The position numbers and the translations under genes are program-made. From the NCBI GenBank assembly GCA_002068015.1, contig MVRV01000189.1:1-59129 (forward strand): a stretch of 59,129 bases of DNA, written 5' to 3'. Shown piece after piece: positions 1 through 59,129 of this stretch; position 1 is the first letter of the stretch; each line of letters begins with the position of its first letter. The notes below the pieces were generated by a model. That model was not told the origin of the DNA, did no database searches, and saw nothing but the letters and a program-made list of their open reading frames with translations. This DNA comes from Smithella sp. PtaU1.Bin162 (GTDB lineage: Bacteria; Desulfobacterota; Syntrophia; Syntrophales; Smithellaceae).

Positions 1-1451
1 AAAAGAAACAGCCACAGCGGAGTTCCCCACACACGTGGGGATGAACCGAATGAAAATATTGCTTGGTGACGCATTAGAACGAGTTCCCCACACACGTGGG
101 GATGAACCGAAAATTTCGCTCAGAGCGATGGTGGGAAAGAAGAGTTCCCCACACACGTGGGGATGAACCGGCTTGTTTTTGTTTCTTTCCAGCCGTTATC
201 CTGAGTTCCCCACACACGTGGGGATGAACCGGTGATCAGATCGTCGAGACTGCCGACGATGACGAGTTCCCCACACACGTGGGGATGAACCGCGAACTCT
301 TTGGCAATCCGCGCGAGAGATCCAGAGTTCCCCACACACGTGGGGATGAACCGTTGACGATGAAATCGGTAAAGGAGTTTGGTGAGAGTTCCCCACACAC
401 GTGGGGATGAACCGTTCCGGGTTAACTTCGGAGGTGGTATCCTTTAGAGTTCCCCACACACGTGGGGATGAACCGACAAAGGCATCTTGAATCCCGGAAT
501 TCTCCGGGAGTTCCCCACACACGTGGGGATGAACCGAAATAAAAATTCCGAAATTGGAATTTAGCTAGGAGTTCCCCACACACGTGGGGATGAACCGAAG
601 GCTATACTGGGGCTTGTGTTACACCGGTGGAGTTCCCCACACACGTGGGGATGAACCGAGATATGGTAATAGCATCGACGAAGTTTTGGAGAGTTCCCCA
701 CACACGTGGGGATGAACCGATGGCGATGGTCAGTATATCTGGAATCCGGATGAGTTCCCCACACACGTGGGGATGAACCGGTGTACGGTTTGCGGGAAGA
801 TTGTCTAATTCAGAGTTCCCCACACACGTGGGGATGAACCGCCAGAAATGATTTTCATAATCTGTGTTGTTTAGAGTTCCCCACACACGTGGGGATGAAC
901 CGCCATTAACTTTAATTGTTTTAGGTATTTTCATGAGTTCCCCACACACGTGGGGATGAACCGTGCTTGCTCTGCTAAACCGGGACGCTGGCACGGAGTT
1001 CCCCACACACGTGGGGATGAACCGAACATTATCATCACGCCTATCGGCGCAACCTTGAGTTCCCCACACACGTGGGGATGAACCGATTAAAGGCGGCATC
1101 ACTGGCAGCCCCTTATGGAGTTCCCCACACACGTGGGGATGAACCGCAGGCCGGTGCTGGTAAGTTCGCGCCGGGGAGGAGTTCCCCACACACGTGGGGA
1201 TGAACCGCTGTTCAGGCTGTAATCCTTTGGCAAGGCCACGAGTTCCCCACACACGTGGGGATGAACCGGTATCCCGCCGCCTGCTCTGCGAGTCCCCATC
1301 GAGTTCCCCACACACGTGGGGATGAACCGGTATAGCAACGGTTTAATTCTTTTACACGCCTAAGTTCCCCACACACGTGGGGATGAACCGATTGCTCACA
1401 TGCTTGCGCGTCGCATCTCTGCAAGTTCCCCACACACTTGGAGATGAACCG
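1..1451 (+). CRISPR. Type I-E CRISPR array, leader-distal part
   Basis: There are 24 copies of a 29-bp repeat that begins GAGTTCCCC and ends GGGGATGAACCG. They start at 20, 81, 142 and so on every 61 bp up to 1423, so all 23 complete spacers are exactly 32 bp; bases 1-19 are the tail of another spacer. The repeat core folds as CCCCAC-ACAC-GTGGGG. Sequence and spacer length are those of type I-E (Cascade/Cas3) arrays. Repeats are identical except the last two: repeat 23 (1362) has A for G at its first base, and repeat 24 (1423-1451) has three substitutions. Such decay marks the trailer end, so the leader, the newest spacers and the cas genes should lie beyond the left edge. The transcript should read left to right. 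Confidence 0.98.
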
Positions 1452-1813
1452 CTGCTTATTATAACTATCGGTGTTCCTTACCATACAGCAGCAAGGGTAT
1501 TATTTAATTGACATAAAGAGTTGTTCTTTCTATATTAATTTTCATGGTAGCAATGTCTCATTGATAATGTGCGCGGCTATATTAACGGCTTTTCCTCGTG
1601 TACATGCTTCGGCATCCGTTGTTGGATTGCTGATAACGGCGGATGAGAAATGCATTAACGGGTATGCGGCAGATATGTGCTGCTTTAATGAGACCCAAAT
1701 TTCAGAAACGAAGTACATAACCTGAAGGTCACAAGCTGAAATTTGATGGTCGAATTATCCCCGAAGCGAAGCCTAAGCGGGATAAATTGTGGTCTATTTT
1801 GTGAAAAAAAATT
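1452..1813. other. Non-coding stretch between CRISPR array and HDOD gene
   Basis: I see no convincing gene here. An 84-codon open frame on the plus strand (1471-1725) has no clear ribosome binding site and no recognisable family. An imperfect hairpin pairs AATTATCCC at about 1753 with GGGATAAATT ending at 1788, shortly before the HDOD start. It has no T-run, so it is not a clear terminator; it could act in the 5' leader of the HDOD gene. Confidence 0.5.
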
Positions 1814-2659
1814 ATGAATTCCGATACGCTTGACTTAATCGAAGATATTGAGCGGACATTGTTCGAAAATTCTCTCATCGGATTTAATCCGGCGGTGCTG
1901 GCTGTTCTGGATAATGTTGAAATCGGCCAAAAAGAAATTGAGGATCTGAAAGTAGGACTCGGGCCGGATGTTTTCGATTACCTTTTTAACATAGCCAATT
2001 CCGCTTATCACGGCAGTGTGAAATTAGGTCCGGTGAGATATTTTTTTGAAGTGGTCAACCGTCTGGGGACGCAATACACAAAAACCCAGATACTGCTTTT
2101 TGCCATGAACCGCATTACCCGGAATGACCGGGAGGCAAAGATAATCTTTGCCAAAAATTTCGCCGCTTCCGTCGTCGGAAGATTTATGGCCCGCAGTTTC
2201 GGTTTTTCCCATGAGAGCGCAAGAAAGGTGGAACTGGCCTGCCTTATATCCGGTATTGGTGAGTTGATGATGACGGTTTACCGGAATCATTACCAGAGAG
2301 GCGGTCCGGTGATGTCGGACGAGTTCATTGAGAATAATCATTTATATCTCACCGGCCGGGTCATTCGCCGGTATACACTTCCCGAATATCTCCCGGAAAT
2401 GATAATGAACAATTACCTGAGCTTAGATCAGCTAACGATCGCTCTGCCGGGCGTTGTCAGGATGGCTATAGCTTTTGTGGACTGGTCTTTTCAGAAATTG
2501 GGCAACAGAATGGTGATCCGATCCAGCCACATGTCTCTGGATAATCGCTATTCGCCGTCGCTTGCAGCACTCATTGCCGATAAGTTTGCCTCTGCCGGTT
2601 TGAGCGACTATCTTATTGTGCTTGCCGATACCGAGCAGGTCAATGTCAATATCCTCTGA
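1814..2659 (+). CDS. HDOD domain protein
   Basis: A 281-residue cytosolic protein. Most of its length (about residues 20-220) resembles the HDOD domain, a helical relative of HD phosphohydrolases that lacks the metal-binding HD residues and is found in bacterial signalling and regulatory proteins. The segment with VFDYLFNIANSAYHG and the later helices containing CLISGIGELMMTVY fit the fold. It is a stand-alone HDOD protein with no EAL, GGDEF or REC domain. It is convergent with the MaoC gene (17 bp between stops). The ATG at 1814 lacks a strong Shine-Dalgarno sequence, so the start is less certain than the reading frame. Confidence 0.7.
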   Translation: MNSDTLDLIEDIERTLFENSLIGFNPAVLAVLDNVEIGQKEIEDLKVGLGPDVFDYLFNIANSAYHGSVKLGPVRYFFEVVNRLGTQYTKTQILLFAMNRITRNDREAKIIFAKNFAASVVGRFMARSFGFSHESARKVELACLISGIGELMMTVYRNHYQRGGPVMSDEFIENNHLYLTGRVIRRYTLPEYLPEMIMNNYLSLDQLTIALPGVVRMAIAFVDWSFQKLGNRMVIRSSHMSLDNRYSPSLAALIADKFASAGLSDYLIVLADTEQVNVNIL

Positions 2660-2676
2660 TAAGAATCGATTCCCGT

Positions 2677-3144
2677 TTACCCGATCCTGCGGGCGACGAT
2701 AATTGTGCCCCTTACGCTGAAGACGATTTCGCCTTTGAGGTTGGTCAGCTCTCCTTTGAGCTTCAAAAAGCCACGGTCTGCTTTGCTTGCCGAAGGTCTA
2801 AGCTCTAAAACGGTAAATTTTCCGGAAAGAGTGTCTCCGGGGCGCACCGGTCGGAGAAAGAGCACTTCATCCATGCCGGGTGATCCCATGCCTCTTACCT
2901 TGCTGATGAAAGCGTCGACCATCAGGCGCGAACAGATCGCTGCCGTGTGCCAGCCGCTGGCTATCAGCCCTCCCCAGAGCGGTCGAGCTTTTTCGTCGCT
3001 CAAATGAAAATCCTGAGGATCGTATTTACGGGCAAAATCAATAATTTCTTCCCGGGAAACGGTTGCCGGACCGCCTTCAAAAAGCCGTCCTTCCCGGATA
3101 TCCTCAAAATAAAGTTTTTCTTCGTTTTTTACTGCAGTGGTCAT
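2677..3144 (-). CDS. MaoC-like acyl-CoA dehydratase/hydratase
   Basis: A 155-residue hot-dog-fold protein of the MaoC/R-specific enoyl-CoA hydratase type. The stretch YFEDIREGRLFEGG near the N-terminus, followed by FARKYDPQDFHLSDEKA and GLIASGWHTAA (about residues 40-75), is the family signature; D46 and H51 in the DPQDFH segment are at the place of the catalytic Asp/His pair. The family hydrates trans-2-enoyl-CoA or related thioesters. With the acyl-CoA synthetase nearby (5.1-6.9 kb) it fits fatty- or aromatic-acid metabolism, but no operon links them and the substrate is unknown. Confidence 0.85.
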   Translation of the reverse strand: MTTAVKNEEKLYFEDIREGRLFEGGPATVSREEIIDFARKYDPQDFHLSDEKARPLWGGLIASGWHTAAICSRLMVDAFISKVRGMGSPGMDEVLFLRPVRPGDTLSGKFTVLELRPSASKADRGFLKLKGELTNLKGEIVFSVRGTIIVARRIG

Positions 3145-3293
3145 GATTTTTCCATCCTGAGTTATTAATTAATTAATGCCTGCCCGGCGTCCGAAAATAC
3201 CCTGCAGGCCAGGTATATTGAGGCGTGAGAGACTTGCTTCAATACGGGTCCGGTCATGTATCAGGATTGGAACTGTATTGCTTGTTTCGGCCG

Positions 3294-4979
3294 TCAGGTT
3301 GTTTTCCGATAATCAGAAGTTCCGTTGCCGGATACCATGACCTTATTGCTGCCCATATATTTTGCGCTGTAAAGGGCAAGATCGGCCGCCTGAAGGACTG
3401 CCTCTCCCGTAGGACCATGCTCCGGAAATATGGCGACACCGGCGGAGGTGGTAATTTGATCAAGAGTCCGGTCGTTGTAATAAACCTTCATTTGTTGCAC
3501 TTTCTGCCGTAATGTCTCCGCGCGATTTCTTGTGACGTCAAGAGATGCTCCCGGCAGGATCAGGGTAAATTCTTCTCCGCCGTAACGGCAGGCCACATCT
3601 TCTTTGCGAACATTATTTTGCAGGAATTGTCCCAGTTCATGAAGTACAAGATCGCCGGCGCCATGACCGTATGTATTATTAAAATCGCGAAAGCGGTCCA
3701 GATCAAGCATGATAATGCCCAGGGGTGTTTTATGGCGCTGGGCGCGATAGATTTCTCTTTTCAGAGTTTCTTCCAGATAGCGGCGGTTAAAAAGCCCGGT
3801 CAACGGGTCACGGTAGGCCTGCTGCCGCAAAGATATTTGCAGTTTGATATTCGAAAGAGCCAGCGACAGATAGTGGGCCAGTGTTAAAGCCTGCTGCTGT
3901 GTATCCGGCCCGAATTCCGGCGAGGAGTCTTCATATGCCGATCTGGCGGAAGATGATACCGGAGGTTTCTGCAAATACAGCATTCCCAGTATTTCCCTCT
4001 GCGCCAGAAGCGGAACACACAGGCAATCACTTTCCGCGGCGCCGGTAAGATGTGTACAGGATATGTCCGTAGCGGAAGCAGGTGTTACATGCATTTCCTT
4101 CTTTTGGAGTGCCAGGCAGTCTTCCGGAGAAAACACTTTTTTCCCTCTTATTGCTTTCCCCCAGGATGTTACAGCCTCCAGCAAATTATTGCCGGGATGC
4201 ATTATAAACAGGGCTCCCGGTATCCGGGGGATTATTTTCTGCGTGAACTGGTTTATAACAGGGTATGCTTCCTCCAGAGAGTTGCACATCTGAAGATGCT
4301 CCGACATCTGATTAAAAAGGGATACGCGGTGATGGCGGAGACCGTATTCGTAGACCATGGAGTGAAGTTTAAAATTAGCGTTTTCCAGCGCATCTTCCAC
4401 CCGCCTGCGTTCCGCTATTTCATGCTGCAGTTCTTCGTTGACGTTTTTCAGTTCCGCGGTACGCCGGTCAACTGTTTCTTCCAGCAGGCTTTTGTGATTT
4501 TTCAGCTCTGCTTCGGCCTGCCTGCGCTCGGTGATTTCCTGCTGCAGCCGGATATTTTGTTTCGCCAGTTGTTTTTGCAGACGATTCAAGTCAATGTGGG
4601 TTGCAACGCGGGCAAGAACTTCCGCCATATGAAAGGGTTTGGCAATAAAGTCGATACCTCCTGCTTTAAAGCCTTTGACTTTGTCGGAAGCGTCACCGAG
4701 GCCGCTGATGAAAATTACGGGAATATCGCGGTCCCGTTCAGTGGATTTCAAGTGACGGCAGAATTCGTAGCCGTCCATATCCGGCATTTTTACATCGAGC
4801 AGGATTAAATCCGGAGTGTTGCCGGCAAGGGCAGCGAGCGCCGCCGGTTTGTTCCCGGCTGCGCATACCGAATAATTATTATTTCTAAGAATATCGGACA
4901 GCATGGTGAGATATTCCGGAGAATCGTCAATAATCAGAACTAAAGGTAAATTGTCCGGTTGTTTATCATGCAGGCTCAT
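3294..4979 (-). CDS. Response regulator with GAF and GGDEF domains (diguanylate cyclase)
   Basis: A 561-residue protein. Residues 1-130 form a receiver domain: acidic pocket DD near 18-19, phospho-acceptor Asp62 in LLDVKMPD, and Lys in FIAKPF. Residues about 130-205 are coiled coil with two ITERRQAE/IAERRRVE-type heptad stretches, then a GAF-like region (about 220-380) and a GGDEF domain (about 390-550). The active-site loop is GGEEF, and RKED lies five residues before it, which matches the RxxD product-inhibition site. It should therefore be an active, feedback-inhibited cyclase making cyclic di-GMP, switched by phosphorylation from an unlinked kinase. No EAL or HD-GYP domain is present. It stands alone on the minus strand. 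Confidence 0.93.
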   Translation of the reverse strand: MSLHDKQPDNLPLVLIIDDSPEYLTMLSDILRNNNYSVCAAGNKPAALAALAGNTPDLILLDVKMPDMDGYEFCRHLKSTERDRDIPVIFISGLGDASDKVKGFKAGGIDFIAKPFHMAEVLARVATHIDLNRLQKQLAKQNIRLQQEITERRQAEAELKNHKSLLEETVDRRTAELKNVNEELQHEIAERRRVEDALENANFKLHSMVYEYGLRHHRVSLFNQMSEHLQMCNSLEEAYPVINQFTQKIIPRIPGALFIMHPGNNLLEAVTSWGKAIRGKKVFSPEDCLALQKKEMHVTPASATDISCTHLTGAAESDCLCVPLLAQREILGMLYLQKPPVSSSARSAYEDSSPEFGPDTQQQALTLAHYLSLALSNIKLQISLRQQAYRDPLTGLFNRRYLEETLKREIYRAQRHKTPLGIIMLDLDRFRDFNNTYGHGAGDLVLHELGQFLQNNVRKEDVACRYGGEEFTLILPGASLDVTRNRAETLRQKVQQMKVYYNDRTLDQITTSAGVAIFPEHGPTGEAVLQAADLALYSAKYMGSNKVMVSGNGTSDYRKTT

Positions 4980-5090
4980 TTTTTTTAGTTCCTTTAGCGG
5001 ATAGGGTTTTCCCCTTTATTACAATTCATGCTGAAGAGCAATAAAAAACATCGTTTTCCGGAAGCGCGTGTAAAAATAAACCGGAAAGAT

Positions 5091-6893
5091 TTATTCCGCC
5101 TCCGTGTTGTAAAGTCCGGCAAGAATATCTTTATATCTTTCGACGACAAAACGCCTTTTTAGTTTCATGGTTTGGGTGAGCATCCCGTTGTCCACAGTGA
5201 AATCTTCATCCAGGAAGGCGATTTTCTGCGGTATTTCATAACCGCCGAATTTGTTCTTCAGATGATTGGCGATTTCCAGTGTTATCAGCTTTTTTACCGT
5301 ATTGTTGGTAAGGAGATCAGGCAGCGTTACCGAGAGGCTTACCGCATGACCCAGCTTCTCCATGGCCGGTATATTGGGGACGATAAGCGCTATGTTGAAG
5401 GGCTTGTTGTCGCCGTAAACCATAACATTGGTAATGTAAGGAAGCAGTTTGATTTCTTCTTCCAGGCTGGCCGGAAAAACATATTTGCCGTTTGTTAATT
5501 TGTATTCTTCCTTAAAACGGCCGGTAATATAGAGAAAGCCGTCTTTATCCAGCTTTCCGCGGTCTCCGCTGCGGATACCGCCGTCCGGAGTCATTATTTC
5601 CGCCGTTTTTTCCGGTTTGTTATGATACCCCTGCATGACATTCGGTCCGTAAATTATGATCTCGCCTTCCTCACTGCCGTCGGTTACTTGTGTTTTATCG
5701 ATAACAATGTCTATGTTTTCCAGCGCTTTGCCCACCGAACCGGGGCGATAGCGGGTCGAATGACTCATGGTAACGGCCGGGCTTGTTTCCGTCATTCCGT
5801 AGCAGTCATACACAGGGATTCCCACGGCAAAAAAGAATTCGGCTATTTCCGGGTTCATTTTGGCGCTGGCGGTGAGGGCTCCGGCAAGCCTGCCGCCGAA
5901 TTTTGACCGTATTTTTTCGAGGACTATCTTATCGAGCAGGATATATTTTAAACTCGTTTTACCGGTTCTGTGTTTGGCAAGGGCCGCTTCCATGGCCATA
6001 CGGAAAAGTTTGAGTTTTACACCGCCTTCTTCCTGAACGGTTGTCATGATCTTTTCGTGGATTTTGTGAAATACACGGGGAACGGAAATCAGGTAGGTGG
6101 GTTTCGCCTTGGCCATATCTTCCGCGAGTGTTTCCAGCGTGTCCATGAAGGCGATGGCACCGCCGAACTGTATCCAGTTGTTCAATTCGGCGGAGAATCC
6201 GTAACTGTGAGCCCAGGGCAGGTGGGAAAAGGATACCGAATTCTCGTCGAGCTCGCGAAAAAGCCGCCAGCCGGACCGGCTGCAGCTTGTGCAGTTCCCG
6301 TGAGAAAGAAGTGTTCCTTTGGGGTCGCCCGTTGTTCCGCTGGTGTAAATAAGCACGGCGACGTCATGGGCGGAAGGGTGGATTGCCGGCACCGGATTTT
6401 TCCCGCCTTTTCTTTCCATATCCGCAAGGCTTTTTTCTCCGTTTTCTTCAAGCAGAATAACATGCTCAAGCGACGGAATATCGTGCGGGAGGTTTTTTAT
6501 TTTTTCGTAAATATCTTTTGCTGACACGAAGAGGACCTTGATTCCGGCATCACGAATTATATATTGCCAGACGGAGACAAGTTCTTTTTCATACATGGGC
6601 ACAAAGCGTGCACCCAAGCCGTATGTAGCAAAAGCGCAAACCACCCATTCTTCACGGTTCCCGGCAATGATTCCCACGGAGTCGTTTTTCCCGACGCCCA
6701 GTGCGGCCAGTCCCGCCCGGACTGCGTTCACGCGCTTGCCTGTTTCCCCATAGGTTACCCATTCATAAACGCCGGATTTATTCTTTGTGCCCAGAAATTT
6801 GTTGCCGGGAAATTTTTCTACCGCGTTTTCGAATAATTCAACAAGATTATCCGGTTTTTCGTATGTTCCGTTCCACGAGCGCTGCCAAGCCAT
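5091..6893 (-). CDS. Long-chain fatty acid-CoA ligase (AMP-forming)
   Basis: A 600-residue adenylate-forming enzyme of the FadD/Faa type, which activates fatty acids to acyl-CoA with ATP through an acyl-AMP. The P-loop-like motif LIYTSGTTGDPKG lies near residue 180, the A5-type motif YGMTETSP near 370, and ITGRFKEEYKLTNGKYVFP is the C-terminal hinge region in which eukaryotic-like long-chain ligases carry GRxKE. Length is typical. A Shine-Dalgarno sequence (AAGGAGG) lies just before the ATG at 6893. It starts or enters fatty-acid oxidation, as expected of a syntroph. The neighbours on either side are not related by pathway. Confidence 0.92.
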   Translation of the reverse strand: MAWQRSWNGTYEKPDNLVELFENAVEKFPGNKFLGTKNKSGVYEWVTYGETGKRVNAVRAGLAALGVGKNDSVGIIAGNREEWVVCAFATYGLGARFVPMYEKELVSVWQYIIRDAGIKVLFVSAKDIYEKIKNLPHDIPSLEHVILLEENGEKSLADMERKGGKNPVPAIHPSAHDVAVLIYTSGTTGDPKGTLLSHGNCTSCSRSGWRLFRELDENSVSFSHLPWAHSYGFSAELNNWIQFGGAIAFMDTLETLAEDMAKAKPTYLISVPRVFHKIHEKIMTTVQEEGGVKLKLFRMAMEAALAKHRTGKTSLKYILLDKIVLEKIRSKFGGRLAGALTASAKMNPEIAEFFFAVGIPVYDCYGMTETSPAVTMSHSTRYRPGSVGKALENIDIVIDKTQVTDGSEEGEIIIYGPNVMQGYHNKPEKTAEIMTPDGGIRSGDRGKLDKDGFLYITGRFKEEYKLTNGKYVFPASLEEEIKLLPYITNVMVYGDNKPFNIALIVPNIPAMEKLGHAVSLSVTLPDLLTNNTVKKLITLEIANHLKNKFGGYEIPQKIAFLDEDFTVDNGMLTQTMKLKRRFVVERYKDILAGLYNTEAE

Positions 6894-6936
6894 TTTTTCC
6901 TCCTTAAATTTTCTGCGGTTTTATATTCGAACTTAT

Positions 6937-8571
6937 CTATATCCGTTTCAATGCACGGCCGCCTTTTTTCCCGGTTATTTCTCCCTTTTCCAGAGACAAG
7001 ATGCCATTGACGATCAGATATTCCACTCCTGCGGCATATTGCTCCGGTTGCAGGAAAGTAGCCTTGTCTTTGATTTTTTTCAAATCAATAACCGCGATGT
7101 CGGCAAAGAAACCTACGGCAATTTGTCCGCGTCCCCGGAGCTTGAATTTCTCTGCAGGCAGCGCGGTCATGGAACGGATGGCATCGTTGAAATGAACAAT
7201 TTTGTCTTCGAGAGCGTATTTGCGCAATTTACGGGGAAAAGTCCCCCAGTAACCGGGATGGGGAAAGACGCCGCCGGGAGTGTAAGCTATTCCCTCCGCC
7301 GCCGTGAAGATGAAGGGAGACGGCATGATCTTTTTGGCAAAATGATCGTTTACTGCAAAGACAGACGCGAGCGGCTGCGGGCTGGTGAGAGCCATTTCCA
7401 GGAAACAATGAGCGGGAGATTTGCCTTTTATTACGGCAATCTGCCGGATGGTTTTTCCCAAGTAAAATTTATCGGCGGGCGAGGAGACGATTAAAAACTT
7501 TTCCGGTTCCGTAAAGGTAAAAAGCTTGTCAATCGCTTGCAGAAGGGAATTCTTACCTTCTGCGGTTGTATATTCTTTTTTAATTTCATAATTGCCGGTA
7601 ACATATTCGGGAGGCAGAAAACCGGTCAGTACATCCACCTCCGCATCGTAAGGAGACTGATCGGCGGTGATGTCGATTCCTTCCTGGCGGGCGGAGCTGA
7701 TAATTGCGCTGATCCGCCCGGAATTGACATTTTTCCATGGCGCTGTAAGTTTTAGTGCGGAAATCTCGAGTGGTGCCTGGGACAGCCTTGCTATTTCCAC
7801 AACTTCCTGCAAAGAAGCGACGAAAGCAGGATTTCCCGATGCATCGCGCCTGCCGGAGGTGTTGCGCAACTTCAGAGAAATAATGCCGCCGTAAGGTTTG
7901 ATGCTCGCGGCGATATCGGCAAGTTCTTCTCTGGTCAGGAGTTTATCCGGGTTACGGGAAAGGTCAAAAGAAATGCCGACAGCCCCGTTATCCAGTTCTT
8001 TGAGTAACCGCTTTTTCAGGATGTTGTGCTCATTTTCTTCCAGGGGCTTGGACTCTCTGTTGGTGAAAATCTCATTGCGGATTGCTCCGGCGGGAGCAAG
8101 GTGGCAGACGTTCACGCCGAATTGCAGTGATTCGCTCCAGTCCAGCCATTTTGCCGTATTGGTATAGCCCCTGCCGTCATTGCCTGTTACTATGGATGTT
8201 ACTCCCTGGTAAAGATAATTGTGGTTGCCGTTGATGCTTGATTTTATATACGCAAGAATTCGCCAGATGCCCTTTTCCTGGAGAATAAGATCAGTCGAGG
8301 AATGAACATCGATAAAACCGGGAGTGACGATTAATCCGGCGGCTGGGATTGTTTTTGCCGCCTTTCCTGTAAAATTACCGACGGCGGCGATCTTGTCGCC
8401 TTTGATGCCGATATCCGCAATCCGCGGTTTGCCGGATGTTCCGTCATAAACCCGGCCGCCTTTGATGATCAGATCAAATGATGTTTCCGGGGAAGCTTGA
8501 AAACAACCCGAAAAGACGGCGGCGGTAACTATAAGAAGAAGGGAAAGCACGGCGGCAGAGGTTTTTTTCAT
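6937..8571 (-). CDS. Amidohydrolase (D-aminoacylase-like) lipoprotein, catalytic residues eroded
   Basis: A 544-residue protein starting at the ATG at 8571, which has GGGAGGTAG upstream. The longer open frame to 8751 lacks such a site and would bury the signal peptide. The N-terminus MKKTSAAVLSLLLIV ending in SGC is a lipoprotein signal. The rest matches the N-acyl-D-amino-acid deacylase family (FDLIIKGGRVYDGTSG, VTPGFIDVH, WGTFPRKLRKY, ADIAVIDL). Several metal positions seem lost: the family HxH is HSS, the Cys in the usual GNCG is Asp (GNDG), SHxK reads SALK, and the usual SDG reads AEG. It may be a non-catalytic or substrate-shifted relative anchored to a membrane. It follows ettA and the zinc-ribbon gene. 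Confidence 0.8.
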   Translation of the reverse strand: MKKTSAAVLSLLLIVTAAVFSGCFQASPETSFDLIIKGGRVYDGTSGKPRIADIGIKGDKIAAVGNFTGKAAKTIPAAGLIVTPGFIDVHSSTDLILQEKGIWRILAYIKSSINGNHNYLYQGVTSIVTGNDGRGYTNTAKWLDWSESLQFGVNVCHLAPAGAIRNEIFTNRESKPLEENEHNILKKRLLKELDNGAVGISFDLSRNPDKLLTREELADIAASIKPYGGIISLKLRNTSGRRDASGNPAFVASLQEVVEIARLSQAPLEISALKLTAPWKNVNSGRISAIISSARQEGIDITADQSPYDAEVDVLTGFLPPEYVTGNYEIKKEYTTAEGKNSLLQAIDKLFTFTEPEKFLIVSSPADKFYLGKTIRQIAVIKGKSPAHCFLEMALTSPQPLASVFAVNDHFAKKIMPSPFIFTAAEGIAYTPGGVFPHPGYWGTFPRKLRKYALEDKIVHFNDAIRSMTALPAEKFKLRGRGQIAVGFFADIAVIDLKKIKDKATFLQPEQYAAGVEYLIVNGILSLEKGEITGKKGGRALKRI

Positions 8572-8612
8572 TCTGACTACCTCCCTGATCCGGTCTCCAA
8601 CAAGGAACCGGT

Positions 8613-8798
8613 TTAAGGTTCGAAAGGTTTTTTGTTTGTTACTCTTTCGTAAGCTGCACAATAGGGGCAGGAAAGCAAAGGCTCGATATTTTTTACAAAC
8701 CAGTAGGCCGGTCCCTTTTGATTTTTGCGGGCGCGACTGCAAACAGGGCATGTCCTGCAGCGTTGGGCCTTGAGTTCATCAGCGGAAAATTCAGCCAT
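8613..8798 (-). CDS. Small zinc-ribbon-like protein
   Basis: A 61-residue protein with Cys14, Cys17 and Cys20 (CRTCPVC) and Cys44/Cys47 (SCPYC). Two CxxC knuckles about 24 residues apart fit a one-zinc ribbon. It begins 16 bp after the ettA stop and ends 41 bp before the lipoprotein start, so it probably sits in one transcript with both. Its length, the conserved-looking cysteines and tight spacing argue for a real gene. Function unknown; a link to ribosomes is suggested only by its place beside ettA. Confidence 0.7.
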   Translation of the reverse strand: MAEFSADELKAQRCRTCPVCSRARKNQKGPAYWFVKNIEPLLSCPYCAAYERVTNKKPFEP

Positions 8799-8814
8799 TC
8801 GGGAAATCCTTCCA

Positions 8815-10500
8815 TCAGATGCGGGTCAGCTGCCGGTATTTAATCCGGTGCGGTTGACTGGCCGCCGCGCCCAGCCTGGTTTTGCGATCCGCCTCGTATT
8901 CGGAATAGTTACCGTCAAACCACAGGGTTTTACTCTCACCTTCAAAAGCCAGGATGTGCGTGCAGATTCTGTCCAGGAACCAGCGGTCATGACTGATGAC
9001 CACGGCACAACCGGCAAAATTTTCGAGCGCGTCTTCGAGTGCGCGCAGAGTATTGACATCGAGATCGTTCGTCGGTTCATCGAGCAGGATGACGTTGGCG
9101 CCTTCTTTCAACATCCTGGCCAGGTGCACGCGATTGCGTTCTCCCCCCGAGAGTGTGCCGACTTTTTTCTGCTGATCGGTACCGGAAAAATTGAAGCGGG
9201 AAACGTAGGCACGTGAATTCACCTGTCTTGCCCCGATGGGAATCACATCCTGCCCGGCGGAAATCATTTCCCAGATGGTCTTGTTGGGATCGAGGATATC
9301 GCGGCTCTGGTCAACATAGGCCAGTTTTACCGTATCACCGATGCGGATGACACCTGCATCCGGTTTTTCCCGGCCGGTAATCATTTTGAAGAGAGTGCTT
9401 TTACCGGCGCCGTTCGGGCCGATAACGCCAACAATCCCGCCCGGCGGCAGAGCAAAAGACATTCCGTCCATCAGCAGTTTATTGCCGAAGCCCTTGCTGA
9501 CGCCCTGCGCTTCAATGACAAGATCACCCAGGCGCGGACCGGGAGCGATGAAAATTTCGTGGGTTCTGGATTCTTTTTCCTGATTCTGCCCCAGGAGCTC
9601 CTCGTAGGCTTTAATCCGGGCTTTGGATTTGGCATGGCGTCCTTTGGGGGACATGCGAATCCATTCCAATTCCCTCTCCAGGGTTTTGACCTTTTCCCCT
9701 TCCGCTTTTTCTTCATTTTTCAGCCGGTTTTGCTTCTGGAGAAGCCATGACGAATAATTGCCCTGCCAGGGAATACCCTGCCCCCGGTCCAGCTCCAGAA
9801 TCCAGCCGGCGACATTATCCAGAAAATAACGATCATGAGTTACGGCGATGACGGTGCCCGCATATTTTTGTAAATGATGCTCCAGCCAGGCGACCGTTTC
9901 GGCATCAAGGTGGTTGGTCGGCTCGTCCAGCAATAAAATGTCGGGATTCTGTAAAAGCAGGCGGCACAGCGCCACCCGGCGTCGTTCGCCGCCGGAAAGA
10001 ACTTTTACCTCCGTATCGGAAGGCGGACAGCGCAGGGCATCCATGGCCATTTCCAGCCGGGAATCAATATCCCAGGCATCAAGAGCATCGAGCTTTTCGG
10101 AAACGGCAGCCTGCCTGTCGCACAATTTGGCCATTTCTTCGTCGGACATGGGCTCGGAAAACTTTTCATTGATTTTATTATATTCGTTGATGAGATCGAT
10201 GGTGCTTTGCACCCCTTCTTCCACGATCTGCTTCACGGTTTTGCTGTCATCGAGTTTTGGCTCTTGTTCCAGATAGCCTACAGTCAATCCCGCGGAAAGA
10301 ATAGTCTGTCCGATAAAATCTTTGTCCACGCCGGCAAGTATCTTGAGGAGTGAGCTTTTACCCGAGCCGTTCAATCCCAGTACGCCTATCTTGGCGCCGT
10401 AAAAATAAGACAGGTATATATCCTTGAGCACCGGCTTCTTATCATAGATCTTACTTACTCCGATCATGGAGTAAATAACCTTGTTTACTTCGTTACCCAT
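8815..10500 (-). CDS. ettA: Energy-dependent translational throttle protein EttA (ABC-F)
   Basis: A 561-residue ABC-F protein with two ATPase modules and no membrane segment. The first Walker A is GLNGSGKSS and the second GPNGAGKST; both signature motifs ([11 protein letters not shown] and [11 protein letters not shown]) and both Walker B regions ([11 protein letters not shown] and [11 protein letters not shown]) are present. The inter-domain linker with many charged residues (about 240-300) and the arm region match EttA, which binds the ribosomal E site and gates the first peptide bond according to ATP/ADP. Length is that of E. coli EttA (about 555). It leads a probable operon with the zinc-ribbon and lipoprotein genes. 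Confidence 0.95.
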
Positions 10501-10532
10501 TGACGCTGATCCTCCGCAAAAATAATATTAGT

Positions 10533-11198
10533 TTAAATAAAAGGGAAAATATTTTGAATGACGATATTAAAGTTATCCTGGATTTTTTCCCTGCCGGTTA
10601 CAATGCCCATGTGCCCCGGGAAAAGGAATTCCAGTTCGAGCTGGGAAAACGCGATAATGCTTTTTTTCAGAAGTGCGCCATTGCCGCCGGGAAAATCGGT
10701 GCGGCCGATATTCTGGTCGAAAATCACATCGCCGCAGAATAACGCTTTTTCTTCCGGCCAATACAGGCCGATGGATCCGGGGGAATGCCCGGGAGCCAGG
10801 ATAATTTTGAAATTCCGCTCGCCCAAAGCAATGTTGCCTTCATCCAGTGGCAAATTGATCTGCATTTGAGGAACCGTAATTCCGAAAAGGCCGTATAATT
10901 CACTGCCGACTCCTTTTAAAAATTCCAGTTCCTTGCGGTGCAGGGCGATCTTGACGGTTTCGGTATCGAACAATTCGGAGGCTTGAAAGTGATCGGGATG
11001 GGAATGGGTGTTGATGATGTAATGAATATCCTCTTTTTTGATGCCGTCAGCCGCCATCTGATTGAGTAAGTCGGGCAAATAGCGGGTAAGTCCCGGATCG
11101 ATTAATGCGTTTACTCCCCCGCCGATATAATAACTGTTGCAATTATTATCAAAATAGTTTGTCCATTCGTAGGTGTAAATGTTGTCTGAGAACTTCAT
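10533..11198 (-). CDS. MBL-fold metallo-hydrolase
   Basis: A 221-residue metallo-beta-lactamase-fold protein. THSHPDH (about residue 64) is the HxHxDH dinuclear metal motif; the next His is in LAPGHSPGS and the final metal Asp is in CGDVIF, with a late His in FPGHMG. The compact layout resembles glyoxalase II/YcbL-like thioester hydrolases, but the substrate cannot be read from sequence. It starts 3 bp after the alpha/beta hydrolase stop, so the two are co-transcribed. Confidence 0.88.
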   Translation of the reverse strand: MKFSDNIYTYEWTNYFDNNCNSYYIGGGVNALIDPGLTRYLPDLLNQMAADGIKKEDIHYIINTHSHPDHFQASELFDTETVKIALHRKELEFLKGVGSELYGLFGITVPQMQINLPLDEGNIALGERNFKIILAPGHSPGSIGLYWPEEKALFCGDVIFDQNIGRTDFPGGNGALLKKSIIAFSQLELEFLFPGHMGIVTGREKIQDNFNIVIQNIFPFI

Positions 11199-11201
11199 AT
11201 C

Positions 11202-12032
11202 CTATCCTTTCTGTACCGGTATTTCTTCGTGAACACTATTCTTCAGCCATTGACTGATGTCGGAGGCCGATTGTTTCCAGCCTTTTTCCAGCATCGGCAG
11301 ATGGGCAAATTGTTCATAAGAGATATAGTCGGCCTTTAGAAAGCCGGCCAGCTTTTGTTCCATTGATTCCGGAGCCATGACGTCGAGTTTACAGCCGATG
11401 ACCAGCTTGGGACATTTTATCTTATCCGGATCAACGAACACGCCCTGGGCTACCTGGTAACCTACCATTAATGATTCCGCTACAAACATGGGGAAAATTT
11501 CCTCCTTTTCGGCCTTGTCAATATTATTAAGAAGAGTTTTTTCCGCCATCAGATGAGACATCTTTACCGGTTTTAAATTCATCAACCCCCATATGGATTT
11601 CATAAAGGTTCCCGAATAGGGCAAATCATTCTTTATCTCCAAAGTAACACCGAGAGGCGGAGCGCTGGCTATGGTAACGAGCGCTTTTACGGACGTAAAA
11701 TTCATGGCCGTTTTCTGGGCAAGAAGGCCTCCCATGCTGTGCCCGATCAAAGCGCAATTTTCAATCTCTAAAACCTGCATGACCTGCTCTATATCGGAAA
11801 GATAATCTTCAATCGTCATTTGAGCCAGTGCCGCTTCGCGATCCGACGGATGATGGCCCCGCAGGTTTATGGCATAGCTTACCCATCCTTCCCCGGAAAA
11901 AAACTGCAGATAATTTTTTAAATATCCGCTGGTGCCGCCCGCACCGTGAATAAGCAATAAAGGATAAGAATGTTTTACGATATCCGGTGAATATTTATCA
12001 ACGGCCAGATTATCTATTTTAATGCGCTGCAA
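11202..12032 (-). CDS. Alpha/beta hydrolase
   Basis: A 276-residue alpha/beta-hydrolase. The oxyanion region LLIHGAGGTSGY is near residue 27, the nucleophile elbow is GHSMGG (Ser about 99), the acid is probably Asp in VIGCKLDVMAP, and the catalytic His is in FAHLPMLEKG near the C-terminus. No signal peptide is seen, so it should be cytosolic. It could be an esterase or thioesterase. It is immediately upstream of, and probably co-transcribed with, the MBL hydrolase. Confidence 0.88.
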   Translation of the reverse strand: MQRIKIDNLAVDKYSPDIVKHSYPLLLIHGAGGTSGYLKNYLQFFSGEGWVSYAINLRGHHPSDREAALAQMTIEDYLSDIEQVMQVLEIENCALIGHSMGGLLAQKTAMNFTSVKALVTIASAPPLGVTLEIKNDLPYSGTFMKSIWGLMNLKPVKMSHLMAEKTLLNNIDKAEKEEIFPMFVAESLMVGYQVAQGVFVDPDKIKCPKLVIGCKLDVMAPESMEQKLAGFLKADYISYEQFAHLPMLEKGWKQSASDISQWLKNSVHEEIPVQKG

Positions 12033-12062
12033 TCTTTAAGTTTTCCCCTGCAATAGGATGGA

Positions 12063-12290
12063 TCAGGCCGACGGCCGGCTGTCCCCGTTTTTAGGCTTTC
12101 CCGGAACAAATATCCAAAGAAGAATATAAAGCAACAAACCCGTCCCCCAGACAAGCACAAGCAGCACAAATATAAGCCGCCAGGTCCAGGAAGGTACGGG
12201 TGTATGTTCACCCAAGCCGCCGCACACTCCGCCGATCCAGTGGTCTTTTTGCGATTTGGTAAAATCATGCAGCCAGTTTTTTGCATCCAT
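12063..12290 (-). CDS. PspC domain protein
   Basis: A 75-residue protein with the PspC domain: GGVCGGLGEHTPVPSWTWR followed by one long hydrophobic helix (FVLLVLVWGTGLLLYILLWIFVPG). In enterobacteria PspC is a membrane partner of the phage-shock response; short stand-alone PspC proteins are widespread and usually of unknown role. The frame ending at 12063 is preferred over an overlapping frame because it carries the whole domain. Confidence 0.88.
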   Translation of the reverse strand: MDAKNWLHDFTKSQKDHWIGGVCGGLGEHTPVPSWTWRLIFVLLVLVWGTGLLLYILLWIFVPGKPKNGDSRPSA

Positions 12291-12360
12291 AAAGTTTCTT
12301 TTTACTCTTCGGAGAAGTATTGCTTAAAAAATCAATGTTACATGAAATAAACTTATCCGA

Positions 12361-12870
12361 TTATTTATCGGGGAAAATTTTTTTCAGGGGTAGAGCCGCC
12401 GTCGCATGAGCGGACTGAACTACGTTACCTCCCTTATCAATTAAAACTAATGTCGGAACGCCGAGAACCGCATAGCTTTCGGCGACCGCTCCATCCATGT
12501 CCAGGAGAACTTTAAAGGGAAGCGCATTGTCTTTGGCGAATTTGGCGACCTTTTCCCTTGTTTCCATAATGTTGATGTAAATAACCTCCAGGCCGCGGTG
12601 GGCATATGTTTCGTGTATTTTCTTATAAAGGGGCAGTTCCGTGCGGCAGGAAGGACACCAGGTGGTGCCGAAAAAAATTACAACAGGCTTTCCCTTTTGG
12701 CTGCTTAATTGAAAAACTCTGCCCTGCAGGTCTTTTAATGAAAAATCCGGAGCATAGACATGGGCCGCTTTAAAGGGGGCATTCGGGATAAACTGGCCCG
12801 GTGCAGTGTCGGCGAAGCAGAGAACCAGCAAAACAAGTATCGTAAATATTATATTAATTTTTTTTGTCAT
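12361..12870 (-). CDS. TlpA/ResA-like thiol-disulfide oxidoreductase
   Basis: A 169-residue exported thioredoxin-fold protein. The N-terminus (about 1-25) is hydrophobic with a positively charged start, fitting a signal peptide or anchor. The active site is WCPSC in FFGTTWCPSCRTELPLY (about residue 74), and the cis-Pro loop is GVPTLVLID. AhpC/TSA-type beta-strands precede it (FSLKDLQGRVFQLS). Such proteins reduce disulfides in the periplasm, often for cytochrome c maturation. It follows the CcdA gene by 11 bp, which would supply its electrons. Confidence 0.92.
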   Translation of the reverse strand: MTKKINIIFTILVLLVLCFADTAPGQFIPNAPFKAAHVYAPDFSLKDLQGRVFQLSSQKGKPVVIFFGTTWCPSCRTELPLYKKIHETYAHRGLEVIYINIMETREKVAKFAKDNALPFKVLLDMDGAVAESYAVLGVPTLVLIDKGGNVVQSAHATAALPLKKIFPDK

Positions 12871-12881
12871 ATTCCACCATT

Positions 12882-13607
12882 TTAAGAAAGAGATCCCGCA
12901 CTATACAGAAAATATTCACCGGCGCCAATCAATATCCAGCCGAAGATATGATTTATTCTGGTCATCCAGATTCCCGAACGGGGCAGGGCGGCAATAAAAC
13001 CGGCAAAAGTTCCGGCAATAATGAGCAGGGTTCCCATCCCGAAAGCAAAAACAAAAAGCAGACTCATACCCAGAATTAAATTAGTGCGCATGGCTACAAA
13101 TCCCAGTAAAACCGCCAGTATCGGAGCGGTGCAAGGGCCGATGATGATGCCGGATACGGCGCCCATCAAAAAGCTGCTCAGTATTCCTTTTTTATTATTG
13201 CGGTCGGCAAATTTTACGATCTTTTGGGGAAAGGGGAGTGTAATTCTGAAGACGTCAAGCAAGGCCAGTCCCATAAAAATGCATAAGTTCGCCATGATAA
13301 AATATGTCCAGGGGGTTGTCTGCATTTGTCCGAAAAGTTTGCCGGACAGGACGGCGACGGCACCCATAATCGAATAAGTGACGGCGAGCCCCAAAACATA
13401 AAAAAGGGAAAGAAAAAAACCGCGCAGCCGGGAAGGCGAGCCTTGGGCGCCGATAAATCCCACGGTGATGGGGATGAGCGGATATGTGCAGGGAGTAAAT
13501 CCGACTAAAACGCCGCCGAGATAAGCAGCGGGAAATGCCAGCAGCAGTGAACCCTGCAGATATAATTGTAAGTTGCCGAGCAGATTTTCGATCATGAACA
13601 TGCTCAA
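12882..13607 (-). CDS. CcdA/DsbD-type transmembrane electron carrier
   Basis: A 241-residue polytopic membrane protein with about six hydrophobic helices. The paired cysteines in GFTPCTYPLIP (about residue 40) and IGPCTAPILAV (about 155) are the redox Cys of the DsbD beta-domain/CcdA family, which moves electrons from cytosolic thioredoxin to periplasmic thiols. Neither flanking DsbD alpha nor gamma domain is present, so the downstream TlpA-like protein probably acts as the periplasmic acceptor. Met1, Met3 or Met5 could be the start. Confidence 0.92.
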   Translation of the reverse strand: MSMFMIENLLGNLQLYLQGSLLLAFPAAYLGGVLVGFTPCTYPLIPITVGFIGAQGSPSRLRGFFLSLFYVLGLAVTYSIMGAVAVLSGKLFGQMQTTPWTYFIMANLCIFMGLALLDVFRITLPFPQKIVKFADRNNKKGILSSFLMGAVSGIIIGPCTAPILAVLLGFVAMRTNLILGMSLLFVFAFGMGTLLIIAGTFAGFIAALPRSGIWMTRINHIFGWILIGAGEYFLYSAGSLS

Positions 13608-13868
13608 TCAGTAATTTGTTTTGTTCAGAATAGGAAAATTGTGTAAAAGCGTCAAGTGATATTGTTAATGGTTTTGACGGAAGAGGTTCCGTATTCCGGT
13701 GCGGGATTTATTTTAACGGGTGTAATATGATCGCGGGCAGGTTTTGCTCGAAAAATAAACAAGCAAAATAAAATTACCGGTTTGTTTTTATTGAATATTT
13801 AAGATATTTTGAAAAGAAAGGGCATTGTTTTATGGAAGGAAAGCCGGTTTTTTGTTAATGTGAAAAAC
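13608..13868. other. AT-rich divergent intergenic region
   Basis: This lies between the CcdA gene (minus) and the 211-bp repeat that precedes the small plus-strand gene at 14090. I see no ORF of interest. It should hold the ccdA promoter, but no unambiguous -35/-10 pair or operator stands out. Confidence 0.4.
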
Positions 13869-14079
13869 ATAAGTCAATGACACTTGCTGAAAACAAGCTA
13901 AGTGCAGTTTGAAGCGAAAGTGGAATTGATCCCGAAAGCGAAGCCCGGCGGATGCAGGGCGAAGCGGGAGCTGGCTGAGCTATCCGGGATCCAGCGGCCA
14001 TATTAACCGCCCCTTGGGACGAATAGATTGAGGCAGAATCGGTATGATACCCCGCTGCTTGCGTTGGGGTCGTTCATTA
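13869..14079 (-). repeat. 211-bp interspersed repeat, copy A
   Basis: One of three copies of a 211-bp sequence in this window; this one is inverted relative to the others and is the most diverged. Shared blocks include CCGCCCCTTGGGACGAATAG and GGTATGATACCCCGCTGCTT. One end (as read here, left) contains AATGACAC and the other GTCGTTCATTA, giving weak terminal inversion. No transposase is encoded. The right end stops 11 bp before the ATG at 14090, so it may supply that gene's promoter or leader. Confidence 0.85.
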
Positions 14080-14089
14080 AAAAAATAAT

Positions 14090-14392
14090 ATGAAAAAAGT
14101 AGCCGTAATATCCGTAATATTAGTAATATCAGCAATAATTGGATTAGTTTTAGTCTTTTACGTATTTAAACAGGAGACGGCTTCCGTCGGCAGATATTCT
14201 GTACTTTACTATAAAAATATGTGCGATCTCGAAGTTGAATCATTCCCGCAGGATCTGGAGTCGCTGAAATCTCTTCCCGGACTCATTCGGATTACGTGGC
14301 AGGAACAGATCGCTTCCGATATGTTTCAGGAGTATTGTTTTCTGCCCGGAAAAGGAGTTGAAAAATCAAGACTTATCCGGAAAAATCAATAA
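14090..14392 (+). CDS. Small membrane-anchored protein, unknown
   Basis: A 100-residue protein with one N-terminal hydrophobic helix (residues about 4-27, VISVILVISAIIGLVLVFYVF) and a soluble tail with two cysteines (in NMCDLE and QEYCFL). I do not recognise a family. It lies 65 bp upstream of the DsbC-like gene, on the same strand, which suggests a periplasmic thiol-related job. There is no clear Shine-Dalgarno sequence; the ATG is preceded by an A-rich tract right after repeat copy A. Confidence 0.5.
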   Translation: MKKVAVISVILVISAIIGLVLVFYVFKQETASVGRYSVLYYKNMCDLEVESFPQDLESLKSLPGLIRITWQEQIASDMFQEYCFLPGKGVEKSRLIRKNQ

Positions 14393-14457
14393 GACGATTG
14401 TAGAAAAAAAATTTACGGCCGATACCTGTATAATATGCTGCGGAAAAGGGGGCACGG

Positions 14458-15156
14458 ATGAAAAGAATAACTGTTTTTTTATTGTTTCTGCTGTTAACTA
14501 TGCCTGTATGGGCTACGGCGAAAGACTTATCGCCCGAAGAAATGTTTAAAGCTAATTTTCCCGGAAGAAGTTTTGAAAGTATTACACCGGCCGTAATCCC
14601 GGGCGTTTATGAAGTTTATACCGGTAATCAGCTTTATTATTATGCACCGGAAGCAAATATTCTGATTTACGGCAACATGGTTTCCAAAGAAGGCATTAAC
14701 CTCACGCGGGAAAGTTATTTGAAGAAAATAGCTCCCAAGATGGCACAGCTTCCTCTGGATAGCGCATTGAAAATCGGCGAAGGGAAAAACGTTATTGTCG
14801 AATTTATCGATCCGGACTGTTTTCATTGCCGTGAATCTTATAAATATTTTTCCCGGCGCAAGGATGTAACAATGTATATTTTCTTTTATCCCCTCTCTTC
14901 GCTTTCCGAAAAAAAGATTCTTCATATTTTATGCGGTCCGGACCAATTAAAGGTCTATAATGAAATGATGGGTGGATATCTCGATAATAAAGCAAAATGG
15001 GATGCCTGTACGGATAAGAAAGCAGAGGAAACAATGAAAACGCATAAAAAACTGGCCGCCCGGATCGGTATCCGGTCAACGCCGTTTTTTTATTTAAAAG
15101 GGCAGGCGGTTGATGGTTTTGAACTTCCAATATTGGAACAACTTTTAAAAAAGTAA
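14458..15156 (+). CDS. DsbC/DsbG-like thiol:disulfide interchange protein
   Basis: A 232-residue exported protein with an N-terminal signal peptide (residues about 1-21, ending near WATAKD). The thioredoxin-like part has CFHC in VEFIDPDCFHCRES (about residue 120) and the cis-Pro region IRSTPFFYLKG. The region between (about 25-90) replaces the DsbC dimerisation domain, although it is weakly similar. DsbC-type proteins isomerise or reduce wrong disulfides in the periplasm and need electrons from a DsbD/CcdA protein, which is encoded divergently at 12.9-13.6 kb. The gene precedes a small cytochrome c. Confidence 0.85.
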   Translation: MKRITVFLLFLLLTMPVWATAKDLSPEEMFKANFPGRSFESITPAVIPGVYEVYTGNQLYYYAPEANILIYGNMVSKEGINLTRESYLKKIAPKMAQLPLDSALKIGEGKNVIVEFIDPDCFHCRESYKYFSRRKDVTMYIFFYPLSSLSEKKILHILCGPDQLKVYNEMMGGYLDNKAKWDACTDKKAEETMKTHKKLAARIGIRSTPFFYLKGQAVDGFELPILEQLLKK

Positions 15157-15166
15157 GGAGATGACC

Positions 15167-15421
15167 ATGAAGAAAATTTTCGGAATTCTGATCGGTTGCA
15201 CTTTTCTGTTTAGCGTGTCCTCCGTCGGGGCGCAACAAGCCGGCAAGGCGATTGTCGAAAGAGAATGCGGTAAATGCCACGGTTTAAGCAAAGTAACCAA
15301 GGCTAATAAAGATGATGCCGCCTGGGAAAAGACGCTGGATCGAATGATTAAGAAAGGTGCGAATGTGGCTCCCGGGGAAAAAGATGCGGCTCTGAAGTAT
15401 CTCCGCACGCTGAATAGATAA
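15167..15421 (+). CDS. Small monohaem c-type cytochrome
   Basis: An 84-residue exported protein: signal peptide (residues about 1-22, ending SSVGA-QQ), then a single haem c site CGKCH and a helix-rich tail. The axial Met is not obvious, since no Met follows within a typical MxxF/P context apart from DRMIKKG. The start at 15167 is chosen over an ATG at 15161 because AAGGAG lies 7 bp upstream of it and only touches the earlier ATG. It follows the DsbC-like gene by 10 bp, so periplasmic thiol redox and haem attachment may be linked. Confidence 0.85.
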   Translation: MKKIFGILIGCTFLFSVSSVGAQQAGKAIVERECGKCHGLSKVTKANKDDAAWEKTLDRMIKKGANVAPGEKDAALKYLRTLNR

Positions 15422-15536
15422 TGCAGATTGAAGGTTGGAGACTGAGGACTGAAGGGTTTCAGAAAATTTTCTTTATTCTTCTGCCCTCAGTCTTTAGTTC
15501 TATGTTCAACATTCTATGTTTCGGCCTTGGATCTTC
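15422..15536. repeat. Degenerate GACTGAGGACTGAAG-type tract
   Basis: The short gap between the convergent cytochrome c and metG genes holds GACTGAGGACTGAAG (15440-15455) and CCCTCAGTCTTTAG (about 15484-15497), which are nearly complementary and can pair. A related run (CCCTCAGTCCTCAGCCTTCAG) lies at 25786-25806 between ispA and dxs. This resembles short degenerate intergenic repeats common in this group of bacteria. It may work as a two-way terminator, but no T-run is seen. Confidence 0.5.
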
Positions 15537-17429
15537 TTACCTTATTTTTGCGCCGGTTTGGGCATTACGGTCAAAGGAAAGAACACTCAAGCCTTCCGCC
15601 GCGTCGGTTGCGAGCAGCATGCCGCGTGATTCCACGCCCATCAGTTTTACCGGTTTCAGGTTGGCAACAACCGCTATTTTTTTTCCGATTAATTCCTCCG
15701 GCTTGTAATCTTTACCTATGCCGGCGACGATTGTTCTTTCTTCGCCGATATCCACCGTGAGCTGTACCAATTTATTGGATTTGGGAACCATCGCGGCTGC
15801 AGTTATCGTGGCGACACGCAGGTCCACTTTGGAAAAATCTTCGTAATCAATTTCCGGTTTTGCATCGATCATCTTCTTGACCTCTACGGTTTTTTTGTTG
15901 TCCTTGTCCACGCGGGGGAATAATGATTCGCCGCGGGTTAAGGTGGCGCCCGGTTTCAATAAACTCCAATCCGCAGCGTGGGCTAAATCCAGTTTAGTGT
16001 CTGCATCCATGCCGATCTGCCTTAAAATTTTCACCGATGTTTCCGGCAGAAAAGGCGAGATTAGGACAGCCGTTGCCTTGAGAGCCGCAAGCAGATTGTA
16101 CATGATCGCAATGAGTTTTTCGAGATTTGCCGGATCCTTGCCCAGAGCCCAGGGTTCATTTTCGACGATGTATTTATTCGTGATATTAATGAATTCCCAG
16201 ATGGCGATCAATGCTTTATGCAGCGCCATTTCCTGAAAGCTGTTTTCCACTTCCGCCACTGCCTTTTTTGCCGCCGCAATTAATATGTTGTCATAATGCT
16301 CCGGCTTTACTTCCGGTACTTTGCCGTTGCAGTACTTGACGGCCATGGTTGTTGTCCGGCTGACCAGGTTGCCGAGGTCGTTGGCGAGATCGGAATTCAA
16401 TCTCTGCACGAAAGCTTCTTCGGAAAAATTGGAATCAAGTCCGAACACCATGTCCCTGAGCAGAAAGTAACGGAAAGCATCCAGGCCGTATTTATCTTTT
16501 AAATCCAAAGGCCGGACGACATTGCCCAGGCTTTTGGACATTTTGCTCGAGTCGGAATTCCAGTAACCATGAACATTCAGATGCCGGTAAGGTTCAATAC
16601 CCGCAGCCTTCAGCATCGTCGGCCAGTAAATGCCATGTGGCTTTAAAATATCTTTAGCCGTTAAGTGCTCAACCACCGGCCAGAATTTTTTAAATCTTTC
16701 ACCTTCAGGATAATCCGCAGCCGTCACATAATTAATCAAAGCGTCAAACCAGACGTAAGTTACATAGTTTTCATCAAAAGGCAGGGTAATGCCCCAGGTG
16801 AGCCGGGTTTTCGGACGTGATATGCAGAGATCTTCCAGCGGTTCTCTTAAAAATGCCAGCACTTCGTTTTTATACCTTTCCGGACGAATGAAATCGGGGT
16901 GTTGGTTAATGTGATCGATGAGCCAGTTCTGATACTTGCTCATGCGGAAAAAATAATTGCTCTCTTTGCGATGTTCCGGTTGGGTTTGATGATCCGGACA
17001 TTTTCCGTCAACCAGTTCTTTTTCCATGTAAAAGCGTTCGCAACCAACGCAATAATAACCTTCATAGTGACCGAAATAAATATCGCCCGCAGCATGGATC
17101 TTTTCCAGAATATAACGCACGGTCTCAATGTGGTTTTTATCCGTAGTTCGAATGAAGTAATCATTGGTAATGGCAAGCTCGGGCCAGAGCTTCCGGAACT
17201 GGCCGCTGATGTTGTCGGCATATTCTTTCGGAGTGATTCCCGCAGCGTGTGCGGCTTCGGCGATTTTGTCGCCGTGTTCATCGGTGCCGGTAACAAAAAA
17301 TGTTTCCTCACCGGCCATGCGGTGGTATCTGGCCAGCACGTCGGCGACTATTGTTGTGTAAGCATGACCGATATGCGGCGATGCATTGACGTAATAAATA
17401 GGGGTTGTAATGTAAAAAGCCTTGGACAT
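15537..17429 (-). CDS. metG: Methionyl-tRNA synthetase
   Basis: A 630-residue class I synthetase. HIGH appears as PHIGHAYTT (about residue 20) and KMSKS as SSKMSKSLGN (about 300). The zinc knuckle CVGCERFY...GKCPDH (about 130-150) has three Cys and one His in view. The C-terminus (about 525-630) is an EMAP/Trbp111-type tRNA-binding domain (VDLRVATITAAAMVPKSNKLVQLTVD). It charges tRNA-Met and initiator tRNA. It is last in the tmk-holB-ricT-metG run. Confidence 0.97.
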   Translation of the reverse strand: MSKAFYITTPIYYVNASPHIGHAYTTIVADVLARYHRMAGEETFFVTGTDEHGDKIAEAAHAAGITPKEYADNISGQFRKLWPELAITNDYFIRTTDKNHIETVRYILEKIHAAGDIYFGHYEGYYCVGCERFYMEKELVDGKCPDHQTQPEHRKESNYFFRMSKYQNWLIDHINQHPDFIRPERYKNEVLAFLREPLEDLCISRPKTRLTWGITLPFDENYVTYVWFDALINYVTAADYPEGERFKKFWPVVEHLTAKDILKPHGIYWPTMLKAAGIEPYRHLNVHGYWNSDSSKMSKSLGNVVRPLDLKDKYGLDAFRYFLLRDMVFGLDSNFSEEAFVQRLNSDLANDLGNLVSRTTTMAVKYCNGKVPEVKPEHYDNILIAAAKKAVAEVENSFQEMALHKALIAIWEFINITNKYIVENEPWALGKDPANLEKLIAIMYNLLAALKATAVLISPFLPETSVKILRQIGMDADTKLDLAHAADWSLLKPGATLTRGESLFPRVDKDNKKTVEVKKMIDAKPEIDYEDFSKVDLRVATITAAAMVPKSNKLVQLTVDIGEERTIVAGIGKDYKPEELIGKKIAVVANLKPVKLMGVESRGMLLATDAAEGLSVLSFDRNAQTGAKIR

Positions 17430-17477
17430 ATTGCAAACCTTTCTTTAATCCATTAAACGGGGGAGACATCAAAACTC

Positions 17478-18212
17478 TCAGTCTTCACTCAGCTGCTCCA
17501 AAATATCATCCGCCGGATGATTATTGCGGGCGCGATTATCATCCGGCCGGGCTGCTTTCGGACATTTTTTGCCGGCATAACCTTCGTGTTCGAAAGCCAG
17601 GCAGCACATAAGCCTTCCGCACAGGCCGGATATTTTTTCCGGATTGAGCGACATACTCTGCTCTTTGGCCATTTTTACGGTTACCCGTTCCAGATTTTGC
17701 AGAATTCCCGCGCAGCAGATTACCCTTCCGCATACCCCCGTGCCCTTGATAATGCGGGATTCCTGCCGGGCGCCGATTTGTTTCAGTTCGATGCGTGTTT
17801 TTAACTTCTGCACAAGATCCTTGACCAGATCGCGAAAATCCACCCGGGCCTCGGCGGTAAAATAAAAGATAAATTTACTTTTATCGAAAAGACAATCCAC
17901 GGCGATCAATTTCATGGAAAGTCCCCTGTCTTTTATTTTTTCCAGGCAGAACTTTCTGGCTTCTTCTTCGAGCCGATCATTTTCCTCTTTAATCCTCAGA
18001 TCTTCCGTGGTTGCCTTGCGGGCGACATTTTTAAGATTGGGCGGTGGGTCCTTCTCGTACCTTTTGACATCGGCAGCGATGATTCCGAGAGCCAGGCCGT
18101 TTTCCGTATGGACAATTACCTGATCTTCTTTATGCAGGATAATGTCGCCGGCGTTGAAATTATAAATTCTGCCTTCTTTTTTAAATTTGACACCGATAAT
18201 GTTGGTTAACAA
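17478..18212 (-). CDS. ricT: PSP1/RicT (YaaT) family protein
   Basis: A 244-residue cysteine-rich PSP1-domain protein. In Bacillus its homologue RicT (YaaT) forms an Fe-S protein complex with RicA and RicF, which helps RNase Y and sporulation. The C-terminal signature VCGRVICCAGILQN followed by SGLCGRLMCCLAFEH and KKCPKAA is present (about residues 155-220). Family members often lie between holB and metG, as here. The role in a non-spore-former is not known. Confidence 0.93.
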   Translation of the reverse strand: MLTNIIGVKFKKEGRIYNFNAGDIILHKEDQVIVHTENGLALGIIAADVKRYEKDPPPNLKNVARKATTEDLRIKEENDRLEEEARKFCLEKIKDRGLSMKLIAVDCLFDKSKFIFYFTAEARVDFRDLVKDLVQKLKTRIELKQIGARQESRIIKGTGVCGRVICCAGILQNLERVTVKMAKEQSMSLNPEKISGLCGRLMCCLAFEHEGYAGKKCPKAARPDDNRARNNHPADDILEQLSED

Positions 18213-18230
18213 AAAATCACCTTCAATTGA

Positions 18231-19211
18231 TTATATGTTCAGTTTAAATGCCATTGTTTCCAATGTCAATGTTTTGTTGACATTCTGCTCGATGGTTTCC
18301 CATGACTTTTCAATAAGAAAAATATTACGCAAAATTTGCTCTCCCGACAGTTTTTGTGACAGCGCATCAATAAAGGAAGTTTTATCCCGGTTGATCAGCA
18401 TTTCTTTTCTGCGCGTTTCCTTAAAAATGAGCGCATCGCGGAAACAGGAATTGATAATATCCAATCCCTGTTTAATTTTCTTCTTATCCTGACCGGAGAA
18501 GGAGGCCAGATTCAGCAAGCTTATCGGATCATCTTTTTTTGCGTTGGCGAGCAGCTGCATGATTTCCGCCCGGAATCCGGCAATGTCTTCCTCGTCGAGT
18601 TCCAGGGCCGTACCGATTGAACCTCCGGAAAGCCCCGCCAGCAAGCCTGCTTTTTCCGTATCCATTCCCTTTTGCTCCATCAGGAATCGGGTAACGGTTG
18701 CCGCCGGCAGAGGGTTAAAGCGCATGTGCCGGCAGCGGGACATAATAGTTGCGGGCATACTGTACGGCCGGGGACTGATCAGGATCAGTATATTGGAGGA
18801 CGAAGGTTCTTCCAGGGTTTTTAAAAGAGCATTGGCCGCCTGATCATTCATTTTATCGGCGGCATCGATGATGACTGCCCGCCATTTTCCGCAGGAAGGC
18901 TTGAATTTCATCTGCTCCTGAATTTCACGGATGGCGTTAATCCGGATAAATTGACCGTCGGCTTCGATAAAGATCATATCCGGATGATTGGCATGCCCGA
19001 TCTTCAAACAGGAAGAACATTTATCGCAGGCATCGTGAAGGTTTTCCACCAGTTCGCAGTTGAGGGCTTTGGCGAACTCCCGGGCCAGGGTTTTTTTCCC
19101 GATGGAATTGATTCCGGAAAACATATAAGCATGTCCCACGCGTTTCTGAACGATGGCTTTTTGCAGGATTGCTATCTGTTTTTCATGGCCGTAAATGCCG
19201 GAAAAAGACAT
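18231..19211 (-). CDS. holB: DNA polymerase III delta' subunit
   Basis: A 326-residue AAA+ clamp-loader subunit. The N-terminus FSGIYGHEKQIAILQ, a P-loop that is degenerate in delta' (SGINSIGKKTLAREF), the cysteine zinc module (NCEL...DACDKCSSC, about residues 48-68), IIDAADKMNDQAANALLKTLEEP and the switch ISPRPYSMPATIMSRC are all recognisable. It follows tmk as in most bacteria. Confidence 0.94.
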   Translation of the reverse strand: MSFSGIYGHEKQIAILQKAIVQKRVGHAYMFSGINSIGKKTLAREFAKALNCELVENLHDACDKCSSCLKIGHANHPDMIFIEADGQFIRINAIREIQEQMKFKPSCGKWRAVIIDAADKMNDQAANALLKTLEEPSSSNILILISPRPYSMPATIMSRCRHMRFNPLPAATVTRFLMEQKGMDTEKAGLLAGLSGGSIGTALELDEEDIAGFRAEIMQLLANAKKDDPISLLNLASFSGQDKKKIKQGLDIINSCFRDALIFKETRRKEMLINRDKTSFIDALSQKLSGEQILRNIFLIEKSWETIEQNVNKTLTLETMAFKLNI

Positions 19212-19312
19212 AAAATATTTCCCTTCTCCGGAGGGGTTAAGTGTGCTCTGTTCCGTAATTTTCCGGACAAACTCCGCATATTGTTTTATGAGGACTTTTC
19301 AGGGATTTGCCG

Positions 19313-19960
19313 TCAGGTTTTGAGCCCGATGAATTCCGCAATATGACGGTAAACCTCATTCCGTATTGTATCGATATCGCGTGTTGCATCGATTAAGCGG
19401 AAACGTTCCGGCTCGTTTTTTCGAATTTGCAGATAACCTTCGCGAACCTTGTTGTGAAAAACCAAACTTTCCCGTTCAAACCGATCGGAAAATGATGAAT
19501 CCTTCAGTTGATTATCCCTTTCCGTTGCCCTCTTGAGCCCTTCTTCAACCGGCAGATCAAAAAGCAGAGTCAAATCAGGTTTCAATCCCATCGAGGAGTA
19601 GCTGTTGATTATTTTAATAAAATCGCGGTTAAGACCGCGTGCCGCGCCCTGATAGGCATAAGTGGCGTCGGAAAAGCGATCACATAAAACCACTTTGTCC
19701 TGATTGAGCGCCGGCATGATCATTTCCCGGACATGCTGAGCACGGGCCGCACAGAACAAAAAAGCCTCCGTCTCCGCGCACATATAATAATGCCCGCGAT
19801 TAAAGAGAATGCCGCCAATTTTTCGTCCGATATCAGTTCCTGAAGGTTCCTGGGTGATTAAAAGAGGAACATGCTGTTCGATTAAAGTGAGAGATACCAG
19901 CCTCATTTGAGTGGATTTCCCTGAACCTTCAATGCCTTCGAATGTGATGAGCTTATTCAT
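19313..19960 (-). CDS. tmk: Thymidylate kinase
   Basis: A 215-residue P-loop kinase. FEGIEGSGKSTQ is the Walker A, CDRFSDATYAYQGAARG carries the DR(Y/F) and substrate-binding residues, and the LID region is RATERD. It phosphorylates dTMP to dTDP. First gene of the tmk-holB-ricT-metG run; a gap of about 100 bp follows before holB. Confidence 0.96.
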   Translation of the reverse strand: MNKLITFEGIEGSGKSTQMRLVSLTLIEQHVPLLITQEPSGTDIGRKIGGILFNRGHYYMCAETEAFLFCAARAQHVREMIMPALNQDKVVLCDRFSDATYAYQGAARGLNRDFIKIINSYSSMGLKPDLTLLFDLPVEEGLKRATERDNQLKDSSFSDRFERESLVFHNKVREGYLQIRKNEPERFRLIDATRDIDTIRNEVYRHIAEFIGLKT

Positions 19961-20143
19961 TTGTCCAATTTCCCGCCTATATTCCGGAGAAGTAAATTAA
20001 AAGACCAAAAGTATCCGGGATTAACTACGTTAAAAAAGAAATATTAAGTTGCACTGTGGAAGGACGGTTTGTAATTACACGGGGAAAAACTTTGGATGGA
20101 TCGGCCGTGTCCACGGAGGATCCATCCTCTGCTGATACATGAA

Positions 20144-20603
<460 letters not shown>

Positions 20604-20680
20604 TGATTAATCCTCCGTTTTCTGAATACCATTTTGCTTATAAGTTACCGCCGGTTCCGGTTTATCGGGAACCTGATATT

Positions 20681-21277
20681 TCAATGCGGCATGTATTCAA
20701 CCATCGCTTCAACAACGTTGCGGGCTACTTTAGGCAAATCAGGTTTTATCAGGATATAACCGTCCGCTATTTGATGGCCCGCTTTCCACATTATCTTACC
20801 GGTTGCCGCATCAAAGAATTTCATCCCCAGGCTGACTTTGCCGACCTTATCTCCCTTTTCCACTGTGTAATTCCAGATATCGACGGAAACCAGCAGAAAA
20901 GAATCGGACTTGGTAAGAGATCCTATTTTTTTACTCAGGTCGGGGTCGGAGAAGTTGACCGTCCGCAATTTGGAAAGATATTCGGTCATGGTCTTACGTA
21001 ATTCTTCATTGGCTGAAAGCTGGCGGTTCAAGGTTTCCGCGTCTGTTATGTCGGAAAACCATTTTTTCTCCGCCAGAACTCCCGCCACGATTTGTTCCAC
21101 GGCTCCCCTTGCTTCTTCATTGCTGCCCACTATTTCTACGGGGAAAATTGCAATTGTTTTAGGATGAAAATCTTTGGCTTCCGGAGTTACCTGGGAAAAA
21201 CGCAAGCCGCCGCAGGCCATGAGGGACATTATTATCGATAACAAGAGAAGGTATTTAACAAATGATCTTTTTGTCAT
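20681..21277 (-). CDS. Lipoprotein of the GNA1162-like/curli-secretion-like type
   Basis: A 198-residue protein starting at the ATG at 21277 (AAGGAGGG upstream). The N-terminus has a lipobox at SLMACGG (Cys22). After it come IAIFPVEIVGS, long helices, and VSVDIWNYT, which resemble small lipoproteins of the DUF799/GNA1162-like group; the match is loose. It ends before the NifU-like gene and starts 41 bp after ispH-ubiA. It should sit in the inner leaflet of the outer membrane. Function unknown. Confidence 0.7.
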   Translation of the reverse strand: MTKRSFVKYLLLLSIIMSLMACGGLRFSQVTPEAKDFHPKTIAIFPVEIVGSNEEARGAVEQIVAGVLAEKKWFSDITDAETLNRQLSANEELRKTMTEYLSKLRTVNFSDPDLSKKIGSLTKSDSFLLVSVDIWNYTVEKGDKVGKVSLGMKFFDAATGKIMWKAGHQIADGYILIKPDLPKVARNVVEAMVEYMPH

Positions 21278-21317
21278 AATTTTGGACCCTCCTTTTTCCT
21301 TAAAAGACTGTTCTCTT

Positions 21318-23036
21318 TCAGAGAGCAAACCACAGGAAAACACAAAAACCAACAATGATATAGCTTGTTTCCAGAAGTCCTTCCATAAAGGCTCCCGAAA
21401 GCCCCGCCCTTCTATCACAAAGTTGGAAACAAATCCATACATATAATATACATATAGACAGGATTGCGCTCAGGGAAGAAGTCCAGCCGGCGGGATAGGA
21501 GATTAAAAGAATAGCTAATAATATCAAGGATATAATTTTTAATAATGTTTTTGTGCGTGATTTGCCGATTAAGACGGGGATTGTTTCCCGGCCGATTAAT
21601 TTGTCATTTTGCATTTCCAGGATATCCGACATCGCCGACCGGATAAAAACCACTCCGAAGGTAAAAACAAAGGCAACCGCGCCTCCGGCATTGAAAGTAT
21701 GATCTTTATTCAAAGCCGGCAGAATTGCCGTTACCGCTCCCCAGGCTGTCGCCATGAAAATGTTCTTCGATCCCGGCAAATCTTTCAGGCTTTGCACATG
21801 CCAGCCCGTCGGAAAAATTTTCATATTATAAAGAATTCCGGCCAACGATATGACAAACAAAACACTGAAGGGCAGCAATCCGTTCCGGGCGGCCAGAACA
21901 AGGGCGAAAGAGATGGATAAAACCGCCGCCAGCAGGTAGGTTTTTTCATGTTTTAAATATGTTTCCTCCCGGAATGATCCCAGAAAACCGCTTGGTTTGC
22001 GGCCGATTAACCTGTTCAAGATATGCATGGCGTAAACAAAAAGAGAAGCCACTGCCGGATACGACACATCAACCGGAATTTTCTGCAGCAGCATGCAGGC
22101 CAGACAAAGACAACCCGCGCCGATTGCCGAATAAAGATCGGTTTTAATCGCCCAGAGCCACAAATTGAACAGGCTTTTAAATTTCCGGTTTTGAATTTCC
22201 GCAATTTTGTCCATTACCCGGTCGATAATCCAGTTGGGAGTGGAAGCTCCCGCCGAAACACCAATACGGGAATAGGATGAGATATTGATGTTATCCAGTT
22301 CTCCGGCTGTTTCGATATGGAAAGCCGGAGTCAGCTGTTTTTGGGCAAGGTCGGCGAGCCTCCGGGTGTTGGCACTGTTTTTCCCGCCGACGATGAAGAT
22401 GGCATCCATTTTACCGGCCATAGCCATTATCTCCGCCTGTCGCTGTTCCGTAGAAGAACAGATGGTGTTGAATACAACGGTATCAGGATAACGGGCTGTT
22501 ATTTTTTCGACGATTTTATTATAATCATCGAGGCTTTGCGTAGTTTGGGCAACAACGCAAACCTTATCGAGAGGCGGCAGCTTTTCCACTTCATCAACGG
22601 TGGTCAGGGTAATGCCGCGGCCGTTGGTGTAACCCAGGAGACCATCGACTTCCGGATGTTCCTTGTCGCCGACAATAAGCACTGTATAATCGAGCGCCGT
22701 GTGTTTTTTAATTATTGCCTGCACATAGCCCACTTTCGGGCAGGTTGCATCAATAATTTTTATGCCGCTGTCTTTGATTTTTTTTCTTTCAGCGGGGGCA
22801 ATGCCGTGTGCCCGGATGATCAGGACGGCGCTTTTCCTGTCCTTTATTTCTTCAATGCTTTTAACCGGTGTTATTCCGCGGTTCCTGAGCAGTTCAATGG
22901 TCTGCGGATTATGAATTAACGGGCCGTATGTATAGATGCGATGACCGGTTTCATGCTGGGCGATTTCCAGCACGATGTCCACAGCACGGCGGACGCCCAT
23001 GCAAAATCCGGCGGTTTTGGCCAGTTTAATTTCCAT
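21318..23036 (-). CDS. ispH: IspH fused to a UbiA-like membrane domain
   Basis: A 572-residue two-domain protein. Residues 1 to about 290 are 4-hydroxy-3-methylbut-2-enyl diphosphate reductase, the last MEP-pathway enzyme, with three Fe-S cysteines (KTAGFCMGV, DATCPKVG and NTICSSTEQRQ) and the substrate-binding RAHG. Residues from about 300 to 572 form about eight hydrophobic helices like UbiA prenyltransferases. The second Asp-rich motif is present (MSDILEMQNDKLIGRETIPVLIGK), but the first appears as NRLIGRK without its aspartates. The start is the ATG at 23036, which overlaps the tlyA stop by 11 bp; the longer frame to 23117 lies inside tlyA. Confidence 0.9.
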   Translation of the reverse strand: MEIKLAKTAGFCMGVRRAVDIVLEIAQHETGHRIYTYGPLIHNPQTIELLRNRGITPVKSIEEIKDRKSAVLIIRAHGIAPAERKKIKDSGIKIIDATCPKVGYVQAIIKKHTALDYTVLIVGDKEHPEVDGLLGYTNGRGITLTTVDEVEKLPPLDKVCVVAQTTQSLDDYNKIVEKITARYPDTVVFNTICSSTEQRQAEIMAMAGKMDAIFIVGGKNSANTRRLADLAQKQLTPAFHIETAGELDNINISSYSRIGVSAGASTPNWIIDRVMDKIAEIQNRKFKSLFNLWLWAIKTDLYSAIGAGCLCLACMLLQKIPVDVSYPAVASLFVYAMHILNRLIGRKPSGFLGSFREETYLKHEKTYLLAAVLSISFALVLAARNGLLPFSVLFVISLAGILYNMKIFPTGWHVQSLKDLPGSKNIFMATAWGAVTAILPALNKDHTFNAGGAVAFVFTFGVVFIRSAMSDILEMQNDKLIGRETIPVLIGKSRTKTLLKIISLILLAILLISYPAGWTSSLSAILSICILYVWICFQLCDRRAGLSGAFMEGLLETSYIIVGFCVFLWFAL

Positions 23037-23781
23037 CGGGTCTGTTCTTTCTGGCGAGAATAAAATATTCCTGGTTGCCGGCCGGGCCGGGAACTTCCGA
23101 AGTGCAGGTTCCTTCAATCTGTAAGCCGGCCGCCCTGCTGAAATTTACGATTTCTTCCACAACTCGTTTACGGACCTGCGGATCTTTTACAACACCGTGC
23201 TTACCGACTTCTTCCCTGTGGGCTTCAAACTGCGGCTTGATGAGCGCCAGAACAATTGCTTCCGGTTTCAAAAGCCGTAAAATCGCCGGCAGAACGCTTT
23301 TCAAAGAAATAAATGAAACGTCAATTACGGCGATATCGGGAGTTTCTTCAAAATCGGCACCTTCGTAATAACGGATGTTGGTGCGTTCGACGACGAAGAC
23401 GCGCTTGTCTTCCCTGAGCTTCCAGGCCAGTTGTCCGTAGCCGACGTCGAGGGCGTAAACTTTGCGGACTCCCGCCTGGAGCAGACAATCGGTAAAACCG
23501 CCCGTAGATGCGCCGACATCAAGGGCAACAAAGCCGTGAACATTCAGGTTGAATTCATTAAGCGCCCCTCGAAGTTTTAAACCGCCGCGGCTCACATAAG
23601 GATTATCTTCACCCTTGATGTATATCCGCGCATCCTCTCCGGGCAAAAAGCCCGCTTTGTCCTGATAGGCCTCGTCGACCTTAACGGCTCTGGCCAGAAT
23701 AAGGGCACGGGCTTTTTCCAGGTTGGGAGCAAGGCCGCGCAAAACGAGCATTTCATCCAGACGTGTTTTCCTCATAGGCAT
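23026..23781 (-). CDS. tlyA: TlyA-family rRNA 2'-O-methyltransferase (S4 + FtsJ-like)
   Basis: A 251-residue protein: an S4 RNA-binding domain (residues about 4-65) and a Rossmann methyltransferase (about 80-250) with ALDVGASTGGFTDCLLQ as the SAM motif. TlyA methylates 16S and 23S rRNA in Mycobacterium; older databases call it hemolysin A. It lies between dxs (26 bp before it) and ispH (overlap), as in many Gram-negative and actinobacterial genomes. Confidence 0.93.
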   Translation of the reverse strand: MPMRKTRLDEMLVLRGLAPNLEKARALILARAVKVDEAYQDKAGFLPGEDARIYIKGEDNPYVSRGGLKLRGALNEFNLNVHGFVALDVGASTGGFTDCLLQAGVRKVYALDVGYGQLAWKLREDKRVFVVERTNIRYYEGADFEETPDIAVIDVSFISLKSVLPAILRLLKPEAIVLALIKPQFEAHREEVGKHGVVKDPQVRKRVVEEIVNFSRAAGLQIEGTCTSEVPGPAGNQEYFILARKNRPDGN

Positions 23782-23807
23782 GACATCAATTTCGGGTTTA
23801 TAAACGA

Positions 23808-25712
23808 TTACCGTCCGGAAAGCATTTGCCGGATTGCCCGGATTATGCCGTTTTTGTCAAGTCCGTATTTGTCGCGCAACTCACCCTGGGTTGCGTGTTC
23901 AACAAATTCATCAGGGATACCCAGACGTTTGACCTCCACTCCCGTTATGAGTTTTTCAGCAAACAGATCCAGGACTGCACTGCCAAAGCCGCCCGGAAGC
24001 ACGTTTTCTTCCACGGTAATAATCTTTTTTATTTTTTGCGCCGTTTGCGTTAAAAGTTCCGCATCCAGAGGTTTTACAAAACGGGCATTGATTACTTTAA
24101 TGCTTAAGCCTTCCCGGGCCAAACACTCCGCCGCCGCGACTGCCGGATATACGGTAGAGCCTGCGGCAAAAATCGCCAGATCCGTGCCTTCGGAGACCAC
24201 TTCTGCCCTGCCGATGGCGAGAGAGGAGGGGGTAGTATCCAAGGGTACACCCAGGCCTTTACCCCGCGGGTAGCGCAGAGCGACCGGGAGACCGCACTCC
24301 ACGGCTGTTTTGAGCATATGCTGAAGTTCATTCTCGTCTTTGGGGGCCATGATGAGGATATTGGGAATGGAACGCAAATAAGAGTAATCAAATATTCCCT
24401 GATGCGTTGCTCCGTCTTCTCCGACAATTCCCGCCCGGTCGAGGGCAAAAACTACGGGCAGCTTCTGCAGGCAAACATCATGCAATACCTGATCGTAGGC
24501 CCGCTGTAAAAAAGTTGAATAAATGGCGACGACAGGGATAAAACCTTGAGTGGCCATGCCTGCGGCAAAAGTAACGGCATGCTGCTCGGCGATGCCCACA
24601 TCATAAAACCGCCTGGGGAACTCCTGGGAGAACTGATCGAGACCTGTACCGTCGCACATGGCGGCGGTAACGGCGACGATGCGGGGATCGTTTTGCGCGA
24701 GGCCGACGATTGTTTTGCCGAATATTTCCGTATAAGAAAGATTGGCGGATGATGAAGGGAACGGTTGGCCGGTTTCAGTATTGAAAGCCGATATGCCGTG
24801 ATAACGGAGAGGTTTTTCCTCGGCGAATTTATATCCTTTGCCTTTTTTGGTGATAATGTGCACCAGTACCGGTTCGGATAAAGCTTTAATGTTTTCAAAG
24901 TTTTTGATCAGATGTTCCAGCGTGTGTCCTTCCAGAGGGCCTACGTAAGTAAATCCCAGCTCTTGAAAAAGCGCTCCGGGAACGATGAAGGATTTCAGCG
25001 ATTCTTCCGCCTGCTGTGATAATTTAACAAGGTGATCACCGATACTGGGAATGTTTTTGAGGAAGCTTTTGAGATCAGACTTTAATTTCGTTACGGTATG
25101 TCCCGTCAACACGCGGTTTAAATAGGAAGACAGAGCGCCGACATTGGGAGAAATAGACATCTCATTGTCATTTAAAACAATGATCATATCTTTTTTACGG
25201 TCGCCGGCCCAGTTCAACCCTTCAAAAGCCATGCCGGTAGTCATGGAACCGTCGCCGATGACGGCAATTACTTTCCCGGCAATCCCCTTTAAACAATTAG
25301 CTTCGGTAAATCCGGCTGCGGCTGAAATGGAAGTTCCGCTGTGTCCGACATTGAAGGTGTCATAGGGGCTTTCTTCTCTCCGGGGGAAACCGCTGATACC
25401 GCTTTTTTTGCGGAGTGTGGAAAATCTTTCTTTGCGTCCCGTAATAATTTTATGGGCATAAGCCTGGTGGCCTACGTCCCAGACAATCTTGTCCTCTGGT
25501 GTATTAAAAACGTAATGCAGAGCGAGCGTCAATTCCACCGTGCCCAGAGACGAGGCTAGATGGCCCCCGGAGACTGCTACCGTCTGAATAATCAGATCTC
25601 TTATTTCCCGGGCCAGTTTGCCAAGTTCCGCAATGCTCAGTTTGCGTATATCTGCGGGATAATTTACATCTTTTAAAACACCGTAATTGATGATTTCCTG
25701 TTGTTTAACCAC
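23808..25712 (-). CDS. dxs: 1-deoxy-D-xylulose-5-phosphate synthase
   Basis: A 634-residue thiamine-diphosphate enzyme, first step of the MEP isoprenoid pathway (pyruvate plus glyceraldehyde-3-phosphate). GDGSMTTGMAFEGLNWAGD is the ThDP/Mg site, GHSGTSISAAAG and FLQRAYDQVLHDVC are family signatures, and the C-terminal transketolase domain ends RQMLSGR. Full length. It follows ispA by about 100 bp that contain the degenerate CTCAGTC tract. Confidence 0.97.
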   Translation of the reverse strand: MVKQQEIINYGVLKDVNYPADIRKLSIAELGKLAREIRDLIIQTVAVSGGHLASSLGTVELTLALHYVFNTPEDKIVWDVGHQAYAHKIITGRKERFSTLRKKSGISGFPRREESPYDTFNVGHSGTSISAAAGFTEANCLKGIAGKVIAVIGDGSMTTGMAFEGLNWAGDRKKDMIIVLNDNEMSISPNVGALSSYLNRVLTGHTVTKLKSDLKSFLKNIPSIGDHLVKLSQQAEESLKSFIVPGALFQELGFTYVGPLEGHTLEHLIKNFENIKALSEPVLVHIITKKGKGYKFAEEKPLRYHGISAFNTETGQPFPSSSANLSYTEIFGKTIVGLAQNDPRIVAVTAAMCDGTGLDQFSQEFPRRFYDVGIAEQHAVTFAAGMATQGFIPVVAIYSTFLQRAYDQVLHDVCLQKLPVVFALDRAGIVGEDGATHQGIFDYSYLRSIPNILIMAPKDENELQHMLKTAVECGLPVALRYPRGKGLGVPLDTTPSSLAIGRAEVVSEGTDLAIFAAGSTVYPAVAAAECLAREGLSIKVINARFVKPLDAELLTQTAQKIKKIITVEENVLPGGFGSAVLDLFAEKLITGVEVKRLGIPDEFVEHATQGELRDKYGLDKNGIIRAIRQMLSGR

Positions 25713-25811
25713 ACTCTCAACCTTTCTGATTAAAGCTCTTTAATCTCCAGCCCTTACCGGCATACGCCGGTCTTTGAGTCTTTAGCCCTCAGTCCTCAGC
25801 CTTCAGTCTTT

Positions 25812-26729
25812 CTATCCTTTTCTTTCCATAACATAACCGGCAATAAGGCGCAGAGGCAATGCTCTTTTGTCGAAGATGGAAAGACTGTCAATTGCCGTGT
25901 CGATATGCTGCCTGAGTTTTTCTTTGGCCTGATCCATTCCCATTAAGGAAGGATATGTAACTTTACCCAGCGCGGCATCACTGCCTGTTCCTTTTCCCAT
26001 AAGTTCGCGGTCTCCTTCAACGTTCAGAATGTCATCGGCAATCTGGAAGGCCAGGCCTACATTCAGGCCGTAGGTGGTGAGCGCCTGAAGCTTATTTTCA
26101 CGGGCCCCGGAAATAATTGCACCTGACTTCACGGCCGCCGTGATGAGCGCCCCGGTTTTACGCCGGTGAATTTCATAGAGCACATCAGCATCGGGCTTTG
26201 ATTTTTCCGCAAGCACGTCCATGGTTTGTCCTCCGATCATTCCGGCAATTCCCGCAGCCTGGGCGATTTCCTGGATGACGGCCAGACGTTTCTCCGCTGA
26301 AAATTTTATTTTTTCGGTCCGGGACAGAAGAACAAACGCTTCGGTTAGAAGCGCATCACCGGCCAGAATGGCGATGTTTTCGCCGAATATTTTGTGGTTC
26401 GTGGGTTTACCGCGCCGGAAATCATCGTTGTCCATTGCCGGCAGGTCATCGTGAATCAACGAGTAAGTATGAATCAATTCCAGAGCGCAGGCAACCGGTG
26501 TGGCAGAGGCCAGATCACCGCCTGTCGCCTCCACGGCTGCAAGACAAAGGATCGGGCGGATTCTCTTCCCGCCTGCAAAAACGCTGTAGTGTACCGCTTT
26601 GTAAATCTCCGGCGGTGTATTATTTTCCGCGGGGAGATACCAGTGCAGCGCCTCTTCCACAATTTTGCGCCTGTCCTGAAGGTAGGCCTCCAAAAAAGAA
26701 TCTTTATTTACAATCACTTTCGTCTCCAT
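25812..26729 (-). CDS. ispA: Short-chain prenyl diphosphate synthase (FPP/GGPP synthase)
   Basis: A 305-residue trans-prenyltransferase. The first Asp-rich motif is HDDLPAMDNDDFRRGKPT and the second is QIADDILNVEGD. It condenses IPP with allylic diphosphates to farnesyl or geranylgeranyl diphosphate. The bulk before the first motif (ELIHTYSLIHDDLP) is of the farnesyl/IspA type. It overlaps the xseB stop by 26 bp. Confidence 0.93.
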   Translation of the reverse strand: METKVIVNKDSFLEAYLQDRRKIVEEALHWYLPAENNTPPEIYKAVHYSVFAGGKRIRPILCLAAVEATGGDLASATPVACALELIHTYSLIHDDLPAMDNDDFRRGKPTNHKIFGENIAILAGDALLTEAFVLLSRTEKIKFSAEKRLAVIQEIAQAAGIAGMIGGQTMDVLAEKSKPDADVLYEIHRRKTGALITAAVKSGAIISGARENKLQALTTYGLNVGLAFQIADDILNVEGDRELMGKGTGSDAALGKVTYPSLMGMDQAKEKLRQHIDTAIDSLSIFDKRALPLRLIAGYVMERKG

Positions 26730-26946
26730 CCCATTGTTTTACCTGCAGGGAATCCTCCTTACCCAGGAGTATTTCGACGCGCCGTTCCGCGTCATCGAGT
26801 TTGTCCTGACAGAAGCGAATCAGTTTGATGCCTTCTTCAAAGGATTTGAGCGCCTCGTCGAGCGGCAGATCGCCGGATTCCATTTTTTTTACTATACCCT
26901 CCAGCTTTTCCAATGCATCTTCGAACTTTTCTCTGGCCATGTTCAC
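26704..26946 (-). CDS. xseB: Exodeoxyribonuclease VII small subunit
   Basis: An 80-residue helical protein with the XseB core KFEDALEKLEGIVKKMESGDLPLDEALKSFEEGI (cut here for length: FEDALEKLEGIVKKMESG). It is the small subunit that stabilises XseA in multi-copy complexes. It lies between xseA and ispA in the usual order and overlaps ispA. Confidence 0.95.
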   Translation of the reverse strand: MNMAREKFEDALEKLEGIVKKMESGDLPLDEALKSFEEGIKLIRFCQDKLDDAERRVEILLGKEDSLQVKQWDGDESDCK

Positions 26947-27046
26947 CCCGTTTTACAAATTCTTCAACCGCTTAAAGTACCCGGCAACAGACGACTAATC
27001 AGAGTTGTCACCGGCAGTCGTAAAACACCCGTTATTTCAACGGGGT

Positions 27047-28396
27047 TTACTCTTCATAGATTTCTTCGACCCTGGCCTGAAAGCCTCCTCTGGCCAGCTT
27101 TATGTCCACCAAGGCTTCCCGGGATAACTGTGCCGCATCCCGGATAACCGCGCCGCTTAAAGAGTTGCGCGTAATACTGTAGCCTCTTGGCAAAACACCA
27201 AGCGGGTTCAGCGAATTGAGCAGCGCCAGGTTTCCTTGCAGGCGTTCCCGAAGTGCAGTCAGGTTGTTATTGTAATTATTTAATATATCCTTCCGGTAAT
27301 TATTCAATAAAAATCTTTTTTCAACAACAAGTCCAGCCGGGCTCTGATGTCGCAGATTAACCGTCAGATGCTGTATTTTAACGCCAAACGAGTGCTTTTC
27401 CCGCCGCCAGGCTGATAGTGTTCTTTCCCGCAAATCATCGAGATGGATCTGCAGATCAATTAAAATGCGGCGGGGATTCCTGATTCTCGTGAGCAGATCA
27501 GTCAGATACGTGTGTTGATCCGTCATTAAACGCAGGCCGCCGTCGGTGAGCCTCTGCTTCAGACCGGAAACTCTCGCGGATAATTCTCCGTTATCAGGTA
27601 CGGCGAGTTCTGCTGCGGCTGAAGGTGTTGGTGCACGCAAATCCGCCACAAAATCACAAATCGTAAAATCCGTTTCATGCCCGACCGCCGATATAACGGG
27701 AATCGGGGATTGAAAAATTTCGCGCGCCAGAGCTTCGTCGTTGAATGGCGCCAGATCTTCCAGTGATCCGCCGCCGCGGGCAAGAATTATCACGTCGATA
27801 TCGCCTTTGACCTGCAAATTGCGCAATCCCTGAATAATTTCACCTGCCGCTTCCGTTCCCTGTACCCGTACCGGTGCAATTGTTATGTTGACGGAAGGGA
27901 AACGGCGGCGTGTTATATGGAGAATATCTTTGATTACCGCACCGGTAGGCGAAGTTACCACTCCGATTTTCCGGGGCAGAAAGGGTATTTTTTTCTTGTG
28001 ACGCTCATCAAACAATCCTTCGGCGGCAAGCCTTGCTTTCAGCTGCTCGAAAGCCTTTTGCAGAGCGCCCGTGCCGCGGGGTTCCACCGCTTCCACGATC
28101 AGCTGGTATTCACCGCGGGGAGGGTAAACACTGAGCCTTGCACGGCAGAGTATACTCAAACCTTCTGTGAGATCAAAAGCGGTTGTGTGTCTGGGGCGGC
28201 CGAAACCGCGGAAAAAAACCGCCCGGATCTGGCTTTTGTCATCCTTCAGCGTGAAATATACATGGCCCGATTGAGGTCGCCGCAAATTGGAGATTTCGCC
28301 TTCAACCCAGACAAAACCGAATGTTTCCTCGAGCAGGAACTTAATGTTGTCGTTGAGTTGTGAAACCGTCAGAATATCTTTTATTGCATCGTTCAT
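27047..28396 (-). CDS. xseA: Exodeoxyribonuclease VII large subunit
   Basis: A 449-residue protein. The N-terminal OB-fold begins LTVSQLNDNIKFLLEETF with VWVEGEISNLRRP; the catalytic core contains GVVTSPTGAVIKDILHI, VIILARGGGSLEDLAPFNDE and ISAVGHETDFTICDFVADLRA. The C-terminus (about 300-449) is a long coiled coil. The ATG at 28396 is preferred to 28453 since the family begins a few residues before LTVSQL. Degrades single-stranded DNA from either end. Confidence 0.95.
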   Translation of the reverse strand: MNDAIKDILTVSQLNDNIKFLLEETFGFVWVEGEISNLRRPQSGHVYFTLKDDKSQIRAVFFRGFGRPRHTTAFDLTEGLSILCRARLSVYPPRGEYQLIVEAVEPRGTGALQKAFEQLKARLAAEGLFDERHKKKIPFLPRKIGVVTSPTGAVIKDILHITRRRFPSVNITIAPVRVQGTEAAGEIIQGLRNLQVKGDIDVIILARGGGSLEDLAPFNDEALAREIFQSPIPVISAVGHETDFTICDFVADLRAPTPSAAAELAVPDNGELSARVSGLKQRLTDGGLRLMTDQHTYLTDLLTRIRNPRRILIDLQIHLDDLRERTLSAWRREKHSFGVKIQHLTVNLRHQSPAGLVVEKRFLLNNYRKDILNNYNNNLTALRERLQGNLALLNSLNPLGVLPRGYSITRNSLSGAVIRDAAQLSREALVDIKLARGGFQARVEEIYEE

Positions 28397-28537
28397 TTCA
28401 TGAATTGGACTAGCAGATATTGCCGGGTAAAACAAGATTGAATTTCCCCTCAAATGAATTCAATGGATTGACTTTTATCCGTCCATGATTTAAAAGTTCT
28501 CAAAATGCAATAATACTTTAAGGGAGTGCTAAATTAG

Positions 28538-29554
28538 ATGAAAAAGAAGGATTTACTGAACAAGACGGTCGAACATATCGACATTAAAGCGATCAATGCC
28601 GTGGAAATCATCAAAGCTATGAAAAAAATGTCATTTTCCGCACGCGATCTTGCCAATGCCGCCGATATTTACGACCGGATGCTGAAAGAAAAAAACTGTG
28701 CCGTCATCCTGACTTTGGCGGGCTCCACCTCTGCCGCGGGCTGCATGCAGGTATATGTGGATATGGTCAAAAACCGTATGGTTGATGCTATCGTTGCCAC
28801 CGGCGCATCAATTGTTGATATGGATTTCTTTGAGGCTTTAGGGTTTAAACACTATCAGGGCACTCCTTTTGTCGATGATAAACTATTGCGGAGCCTCTAT
28901 ATCGACCGCATTTATGATACTTACATTGATGAAGAAGAACTTCAGGCCTGTGATAAAACGGTGAAGATAATTGCCGACAGCCTGCCGCCCCGGGCCTATT
29001 CTTCAAGGGAATTCATCCGGGAAATGGGTAAATATCTGAAAAAGAATGCCAGAAAGAAAAACTCCCTGGTGCAGGCGGCCTACGAAAATGAAGTACCCAT
29101 CTTCTGTCCGGCCTTTTCGGACAGCTCGGCGGGATTCGGCCTTGTTCTGCATCAGCAGTCAAATCCCGAAAATCATGTATCAATCGATTCCGTCAAGGAT
29201 TTCCGGGAATTAACCATGATTAAGATCAAAGCGGGAACAAGCGGGCTTTTGATGATCGGCGGAGGAGTGCCGAAAAATTTTGCCCAGGACACGGTGGTTT
29301 GCGCGGAAATAATGGGTCATGAAGTACCTATGCATAAATATGCCGTGCAGATAACCGTTGCCGACGTCCGCGACGGCGCCTGCTCGAGTTCCACCCTCAA
29401 AGAAGCCAATTCCTGGGGGAAAGTGGATTCTTCCTGTGAACAGATGGTTTATGCCGAAGCTACGACGGTTTTGCCGCTACTTGCGAGCTATGCCTACCAT
29501 AAAGGAAACTGGAAAAAGCGCAAGAAATGGCAACTGGCTAAGATTTTTGATTAA
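28538..29554 (+). CDS. Deoxyhypusine synthase family protein
   Basis: A 338-residue protein of the deoxyhypusine synthase fold: NAD-binding stretches TLAGSTSAAGCMQVYVDMV and ATGASIVDMDFFEALG, and the active-site segment ANSWGKVDSS, where Lys295 matches the lysine that forms the covalent spermidine imine in eukaryotic enzyme. GGGVPKNFAQD is also conserved. In eukaryotes and archaea the partner is eIF5A/aIF5A; bacteria lack it, and some bacterial relatives make homospermidine instead. AAGGGAG precedes the ATG. A polyamine role is the most likely guess. Confidence 0.9.
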   Translation: MKKKDLLNKTVEHIDIKAINAVEIIKAMKKMSFSARDLANAADIYDRMLKEKNCAVILTLAGSTSAAGCMQVYVDMVKNRMVDAIVATGASIVDMDFFEALGFKHYQGTPFVDDKLLRSLYIDRIYDTYIDEEELQACDKTVKIIADSLPPRAYSSREFIREMGKYLKKNARKKNSLVQAAYENEVPIFCPAFSDSSAGFGLVLHQQSNPENHVSIDSVKDFRELTMIKIKAGTSGLLMIGGGVPKNFAQDTVVCAEIMGHEVPMHKYAVQITVADVRDGACSSSTLKEANSWGKVDSSCEQMVYAEATTVLPLLASYAYHKGNWKKRKKWQLAKIFD

Positions 29555-29565
29555 TTCAACGACGG

Positions 29566-29596
29566 GAGGAGAGACGTTTAAGCGACGTCTTTCCTC
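29566..29596 (+). terminator. Hairpin after the deoxyhypusine synthase gene
   Basis: GAGGAGAGACGT (29566-29577) pairs with ACGTCTTTCCTC (29585-29596) across a 7-nt loop, with one G-U pair. It starts 11 bp after the stop. No strong T-run follows, so it may be a weak terminator, an mRNA-end stabiliser or a control element for the MBL gene 68 bp away. Confidence 0.6.
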
Positions 29597-29663
29597 ATTG
29601 TATATTCCGAATCGAGCTCTGATTTCCTCCCTCTAAAATGAAACTTCTCACAGGAGAAATCGT

Positions 29664-30629
29664 ATGCAGGTTTATTTCTGGGGTACAAGAGGTTCTCTGC
29701 CCGCTTCCACAACACACAAGATGATTGAGGCCAAAATCTTCCGGGCTCTTCAGGCGTCGCGGAATTTCAGTCCGGAAACGGACGAAGAGATAAAAACCTT
29801 TATCCGGAACAAACTGCCTTTTGCCGTGCGCGGATCTTACGGCGGGAACACATCATGTGTCGAACTTCGCGGCGGTAAGGAATATATTCTTTGCGATGCC
29901 GGAACGGGTATCAGGGATTTCGGTAACTTTTACATGCAGGCCGGGAAGGCCGGACAAAAAAAATTATCGAACGTTTTTCACATCTTTATTTCACATCTGC
30001 ACTGGGATCATATTCAGGGATTTCCTTTCTTTACGCCCGCATTTATACCGGGTAATGTAATTCATATTTACGGCTGTCACAAAAATCTGGAGCAGGTATT
30101 TATCAATCAGCAGAGTGTGCCGTGCTTTCCGGTCCCGCTGCAGGCAATGCGGGCCGATATACGTTTCCATGTTTTGGAACCGGGCGATCCCTGCGACATT
30201 GCCGGAGTGAACGTAATCGGGATTAAGCAAAACCATCCGGGAGATTCTTACGGCTACCGTTTTGAAAAGGACGGCAAAAAAACAGTGTACTCAACCGATG
30301 CGGAACACAAGGAAAGCGCCAACAACGATAATTATGAATTTGTCGAGTTCTTCCAGAATGCCGATCTGCTGATATTTGATGCTCAGTACAGCTTTTTGGA
30401 TGCGGTCGATACCAAGGAAAACTGGGGGCACTCAAACAATCTCGTTGCTGTGGAACTGGCCGTGCGTGCCGGTGTGCGGCGGCTGTGTCTTTTTCATAAT
30501 GAACACACTTTTGGTGATGAATCTTTGGATAAGTTTTTAGACGACACCTGCAAATATCTCCGTATCCTCGATGAATCCTCCGGTCTTCGGGTTTATCTGG
30601 CCTATGATGGCCTGGAAATCGAGATATAA
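29664..30629 (+). CDS. MBL-fold metallohydrolase (phosphodiesterase-like)
   Basis: A 321-residue metallo-beta-lactamase-fold protein. It starts MQVYFWGTRGSLPAST, which is the N-terminal signature of phosphodiesterase-type MBL proteins, with SYGGNTSCVE and the metal site SHLHWDHIQG (about residue 110). Later ligands are in KQNHPGDSYGYRF, VYSTDAEHK and FHNEHTFGD. The family includes cyclic nucleotide and phosphonate phosphodiesterases; the substrate here is unknown. AGGAG lies before the ATG. Second gene of a plus-strand run. Confidence 0.85.
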   Translation: MQVYFWGTRGSLPASTTHKMIEAKIFRALQASRNFSPETDEEIKTFIRNKLPFAVRGSYGGNTSCVELRGGKEYILCDAGTGIRDFGNFYMQAGKAGQKKLSNVFHIFISHLHWDHIQGFPFFTPAFIPGNVIHIYGCHKNLEQVFINQQSVPCFPVPLQAMRADIRFHVLEPGDPCDIAGVNVIGIKQNHPGDSYGYRFEKDGKKTVYSTDAEHKESANNDNYEFVEFFQNADLLIFDAQYSFLDAVDTKENWGHSNNLVAVELAVRAGVRRLCLFHNEHTFGDESLDKFLDDTCKYLRILDESSGLRVYLAYDGLEIEI

Positions 30630-30656
30630 ACGAACAAAAAAATCAAGGGGCGGTTT

Positions 30657-31817
30657 ATGCAAAACTTTATTTTTGAAATTCCGACGAAGATTGTTTTCGG
30701 ACGGGGTCAGATCGGCCGGATAGGGGCGGAAGCGGCCCGTTTCGGCCGCAGGATTTTACTGGTCTACGGCCGTAACAGTATAAAGAAAAACGGCGTTTAT
30801 GATCAGGTGATTTCTTCTTTGCAGAGGGCCGGTCTGCAGATTGTGGAGTTTCCGGGTGTCAAAGCCAATCCAGTGCTTGCCTGTGCGCGCAAGGGAATTG
30901 AACTGGCGCGGGAGCAGCGGGTGGAGGTTGTTTTAGGTGTCGGCGGCGGAAGTGTTATTGATACCGCCAAGACCATTGCCGCCGGATTCTATGCCGAACA
31001 TGATATCTGGGATTTTTTTACGTATAAAAAAGAAGTTCTCCGCGCTCTGCCGGTGCTTACGGTGCTGACTCTGTCGGCCAGCGCGTCGGAAATGAATCAG
31101 GCGGCCGTCATGACGCGCGAGGAAGGAATGCATAAATTCAGTATCCGGTCGCCGCATATCCGGCCGCGCGTTTCCATCATGGATCCGGAAACGCTGTTCA
31201 GTCTTCCGCCGGTTTACACGGCTTACAGCGCCGTTGATGCCGTTTCTCACATGCTGGAGGCATATTTCAATAATGAAGAGCCGGAAAGCCCCTTTCAGGA
31301 CGGGCTTACGGAGTCTTTTTTCCGGGTCATAACGGAGAGCACGGAAATAATCCTTAAGGAGCCGCAAAACTATAATGCCCGCGCCAATATGATGTGGACG
31401 ACGACCTGGGCTTTTAACGGATTGATTGCCACCGGTCTGGGGAGGGTTACTCTTCCCGTTCATATGATTGAGCATTCATTGAGTGCCATCTACGATATTG
31501 CTCACGGTGCGGGGCTTGCCATAGTTATGCCCGGCTGGATGTCTTACACACGGCGGAGGAATGAGCGAAAACTGGCGCAGCTGGCGCGGAATGTTTTCCG
31601 AATAAATGCAGGCGATGAGGATGCGGCGATACAGGGAATTGTTAAACTGAAAAACTGGTTTGCCTCTATCGGTTGTCCCACTTCCCTGCAGGAGGCCGGG
31701 ATTCCCGAGAGCGATATTGATAAAATAGCGGTCAATGCCGTGGTCCTGGCGGAAACCTGGCAGTTGCCGGACTATACGAAGGAAGTGATTGCGGAAATTC
31801 TGCGGCAGTGCCGCTGA
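30657..31817 (+). CDS. Iron-containing alcohol dehydrogenase (YqhD/BdhA-like)
   Basis: A 386-residue group III alcohol dehydrogenase. The NAD(P)-binding motif is VLGVGGGSVIDTAKTIA (about residue 90), and the metal ligands are the Asp and His in YSAVDAVSHMLEAY and the His pair in MIEHSLSAIYDIAHGAGLA. NADPH-linked butanol dehydrogenases and YqhD-type aldehyde reductases look like this. AGGGGC precedes the start. It lies upstream of the thiolase-like gene; a role in aldehyde/alcohol exchange in fermentation is possible. Confidence 0.93.
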   Translation: MQNFIFEIPTKIVFGRGQIGRIGAEAARFGRRILLVYGRNSIKKNGVYDQVISSLQRAGLQIVEFPGVKANPVLACARKGIELAREQRVEVVLGVGGGSVIDTAKTIAAGFYAEHDIWDFFTYKKEVLRALPVLTVLTLSASASEMNQAAVMTREEGMHKFSIRSPHIRPRVSIMDPETLFSLPPVYTAYSAVDAVSHMLEAYFNNEEPESPFQDGLTESFFRVITESTEIILKEPQNYNARANMMWTTTWAFNGLIATGLGRVTLPVHMIEHSLSAIYDIAHGAGLAIVMPGWMSYTRRRNERKLAQLARNVFRINAGDEDAAIQGIVKLKNWFASIGCPTSLQEAGIPESDIDKIAVNAVVLAETWQLPDYTKEVIAEILRQCR

Positions 31818-31940
31818 TAAAACCGGAAAGACCCAATTTCCGCAACTCGGAGGTAGAAGAGCGGGGGACGGACTGATCTTTCTTCCCGGGAATTTTCAAG
31901 ATATAAGTTAACGATTAAAGATAAAAAAGGAGGTCTGTTG

Positions 31941-33104
31941 ATGAGTCTGAAAGACAAGTACGCTATTGTCGGTATAGGTTACACTCCGCAGGGCGAAGTT
32001 CCGGAACGGACGACCCTGAGTTTTCACCTGGAGGCTTGTGCGGGGGCCATTGCCGATGCCGGATTGAAAAAAGAGGATATAGGAGGGCTGATCTGCTACC
32101 GGCACTTTCCACCGGCAATCGGTGAAAAAGACGTCACTCCGTATCTCGTGGCGGAGCACCTGGGGCTTGCGCCCACCTACCTGGCGCAGGATGCCAACTG
32201 ATCGCGGAATCATCTGATGCACGCAGTTGGCGTGCTGGAAGCTGGTTTATGCAAGTATGTATTGATCTCCTACGGCCATAGCGGCCGGTGGGGAGAAGGA
32301 ATGCTGCGGATGCTTCTGGGCAGAAACGGCGACGACGCGGTGTTCGGGCATTTCGGTGCTTCGGCAGGCTATGCCATGGCGGCAAGAAGGGCCATGCACG
32401 AGTTCAATACGGGGCCGGAAACATGGGAAAAAATCGCCGTCGGACAGCGCAAATGGGCCAACCTGAATCCCCGTGCCATGATGTATGATCGCAAAATGAC
32501 TACAGCGGATTATTACTCTTCCCCGTGGGTTGTCGAGCCTTTCCGGCTTGCCGATAATTGCCTTGTTGCCGATGGCGGCCGGGCCTGCATCGTAACTACG
32601 GTGGAACGTGCCCGCGACCTGCGTCATCCTGTTGTCACCATTATGGGGCTGGGAATGCACAGCCCATCCGCCGATCTTGCCGGATCCCGTTATATGGCCG
32701 GGCCGACCGGCGCACGCGCTGCCGGCAAAGCAGCCCTGGATATGGCGGGGATCGGTCTCGATGCCGTTGATGCCTGTGAAATCTATGATTGCTTTACCTA
32801 CACCGTTGAAATCACTCTGCAGGATTACGGATTTTTCCGTCCCGGTGAAGGCAGGGATTGGTTTGCCGGAGGAACCATTGAGCCGGGCGGCCGGATGCCG
32901 GTTAATACTTCCGGGGGACTGCTTTCTGAAGCTTACCAGATGGGTCTCACACCTTTGACGGAGGGAGTCATGCAGCTGATGGGACGCTGTGGAGACCGGC
33001 AGTTGGGTCCGAAGACAAACAACAAAACGCCGGAAATCATTTTATGCAGCGACAACGGGGGAATTTTGCAAAGCCATGCCTGCTACATTCTGAGGAAAGG
33101 GTAA
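31941..33104 (+). CDS. Thiolase-like acyltransferase with one in-frame UGA (possible Sec)
   Basis: Read through one TGA at 32199-32201 (codon 87), this gives 387 residues, full length for the SCP-x/acetyl-CoA acetyltransferase-like family that pairs with DUF35. Both halves are in one frame: before it LKDKYAIVGIGYTPQGEVPE, after it HLMHAVGVLEAG and the C-terminal HACYILRK. AAAGGAGG precedes the ATG at 31941, but no ribosome binding site precedes the internal ATG at 32217. A 6-bp hairpin (32219-32235) follows the TGA at bacterial-SECIS distance. Either selenocysteine is inserted at this nucleophile-region residue, or this is a nonsense mutation. In homologues I recall, this position is a small residue rather than Cys, so Sec is not assured. 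It starts 4 bp before DUF35. Confidence 0.65.
32219..32235 (+). promoter_or_regulatory. SECIS-like hairpin in the thiolase-like gene
   Basis: GCACGC (32219-32224) and GCGTGC (32230-32235) make a perfect 6-bp stem with a 5-nt loop AGTTG. The loop G is 25 nt after the UGA, and a G lies in the first two loop bases. These are the published criteria for bacterial SECIS hairpins that bind SelB. The stem is short, and GC-rich coding DNA can form such hairpins by chance. Confidence 0.45.
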
Positions 33105-33108
33105 AACT

Positions 33109-33519
33109 ATGACCTATAATAAACCTTTACCGCAAATCGGTGCCGACACCAGATTCTTCTGGGAAGGATGCCGGAAACATGTAATCAGAATTCAAAAATG
33201 CGGCAATTGCGGACACCTGCGCTGGCCGCCGGCCTTTTTGTGTCCCCGGTGCCTCTCCGCGGATACCAGACTGATCGATGTTTCCGGCAGAGGAACCATT
33301 TATTCCTATGTGATTTATCACGTAGCCTACGATCCGTCCTTCAAGGTTGATCTGCCTTATGTTGTGGCTGTCGTGGCATTGGAAGAAGGTCCTCATATCC
33401 TGACCAATATCGTGGAGTGCGACCCGCATAAGTTGACTTGTGATATGGCTGTGGAAGCTTTCTGGGATGATGTGACGGAAACTTTATCCCTGCTCAAGTT
33501 CCGGCCGGCGAAGCCGTAA
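33109..33519 (+). CDS. DUF35 OB-fold/zinc-ribbon protein
   Basis: A 136-residue protein. The N-terminal zinc ribbon is KCGNCGHLRWPPAFLCPRC, and the OB-fold has GRGTIYSYVIYH and VVALEEGPHILTNIVEC. DUF35 proteins form complexes with thiolase-like enzymes (for example in retro-aldol and thiolase steps of sterol side-chain degradation and archaeal isoprenoid synthesis), where they pass the acyl substrate. It begins 4 bp after the thiolase-like gene, so these two should be subunits of one enzyme. Confidence 0.94.
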   Translation: MTYNKPLPQIGADTRFFWEGCRKHVIRIQKCGNCGHLRWPPAFLCPRCLSADTRLIDVSGRGTIYSYVIYHVAYDPSFKVDLPYVVAVVALEEGPHILTNIVECDPHKLTCDMAVEAFWDDVTETLSLLKFRPAKP

Positions 33520-33616
33520 AATATTGCCGGTTCATGACAGCGCAATTTTTATGGGTAAGGCAACTGCGGCGGAGTGAAGCAATCACATGTTTCCCAAATC
33601 TCTTTTGCGCTTACCG

Positions 33617-33732
33617 GAAACGTTTTTGATGAATTCTAAGGCTTGTGTGAGGCGCCTTCAAAACTCGCCTTCGGCTCAAACAATTGAAGTCGCTGATCTT
33701 TCACTTCGCCAAGATTCATTACAAAAACGTTT
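33617..33732. mobile_element. 116-bp MITE-like element with terminal inverted repeats
   Basis: GAAACGTTTTTG(A)TGAATTCT at 33617 is the inverse of the sequence AGATTCATTACAAAAACGTTTC ending at 33732, apart from a 2-base indel, giving near-perfect 20-22-bp terminal inverted repeats. The inside (CTCGCCTTCGGCTC) is palindromic. No transposase is encoded. It lies between DUF35 and copy B of the 211-bp repeat. It could be a non-autonomous insertion or a nearly palindromic RNA hairpin. Confidence 0.75.
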
Positions 33733-33786
33733 CAAAGGCCGCTGCAAAAGAGGTAACTTTTCGGGCAACAGGTCGTTAAGTTATTG

Positions 33787-33997
33787 TAATGAACGACCCT
33801 GCCGCAAGCAGCGGGGTATCATACCGATTCTGCCTCAATCTATTCGTCCCAAGGGGCGGTGAATATGACCCGCTGGATCCCGGATAGCTCAGCCTGCTGG
33901 GCTTCGCCCTGCATCCGCCGGGTTTTACTTTCGGGATCAATTCCACTAACGCTTCAAACTGCACTTCGCTTGTTTTCAGCGAGTGTCATTGATTTAA
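33787..33997 (+). repeat. 211-bp interspersed repeat, copy B
   Basis: Very similar to copy C and, inverted, to copy A. It runs from TAATGAACGACCC to GTGTCATTGATTTAA. It contains the hairpin-forming CTGCCGCAAGCAGCGGGG and the open frame of about 60 codons (33776-33964, minus) that is also open in copy C but broken in copy A. It sits in a 596-bp non-genic stretch between DUF35 and the next gene. The rest of that stretch has the MITE-like element and nothing else I can name. Confidence 0.88.
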
Positions 33998-34115
33998 GAA
34001 GATCGCCGCGCCGCCCGCGATGACAAAATAATGGTTATGCAAAGTTCTCGGAAAGAGGCCTTGCGATGACGATAGTGCACCTATGAAAAAGAATACTGCG
34101 GACGATGCGGTTTGT

Positions 34116-34349
34116 TCAGCGGGTGAAAATATTGAAGCAGACGGGGATCAGGAAAATAACCGAGGCGATGATAATAGCCAGGGAAAATCGATTAAGGTGT
34201 TTTTCGTATTTCAGTAAGCGTTCATCCCAGTCGCCCTCTTCAATGAATTTTTGAAATCCCGCAAGCGGGTTCCGGGCAGCGGATTTATTTATACGGTTTG
34301 CCGTTTCCATCCTGACGTTATTTTCGGGGAAAGTAATTTCTGCTTGCAT
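34116..34349 (-). CDS. Small single-helix membrane protein
   Basis: A 77-residue protein with a charged N-terminal part and one C-terminal transmembrane helix (LAIIIASVIFLIPVCFNIF). AGAGGA lies 8 bp upstream of the ATG. I do not recognise a family. It is upstream of nothing on its strand except a non-coding region, and lies 46 bp downstream of lexA, so it may be read from the lexA promoter. Confidence 0.6.
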   Translation of the reverse strand: MQAEITFPENNVRMETANRINKSAARNPLAGFQKFIEEGDWDERLLKYEKHLNRFSLAIIIASVIFLIPVCFNIFTR

Positions 34350-34395
34350 TTCAGTTATCCTCTGGTGATTATATCGGCTATTTCCAGCCTGTACT

Positions 34396-34983
34396 TTAAG
34401 AGTGATATTTTCTCACTACCGCCGTAACCACGCCGCCAAGCCGCAGTTCCGCCACGGGCTCGATTTTGGGGTATTTGGGGTTTGCGGCTTCCAGATAAAC
34501 TTTTCCGCCTTTTTTATGGAAATACTTCATTGTCCAGGCGCCGTCGACCTCGGCAATTACGATATCGCCGGTTTTCGGTTCCCGGCCGCGTTCGACCAGT
34601 ACCAAATCATCCGGCATGATTCCGGCGCCGGTCATGGAATCGCCGTCGACTTTCAGCAGAAAAGATTGCGACTGTCTGGTAATCAGGTAATCGTCAAAAG
34701 AAATAACATCGCGTAATTCCTCTTCCGCCGGTGAAGGGAATCCGGCGGATACGCTTCCGGCCAGAGGAACGCCGACAAGCGGATTAATGAATGTAAGGCG
34801 TCCGGAGGCGTCCTTTTCCAGAATACCTTCTTTTAAGAGTTTGTTCATCCAGAAATGAACGACACTTTTGGACCGGACGGCGAGCAAGGCCATCATTTCC
34901 TCGTAAGTCGGCATCCGGTGGCTGGTGAGGCAAAAATCCGCTAATTTCTGCGTTACTGATTTTACGGTGCGTTTGTTTTCCAT
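34396..34983 (-). CDS. lexA: LexA-type SOS repressor
   Basis: A 195-residue LexA-like protein: N-terminal winged helix (MPTYEEMMALLAVRSKSVVHFWMNKL), self-cleavage site Ala80-Gly81 (GSVSAGFPSP), and the S24 Ser/Lys dyad at Ser116 (GDSMTG) and Lys153 (TMKYFHKKGG). Spacings of these residues equal those in E. coli LexA within one residue. An operator lies in its own promoter. It controls the DNA damage response. Confidence 0.93.
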   Translation of the reverse strand: MENKRTVKSVTQKLADFCLTSHRMPTYEEMMALLAVRSKSVVHFWMNKLLKEGILEKDASGRLTFINPLVGVPLAGSVSAGFPSPAEEELRDVISFDDYLITRQSQSFLLKVDGDSMTGAGIMPDDLVLVERGREPKTGDIVIAEVDGAWTMKYFHKKGGKVYLEAANPKYPKIEPVAELRLGGVVTAVVRKYHS

Positions 34984-34984
34984 G

Positions 34985-35020
34985 GATGTTACTATAATAG
35001 AACGGGTGTTCTAATGTCAA
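34985..35020 (-). promoter_or_regulatory. lexA promoter with LexA operator in the spacer
   Basis: On the minus strand TTGACA (35015-35020) and TTATAG (34992-34997) are 17 bp apart, and AGAACACCCGTTCT (34999-35012), a perfect GAAC-N4-GTTC palindrome, fills the spacer. This is the Bacillus-type (GAAC-N4-GTTC) LexA box, so LexA should repress itself. The predicted start of transcription is within a few bases of the ATG at 34983, and no Shine-Dalgarno lies between, so the mRNA may be leaderless. Confidence 0.85.
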
Positions 35021-35048
35021 GAATAATTTTTAATAATTTTTTTCCGCA

Positions 35049-36470
35049 TTAGATTATTTTATCCAACAGCAGCTGTTTTACCGGACTGATCTCGATAAAA
35101 GAGTGGCCGAAGGTTTCCCGAAAATTTCCGGCGACGACTACGACCAGATCGTCTTCCTCAAGGGTGCCGGCCGCCAGGTGGCTTTGCAGCGCCCTTTTTA
35201 CGAAGTCCCGGCTGTTTTTCGCTTTATCGGTGAATTCCGGGAAAACGCCGAAGGAAAGGGCAAGCTGTCTGGCGACGGATCGGTCGTAGCAATGGGCGAA
35301 AACATTTTTGCGGCCCCGGAAACCGGCCATGTTACGGATGGATGATCCCGAGGAGGTGTCGGCGATAATCGCGCGGGCGTTGAGTTTTATGGCGGCTTCA
35401 ACGGCCGTTTTGGTAAGAAAGGCGGAGCATTCATTGGTAAGAATGACCGTCGGTGTGTCATACATATCGCTTTGTGATTTTTCAACCTCGACGGCGACTT
35501 TCGCCATCGTAGTTACCGCCTCCAGAGGATATGAGCCGTTGGCTGTTTCCGCGCTCAACATGAGGGCGTCACTTTTGCTGTAAATGGCGCTGGCGATATC
35601 GCTTACCTCCGCCCGGGTCGGGCGGGGATTATGGATCATGGAATGGAGCATTTGCGTGGCGATGATCACAGGCTTTCGCCGGGCAATGCATTTCTCGATC
35701 AGCATTTTCTGAATTCCCGGAATCTTTTCGTAGGGTATCTCAATGGCCAGATCGCCGCGGGCTACCATTACACCGTAGGCATGATCGAGAATTTCGTCGA
35801 TCCGGTCAACTCCTTCCTGATTTTCGATTTTGGCGATGATTTTAATGGAGCTTTTCCCCTCATCCAGGATATTCTGAATGGCCAGAATATCCTCCTTGTT
35901 CCGGACAAAGGAATGCGCGATGAAATCGATTCCTTCCCGGATCGCAAAACGAATGAAATCCTTATCTTTTTCACTCAAAGAAGGCAGCTGAAAGTTTACC
36001 CGGGGGACATTCACGCTTTTGCGGCCTTCCAGTTTGCCGTCGTTTAAGGCTTCGCAGATCAGGGAATTATCCCGCTTATCCTGAACAAGCAGCTCCAGAG
36101 AGCCGTCATCGATAAGAATATGGCTGTGGAGAGGAACGTCGTTTGCAAATCCTTTGTGGCTGACATAGAGGCAATTCCGGGTCGATTGTTTTTCGGGATC
36201 GCCCTTGATGGTGACTAGATCACCCCGGCTGATGAAGATTTCCTCGGCTGCTCTGGCGGTTCGGACTTCCGGTCCTTTGGTGTCGATCATAATGGCCAGC
36301 CGGTCGGAAACCTCCCTGACGTTTTGGATGATTTTCCGTGCCTCTTCCGGGGACTGAAAGGCGGTGTTGAGCCGCACTACATCCATTCCGGCCTGATGAA
36401 GTTTTTTGATAAATTCAACGGAACCGATTTTAGCGGATAATGTCGCAACGATCTTGGTTTTCTTTCTCAT
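35049..36470 (-). CDS. pyk: Pyruvate kinase
   Basis: A 473-residue pyruvate kinase. TKIVATLSAKIGS, the Mg/ATP region KGPEVRTA, GVMVARGDLAIEIP, and the signature IIAKIENQEGV are visible, with the C-terminal regulatory domain (about 345-473) whose GSSIRNMAGFRG holds part of the effector site. It makes ATP from phosphoenolpyruvate in glycolysis. It stands alone upstream of lexA. Confidence 0.97.
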   Translation of the reverse strand: MRKKTKIVATLSAKIGSVEFIKKLHQAGMDVVRLNTAFQSPEEARKIIQNVREVSDRLAIMIDTKGPEVRTARAAEEIFISRGDLVTIKGDPEKQSTRNCLYVSHKGFANDVPLHSHILIDDGSLELLVQDKRDNSLICEALNDGKLEGRKSVNVPRVNFQLPSLSEKDKDFIRFAIREGIDFIAHSFVRNKEDILAIQNILDEGKSSIKIIAKIENQEGVDRIDEILDHAYGVMVARGDLAIEIPYEKIPGIQKMLIEKCIARRKPVIIATQMLHSMIHNPRPTRAEVSDIASAIYSKSDALMLSAETANGSYPLEAVTTMAKVAVEVEKSQSDMYDTPTVILTNECSAFLTKTAVEAAIKLNARAIIADTSSGSSIRNMAGFRGRKNVFAHCYDRSVARQLALSFGVFPEFTDKAKNSRDFVKRALQSHLAAGTLEEDDLVVVVAGNFRETFGHSFIEISPVKQLLLDKII

Positions 36471-36549
36471 AGGATTTTCCGTAAATTAGCTGTTGCCCCA
36501 GCAATATTTGGCAACGATTAAATCATTTATGAATGAAAGTAACAATAAA

Positions 36550-36819
36550 TCAAAATTCCGTATATCCTTCGATTAATTCCCGGACAAACGGTTTGACATA
36601 GAGCACGCCAAGATCAAATTGCTTAAGCGCCTTGATCATCACCTGATTTTTTTCCTCGGGCGTGGCTTTGGAGTTCAAAATAAGCAGGTACTTCCCTTCG
36701 AGACGGCAGAGACCTCCGCAACCTGATGAATCTTCAGTGCCGATATTTTCATTGCGCACTGATATGCCGAGTCTTTCGGCCAGTTCTGTGAGTTCATTGA
36801 AAAGGACTTCGTCGTTCAT
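36550..36819 (-). CDS. Small conserved-looking cytosolic protein
   Basis: An 89-residue protein, mostly helical, with a Gly/Cys-rich loop SSGCGGLCRLEGKYLLIL in the middle and a C-terminal helix. I do not recognise a named family. The cysteines (GCGGLC) might bind metal. It begins 36 bp from the end of repeat copy C. Confidence 0.6.
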   Translation of the reverse strand: MNDEVLFNELTELAERLGISVRNENIGTEDSSGCGGLCRLEGKYLLILNSKATPEEKNQVMIKALKQFDLGVLYVKPFVRELIEGYTEF

Positions 36820-36854
36820 AGGCGGAAGCGTTTTGCTTTATTGGTTTTAATATC

Positions 36855-37065
36855 TAATGAGCGACCCTGCCGCAAGCAGCGGGGTATCATACCGCTTCTG
36901 ACTCAATCTATTCGTCCCAAGGGGCGGTGAATATGACCCGCTGGATCCCGGATAGTTCAGCCTACTGGGCTTCGCCCTGCATCCGCCGGGTTTTACTTTC
37001 GGGACCAATTCCACTAACGCTTCAAACTGCACTTCGCTTGTTTGCAGCGAGTGTCATTGATTTAA
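36855..37065 (+). repeat. 211-bp interspersed repeat, copy C
   Basis: Same orientation as copy B, same length, with roughly 5% substitution from it. The end that carries TAATGAGCGACCC is 36 bp from the start codon of the 89-residue gene on the minus strand, just as copy A's equivalent end abuts the gene at 14090. The other end is followed by an AT-rich gap and the hairpin at 37196. Confidence 0.88.
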
Positions 37066-37195
37066 AAGCATCGTTCCTAAATAATTATTTTCCGAACTTC
37101 CGCTATTTTTTGCTGAATTTTGAAAATTTTACAAGCACTTTCATGCCGCCTGTGTAAAAATATACCTGTCTTTCTCAACATAAAGTTGGTTTTGT

Positions 37196-37223
37196 AAGGC
37201 CCGGCAGGTGTCCGCCGGGCCTT
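37196..37223 (-). terminator. Strong hairpin downstream of the trxA-selenoprotein genes
   Basis: AAGGCCCGGC (37196-37205) and GCCGGGCCTT (37214-37223) form a perfect 10-bp stem over an 8-nt loop, 14 bp past the selenoprotein stop on the minus strand. No clean T-run is present on that strand (TTACAAAA), so it would be a weak intrinsic terminator or a 3'-end-protecting hairpin. Confidence 0.65.
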
Positions 37224-37237
37224 AGCCTTCAGTTTTA

Positions 37238-37381
37238 TTACTGATCTTTTTTCGGTTTTTTCTTGTCCTCGACCGGACAAGCCTCCTTCATTCAGGTGGA
37301 TATGCCGAGGCGCGGCAGTAACCAGGCCTGCAGAAAAAACCACCCGGCAATGATCAAAAGAAAAATCAAAAGCTCACTCAT
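37238..37381 (-). CDS. Small membrane selenoprotein, UGA codon at position 30
   Basis: A 47-residue protein read from the ATG at 37381 (AAAGGTG 8 bp upstream), in which codon 30 is TGA (37292-37294) and the frame then continues to a TAA. Residues 4-25 are one hydrophobic helix (LLIFLLIIAGWFFLQAWLLPRL). Then comes GIST, U30, MKEAC with Cys35, and a lysine-rich tail. U30-x4-C35 could be a redox pair. A perfect 7-bp hairpin with a GGTCGA loop lies right after the TGA. The gene follows trxA by 57 bp. I know no named family. If UGA acts as a stop it would be a 29-residue peptide, which the hairpin and the conserved reading frame make less likely. Confidence 0.78.
37262..37281 (-). promoter_or_regulatory. 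Bacterial SECIS element of the small selenoprotein
   Basis: Read on the minus strand, CTTGTCC, loop GGTCGA and GGACAAG form a perfect 7-bp stem-loop. The loop begins 18 nt after the UGA and opens with GGT, as in the E. coli fdhF SECIS bound by SelB. Stem length, loop size and distance all fall within accepted limits for bacterial SECIS. Confidence 0.8.
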
Positions 37382-37438
37382 TTTTTTTCACCTTTCTTTT
37401 ATTGTTTTGGGGAGGCGTATGCTTCTCCCTGTTTTTGC

Positions 37439-37771
37439 TCAGTTTAAATTCCTCTCCAGCAGAGCCGCAAGTTGACTTTTGTTCAAAAGGCCGATTTGTG
37501 TTTCCTGCACCTGGCCGTTTTTAACCAGAAGCAGGGTCGGGATGCTCCGCACGCCGTATTGAGCGGCTGTCGCCGGATTATCATCCACGTTTACTTTAAC
37601 CACTTTTATCCGGTCATGATATTCCACAGCCAGTTCCTCCAGAATCGGGCCGATAGAGCGGCATGGTCCGCACCAGGGTGCCCAGAAATCAACCAGAGTA
37701 GGTTTCCCTTCTTTTAAAACAACCGTGCTGAAATCGCTGTCGCCTGCATGTTTCACAAATTCCGAATTCAT
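37439..37771 (-). CDS. trxA: Thioredoxin
   Basis: A 110-residue thioredoxin with WCGPC in VDFWAPWCGPCRS (about residue 32) and the cis-Pro IPTLLLVK. The ATG at 37771 is chosen because GGAGG lies 9 bp before it and the longer frame to 37813 has no such site. It reduces disulfides in the cytosol. It is divergent from the FNR-type regulator, with an FNR box between, and is followed by the selenoprotein gene. Confidence 0.96.
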   Translation of the reverse strand: MNSEFVKHAGDSDFSTVVLKEGKPTLVDFWAPWCGPCRSIGPILEELAVEYHDRIKVVKVNVDDNPATAAQYGVRSIPTLLLVKNGQVQETQIGLLNKSQLAALLERNLN

Positions 37772-37873
37772 ATTGTTTCCTCCATATCGATAATTTATTT
37801 TGTTTCTCTGCATGTCTGTGGTAAAAATTACCTGTATTTTGTTTATGGATACACCTTTATAATTAATAATTCA

Positions 37874-37887
37874 TTGATCCGGATCAA
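37874..37887. promoter_or_regulatory. FNR-type operator between trxA and the regulator gene
   Basis: TTGATCCGGATCAA is an exact match to the FNR/Dnr consensus TTGAT-N4-ATCAA. It lies 22 bp before the regulator's ATG (37910) and 102 bp before the trxA ATG. Its place relative to the regulator gene suggests autorepression, and about 40 bp upstream of a possible trxA transcription start would fit class II activation. Confidence 0.85.
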
Positions 37888-37909
37888 CGAAAGAGAAGAC
37901 TATTTGCAG

Positions 37910-38590
37910 ATGGATATCGGAAAAAAGATGCAGGATATAGAACTGTTTTCAGGCGTTTCTTCAGAAAAGATGCGCCTGCTTGCGGCGCAATCGACATATA
38001 AAAAATTTAAACGAGGCGAGATGGTTATCGGCGAGACGGACCCGATCCGGTCGTTTTATGTGGTCGTTGCCGGGCAATTAAAACTCTACCGCAGCTCGGC
38101 GGAAGGCAGGGAACAGACCCTGCAGCTTTTAGGGCCGGGTGATCCGTTCGGTCTGTGTACGGCTTTTGCAACAGATTCTTTTCCGGCTTCCGCCATGGCG
38201 ATCGAGGATACCACCGTCCTTTTAATTCCCGGTACAGTGATTGAGGAGGCAGCCAAACAGGAACCGGCTCTGTTATTGAATATCATCCGGATACTCTCAC
38301 AACGCCTCAAAGACTCGATGAATCTGATTGAATCGCTTTCCCTAAAAGAGCTACCCGGGCGCGTGGCCTCTTTCCTGCGTCACGAGTCGGCCCGCAGCTC
38401 CGGGGATAAAAAAACAACCGTCGAGCTTACCCTTTCCCAGAGGGAAATGGCCAAGATTCTGGGGGCAACACCGGAAGCCCTTTCCCGTGCCTTGAGAAAA
38501 ATGACGAACGACGGTATCATTTCCGCGGCAGGAAGAGTGATTACTATTCTGGATCAAAAAGCGCTCGAAAAACTATCGGAAGGTGAATAA
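37910..38590 (+). CDS. CRP/FNR-family transcriptional regulator
   Basis: A 226-residue regulator: an N-terminal cyclic-nucleotide-binding-type beta-barrel (about 10-125), a dimer helix, and a C-terminal winged helix (SQREMAKILGATPEALSRALR). The recognition helix has E-x-x-S-R (EALSR), which in FNR reads TTGAT half-sites. No N-terminal Cys set for an Fe-S cluster is seen, so it is not a classic FNR; it may bind haem, NO or another effector (Dnr/Dnr-like). The start at 37910 is preferred over the longer frame, since the family begins there. Confidence 0.92.
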   Translation: MDIGKKMQDIELFSGVSSEKMRLLAAQSTYKKFKRGEMVIGETDPIRSFYVVVAGQLKLYRSSAEGREQTLQLLGPGDPFGLCTAFATDSFPASAMAIEDTTVLLIPGTVIEEAAKQEPALLLNIIRILSQRLKDSMNLIESLSLKELPGRVASFLRHESARSSGDKKTTVELTLSQREMAKILGATPEALSRALRKMTNDGIISAAGRVITILDQKALEKLSEGE

Positions 38591-38681
38591 TTAACCGGGA
38601 AGACGGCAAAAAATCTGCTGTTCCTGAAGATTTATTGTGCTTCCCGGAATTATTGTCCAGAAGGTTCCGCCGGATGATCGG

Positions 38682-41600
38682 CTATTTGACCTGATACAAC
38701 GGATAATCCTTCCCGAAATTAATAATCAGCGGCGTCTGGCTGTGGCCGATTTGTCCGGAAATGTCGGCGGTTGTTTTTTTAGTAAAGGCGCCGAGGCTGA
38801 TAACCGTTACTTCTTTGCTTCCGCCGCCGGCGGCCTGCGGATTATCATTCAACCCGCGAAGCAGCGTATGGGTAAAAAGGCCGTTGCCCTTGTAACCATC
38901 GAGCGCCGTTTGCTTGTCGTTGGCGGAGGCGTAAATATGCAGCCCCATTTTTTTCGCCAGCACGGAAATACGGGCGTCATACAAGCCGCTGACAATGAAA
39001 TCAACACCGCCGGCATGGCAGGTATCAAAGATAAGCAGTTGATGAAGAGATTTTATTTTTTTGGACATCTCGACAATTTCGTTGGAGCTGATCAGGCTTA
39101 AATCGTCTATCTTACCCTGATAGTCATGTGTGAGCATATAATATTGATTGTGCAGTAAAACTCCATGGCCCGCGACAAAAAAGATGAAGCCGTCGCCGGG
39201 CTTGATAAGCTGTGCGAGGGCGTCAATTGCGCCGATGATATTTTTCTTGGAGGCATCATTATCGGCAATCAGCTCTGCATGAATGTTTTCCGGACGATAA
39301 AATCCCGCGGACTGCCGCACCAGCATATTTCGTATATCGCCTGCATCCTTGCGGGCATATTTCAGGTTAATGCTCTGCTCCTGGTATTTATCAATGCCGA
39401 CAGCCAGAATATAAAGATGCGGTTCCTGCGGCGGCAATATTGAGCGGAAGCCGACCGATTTCATGAGGCTTTGCACGGTATTGCTGCCGTTAAAGGCCGT
39501 AACGCTGATTTCATTTTCACCCGGCACGGCGTCTATTTCGCGGCAGGTTTCGTAAACATCTCCTTTGGGATTACTTTTTATCGGGCTTAGCTCAATTTTT
39601 TCCTGAATCTTGATACTGCGCATTTCCGCATAAATTGCTTTGCTGTTTAAAGAAGCGAGCCCCGTCTGCGGAGCTGTTTTCGCGGTATCGCGATAAAACC
39701 CGTCTGATTGAACAAGTTTGCCGTTATGAAACACCCGCACTTCGCCGATGCCGCCGCCTGTATTGCTCACCCGGTAGCAGGCCCGGACGCGGGGCGCCTG
39801 TGCCGGAAAGACGGTACTGTTAAATTGCACTTCCGGCGGTGGATTTTTAATGGCTTCGGCAATTGTCAGGGTGATGAGATCATTAATATCTTCACCTTTT
39901 AACTTGGCGGCAACAATGTCCGGCCGGTAGAAAACATCATAAAACTGATCGATGCCGAAAATGCTGTTGCCCATGCGCAAGCTTAAGTGCTTATGGCCGC
40001 TTTGCGAAGAGTTGTAATAACCTTCGGGGATGATGACCACCCATTCACCGTCGTTAAAACCGATAAAACGCGCCAGTTCACGGCCGGTGGCGACATCCCA
40101 GATTCTGGTTGTTGCATCAAATCCCCCGGAGATAATCCTTTTTTCGTCCGGTGAAAATGACGCCGCATTGACCCAGGCCGAATGACCGGTGAAACTCTTG
40201 ATTTCGCGGCCGGTGGCGATATCCCACAATTTGACCAGATAATCTCCCGAGGCCGACAATATTCTTTTACCGTTGCGGGAAAAAACAACCGAACTGACGG
40301 TTCCCGTATGCCCGGTCAGTGTTTTCAGCTCTTTGCCGGCGGCGACGTCCCACAGGCGGATGGTTCTGTCCAGGCCGCCCGATACTATGTATTTCCCGTC
40401 CGGGGAAAAGGCGGCGGAAAAAATTGCATCCGTGTGACCCTCAAATTTTTTGATTTCCTTTCCCGTTGCCACCTCCCATAGCCTTATAGTGTTGTCTTTT
40501 TTACTCCATGTTCTGCCTCCCGCCGAGAGGGCGTATTTCCCGTCCGGTGAGAACGAAACGGAATTCACGTCGTCTTCGTGCCCGGCGAATCTTTTCAATT
40601 CTTTTCCCGCAGCAATATCCCAGATTTTTACGAGTTTGTCTCCCCCGCCGGAGATAATCAATTTGTTGTCGGGGGAAAATTGTACGGCGTTTTGTCCCAG
40701 GAGAAATTTGGCGTCGATGAAGAATTGTTTAACTTTTCCCGAAGCAGGATCCCAGATAATGATCGCGCCCTTTTCTCCTTCGGCGCGCAAAAGGATACTT
40801 TTCCCGTCGGAAGAAAAAACAGCCGTCTTTACTATGCTCTTCAGATATTCATAGCTTTCCTTTTCCTCCCTGGAATCAACAATCCACCGGAAGCGGGATG
40901 AAGATATTTGCTTGCCTGTTTCCGTATCCCAGAGTTTGATGCTCCTGTCCTCGCTAACGGACAGAGCCCGGGCGTCTGCCGGCGAAAAAGATGCCGCATA
41001 AATCCAGGAGGCTTTGCCGGTAAATGTTTTCAGCTGAATTCCCGTTTTTGCTTCCCATATTTTAATCATCCGGTCCTGGCCGCCGGAGACAATGTATTGA
41101 CCATCGCGGGAAAAAGAGACATCGGTAATCAAAATGGAATGACCGGTAAAATTCAAAATTTCCCTGGCCGAAAAAACATCCCAGAGATGAAAGACGCGGT
41201 TTGTTCCCACCGTCAGGACGCGCCGGCTATCCGGGGAAAAGACCACGCGTGATACATCATCCGGGGCAATGGAAAATGACTGAACTTCACGGCCGGTATT
41301 AGTTTCCCAAACCGTGATATTTGTTTTTTCATTGCCCGCCATGATATATTTGCCGTCCGGGGAGAAAGCGACTGCTTTCGTCCAGCCCGGTTTGCCCTGG
41401 AAAACTCTAATTTCACCGCCTGTTGCCGCATCCCACAGCCGCACGAGGCCATCCTTGGAGGCGGATAAAATATTTTTTTCATCGGGGGAAAGAGTCAGCC
41501 CTGTAACCGCTTCGGCGCTGCCGGCAAGAGTGCGGATTTCCTTTCCCGTTTTGGCATCCCGGATTTTGATGGTCTTATCCGAGCTTGCGGTGGCTAAAAT

Positions 41601-42419
41601 TTTTCCATCGGCTGAAAAGACCGCTCTTTGCACATAATCGTTATGGCCCTTGACCGTCCAGATGGTTGCGCCGGTTTCAAGATTGCGCATTTTCAGTAAG
41701 CCGTTCCATCCGCCGGTGATGAAAAATGCTTCGTCCGGGGAAAAAGCGAAAGTATTGATGTTGTCTTCGGTATCGGAAAAAGATCTTATTTCTTTGTCTG
41801 TTTCCACATCCCAGAGATTAAGAGTTCTGGCTACCGCACTGGAAAGAAGGAGTTTTCCCGAAGGGGAGAAAATTACGCGGCTGACACCGGAAGTATTACC
41901 GGTTTGCACAATTATTTCCGTGTCGTCGGAAATTCTTGTCGGAAAAACTTTTTTGGCAACGGGTGCGGCCGCTTCCGGCATTTTATCTAATCGGCCTGCC
42001 AGAGATAATCTCCGTCCACTGCGCATAACGTCCAGGAAGATACTCTGCCCCGGTTTACTTTCCGCGACATAATTAATGAGATCAGCCGGGGAATTTGCCT
42101 TGTTTCCGCCGACAATGATAATTATATCGTCTTTTTGCAGACCCATCTTTTCGGCAGGGCTGTCTTTTATTACGGAGACAATCCGCAGGCCGCCGGGCGT
42201 GGTAACACTCTCAGGTTGAACAGCTCTCATCCGGCTGCGTACAATAGCGGCTATTTTCGCACTCTTGCTGTCGGGAGAGCCGTCGGCCTGCGCCGCCGAC
42301 ATGCTTTGTACTTCCGCGCCCAGCCAGGCTTTTCCCTGGGCATAAAGAGATTGCGGCAGCAAAATTGATAATAAAATAACGAGCAAAACAAACGATTTAC
42401 CTGCTGATGATTTTGACAC
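38682..42419 (-). CDS. Exported PDZ / 14-blade WD40 / caspase-like protein
   Basis: A 1245-residue protein. Residues 1-27 form a signal peptide ending at YAQ-GK. A PDZ domain (about 90-150; GLRIVSVIKDSPAEKMGLQ with VGGNKANSPADLINY) follows. Then come about 14 WD40 repeats (about 175-800; repeated GH...FSPDGK...IKIWDAATGKE), which fit two seven-blade propellers, a linker of immunoglobulin-like type, and a C-terminal caspase/metacaspase domain (about 985-1245). Its dyad is His1085 (AGHG) and Cys1134 (DTCHAGG). Bacterial caspase-like proteases occur in defence and cell-death systems, but this one should be in the periplasm or outside. No partner gene is evident; SGNH hydrolase and MltB-like genes follow upstream on the same strand. 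Function unknown. Confidence 0.9.
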   Translation of the reverse strand: MSKSSAGKSFVLLVILLSILLPQSLYAQGKAWLGAEVQSMSAAQADGSPDSKSAKIAAIVRSRMRAVQPESVTTPGGLRIVSVIKDSPAEKMGLQKDDIIIIVGGNKANSPADLINYVAESKPGQSIFLDVMRSGRRLSLAGRLDKMPEAAAPVAKKVFPTRISDDTEIIVQTGNTSGVSRVIFSPSGKLLLSSAVARTLNLWDVETDKEIRSFSDTEDNINTFAFSPDEAFFITGGWNGLLKMRNLETGATIWTVKGHNDYVQRAVFSADGKILATASSDKTIKIRDAKTGKEIRTLAGSAEAVTGLTLSPDEKNILSASKDGLVRLWDAATGGEIRVFQGKPGWTKAVAFSPDGKYIMAGNEKTNITVWETNTGREVQSFSIAPDDVSRVVFSPDSRRVLTVGTNRVFHLWDVFSAREILNFTGHSILITDVSFSRDGQYIVSGGQDRMIKIWEAKTGIQLKTFTGKASWIYAASFSPADARALSVSEDRSIKLWDTETGKQISSSRFRWIVDSREEKESYEYLKSIVKTAVFSSDGKSILLRAEGEKGAIIIWDPASGKVKQFFIDAKFLLGQNAVQFSPDNKLIISGGGDKLVKIWDIAAGKELKRFAGHEDDVNSVSFSPDGKYALSAGGRTWSKKDNTIRLWEVATGKEIKKFEGHTDAIFSAAFSPDGKYIVSGGLDRTIRLWDVAAGKELKTLTGHTGTVSSVVFSRNGKRILSASGDYLVKLWDIATGREIKSFTGHSAWVNAASFSPDEKRIISGGFDATTRIWDVATGRELARFIGFNDGEWVVIIPEGYYNSSQSGHKHLSLRMGNSIFGIDQFYDVFYRPDIVAAKLKGEDINDLITLTIAEAIKNPPPEVQFNSTVFPAQAPRVRACYRVSNTGGGIGEVRVFHNGKLVQSDGFYRDTAKTAPQTGLASLNSKAIYAEMRSIKIQEKIELSPIKSNPKGDVYETCREIDAVPGENEISVTAFNGSNTVQSLMKSVGFRSILPPQEPHLYILAVGIDKYQEQSINLKYARKDAGDIRNMLVRQSAGFYRPENIHAELIADNDASKKNIIGAIDALAQLIKPGDGFIFFVAGHGVLLHNQYYMLTHDYQGKIDDLSLISSNEIVEMSKKIKSLHQLLIFDTCHAGGVDFIVSGLYDARISVLAKKMGLHIYASANDKQTALDGYKGNGLFTHTLLRGLNDNPQAAGGGSKEVTVISLGAFTKKTTADISGQIGHSQTPLIINFGKDYPLYQVK

Positions 42420-42622
42420 GACTTACCTCATTTTATTGAAAGTTGGTTGATTGTTGAGTAATTTCGGTTGCATCGATAAAAATATTTCTCAAGACACCGG
42501 AGGAAATCTTCTTTGAGTGTAAGCGGAGTATAGAACAACGGAACCATTTCTGTCAAAGAAAATCCGGCGCAGAAGAAGGCATTGCTTGCCGGTAGTAAAC
42601 ACCGGTTCATTTTTTAAAATGT

Positions 42623-43351
42623 CTATTTTGTCTGATTGGTAATGGTTGCGGCAAGCCTGTTGCGAATGATGTCTGCAACATGGCTCGCCCAGAGACAATA
42701 GGCAGGTTCTCCGGGATGAAAACCGTCTGTCGCCATGTATGAAGGCTCCAGGGGAAATTCTGTCTCCGCAAATTCGCATGCCGTGCAGCCGGCGACGAAT
42801 TCCTGCAACAGACTGTTGAAACATTTTGCTCTTGAGCCCAGATACCAGCGAAGTGGTTGGGGAAGGGCGGGAAAGAGATGCATCGGAGGGACACTCGATA
42901 GTATTATGTGCCGTGCCCGGAATTTTGTCCGTAGAAGTTCGACAATCAGGCCTTGCCGATTGATCCATTGCCGGGGGTTTGTTTCATGAGTGACATCATT
43001 GACCCCGATGGACGTGACAACGACATCGAACCTCTCCGCTGCAGTCGTCGAAAGTTCGGCAAGAACATCTTTTGCCTTGTATCCGGTTTGTGCAATCAGT
43101 TTCCAGGATACCCGGAAATGAGAGCCGAGTTCCGCGACCAATCGGCCGGAAAGCGCCTGTTCCTGTGTTGCGACACCGACTCCGGCTGCCGCTGAATCAC
43201 CGAGGATCAGCAAGTTTAGGGATGGGCCTGATCCGTAAAGGCCGGAGCGTGCACCCATAGGTTCCGGAAGCCTGGGAGTAACCTTGCGGACATAGAGGCC
43301 CTGGGTGATTAAAACGGGCAGAAGGGCGATGGCGGCAAGTTCATGTTTCAT
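42623..43351 (-). CDS. SGNH/GDSL hydrolase
   Basis: A 242-residue hydrolase. The N-terminal hydrophobic stretch (about 5-20) could be a membrane anchor. GDSAAAGVG (Ser about 54) is block I, SIGVNDVTHE is block III, and DGFHPGEP near the C-terminus is the Asp-His block V. It is probably an esterase or lipase of the TesA/arylesterase type acting in the envelope. It overlaps the DUF4126 frame by 11 bp, so the two share a transcript. Confidence 0.9.
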   Translation of the reverse strand: MKHELAAIALLPVLITQGLYVRKVTPRLPEPMGARSGLYGSGPSLNLLILGDSAAAGVGVATQEQALSGRLVAELGSHFRVSWKLIAQTGYKAKDVLAELSTTAAERFDVVVTSIGVNDVTHETNPRQWINRQGLIVELLRTKFRARHIILSSVPPMHLFPALPQPLRWYLGSRAKCFNSLLQEFVAGCTACEFAETEFPLEPSYMATDGFHPGEPAYCLWASHVADIIRNRLAATITNQTK

Positions 43352-43928
43352 TTTGGTTGTTTGCAGTTTTCCGTTTGCGCATTATTTTTATTAAAATCAC
43401 TGCGGCGATGATTAAAGCAACTATAAAAGCAATTATAGGTATCACGAGAGCCAGAATCGTGGTTATAACCGACCCGAAAAGTTCGGCCGTGGCAATAAAG
43501 AAGTTTGCCGTGCCGCCCGTGGAAACGGTGGATGCACCCCGCAGCAGCGCCGTTCCTGTTTGTATCGCCCCCGCGATACTTCCTCCGGCGATAAGGGCGA
43601 TTGTCCACTTCATAAACGGTGATATGCCGGTCATGACCGAAGCCGTAAGGATTACTCCCGCCGCGACAGCCAGCGGCGTCGCCGCGGCGTCGAGAAGATT
43701 ATCCATCCAGGGCACATAGTAGGCGCCTATTTCCAGAACGGCGGCTGTGGCAAAAGCCCAAAAGGCCGCATCCGTGCCGATCCATTGAAATTGCGGTACG
43801 AGGTCAATCCAGCCGTTTGCCGCGGCAACGGAGAGTCCGAGAAAAGGTATGATTATCCGGAAACCGCAGGCGGCGGCAAGGCCGATGCCGATTACAAATC
43901 CCGAAAATCCGCTCCAGAAGGTTTCCAT
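43341..43928 (-). CDS. DUF4126 membrane protein
   Basis: A 195-residue protein with about five hydrophobic helices and a basic C-terminal tail (IKIMRKRKTANNQNET). The pattern SGFVIGIGLAAACGFRI, WIGTDAAFWAFATAAVLEI, and FMKWTIALIAGGSIAGA fits the DUF4126 family of unknown role. The ATG at 43928 is chosen rather than an upstream one at 43964. Confidence 0.82.
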   Translation of the reverse strand: METFWSGFSGFVIGIGLAAACGFRIIIPFLGLSVAAANGWIDLVPQFQWIGTDAAFWAFATAAVLEIGAYYVPWMDNLLDAAATPLAVAAGVILTASVMTGISPFMKWTIALIAGGSIAGAIQTGTALLRGASTVSTGGTANFFIATAELFGSVITTILALVIPIIAFIVALIIAAVILIKIMRKRKTANNQNET

Positions 43929-44009
43929 GAATATATCATATCCCTGTACCCGGCAGTTCTCCAAGAACTTTTTAAACGGTTTTTCCAGATGCGAAAAGTT
44001 TCTTCGGAA

Positions 44010-45044
44010 TCAATATATACCTGCCGATTTCCTGCCGGAGATATCCGTTTGGGTAGAATGAAAATGGTTACGCAGGCCGTCATAAATAAAAAGAACCGCC
44101 TGAACGTAAACATTACTGTGGTTGTATGCGAAAACTGCTTTGTATCTGGCGTTGTAGTTATCAATGTTTTTTTCCGACAGATTATGCCGGAACAAATAGT
44201 TTTCCACACTGAAGATCGTATCTTCGATGCAGAACGGATCGGTATCTTCATTAACTCCGTTTGTATCGATAAAAAAAGCCAGCAGGGAAGAAGGAATAAA
44301 CTGTCCCCAGCCGATCGCACCGGCGTAAGAGCTCGTGAAGGAATGCAGCGGCTGACCGGTTTTTTCTGCAAATCTGTAAAGCGCCGTAATTTCCCGAACG
44401 GCAAATTTTTTCCGTCCGGCGAAAACATATTGAGAGACCAGAGAATTAAAAGCATAAAATTTTCCGCGCTGGTAATGACTGGCGAAATTTGTTTCGATAC
44501 CGATAACGGCGGCAATCAGTTCCTGATGTATCCCGTGCCTGGCCTCGGCGCGTTTTAAAATATCGCGGTTGTCTTCAATGAATCTTTTCCCTTTTTCGAT
44601 TTTGGCGCCTACGTCCATTTTAGCGAAGTACCAGGAACTGTCGCGTACTTTATCGTGATCGACCTGACGTTCCCCGGCTTTTTGAAAATAGTTTGTAATT
44701 GCCGGGTGCGTCCGGAATGTTTCATGCTCAATCTGCCGGTCAAACCATTCCCCGGGAACCCCGTTTACGGCAAGACGCTGCCGCAATTCCTTTATTTGGG
44801 CCAGGGTAAATGAATCCAGCGATTCTTTTGTTTCGGGAACTGCCGGGATTTCACTTAATATATCTGCTTGGGCGGAAAAGGTTTCTGCTGAACCCGCGGC
44901 CGGTTTTTCTTCGCCGGCCGGAAGAGATCCGGCTGTTGAATTTGTATTTATTGCCGCTTGATTTTTTACCTGCTCGTTACTTGCCGTGCATGCCAAAAAA
45001 AGGAAAATCAGTGATATTATAACCGGCAGATGCCTTATTCTCAT
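44010..45044 (-). CDS. MltB-like lytic murein transglycosylase
   Basis: A 344-residue lipoprotein with a lipobox at FLFLACTAS (Cys19). The SLT_2/MltB core is about residues 100-320: ELIAAVIGIETNFASHYQR carries the catalytic Glu, and SYAGAIGWGQFIPSSLLAF and YKAVFAYNHSNVYV follow. It cleaves peptidoglycan glycan strands with 1,6-anhydro product. It is upstream of the DUF4126 gene on the same strand. Confidence 0.93.
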   Translation of the reverse strand: MRIRHLPVIISLIFLFLACTASNEQVKNQAAINTNSTAGSLPAGEEKPAAGSAETFSAQADILSEIPAVPETKESLDSFTLAQIKELRQRLAVNGVPGEWFDRQIEHETFRTHPAITNYFQKAGERQVDHDKVRDSSWYFAKMDVGAKIEKGKRFIEDNRDILKRAEARHGIHQELIAAVIGIETNFASHYQRGKFYAFNSLVSQYVFAGRKKFAVREITALYRFAEKTGQPLHSFTSSYAGAIGWGQFIPSSLLAFFIDTNGVNEDTDPFCIEDTIFSVENYLFRHNLSEKNIDNYNARYKAVFAYNHSNVYVQAVLFIYDGLRNHFHSTQTDISGRKSAGIY

Positions 45045-45131
45045 CAGCTATCCCTCATACTCTACTAATCAATATTTGAATCTGATAACCAGCTTGTTTC
45101 GTTTGCTGCTTTACGCTCCACCGGCGGGCAT

Positions 45132-46631
45132 TCAAAGTGCTGCCGGTTGTACCTTTCCGGGGTTGCCGCCGGCCGTGGGATCACAATTCCGTACATAATC
45201 AATCAGGATTTTCCCGAAGGGCGTGGCCGCTTTGATGAGCCCGTAATCATTGCGCCGGTTGTTGAGGTACTGCATGACCAGCCAGTCCGCCCCGGAGTGT
45301 CCGGACATGATCCCGGCGAAGAAAAAGCTCATCTCCTCCAGATCGGAACCGTAAACGGCAGTAGCGGGCTGGGTCAGCGGAAGATAAAGATAAATTGTTT
45401 CCAGGCGATCAAGACACCAGTTCCTCAGAATCTCGCTTACAGTGTGCAAGGTATCGCGGCCCCAACGACGGATGACCAGGTAACCGGATTGCTGCGTATC
45501 GGTACGGGTCTCCGTTTCGCCCCTGTCCGGAAGCGGTGCTTCCCGCGGGACATCGGCAAAGTTTGCGGTTGCGGAAACATTCCGGACAATCTGCGCGATC
45601 ATCTCGCGATGCCGGGAAGGCGCATAGTATGGTTGTCGATGGTTCCGGTCGAAAATTCGTACAAGGTAAAGAAGGGATTCACGGGATACGGCCTGATCTT
45701 TGATGTTCGGTATCGCCAGTGGATTCAGATGGGAAACAAAAAGAGCCGATTCCCTCATTCCCGTACGTAATGCTGCCAGTTGACTGTAAAAGTGCGAGGT
45801 TACGGCCATTCCGCAGACTCCCTGCCACCCTTCCGCCTGCGCGTCGCGGACCATGAGTTCGGTCAACTCATTAAAGCCGCCGCTCCCGCGGAAGCGCGGG
45901 TGAACAAAACCCGCCGCCAACTCCGGTACGGCGGCGAACAGATCATCGGAAAAAAATGCCATGTGTCCGATGACCTCATCGTTTTTATTATTGACGATCA
46001 CATAGCTCTTCATCCGGCCGTCCGCGTTGCGGAGGCGCACCTGTTCAGGCTCGTAGAGTTCCTCCCGGATATAGGTATAACGGTAAGCAAAATAAGCCAG
46101 CCGGGAAATTGCGGCAGCATCGCCGGGGCGCATCCGCCGGAAAATCGTCTTGCAAGATTCAGAAGCTGCTTGCGTTTTTCTCGCAGGCAGGGGCTTGCTT
46201 TCCGCCGCGGGTATAGAGCGGCGGACGCAAATCTCCTGCCCCGGCCAGCCCAGGTTATGGTACGTTACTTCATAGCCGAACCGGCCCAGAAGGCGCAGCC
46301 CCAGGCCCCGGCCGTTGCTTTCAACGATCCGGTCGATGCCGGTTTTCTTTTCCCATTGCTTCAGACAGGCGACATCAAAAGGTATTCCCCGGAAACGGAT
46401 TAAGAATTGCAGGGCGCCATCTTTCAGAGAAAGTGTCATGGTGATCGTTTCTTCCTGGCCGGGAAGATATTCATACTGGAAGATATTGGTGACGATCTCT
46501 TCAACCGCCAGCTCCGTCTGACGGGCGATCTCCTCGTCGGCCCCGGCAACCCGGCAATATGCAGCAGCAGCGGACTGTATAACCGGAATCATGGATACTT
46601 CGTTGGCTATTGTAAAAGATACAGGTTCCAT
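45132..46631 (-). CDS. RsbW-like ATPase fused to a GNAT acetyltransferase
   Basis: A 499-residue protein. Residues about 1-140 are a GHKL ATPase of the anti-sigma type (ELAVEEIVTNIFQYEY is the N-box and SNGRGLGLRLLGRF is the G-loop). Residues about 165-350 form a GNAT-like acetyltransferase (VIGHMAFFS, GFVHPRFRGSGG). The C-terminal part (about 370-499) is not recognised. Such pairs occur in some deltaproteobacteria, where the kinase-like part may sense or act on STAS partners. No anti-anti-sigma or PP2C gene is adjacent. Confidence 0.85.
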   Translation of the reverse strand: MEPVSFTIANEVSMIPVIQSAAAAYCRVAGADEEIARQTELAVEEIVTNIFQYEYLPGQEETITMTLSLKDGALQFLIRFRGIPFDVACLKQWEKKTGIDRIVESNGRGLGLRLLGRFGYEVTYHNLGWPGQEICVRRSIPAAESKPLPARKTQAASESCKTIFRRMRPGDAAAISRLAYFAYRYTYIREELYEPEQVRLRNADGRMKSYVIVNNKNDEVIGHMAFFSDDLFAAVPELAAGFVHPRFRGSGGFNELTELMVRDAQAEGWQGVCGMAVTSHFYSQLAALRTGMRESALFVSHLNPLAIPNIKDQAVSRESLLYLVRIFDRNHRQPYYAPSRHREMIAQIVRNVSATANFADVPREAPLPDRGETETRTDTQQSGYLVIRRWGRDTLHTVSEILRNWCLDRLETIYLYLPLTQPATAVYGSDLEEMSFFFAGIMSGHSGADWLVMQYLNNRRNDYGLIKAATPFGKILIDYVRNCDPTAGGNPGKVQPAAL

Positions 46632-46903
46632 GGGGCTTCTCCTTGCTCCAAGTTCATTGCCGAAATGTTTGTTCGTATGGAAATTTGTATCATATTTGGC
46701 ATTCTCTGTCTTCTTCTAAAATACTTAAAAAGCGGGTGCATCCGGGATACTTTATCTTGACGCCCATCACGACATTCTCTATAATTTCCAAGTAAGAAAA
46801 GAGGATCCTTTTCAATAAATATCAAATCTTACGAAGTGCGATCGGGTAAATTATCCTGTTTTGTTAAATATTTTGGCAATCAGACTTGGAATAAGCACGG
46901 TAC

Positions 46904-47833
46904 ATGATGAAAACAGCAAAGGAAGATATGGAAAAGCGTATACGGGGAAAGTCGGAAAAGCTAATAAAGGCCGGCAAAGGATTCACTGCAAGAATGTTGA
47001 ATCGCGATCAATTAAGCGAGCTCTTGGACAGAGTGTTTTTTATGAGTCCGGCGCTAATGGCCGTTAACAGGTTTAAAGATCACATATTTCTGGAGGTCAA
47101 TCACAGGTTTGTTCGTTTCACAGGGTACACCCGCGAAGAAATAATAGGACGAAGTATTCAGGAACTGAATATTTTGAGCAGGGAAGATTACGAGAAAATC
47201 AATCGCCTGCTGCGGGCAAAAGGTTTTATTTATAATGAGGAGGTGGAGTACCGTACGAAATCCGGTAATGTCAGGGTAGGCATATATTCGGCGGAACTTA
47301 TCGATATTCAGGGAGATAAACTGGTTGTCAGCGTACACCACGACATTACAGAACGCAGACAGGCGCAGGATGACCTTAAAAAAAGAGATGATGTCGTGAA
47401 ACAGCTGTCGTTGGAGCTGGAGGAAGCCAAAAACGCCCTGCGGGTTATTTTTAAGAGCCGGAGGGAAGATCAGGAATATTTGGAAGCGAGGCTGCAAAAA
47501 AATATCAACGAACTTGTAATGCCCTATATCACGAAGCTGGAAAACTATAATCTGGACGAAAGAAACAGAGGCTATCTAACTATCCTCAAGTCAAACCTCC
47601 AAGACATTGTTTCCCCCTTTTTGAATAATATCTGTTCCGGTTATAAGGATTTAACTCCTACGGAAATCGCGGTGGTCGTCATGGTCAGAAATGGTATAAA
47701 ATCAAAAAACATTGCGGAGTTGTTGGGTGTTTCGGTAGGGACGGTGGATACGCACCGGAACAACATCAGGAAGAAACTCGGTCTGAAAAAAGGAAAAACC
47801 AATCTTCGATCTCATCTTCTGCTTATGTCATAA
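46904..47833 (+). CDS. PAS domain / LuxR-type HTH regulator
   Basis: A 309-residue regulator. A PAS domain lies at about 45-155 (FLEVNHRFVRFTGYTREEIIG), ending with VHHDITERRQ, then a coiled coil and a helical part, and a LuxR/GerE HTH at about 245-309 (LTPTEIAVVVMVRNG...IAELLGVSVGTVDTHRNNIRKKLGL). It has no receiver domain and no membrane helix, so the PAS domain should bind the signal in the cytosol. ATG 46904 or the next Met. Confidence 0.93.
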   Translation: MMKTAKEDMEKRIRGKSEKLIKAGKGFTARMLNRDQLSELLDRVFFMSPALMAVNRFKDHIFLEVNHRFVRFTGYTREEIIGRSIQELNILSREDYEKINRLLRAKGFIYNEEVEYRTKSGNVRVGIYSAELIDIQGDKLVVSVHHDITERRQAQDDLKKRDDVVKQLSLELEEAKNALRVIFKSRREDQEYLEARLQKNINELVMPYITKLENYNLDERNRGYLTILKSNLQDIVSPFLNNICSGYKDLTPTEIAVVVMVRNGIKSKNIAELLGVSVGTVDTHRNNIRKKLGLKKGKTNLRSHLLLMS

Positions 47834-48352
47834 ATATATACTTCATCTATATATTTTCTATCATATTATTCTATATTGACTTCTCTCCGGCCCACTTCTA
47901 ACGTAACAAACCTAATGTAGGAGAATTGTTCTCTCCATACTATCCGAAGAGGGGGATTGGAAACATCAGGGCAATCCCACAAGAAACGGATCATTTGTGG
48001 GATTGCCCTGTCTCGCATGCAGGTAATGGATGGTACTGCTGTCCAATATATGTGACAAATTTGAAAAATGCTGCCTGTTTTGTCGGGCAGGCAGCAAGCA
48101 GAATGTATCACCAATATTTGATAGCATTATATCAGTACAATATAGAAACTATTCCATCTATAATTTTCTTAAATGTCCCAAAATAATATCAGGTATTAAA
48201 GATATTGTTGCCGTATTTATTCCTAAGTGCCTGTTGCCGGATATTATCTCCCGCAAAGCAGCACCCCGGAAATAAAAATAAAGACAAATTATCAGTGGAA
48301 AATTTAAGTCCAGGCCATGAATTGAATATGGTGAAGAGAAAGAATAGGACTG
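47834..48352. other. Non-coding region with two strong hairpins
   Basis: The gap between the PAS-LuxR gene and the PstS-like gene. A perfect 16-bp stem (47967-47982 with 47995-48010) and an 8-bp stem GCTGCCTG/CAGGCAGC (48070-48077 with 48088-48095) are the features in it. I see no gene; short open frames here have no ribosome binding site or known motif. It may hold a small RNA or the control region of the downstream sensor genes. Confidence 0.5.
47967..48010. repeat. Perfect 16-bp inverted repeat
   Basis: CAGGGCAATCCCACAA and TTGTGGGATTGCCCTG are exactly complementary, separated by 12 nt. No T-run follows on either strand. Its stability and symmetry suggest a transcribed hairpin, a large operator or a REP-type element. 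Confidence 0.8.
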
Positions 48353-49192
48353 ATGAATAACATGATATTTAAGAAAACTTTTAAAAAATATTTTTTCGTC
48401 ATCATACTATCTGGACTGAGTTTGCCGGCAGTTGCTTTCGCGGAGGATTGCCTGACAATTGCCGGTACCGGCAGTGCAATGATGTCCATGAAAATCCTCG
48501 GACAGGCTTTTGAAAAGTCTCCTGGAGGAGTAAAGTTAAAGATCATACCAAGCCTGGGCAGTACCGGCGGAATAAAAGCGGTTTCTCAAAAAGCCATAGA
48601 TATCGCGATCTCCAGCAGGATTCCGACCGGCAAGGAACGTGAATCTGGATTGTCGGTTACCGAATATGCGCGAAGTCCTCTTATCTTTATTGCACACAGA
48701 GATGTGACGGTATCAAACGTAACTTCCGCTGATATTGTTAAAATCTATAAAGGTGAAAGAGCAGCCTGGCCCGATGGTCGGCGGATTCGCGTACCTCTGC
48801 GTCAGCGCAATGAAACCGATATCCGGATTGTGAAGATGATATCACCTGAAATAAGTCAGGCGATCGACGCCGCCTTTTCCCGTCCCGGAATGTTGATCGC
48901 CCTGACCGATCAAGATAACGCCGGGATGATAGAAAAAACTCCCGGTGCATTCGGAATTTCCACTCTGACACAGGTAATCACCGAGAAACGGCAGGTGAAA
49001 GTGTTGTCCTACAATGGTGTGACCCCAAGTGTAAAAAATCTCGCTTCCGGATCGTATCCCCTGGTAAGAATTTTTTTTACGGTAACACAAAAAGACCTCT
49101 CTTTGCCGGCCCGCAATTTTTTGGCTTTTATGAGGTCGGTACAAGGCAGGAAAATGCTGGAAGCAGCAGGCAATTTTGTTGTTATCCGGTAA
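48353..49192 (+). CDS. PstS-like phosphate/substrate-binding protein
   Basis: A 279-residue periplasmic binding protein of the PstS type: signal peptide (residues about 1-30, ending at VAFAED), then the oxyanion-binding region IAGTGSAMMSMKILGQAF, SLGSTGGIKAV and AIDIAISSR, and SADIVKIYKGE. No ABC transporter genes are next to it. It starts an operon-like group with the PAS histidine kinase (15 bp gap), so it may be the sensory input of that kinase. Confidence 0.88.
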   Translation: MNNMIFKKTFKKYFFVIILSGLSLPAVAFAEDCLTIAGTGSAMMSMKILGQAFEKSPGGVKLKIIPSLGSTGGIKAVSQKAIDIAISSRIPTGKERESGLSVTEYARSPLIFIAHRDVTVSNVTSADIVKIYKGERAAWPDGRRIRVPLRQRNETDIRIVKMISPEISQAIDAAFSRPGMLIALTDQDNAGMIEKTPGAFGISTLTQVITEKRQVKVLSYNGVTPSVKNLASGSYPLVRIFFTVTQKDLSLPARNFLAFMRSVQGRKMLEAAGNFVVIR

Positions 49193-49207
49193 ACGAGAAG
49201 GCAACCC

Positions 49208-52200
49208 ATGTCGAAAAAGAAAAATATAACCGGGATCGTAACCTGTCTCGTGGCGATTGTGACCGGAATGATCGTGATCATTTTTCCCCTCGTCTTTTTC
49301 TTCCATTCCTACCAAAACACGGCGGCAATGCTGAAGACTGAAGCGGAAATCAATGCCGGTGTGCTGACAAATATCATCAGCGCGAGCGGCACTTACTGGG
49401 AATTTGAAGAAATCCGCCTGACCGAATATCTCCAAAAACGTCCGCAGGAAGGTATTTTGGAGTCGAGACGCATTGTAAATAATAAAAATGAAATCGTCGC
49501 TGAAAGTGTGGACAACCTGCAGCCGCCTCTGATCATGCGCTTTGCCGACCTTATGGATTCCGGAGTTGTTGTGGGCAGGATTGAGATATTCCGTTCCCTG
49601 CGGCCGCTGTGGCGACAGAGCGGCATATTGTTTTTGTTGATGCTGCCTGTGGGTTTGGGAATATTCTTCATTCTGCGTATTCTCCCCATCAGGTACCTGC
49701 TGCGGGCGGAGGCGGAGCTTTGCAAACTTAATGAAGAGCTGGAAGCCCGGGTTGCCGAACGAACCTTGCAACTGGAAGCTCAAATTACCGAACGGATAAA
49801 TGCGGAGAAGAATTTATCGGCCAGTGAAGAGAAGTATCGCAATTTTCTGGAAAGTTCCCCCATCGGGATTTGTATTACCGATCTGTCCGGCCATGTTCAA
49901 TTTGTCAACCGGAGGATTGAAGAAGCAAGCGGTTGGAGAAGGGAAGATCTCCTGTCCCAAAGTGCCCTGGAGCTGGGATTTTTCGACGAAGAGACAAAGC
50001 AAGTTTTGCTTGCACGATTGGCGGCCCGCTTGAACGGAGATGCGCCGCGCATTACGGAGATCCCCGTAATCTGCAAGGACGGCTCCCGTCTCTGGATCGA
50101 TCTGAAAACGACTATTTTGTATAAGGACGGTCTGCCCAGCGCATTGCAGCTCGCTTTTATCGACATTACCGATCGCAGAAAGGCGGAGGAAGCTCTGCAG
50201 GAGAACGAAAATAAATACCGCCTTCTTATTGAAAACAGCAGCGATCTTTTTTACACGATTAGCTTCGGGGGATATTTTATCTATGTCAATCCCGTCGCCG
50301 AACGTATTATGGGTTATCCTCCGGCGGAGATAGTCGGAAAACATTTTCTTTTGTTTGTCCGACCGGACTTTCATGAAAAGATCGTCGCCTTTTACAGGAA
50401 GCAATACGATGAACGTATCCCGAGCACATACTTCGAGTATCCCATCATTACCGGAGACGGGAGATGCAGATGGATCGGGCAAAATATTCAGTTCCGTTCG
50501 GTGAACGGAAAATTAATCGGTTTTCAGGCGGTAGCCAGAGACATTACCGAACGTAAGCAGGCGGAGGAAGCTCTGCGGGAGAGCGAAAAGAAATACCGCT
50601 TCCTTACCGACAAAATGCTGGATGTTGTCTGGATTACTGATCTGAATTTACGTACGGTCTATGTCAGTCCGTCGATTAAAGCGGCGCTGGGTTTTACTCC
50701 GGAAGAACGGATGGCTCAGGATATTAGTGAACAAGTTACACCGGCGACGCTGGCGGTCGTGATGGACCTGATGGCAAAGCAATACGAACTGGAGCAGCAG
50801 GGTCAGGCGGACCCGGAAAGAACCGTTACCTATGAAGCGGAATACTACCATAAGGACGGTTCCATACGGTGGTGCGAGAACATTGCCAGCGGTGTCCGGA
50901 ATGATGAGGGAGTTGCAATCGGGCTCCACGGAGTATCCAGAGATATTACCAAACGCAAAGAGATGGAAAAAGCTCTGCAGGAGAGCGAAAGAAAATATCG
51001 GGAATTGGTTAATTTTCTGCCCGTATCTTTGTTTGAAATGGATCTGGAAGGCAATATCACCTCCGGTAATCCTGCTATTTTCGAAACTTTCGGATATAAA
51101 CAATCCGACCTCGAAAAAGGTCTGAATGCCTTTCGTATGATTGCTTCCGGCGATCTGGATAGACTTAAGGCGAACATGCAAAAATTGCTGCTTTGGGAAA
51201 GAAAAGAGCCGACCGAATACACGGGAATCAGAAAAGACGGCAGCAGATTCCCGTTTATGATCTTCGCGAGCGTCATTATCAGCAATGGCAACCCTGTTGG
51301 TTTGAGAGGAGCCATTATTGATCTTACCAAACAAAAGCAGGCGGAAACACTGCTTCAGCAAAGCGAAAAGAAGTACCGGGAATTGATCGATTTTCTGCCG
51401 ATAGCCATATATGAGATGGACCTTGAGGGCAATCTCATCTCCGGCAATCCGGAAATATTTAAAATGTTCGGTTATACACAAAACGATCTGGAAAAAGGCC
51501 TGAATGCACTTCACTCGCTCATCAGTCCTCAGGATCATGATAGAGCCGGTGAAATTATGCTGAGAATATTAAGCGGAGAAAAAACAGGCGGCACCGAGTA
51601 CACGGGGATCAGAAAGGACGGCAGCACCTTTCCTTTTCTGAATGTTGCCGGTCCTATAATCAGTGAAAACAAACCTGCGGGGTTAAGAGGGGCCATTATC
51701 GACCTTACCAAGCAAAAACACGCGGAAGAAGATCTGCAAAAAGCAAGAGACATGCTGCTCCAGTCGGAAAAGCTCGCTTCCATCGGCCGTTTATCCGCCG
51801 GGGTTGCCCACGAGATCCTCAATCCCGTGAATATCATATCGTTGGAATTGCAGATATTGCAAACCATGGAAAGCCTGCCCGCTGCCGTTGTGGAAGAATT
51901 GGAAGTCTGCATGGATCAAGTCGGCCGTATTGTTGCTATTACTGAAAATCTCAAGGAATTTTCGCGGATCCCCAAGAGAAGGATGGTGCAGGCTCGTATC
52001 GGCAATATTATCGATTATGTTGTGAATCTGTGTGCAACTCAGCTGAAGATAGAGGGGATAGAAACAGAAATTTCCTATGAGCCTGATTTGCCGGAAGTTT
52101 TTATGGACAAGGAAAAGATAGAACAGGTTCTGATGAATCTGATTTCCAATGCCATGTATTTCATGGAAGGGAAGGAGAAAAAGATATTGCGGATAACCGC

Positions 52201-52480
52201 AGAAGAAGAGATTTTAATCGGAAGGAATAATCAACTGAAAATAGTGGTTGCGGATACCGGTACCGGTATTAAGATTGAAAATATGTCGAAAATCTTTGAT
52301 CCTTTTTTTACCACCAAAGAGATGGGCAAAGGAACGGGATTGGGGCTTTCCATATCGTATGGCATAATCCATGATCATGGTGGCGTAATCTGGGCTGAAA
52401 ATAATGTTTGGGGAGGTGCTTCTTTTTACATTATGCTTCCCGTGAAAGCGGAGATGAATGAAAAAAATGCCGTCGGCTGA
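49208..52480 (+). CDS. Multi-PAS sensor histidine kinase
   Basis: A 1090-residue membrane kinase. Two hydrophobic helices (about 8-32 and 137-160) frame a periplasmic sensor part of about 100 residues. Five PAS units follow, starting near residues 203, 330, 457, 595 and 715 (each with SEKKYR-type leads); the last two are close duplicates. The HisKA H-box is GRLSAGVAHEILNPVN (near 870) and the ATPase has NLISNAMYF, ADTGTGI and GTGLGLSI. It has no fused receiver; two receiver proteins follow. Confidence 0.95.
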   Translation: MSKKKNITGIVTCLVAIVTGMIVIIFPLVFFFHSYQNTAAMLKTEAEINAGVLTNIISASGTYWEFEEIRLTEYLQKRPQEGILESRRIVNNKNEIVAESVDNLQPPLIMRFADLMDSGVVVGRIEIFRSLRPLWRQSGILFLLMLPVGLGIFFILRILPIRYLLRAEAELCKLNEELEARVAERTLQLEAQITERINAEKNLSASEEKYRNFLESSPIGICITDLSGHVQFVNRRIEEASGWRREDLLSQSALELGFFDEETKQVLLARLAARLNGDAPRITEIPVICKDGSRLWIDLKTTILYKDGLPSALQLAFIDITDRRKAEEALQENENKYRLLIENSSDLFYTISFGGYFIYVNPVAERIMGYPPAEIVGKHFLLFVRPDFHEKIVAFYRKQYDERIPSTYFEYPIITGDGRCRWIGQNIQFRSVNGKLIGFQAVARDITERKQAEEALRESEKKYRFLTDKMLDVVWITDLNLRTVYVSPSIKAALGFTPEERMAQDISEQVTPATLAVVMDLMAKQYELEQQGQADPERTVTYEAEYYHKDGSIRWCENIASGVRNDEGVAIGLHGVSRDITKRKEMEKALQESERKYRELVNFLPVSLFEMDLEGNITSGNPAIFETFGYKQSDLEKGLNAFRMIASGDLDRLKANMQKLLLWERKEPTEYTGIRKDGSRFPFMIFASVIISNGNPVGLRGAIIDLTKQKQAETLLQQSEKKYRELIDFLPIAIYEMDLEGNLISGNPEIFKMFGYTQNDLEKGLNALHSLISPQDHDRAGEIMLRILSGEKTGGTEYTGIRKDGSTFPFLNVAGPIISENKPAGLRGAIIDLTKQKHAEEDLQKARDMLLQSEKLASIGRLSAGVAHEILNPVNIISLELQILQTMESLPAAVVEELEVCMDQVGRIVAITENLKEFSRIPKRRMVQARIGNIIDYVVNLCATQLKIEGIETEISYEPDLPEVFMDKEKIEQVLMNLISNAMYFMEGKEKKILRITAEEEILIGRNNQLKIVVADTGTGIKIENMSKIFDPFFTTKEMGKGTGLGLSISYGIIHDHGGVIWAENNVWGGASFYIMLPVKAEMNEKNAVG

Positions 52481-52492
52481 AAGGTAGTATTT

Positions 52493-52861
52493 ATGGAAAG
52501 AATTCTTGTTGTCGATGATGAGATCCATATCGTGAGATTGTTGAAGAAGTTTCTGGTTTCCAAAACATATGATGTGTATACCGCGACAGACGGCTGGGAA
52601 GCCGTTCAAAAGATAAAGAAGGTAAATCCTCATCTTGTATTGCTCGATATTATCATGCCGGGGATGGGCGGGCTGGATACATTAAGAGAGATTAAAAAAA
52701 TAAATCCTAAGATTGCGGTAATCATGGTCACGGCCGTAATTGATGAAGAGCTGGCCAAAAGGGCGCTGCAATTGGGCGCCGACGATTATATTTATAAACC
52801 ATTAAATCTGGCTGATATCGAAAACCGGGTATTGGTTAAGATGGTTCAGCTTCTGGATTAA
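52493..52861 (+). CDS. Single-domain response regulator
   Basis: A 122-residue CheY-like receiver: VDDE acidic pocket, phospho-acceptor in LVLLDIIMPG, Thr/Ala in MVTA, and Lys in YKPLNL. No output domain. It follows the PAS kinase by 12 bp, so it is probably the kinase's partner or a phospho-relay step. Confidence 0.94.
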   Translation: MERILVVDDEIHIVRLLKKFLVSKTYDVYTATDGWEAVQKIKKVNPHLVLLDIIMPGMGGLDTLREIKKINPKIAVIMVTAVIDEELAKRALQLGADDYIYKPLNLADIENRVLVKMVQLLD

Positions 52862-52874
52862 GGAGGTATCTGAT

Positions 52875-53246
52875 ATGTCCGGGAGAAAAATACTTATTAT
52901 CGATGATGAAGAAAAATTCTGTCGTGCCATAAAAAAAGCCCTTGAACTGAAAACCGATTTCCAGGTACTGACGGCGACCGAGGGACTCGAAGGGGTAAGA
53001 TTGGCGAAGACTCAAAAACCTGATGTCGTTCTTCTCGATGTTATGATGCCCGGCATGTTCGGCACCGATGTGGCGGAAAAATTATCGGACGATCCCGCTA
53101 CCAGTTCAATTCCGATTATATTTGTGACAGCCATCATCAAACAGGAAGAAGTCGAGGCAAAAAATTATATTGCCGGAGGACACAGCTTTATCGCCAAACC
53201 CGTCATAATCGATGATGTGATTAAAAAAATAAACGAAGTGTTATAG
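52875..53246 (+). CDS. Single-domain response regulator
   Basis: A 123-residue receiver: IDDEEKF, phospho-acceptor in VVLLDVMMPG, FVTA, and Lys in FIAKPV. Its start is 13 bp after the first receiver's stop; GGAGG lies upstream. Together with the first receiver and the kinase it makes a HK-RR-RR module. Confidence 0.94.
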   Translation: MSGRKILIIDDEEKFCRAIKKALELKTDFQVLTATEGLEGVRLAKTQKPDVVLLDVMMPGMFGTDVAEKLSDDPATSSIPIIFVTAIIKQEEVEAKNYIAGGHSFIAKPVIIDDVIKKINEVL

Positions 53247-53333
53247 GGAAAAAACAGGGAAACAGGGACGGTTGCCCCCAATTCCTTCGTTGAGGAGTCA
53301 CATATTACTTTTTTTCTTGGTATCACTTGATAT

Positions 53334-53354
53334 TACTAACGCATCGAGTTAGTA
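53334..53354. promoter_or_regulatory. Palindromic operator before higB
   Basis: TACTAAC and GTTAGTA flank a 7-bp spacer (53334-53354), 7 bp before the toxin ATG at 53362. This is the usual place and size of a HigA/HigBA autoregulation site. Confidence 0.65.
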
Positions 53355-53361
53355 TTCAGCC

Positions 53362-53643
53362 ATGATTAAGACCTTCGGATGCAAGGAAACGGAAAAAATT
53401 TTCAATGGGCTGTTTTCGCGTAAATTTCCAAATGCCATTCAAAAGGTTGCTCTGAGGAAGCTAACGTAAATTCATGCCGCTGAAACACTGGGCTTTCTCC
53501 GTGTACCTCCAGCCAATCATTTGGAGCGGCTGATCGGTAACCGAAAAGGCCAACTAAGCATCCGAATAAACGATCAGTGGCGTATATGTTTTACGTGGAA
53601 AAACAGCCACGCGTTTAACGTGGAAATCGTTGATTATCATTGA
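53362..53643 (+). pseudogene. higB: higB-type toxin with an in-frame ochre codon
   Basis: The frame encodes 93 residues of a HigB/RelE-type mRNase (begins MIKTFGCKETEKIF, later LGFLRVPPANHLERLIGNR, LSIRINDQWRICF and VEIVDYH), but codon 36 is TAA (53467-53469) after LRKLT. HigB homologues usually carry a residue here, so this is a nonsense mutation from Gln (CAA) or Lys. It is an ochre codon, so it cannot be selenocysteine. The intact antitoxin HigA follows. The toxin may be off, which is common in decaying toxin-antitoxin loci. Confidence 0.88.
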
Positions 53644-53655
53644 AGGAGAATGGTT

Positions 53656-53952
53656 ATGAAAAGAAACATGTCCCCGGTTCATCCCGGTGAAATCCTTTTG
53701 GAAGATTTCTTGAAGCCGATGGGAATTACGCAATACCGGCTGGCAAAATCTATCGGTGTTCCCCAGCGTCGCATTGGTGAAATTGTTGCCGGCAGACGCG
53801 CTATAACAGCGGATACCGCCCTCAGGCTGGCCTTGTTTTTTAAAACAGACGCTCAGAGTTGGATGAATCTTCAAACCCATTACGATTTGGCGGTTGCAAA
53901 AGAGAAGCTCGCCGAACGGCTGGCAAAACAAGTAGTAAAACACGCCGCCTGA
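53656..53952 (+). CDS. higA: HigA-type antitoxin
   Basis: A 98-residue protein of the HigA family: MSPVHPGEILLEDFLKPMG is the classic N-terminus, with an HTH (ITQYRLAKSIGVPQRRIGEI) and ITADTALRLALFF after it. GAAGGAG lies best for the ATG at 53656. It should bind the palindrome before higB. Confidence 0.93.
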   Translation: MKRNMSPVHPGEILLEDFLKPMGITQYRLAKSIGVPQRRIGEIVAGRRAITADTALRLALFFKTDAQSWMNLQTHYDLAVAKEKLAERLAKQVVKHAA

Positions 53953-54002
53953 TAGAAGACATAAGGAATAAATAGAACCGGTACAATTTATTTCCCTACT
54001 AT

Positions 54003-54203
54003 TTATTTTATCCTGGAATAAGCCTTAATTAATTCTGCAAAGAGGGTTCTCAGAATCTTAGTATTTGAGTCTTGAATTTGTTGCCCACTTGCGTTCAAGA
54101 ATAAGAGCTGTCCATCTTGAAAGCCAATCATTCTAAGCGTGATCGGCTTACTCATCATTGTGAAATCATTGAAACCGGGAATGAAAGCTGAAGGATGAAA
54201 CAC
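54003..54203 (-). CDS. Doubtful 66-residue protein
   Basis: Short minus-strand frame with charged and aromatic residues (GFQDGQLLFLNASGQQIQDS). I do not recognise it and cannot show a convincing ribosome binding site, so it may be a fragment of a mobile-element gene. Confidence 0.25.
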   Translation of the reverse strand: MFHPSAFIPGFNDFTMMSKPITLRMIGFQDGQLLFLNASGQQIQDSNTKILRTLFAELIKAYSRIK

Positions 54204-54236
54204 AGGTCTTCATAAACATATATTTTTTACTCAGGG

Positions 54237-54282
54237 GTGGGTCAGTTTTGGACGCCGATAGTGGGTCAATTTTCAATGCCTA
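54237..54282. mobile_element. IS21-like terminal repeat remnant
   Basis: Two near-identical 22-bp units, GTGGGTCAGTTTTGG... and GTGGGTCAATTTTCA..., lie 24 bp apart, followed by TATTGACAGG. IS21-family ends typically contain repeated GTGGGTCA-TTTT units. No istA or istB is visible nearby, so only an end remains. Confidence 0.4.
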
Positions 54283-54456
54283 TTGACAGGGAATGCCGTC
54301 TTGAATCTCAATGCGGTGTTTTACCTGCCGCATCAGTTGTTCCAGGATAATCTGCAATACTTTTTCTCTTGTTATTTTCATTTACTTATGGAGAATGTCT
54401 GTATACTAGAAAAAGAACCCGTCTGAGAGCACATCGAACGATAAACGAACCATGGT

Positions 54457-54480
54457 AACCCGCTATTTCTGCGGGTTTTT
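54457..54480 (+). terminator. Intrinsic terminator
   Basis: AACCCGC pairs with GCGGGTT over a 7-nt loop TATTTCT and is followed by TTTTT. Strong terminator form on the plus strand, downstream of the mobile-element remnant and just before the att-like sequence. Confidence 0.75.
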
Positions 54481-54511
54481 GCACTTCCTGGGATTGTCTG
54501 GGATTATGTTC

Positions 54512-54532
54512 TGGTGATGACGAGGATCGAAC
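54512..54532 (-). other. tRNA-3'-end-like sequence (possible attachment site)
   Basis: On the minus strand GTTCGATCCTCGTCATCACCA looks like the T-loop, T-stem and acceptor end of a tRNA. The rest of a tRNA is absent. Integrases that target tRNA 3' ends leave such a fragment at one border. The tyrosine recombinase gene lies 1.2 kb to the right and reads toward it, so this could be the attL of the element running to the right edge. Confidence 0.4.
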
Positions 54533-54642
54533 TAATAACATAAATATTTATAATTATTATATTTATTTATATCATAATTTTACGTGTACCCCCAAATATG
54601 CCCCCAAAGTTCCAAAATCAGCACGATTTTTAGTTATTGATG

Positions 54643-54954
54643 CTATGTATTATCTAGTAGAATTCCTTCTCTTATGTACGTTGGAATAGCCAAAATATTT
54701 TCATCAAGAGAATAACTGCTTAATTCAGACTTCTGTCTTTCTTCAATAGTTTTGCCAAAAGCATTAAAATGAACGTTATCGATAATCTCTTTTAATTCGT
54801 CATAATCAAATGCACCTAAAGCTCTAGCGGCGGTCAAATAACCATTAATATATTGCTGACGATCCTTTGATCCAGAATGCTTCTTTTTTATTTCTTCATA
54901 GTGCTCATTTAATAATTTAGACAGTACTTCTTTATAGCGTTTTTTATTAATCAT
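54643..54954 (-). CDS. Unknown 103-residue protein
   Basis: A charged, largely helical protein with a Lys/Glu-rich first half and an AT-rich gene, unlike the core genes to the left. No motif recognised. It lies in the putative integrated element beside the att-like site. Confidence 0.5.
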   Translation of the reverse strand: MINKKRYKEVLSKLLNEHYEEIKKKHSGSKDRQQYINGYLTAARALGAFDYDELKEIIDNVHFNAFGKTIEERQKSELSSYSLDENILAIPTYIREGILLDNT

Positions 54955-55755
54955 GCCTTAGATCACCCTATGAATACTTTTCCTATTAATTATAACGCTG
55001 CTGTAGTTAAAGCATTATTTAAAATTGAAGAGGAACACCTTACCCGAATCCTCTTTAAGTAACACAGTCAGTCATGGGGTGGGTAAGGCACCGTCCAACC
55101 GTGTTAAAGCGCAAATAGTTCGTGACCAGAGGGCTCTAATTGTCCAAGGTAGAAACTGCCATTCACGGCTGTTTTGAAAAGGCTGGTATTGAAAGCAATC
55201 CCTCCGGACTTACTGCACCTTCCGGTGCGCCGACGATACGCTTTCTAACCGACCTTTAAAGAGGACGACATTCCCGCGATTAGCAACGCGGCGTCTAACT
55301 TCCGCAAACACAATCAGACTTAAAAAACCTCAGATGGACCTGGTAGCGATTCCGCACTCTCCGGGCCTACACATACCGAGCCTATGCTTAACCGTCCCGA
55401 TATGGGTGCTGAGGTTTAATAAAAAAGCTATTTTTGGACGTCGTGCGTACCGCCGATTCCGGTAAATCGGCCCCGTTTGCATCCATCAGTAACAAAAAAA
55501 CGGGCTGACGAAAACTGGAGTTCGGTATAAAGTAGCTCTGTTAAAAAAGCCGTGAATGGAGCGTGACCAACGGGCTCTACTTGCCCACGGTGAGAGGCTC
55601 TAAACTCGGCTTCAAGAATAAGATACTCTTCGATCATGATCTTGTCAATAGTTACCTTATGATGGCATCTAAAATTAGCCTTAAAGATGTTTGGCTTTAT
55701 TGTAACCAGTTCATGGATGTACACTGTTGTTAAATTCCTTCGCTGCCGGATAATC
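54955..55755. other. Structured non-coding region with direct and inverted repeats
   Basis: About 800 bp with no sure gene. A 30-bp direct repeat (CGTGACCA-NN-GGGCTCTA...) occurs at 55121-55150 and 55562-55591 with 25 of 30 bases the same. Next to each copy is one arm of an inverted 12-bp sequence (CCATTCACGGCT at 55159 and its complement at 55548). Several hairpins fall between (GCACC/GGTGC near 55215, CCGCG/CGCGG near 55280, and the 93-nt structure at 55325-55417). It looks like a replication, recombination or non-coding-RNA region of the mobile element. A 134-residue frame on the minus strand (55428-55832) crosses it and is probably spurious. Confidence 0.55.
55325..55417 (-). ncRNA. Candidate structured RNA ending in a T-run
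   Basis: On the minus strand AAACCTCAG and CTGAGGTTT enclose about 75 nt with further short complementary segments, and the 3' arm runs into TTTTTT (CTGAGGTTTTTTAAG), as in an intrinsic terminator. The base is a 9-bp stem. It is downstream of the integrase gene and could be a small RNA or that gene's terminator. No known RNA family recognised. Confidence 0.35.
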
Positions 55756-56880
55756 TTAGCTTTTATTCTCACTTCTTTTGGTATCCAGGTCGGCGGAACA
55801 CAACCGTCTGTAAATTGCCTCGACCATTTCATTAGCGTCTTTTGGAACCGGCTTTTGCGGTGTTGCCATATTACGGATAATTTCTCCCTGCCGGTAACAG
55901 GCCACCTCTCCGTAGCTTGTGAAAGTCGTCAATACTTTTTCATGCCCTAGATTCTGGCTCCACGCTTTTAACTCTTCCGGTGTTTTACAGTTTTTTAGCC
56001 CCAGTTGGACAAGCGTATTCCGGAAACTATGTGGATTGAAATACGGTAACCCGGCCTTTTCAAAAGCTTCATGAAATATTGTCCGGATGGGCGTGGCATT
56101 ACTCCAATTATTTCTCGATAGCCCGGTTGCCTTAAACTGAAGATTGGCATCCAATTCTATATGTGTTGCAGGAAAAAGCGGATCTTCATTTCCCCACAAT
56201 TTTTTATTCCGAAGATACGATACCCATTCTGTTACAATTGAATGAATTTCTTCGCCTACCGGAAAGAAAAATGTATTGAACGTTTTACTGAATTTCGTAT
56301 TCACATCCCGTGCATCCTGGTTAACGCATCCGGTAATCAAGTCAACATGTTTTAATTTCAATGAAGCGATCGCACTGTCTCTGGCGCCGGTTAATATCGT
56401 AAATGCTACCAAAGCCCTGTTTCTACGCTTGATGTCGTTTTCTGCCGGCATCGAATTAATGACATGCTTAATCTGTTCCATGGTCGGAAATTTCTGTTCA
56501 CGCCTTGTTGTAGCGATCCGGGTATCCTTATCCGACAAATTGAAATACTCAGCATCGGAATATTGAAGACATGATTTGTATCCCGGCTGTAACGCCAGCC
56601 ATTGAAAAAACCTTTTAAGCTGGGTAACTGTGGAATATAGAGTCGCCTTGCTTAACTTTTCTCCGGATTGTTGTCCTTTTTGTTCGGTTAAATGCTTTTT
56701 GAAGGCAATGGCTTGTTCAAAATGAAATGCCTTGAAATCCCGATAATTTGTGTAGGATTCAAATCGGCTAATCGCTTTGGCGGAAGTATCAATTGTGGGT
56801 TCGCTGTAACGTTTGGCTTCCTTCAGAAAAGTGAAGTATTTTCTCTTGATTCGTTCATTAGCTGGATTGTGTTTTTTCAT
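55756..56880 (-). CDS. Tyrosine recombinase (phage/ICE integrase)
   Basis: A 374-residue Xer/phage-type integrase. The N-terminal SAM-like domain (about 10-105) is followed by the catalytic core with ILTGARDSAIASLKLKHVD (first Arg), NPHSFRNTL (His-x-x-Arg), LGHE and the nucleophile Tyr in TSYGEV. The C-terminal tail is charged. It excises and integrates the element that runs to the right edge. It starts 4 bp after the stop of the HTH/zinc gene and reads toward the att-like site at 54512. Confidence 0.95.
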   Translation of the reverse strand: MKKHNPANERIKRKYFTFLKEAKRYSEPTIDTSAKAISRFESYTNYRDFKAFHFEQAIAFKKHLTEQKGQQSGEKLSKATLYSTVTQLKRFFQWLALQPGYKSCLQYSDAEYFNLSDKDTRIATTRREQKFPTMEQIKHVINSMPAENDIKRRNRALVAFTILTGARDSAIASLKLKHVDLITGCVNQDARDVNTKFSKTFNTFFFPVGEEIHSIVTEWVSYLRNKKLWGNEDPLFPATHIELDANLQFKATGLSRNNWSNATPIRTIFHEAFEKAGLPYFNPHSFRNTLVQLGLKNCKTPEELKAWSQNLGHEKVLTTFTSYGEVACYRQGEIIRNMATPQKPVPKDANEMVEAIYRRLCSADLDTKRSENKS

Positions 56881-56884
56881 GGTT

Positions 56885-57364
56885 TCAGTTCTCCTTCTTC
56901 AAGTCACTATTTACGGAGAGATTGGAACTCTCAGTTAGTCTCTCTGCTGCCTCCGGGAAACTGACATCCATTTTGCCGCATATTTGATTGATTTTGATCA
57001 GACTGATCCTCCGGTTCATCATGCAATGACAGTCCGGACAGATGGCTGTCAGATAGCCGAATTTATCAGTCAGAGGCGTGTATTCCGCCATATTGCCGGC
57101 AGGCAATTTCGGAACCCGGCAACGAACACAGTAAAGTTCTTCCGGCTTGCAGGTTTGTTTATTTTTTGTACGACGCATTTGCAGAAATGCTATCAAATCT
57201 TGACCCATAATCAGCAAAGGACGTTTGTCGTCGGTGGTGGCCAATCCTTCCTTAATCCAGCGACGCACAGTATTTTTATGAGTGTTAAAGAGTCTTGCGA
57301 TTTCTTCCACTGTATAGCTGCGATGAATTTTGACCAATCTATGATTAGGATGGCGTTTTCTCAT
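56885..57364 (-). CDS. HTH/zinc-finger protein of the integrated element
   Basis: A 159-residue protein. A MerR/excisionase-type HTH (YTVEEIARLFNTHKNTVRRWIKEG) forms the N-terminal third, and two CxxC sets (CVRCRVPKLPAG and CPDCHC) form a zinc-binding middle. The C-terminus is helical. This arrangement is found beside integrases of this type, so it may be an accessory recombination factor. Stop and the integrase start are 4 bp apart. Confidence 0.8.
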   Translation of the reverse strand: MRKRHPNHRLVKIHRSYTVEEIARLFNTHKNTVRRWIKEGLATTDDKRPLLIMGQDLIAFLQMRRTKNKQTCKPEELYCVRCRVPKLPAGNMAEYTPLTDKFGYLTAICPDCHCMMNRRISLIKINQICGKMDVSFPEAAERLTESSNLSVNSDLKKEN

Positions 57365-57436
57365 TCTTTATCCTGCCGAAAGCTCGCCGACATTTTTCTT
57401 GCCCTACTGAACAGAAAGTGACGCGCGAGGAGTTCT

Positions 57437-57661
57437 TTATGTTGTTTTGTAGCTACCTTCTTCCACAAGCTGATGGATGTCCGCGGCTCGCCAGACCGTT
57501 ACACGCTCAGACAGTTTCAAGGGTTTGGGATACCGGCCAGACTTCACCCCGGCCCACCAACTAGAGCGTGATACAGGAACAAACCGGAGAACTTGTTTGA
57601 TCCTGAGTAATCCTGTTTTGGGTAATTCTTCTATTATTTGGATTTTGGAATCTTTTGACAT
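57437..57661 (-). CDS. AlpA-family regulator/excisionase
   Basis: A 74-residue HTH protein with GLLRIKQVLRFVPVSRSSWWAGVKSGRYPKPLKL (short form: LLRIKQVLRFVPVSRSSWWA), the AlpA/phage-type signature, and VWRAADIHQLVEEG. AlpA proteins turn on integrase genes of cryptic prophages or act as excisionases. It lies 72 bp before the HTH/zinc gene on the same strand. Confidence 0.88.
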   Translation of the reverse strand: MSKDSKIQIIEELPKTGLLRIKQVLRFVPVSRSSWWAGVKSGRYPKPLKLSERVTVWRAADIHQLVEEGSYKTT

Positions 57662-57734
57662 GCGCTGTCCCCTTTCTACGTTCTTTTGGGAACAGCATAA
57701 TTTGGTTATTTACGTGACAGTCAAGTAACAAAAA

Positions 57735-57754
57735 AAGCCGGGGCATCCCGGCTT
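57735..57754 (-). terminator. Intrinsic terminator after the 362-residue gene
   Basis: AAGCCGGG and CCCGGCTT form a perfect 8-bp stem with a 4-nt loop; on the minus strand TTTTTTTG follows. It ends the transcript of the gene at 57825. Confidence 0.88.
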
Positions 57755-57824
57755 ATATATTTTAAAATCAACATGTTAATTCATTGTCACGCCTTGTTAC
57801 ACCAACCGTGACACCGTGACATTT

Positions 57825-58913
57825 TTAGGATGCATTTTTCTTCTGATGAAGGATTTTCTGTTTCCCACGCTTGACCGCTCTTACTCCTCGTTGCTTTAGA
57901 GTCATAATATCTACGTGTTTATCATCACCTTCGAGTTTTAATGCCCGTGCGCATTCCAAGTATGGTAACTTGAAAGGGCCGTTTTTATCGTATAATTCAG
58001 TTGCGATCACATCGACGTCTATTTTATCAGCGCGGCATTTCTGAACATAGGCTTCAAGAGATAATGCCTGTTCTTTCTTTTCTTGGAGGATTCTATGTCC
58101 TGGGTGCTTTTCTGCATGTGAAGTGATGTCTGCGGCCTGCTGCGATTGTTCTTGCTGTGCAGAGGGAAGAGATGATTCCAATGATTTTATGTTGTGAGCC
58201 CACATGTATTTTATGACATCAACGTATTTAAATAGGAAACTGACTGCTCGGAGAATGGCCGCCATACGTTTTTTATCGTCGCCATAAGAAAGAGAATAAC
58301 TTATTGCTTCACAACCGTCAGGAATGACCAGAACATTTTTGGGTTGTTTTTCAAAAGTGAGTTGAGCGGCCTTTTTTATTTCATTATCTGACCGCTTTAG
58401 GGGTCGGGCTCCTACTGGTCCATGGCCTGTTATAACAATACCAGTATCTGCTGCCCCTTCCTTCAAAAACTCAATTCTCTCCAATTCTGCTAAGGATTCT
58501 CTGCCCTGCCTTTTTAACTCGTCTTCGTTGACTACTTCCAAACCGGTAATAGTGCGGGCTCGAACACCCTCTTTCAAAAGATCGAATAGTTGAAAACCCT
58601 GCAAGCCATATTCTTTTAATACATCCTGTCCATGATCCCATTTATCCCCTATGAACACTTCTAAAGGCATTCCCAACCACGATAAAAATTTTTCCAGTCG
58701 GTGGTAATCGCAAGGAAACGGCAAGGCTGGTATGGATAAGTCCTTTTCCGGATGTTCAGACAAAATGGCCCTTTCTTCCGGAGTGCAATTATCGTCATTA
58801 CGCGCTGGGATAATCCAAACACCATCTGTCCTTACTTCTAATCCCGGCACCCAATCCAATGGATCATGTACGTTAAAGACTTTAATAAAATCTGCATATC
58901 CAATTTGCGTCAT
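57825..58913 (-). CDS. Unknown 362-residue protein of the integrated element
   Basis: I do not recognise a family. It has no signal peptide or membrane helix. The N-terminal half is globular with several Trp and Asp (FIKVFNVHDPLDWVPGLEV, VWIIPARNDDN), the middle has GHGPVGARPLKRSDNEI, and the C-terminal third is Lys/Arg-rich and ends RGKQKILHQKKNAS, which would fit nucleic-acid binding. It is followed by a strong terminator. It could be a phage- or ICE-encoded replication or regulatory protein. Confidence 0.55.
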   Translation of the reverse strand: MTQIGYADFIKVFNVHDPLDWVPGLEVRTDGVWIIPARNDDNCTPEERAILSEHPEKDLSIPALPFPCDYHRLEKFLSWLGMPLEVFIGDKWDHGQDVLKEYGLQGFQLFDLLKEGVRARTITGLEVVNEDELKRQGRESLAELERIEFLKEGAADTGIVITGHGPVGARPLKRSDNEIKKAAQLTFEKQPKNVLVIPDGCEAISYSLSYGDDKKRMAAILRAVSFLFKYVDVIKYMWAHNIKSLESSLPSAQQEQSQQAADITSHAEKHPGHRILQEKKEQALSLEAYVQKCRADKIDVDVIATELYDKNGPFKLPYLECARALKLEGDDKHVDIMTLKQRGVRAVKRGKQKILHQKKNAS

Positions 58914-59014
58914 TGCTTCGCCTTTAAAATATCTTCAAGCTTGGCCAGGAATTAGTAAAGAGATCTGTTTCTTAGTCTGTCGGCCTATCCCCTCTGATCT
59001 CAGTTTGCAAATAA

Positions 59015-59129
59015 TCACTTTCTCCCTTGCCACGGTTCGCCCGGAATCAGCGGCAGCAATTGGTTCATGATGTATTCAGAAGCCATCTGCAAATTAAAAA
59101 CGGCATCCGGAACTAACAGCGGCGCGATG
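59015..59129 (-). CDS. C-terminal end of a cut gene at the right edge
   Basis: The minus frame from the window edge reads APLLVPDAVFNLQMASEY, then further residues to a TGA at 59015-59017, with the last residues PGEPWQGRK. Only about 38 codons are in the window, so the product is unknown. It reads into the 362-residue gene's region and would be the upstream gene in that transcript. Confidence 0.5.
   Translation of the reverse strand, partial: IAPLLVPDAVFNLQMASEYIMNQLLPLIPGEPWQGRK

Follow-up and report, generated by a model that had tools for sequence, protein, structure and literature searches.

A predicted 47-residue membrane selenoprotein encoded beside trxA in Smithella and its family in Desulfobacterota, Planctomycetota and other phyla

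Introduction

Directly downstream of the thioredoxin gene trxA of Smithella sp. PtaU1.Bin162 lies a frame of 47 codons that is interrupted by UGA at codon 30. Is this codon an ordinary stop that leaves a 29-residue membrane peptide, or is it read as selenocysteine (Sec), and what would a selenol at the membrane do next to a thioredoxin? A sequence-only reading of the 59,129-nucleotide stretch of DNA analysed here (the window) had proposed a membrane selenoprotein belonging to no named family, which it suggested may carry electrons between thioredoxin and the membrane. Here, the locus, its homologues, the structure following the UGA and the gene neighbourhoods were analysed computationally.

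Results

A UGA-interrupted membrane protein gene downstream of trxA

The coordinates of the features are collected in Table 1. With UGA translated as U, the minus-strand frame reads MSELLIFLLIIAGWFFLQAWLLPRLGISTUMKEACPVEDKKKPKKDQ. What the sequence-only reading had described here was largely recovered: the UGA at codon 30 of a frame ending in TAA, a ribosome-binding-like site 5' of the ATG, a single membrane helix (one helix in the AlphaFold model), a codirectional trxA upstream at a measured gap of 57 bp, and a neighbouring FNR-type regulator, assigned by Pfam to the CRP/FNR type. A scan for sigma-70 promoters gave chance-level matches only. The strong hairpin following the stop codon is terminator-like, without a U run, and was not among the results of a terminator scan of the region. 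Elsewhere in the window, two stretches (33776–33964 and 36847–37032, the second near the selenoprotein gene) have near-identical translations (MQFEALVEL(I/V)PKVKPGGCRAKPSRL...), which suggests a dispersed DNA repeat, and the minus strand of 38682–42419 encodes a 1245-residue protein for which inspection by eye alone indicated repeats of the WD40 type and an end resembling a caspase (VGIDKY..., AGHG, DTCHAGG).

Table 1. Positions in the window of the predicted selenoprotein gene, its signals and its neighbours.
Feature	Position	Strand	Basis
Predicted 47-residue selenoprotein gene	37238..37381	minus	ATG (37379-37381) to TAA (37238-37240), UGA at codon 30; homologues support
Ribosome-binding-like site AAGGTG	37389..37394	minus	sequence; 5' of ATG
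UGA, predicted selenocysteine 30	37292..37294	minus	conserved in homologues; Cys in Planctomycetota relatives
Codons of single transmembrane helix, residues 2-24	37310..37378	minus	AlphaFold model
Cys35 codon, usual second thiol (U-x4-C)	37277..37279	minus	Cys at U+4 to U+6 in 123/137 loci
SECIS-like hairpin, 7-bp stem, GGUCGA loop	37262..37281	minus	folding, recoding test, bSECIS model
Strong G+C hairpin just 3' of stop codon	37195..37224	minus	fold z = -6.0
trxA, thioredoxin with WCGPC, start MNSEF	37439..37771	minus	Pfam PF00085, 2e-31
CRP/FNR-type regulator, divergent from trxA	37910..38590	plus	Pfam cNMP_binding and HTH_Crp_2

The UGA is conserved across a widespread family

A protein search of 197 related genomes found the gene in 91, and the strong hits all contained one internal TGA at the same codon. 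With a profile, the family was detected in 171 of 395 genomes (~43%) spread over the Desulfobacterota, and homologues were present in Planctomycetota, Armatimonadota, Acidobacteriota, Spirochaetota and Calditrichota; carriers in a scan of named genomes included Smithella, other Syntrophaceae, other 'Deltaproteobacteria', Desulfuromonadales and Geobacteraceae. Members share the core W-x3-(Q/N)-x-(W/Y)-(L/V/I)-L-P-(R/K)-x-G-(I/V)-x-T-U, usually followed by C at U+5. The Sec codon was UGA in 136 of the 137 distinct loci and a Cys codon in the remaining one (L190, Planctomycetota), and the homologues do not stop at residue 29, an outcome that would have refuted the proposal. Three doubtful loci were left out: L103, a hit with TAG, and L085 and L098, which are truncated. 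As the loci share ancestry, the family counts cannot be treated as independent tests. Small membrane frames of a sister subfamily (...GWRIPRRGGPGUTSQSCS...; L105 and, at about 2986–3126 on the minus strand, L106) have UGA at the matching place, with GPGU replacing G-x-x-TU, and a related frame in another genome (L104 in G171; ...PRLKPPTSFGCPTU...) has its UGA after an extra Cys.

The source genome (3.6 Mb, 191 contigs) was checked for the Sec machinery, the absence of which would likewise have counted against the proposal, and was found to encode SelA, SelB (above the NCBIfam cut-off), SelD, whose own gene contains one in-frame UGA, and a tRNA-Sec that has the anticodon UCA. Two tRNA-Sec-like genes with this anticodon were seen (L010 on contig C49 and L012 on contig C183), the second barely above the Rfam score (47.1 vs 47). 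Among the Desulfobacterota genomes, the family was carried by 165 of the 360 SelA-positive and 6 of the 35 SelA-negative ones (p = 0.001); since SelA is so common in this phylum, the co-occurrence is less telling. The six carriers without a SelA match all had SelB matches, which in one genome (G320) were fragments only, below the cut-off and at least one of them cut by a contig end.

Planctomycetota carry forms with Cys in place of Sec

In the Planctomycetota, the family was found in 31 of 343 genomes, and the Cys homologues that the sequence-only reading had recommended looking for were present in five of these. Four of the five are single-contig genomes without SelB and the fifth (L190) has SelB, while SelB was detected in 23 of the 26 genomes with UGA forms, the three exceptions being matches on numbered contigs of draft assemblies (Cys or UGA form against SelB presence, Fisher p = 0.005, uncorrected for relatedness). 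The Cys forms retain T-C-(L/M)-S-G-x-C, and the residues after the codon are therefore conserved as protein. The hairpin region of the Cys forms showed no clear loss of stability (z -1.8 to +0.2, n = 5). A further genome, G703, was Cys-type according to the search and was rejected because its sequence reads U (L205).

A SECIS-like hairpin follows the UGA

The hairpin after the UGA (CUUGUCC-GGUCGA-GGACAAG) begins with its stem 11 nt and with its loop 18 nt from the UGA; thus, the perfect 7-bp stem and the GGTCGA loop reported by the sequence-only reading stand, whereas the 18 nt it had given for the beginning of the structure is the distance to the loop. In the SECIS element of E. coli fdhF, a short stem presents GGUC in the apical loop, which lies about 18–24 nt after the UGA. 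The window hairpin is alike in its short stem, apical GGUC and loop distance and differs in stem sequence, and an Rfam search of the region gave no match. The published bSECIS model (PMC13188914) specifies a loop of 3–9 nt, a stem of 4–16 bp, a G in the first two loop positions, a distance of 16–37 nt from the UGA and an MFE <= -7.5. It was satisfied by the window hairpin and by 117 of 135 loci (87%) compared with 21% of synonymous recodings; the other 18 loci missed it, and some Planctomycetota hairpins are weak.

When the sequences were compared with recodings that preserve the peptide and the local codon use, the window hairpin was more stable than all of them (z = -4.4, 0/200), and the 42 nt from the UGA had a mean z of -1.67 over the 135 loci, against -0.37 for the 39 nt before the UGA and -0.09 for random windows in neighbouring ORFs. 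Within the window's clade, 93% of the cells allowed the stem to pair compared with 33–44% for slid versions, and the third base of a synonymous Ala codon covaries with the opposite Lys/Arg codon, giving CG or UA in 25 of 27 cases, the kind of compensatory change that had been sought. The codons used to form the hairpin differ among lineages, and in L035 and L047 one codon is absent and the stem is retained (L035 was folded). The hairpin is hence conserved as a structure, and the refutation that its loss in relatives would have provided did not materialize. The overlap of SECIS and coding constraints leaves only a weak codon-position bias 3' of the UGA.

On these comparative grounds, it is very nearly certain that the UGA is read as selenocysteine, and we regard the product as a true selenoprotein, a prediction without any protein or selenium measurement behind it.

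The selenol is predicted to lie at the cytoplasmic face of the membrane

In the AlphaFold model, mean pLDDT was about 90 at the start of the helix and lower in the tail. The mean charge is -0.6 on the N-terminal side of the helix and +2.0 on its C-terminal side, and in 133 of 137 loci the residue next to the helix Pro is Lys or Arg, so that, judged by charge, the orientation is most likely N-out, C-in. The selenol would then sit immediately after the helix on the cytoplasmic side of the membrane, facing TrxA. The pair U30-x4-C35 described by the sequence-only reading is present in the window protein and common in the family, but it is not universal: 14 of the 137 loci have no Cys at U+4 to U+6, and the U-C pair is therefore not essential. 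The tail after Sec evolves fast (N/S 1.3 vs 0.37 before Sec).

Gene neighbourhoods include trxA and, in several Planctomycetota, sulfide oxidation genes

Neighbouring trxA genes were located by tblastn. At 31 of 137 loci trxA lies directly upstream and codirectional, in 23 of these together with a CRP/FNR gene; these loci are mostly from Syntrophales, with L154 and L164 outside that clade as far as names tell. In addition, trxA lies directly downstream in a non-Syntrophales member of the Desulfobacterota (L102), in a Calditrichota genome (L168) and in a Pirellulales genome (L176). The linkage noted in the window is thus borne out, recurring in three phyla outside Syntrophales and on either side of the gene. 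Outside Syntrophales, most members are not beside trxA, and most loci have neither trxA nor sulfide genes adjacent.

Several Planctomycetota have the operon TauE, CstB-like persulfide dioxygenase, selenoprotein-family gene and sulfide:quinone oxidoreductase (SQR). The MBL-rhodanese gene precedes the family gene by 13–17 bp in L180, L201, L202 and L206 and abuts or overlaps it in L203, and an SQR gene follows in L148, L182, L201, L202, L203 and L206. In L201, the SQR copy has sulfide:quinone oxidoreductase as its top PDB match (430 bits), and the MBL-rhodanese (CstB-like) copy matches PDB 3tp9 and 3r2u, the latter of which we take to be S. aureus CstB. Over 147 loci, SQR hits were found at 8 and CstB-like hits at 8; the window instead has trxA. 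Genes for TauE/SafE, rhodanese, YeeE or ArsR lie nearby at several Planctomycetota loci, and the ArsR neighbour falls short of the cut-offs for both BigR and CmtR and can therefore be given no ligand. The arrangement is like the S. aureus cst operon, tauE-cstA-cstB-sqr with the persulfide-sensing CstR (PMC5480029), except that the published operon lacks a small protein of this kind and has CstR in place of the ArsR-type regulator of the Planctomycetota. Sulf_transp (YeeE/TsuA-like), DUF1641 and CoA-disulfide-reductase-like genes adjoin in two Planctomycetota (L180, 6192–6671, and the L206 operon). Other recurring neighbours encode ferredoxins, a C_GCAxxG_C_C redox protein, ECF sigma factors and RND pumps, and a hybrid-cluster protein gene is also among them. 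In five Desulfobacterota loci (L132, L147, L158, L163 and L172), an ECF sigma factor gene lies 3' of the family gene, mostly followed by a zinc-finger anti-sigma-like gene, and the gene could there belong to a stress regulon.

The family was not found among described selenoproteins

Searches of Pfam and NCBIfam (June 2026) with single members and a 48-member alignment gave chance matches to unrelated models only, none of them reaching the curated cut-off, as did a 22-member alignment against NCBIfam. None of the 119 prokaryotic selenoprotein families catalogued in a May 2026 review (PMC13188914) was recognizable as a one-helix membrane protein of 45–60 residues with the motif G-(I/V)-x-T-U-x4-C. 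With the bacterial selenoproteins catalogued there, the family shares the in-frame UGA, a SECIS-type hairpin 16–37 nt on, the Sec machinery and Cys homologues. No small membrane selenoprotein of this kind was found in openly licensed PMC papers, the only literature searched, and a prior mention is not excluded. The statement that no named family exists holds for Pfam, NCBIfam and the 2026 catalogue; we could not find the family described in any of these, subscription literature being outside the scope. The lack of a family model is probably due to genes of 45–60 codons with an internal UGA escaping annotation.

Discussion

We propose that the ribosome would read UGA 30 as selenocysteine by means of SelB, tRNA-Sec and the downstream hairpin, yielding an inner-membrane protein that crosses the membrane once, with a cytoplasmic C-terminal side and a Cys usually five residues past the selenol. 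In layout only, such a protein resembles eukaryotic SELENOK and SELENOS, small or single-pass proteins of the ER membrane with Sec near the cytosolic C-terminal end; no sequence similarity is claimed. The selenol may accept sulfane sulfur, or may reduce a disulfide or persulfide arising from membrane sulfur chemistry. An Se-S bond would form with Cys35, or with a partner where Cys35 is absent, and the selenol would be reset by thioredoxin, whose gene is in the same operon in the window; alternatively, the sulfur could be passed to a persulfide dioxygenase or rhodanese, as may occur in Planctomycetota. On balance, we lean modestly towards a true selenoprotein whose function is that of a redox and sulfur relay anchored in the membrane; evidence supports the UGA decoding (comparative only), the membrane helix, the topology trend and the gene partners, while the chemistry and the partner contacts are inferred.

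Since most members outside Syntrophales are not beside trxA and those of several Planctomycetota have sulfide and persulfide partners, the function is probably wider than that of a trxA accessory. Both contexts are compatible with a thiol or sulfane-sulfur relay that has thioredoxin as its partner, joined by SQR and persulfide dioxygenase at the loci with those genes alongside, the chemistry again being inferred. More tentatively, and as a proposal that could well prove wrong, the membrane selenol may relay sulfane sulfur and electrons between membrane chemistry of the sulfide:quinone type and either thioredoxin or a cytoplasmic persulfide dioxygenase, in a family that spans at least six phyla, is widespread in Desulfobacterota and has gone unnoticed because annotated genes end at the UGA.

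The most serious competitor, which we consider unlikely, is that Sec serves as a reductant of peroxide, disulfide or quinone, an antioxidant or electron relay with thioredoxin as donor and without transfer of sulfane sulfur. The trxA linkage, seen at 31 of 137 loci with further cases in other phyla, the ferredoxin, C_GCAxxG_C_C and hybrid-cluster protein neighbours and the adjoining CRP/FNR regulator are all in keeping with this, but the cst-like sulfide and persulfide operon in Planctomycetota indicates sulfur, and a second Cys or a thioredoxin neighbour is lacking in many members. Binding of a metal or metalloid (Hg, As or Cu) at the membrane to feed efflux pumps appears very improbable: HlyD/RND efflux genes do adjoin several loci and an ArsR regulator is present in some, yet that ArsR has no assignable ligand, its companions are TauE, MBL-rhodanese and YeeE, and no metal ATPase or MerT recurs. 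Slightly less credible still is a selenium-sensing switch, in which translation in the absence of selenium would stop at codon 29 and the main task of the short reading frame would be to regulate the trxA transcript; a small gene in an operon with a strong hairpin after it would suit such a role, but the gene follows trxA rather than preceding it, many loci share no operon with trxA, Cys forms, for which recoding is unnecessary, retain the residues after the UGA, and the protein persists across phyla despite changing surroundings. That the UGA is simply a stop after a 29-residue membrane peptide, for which nothing speaks beyond its being the default reading, can hardly be entertained given that UAA or UAG occurs in 0 of 137 distinct loci, that SelB-less relatives have a Cys codon and that the SECIS-type structure exceeds what coding requires.

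The selenoprotein family favoured here is present in ~43% of the genomes sampled from a major phylum of anaerobes, syntrophs included, and in five other phyla, and its relay function, if correct, would place a Sec step next to thioredoxin as well as next to sulfide and persulfide oxidation. The Planctomycetota offer a natural, directly comparable Sec-to-Cys swap, and a protein of 47 residues brings the role of selenium in the sulfur chemistry of the membrane within reach of experiment.
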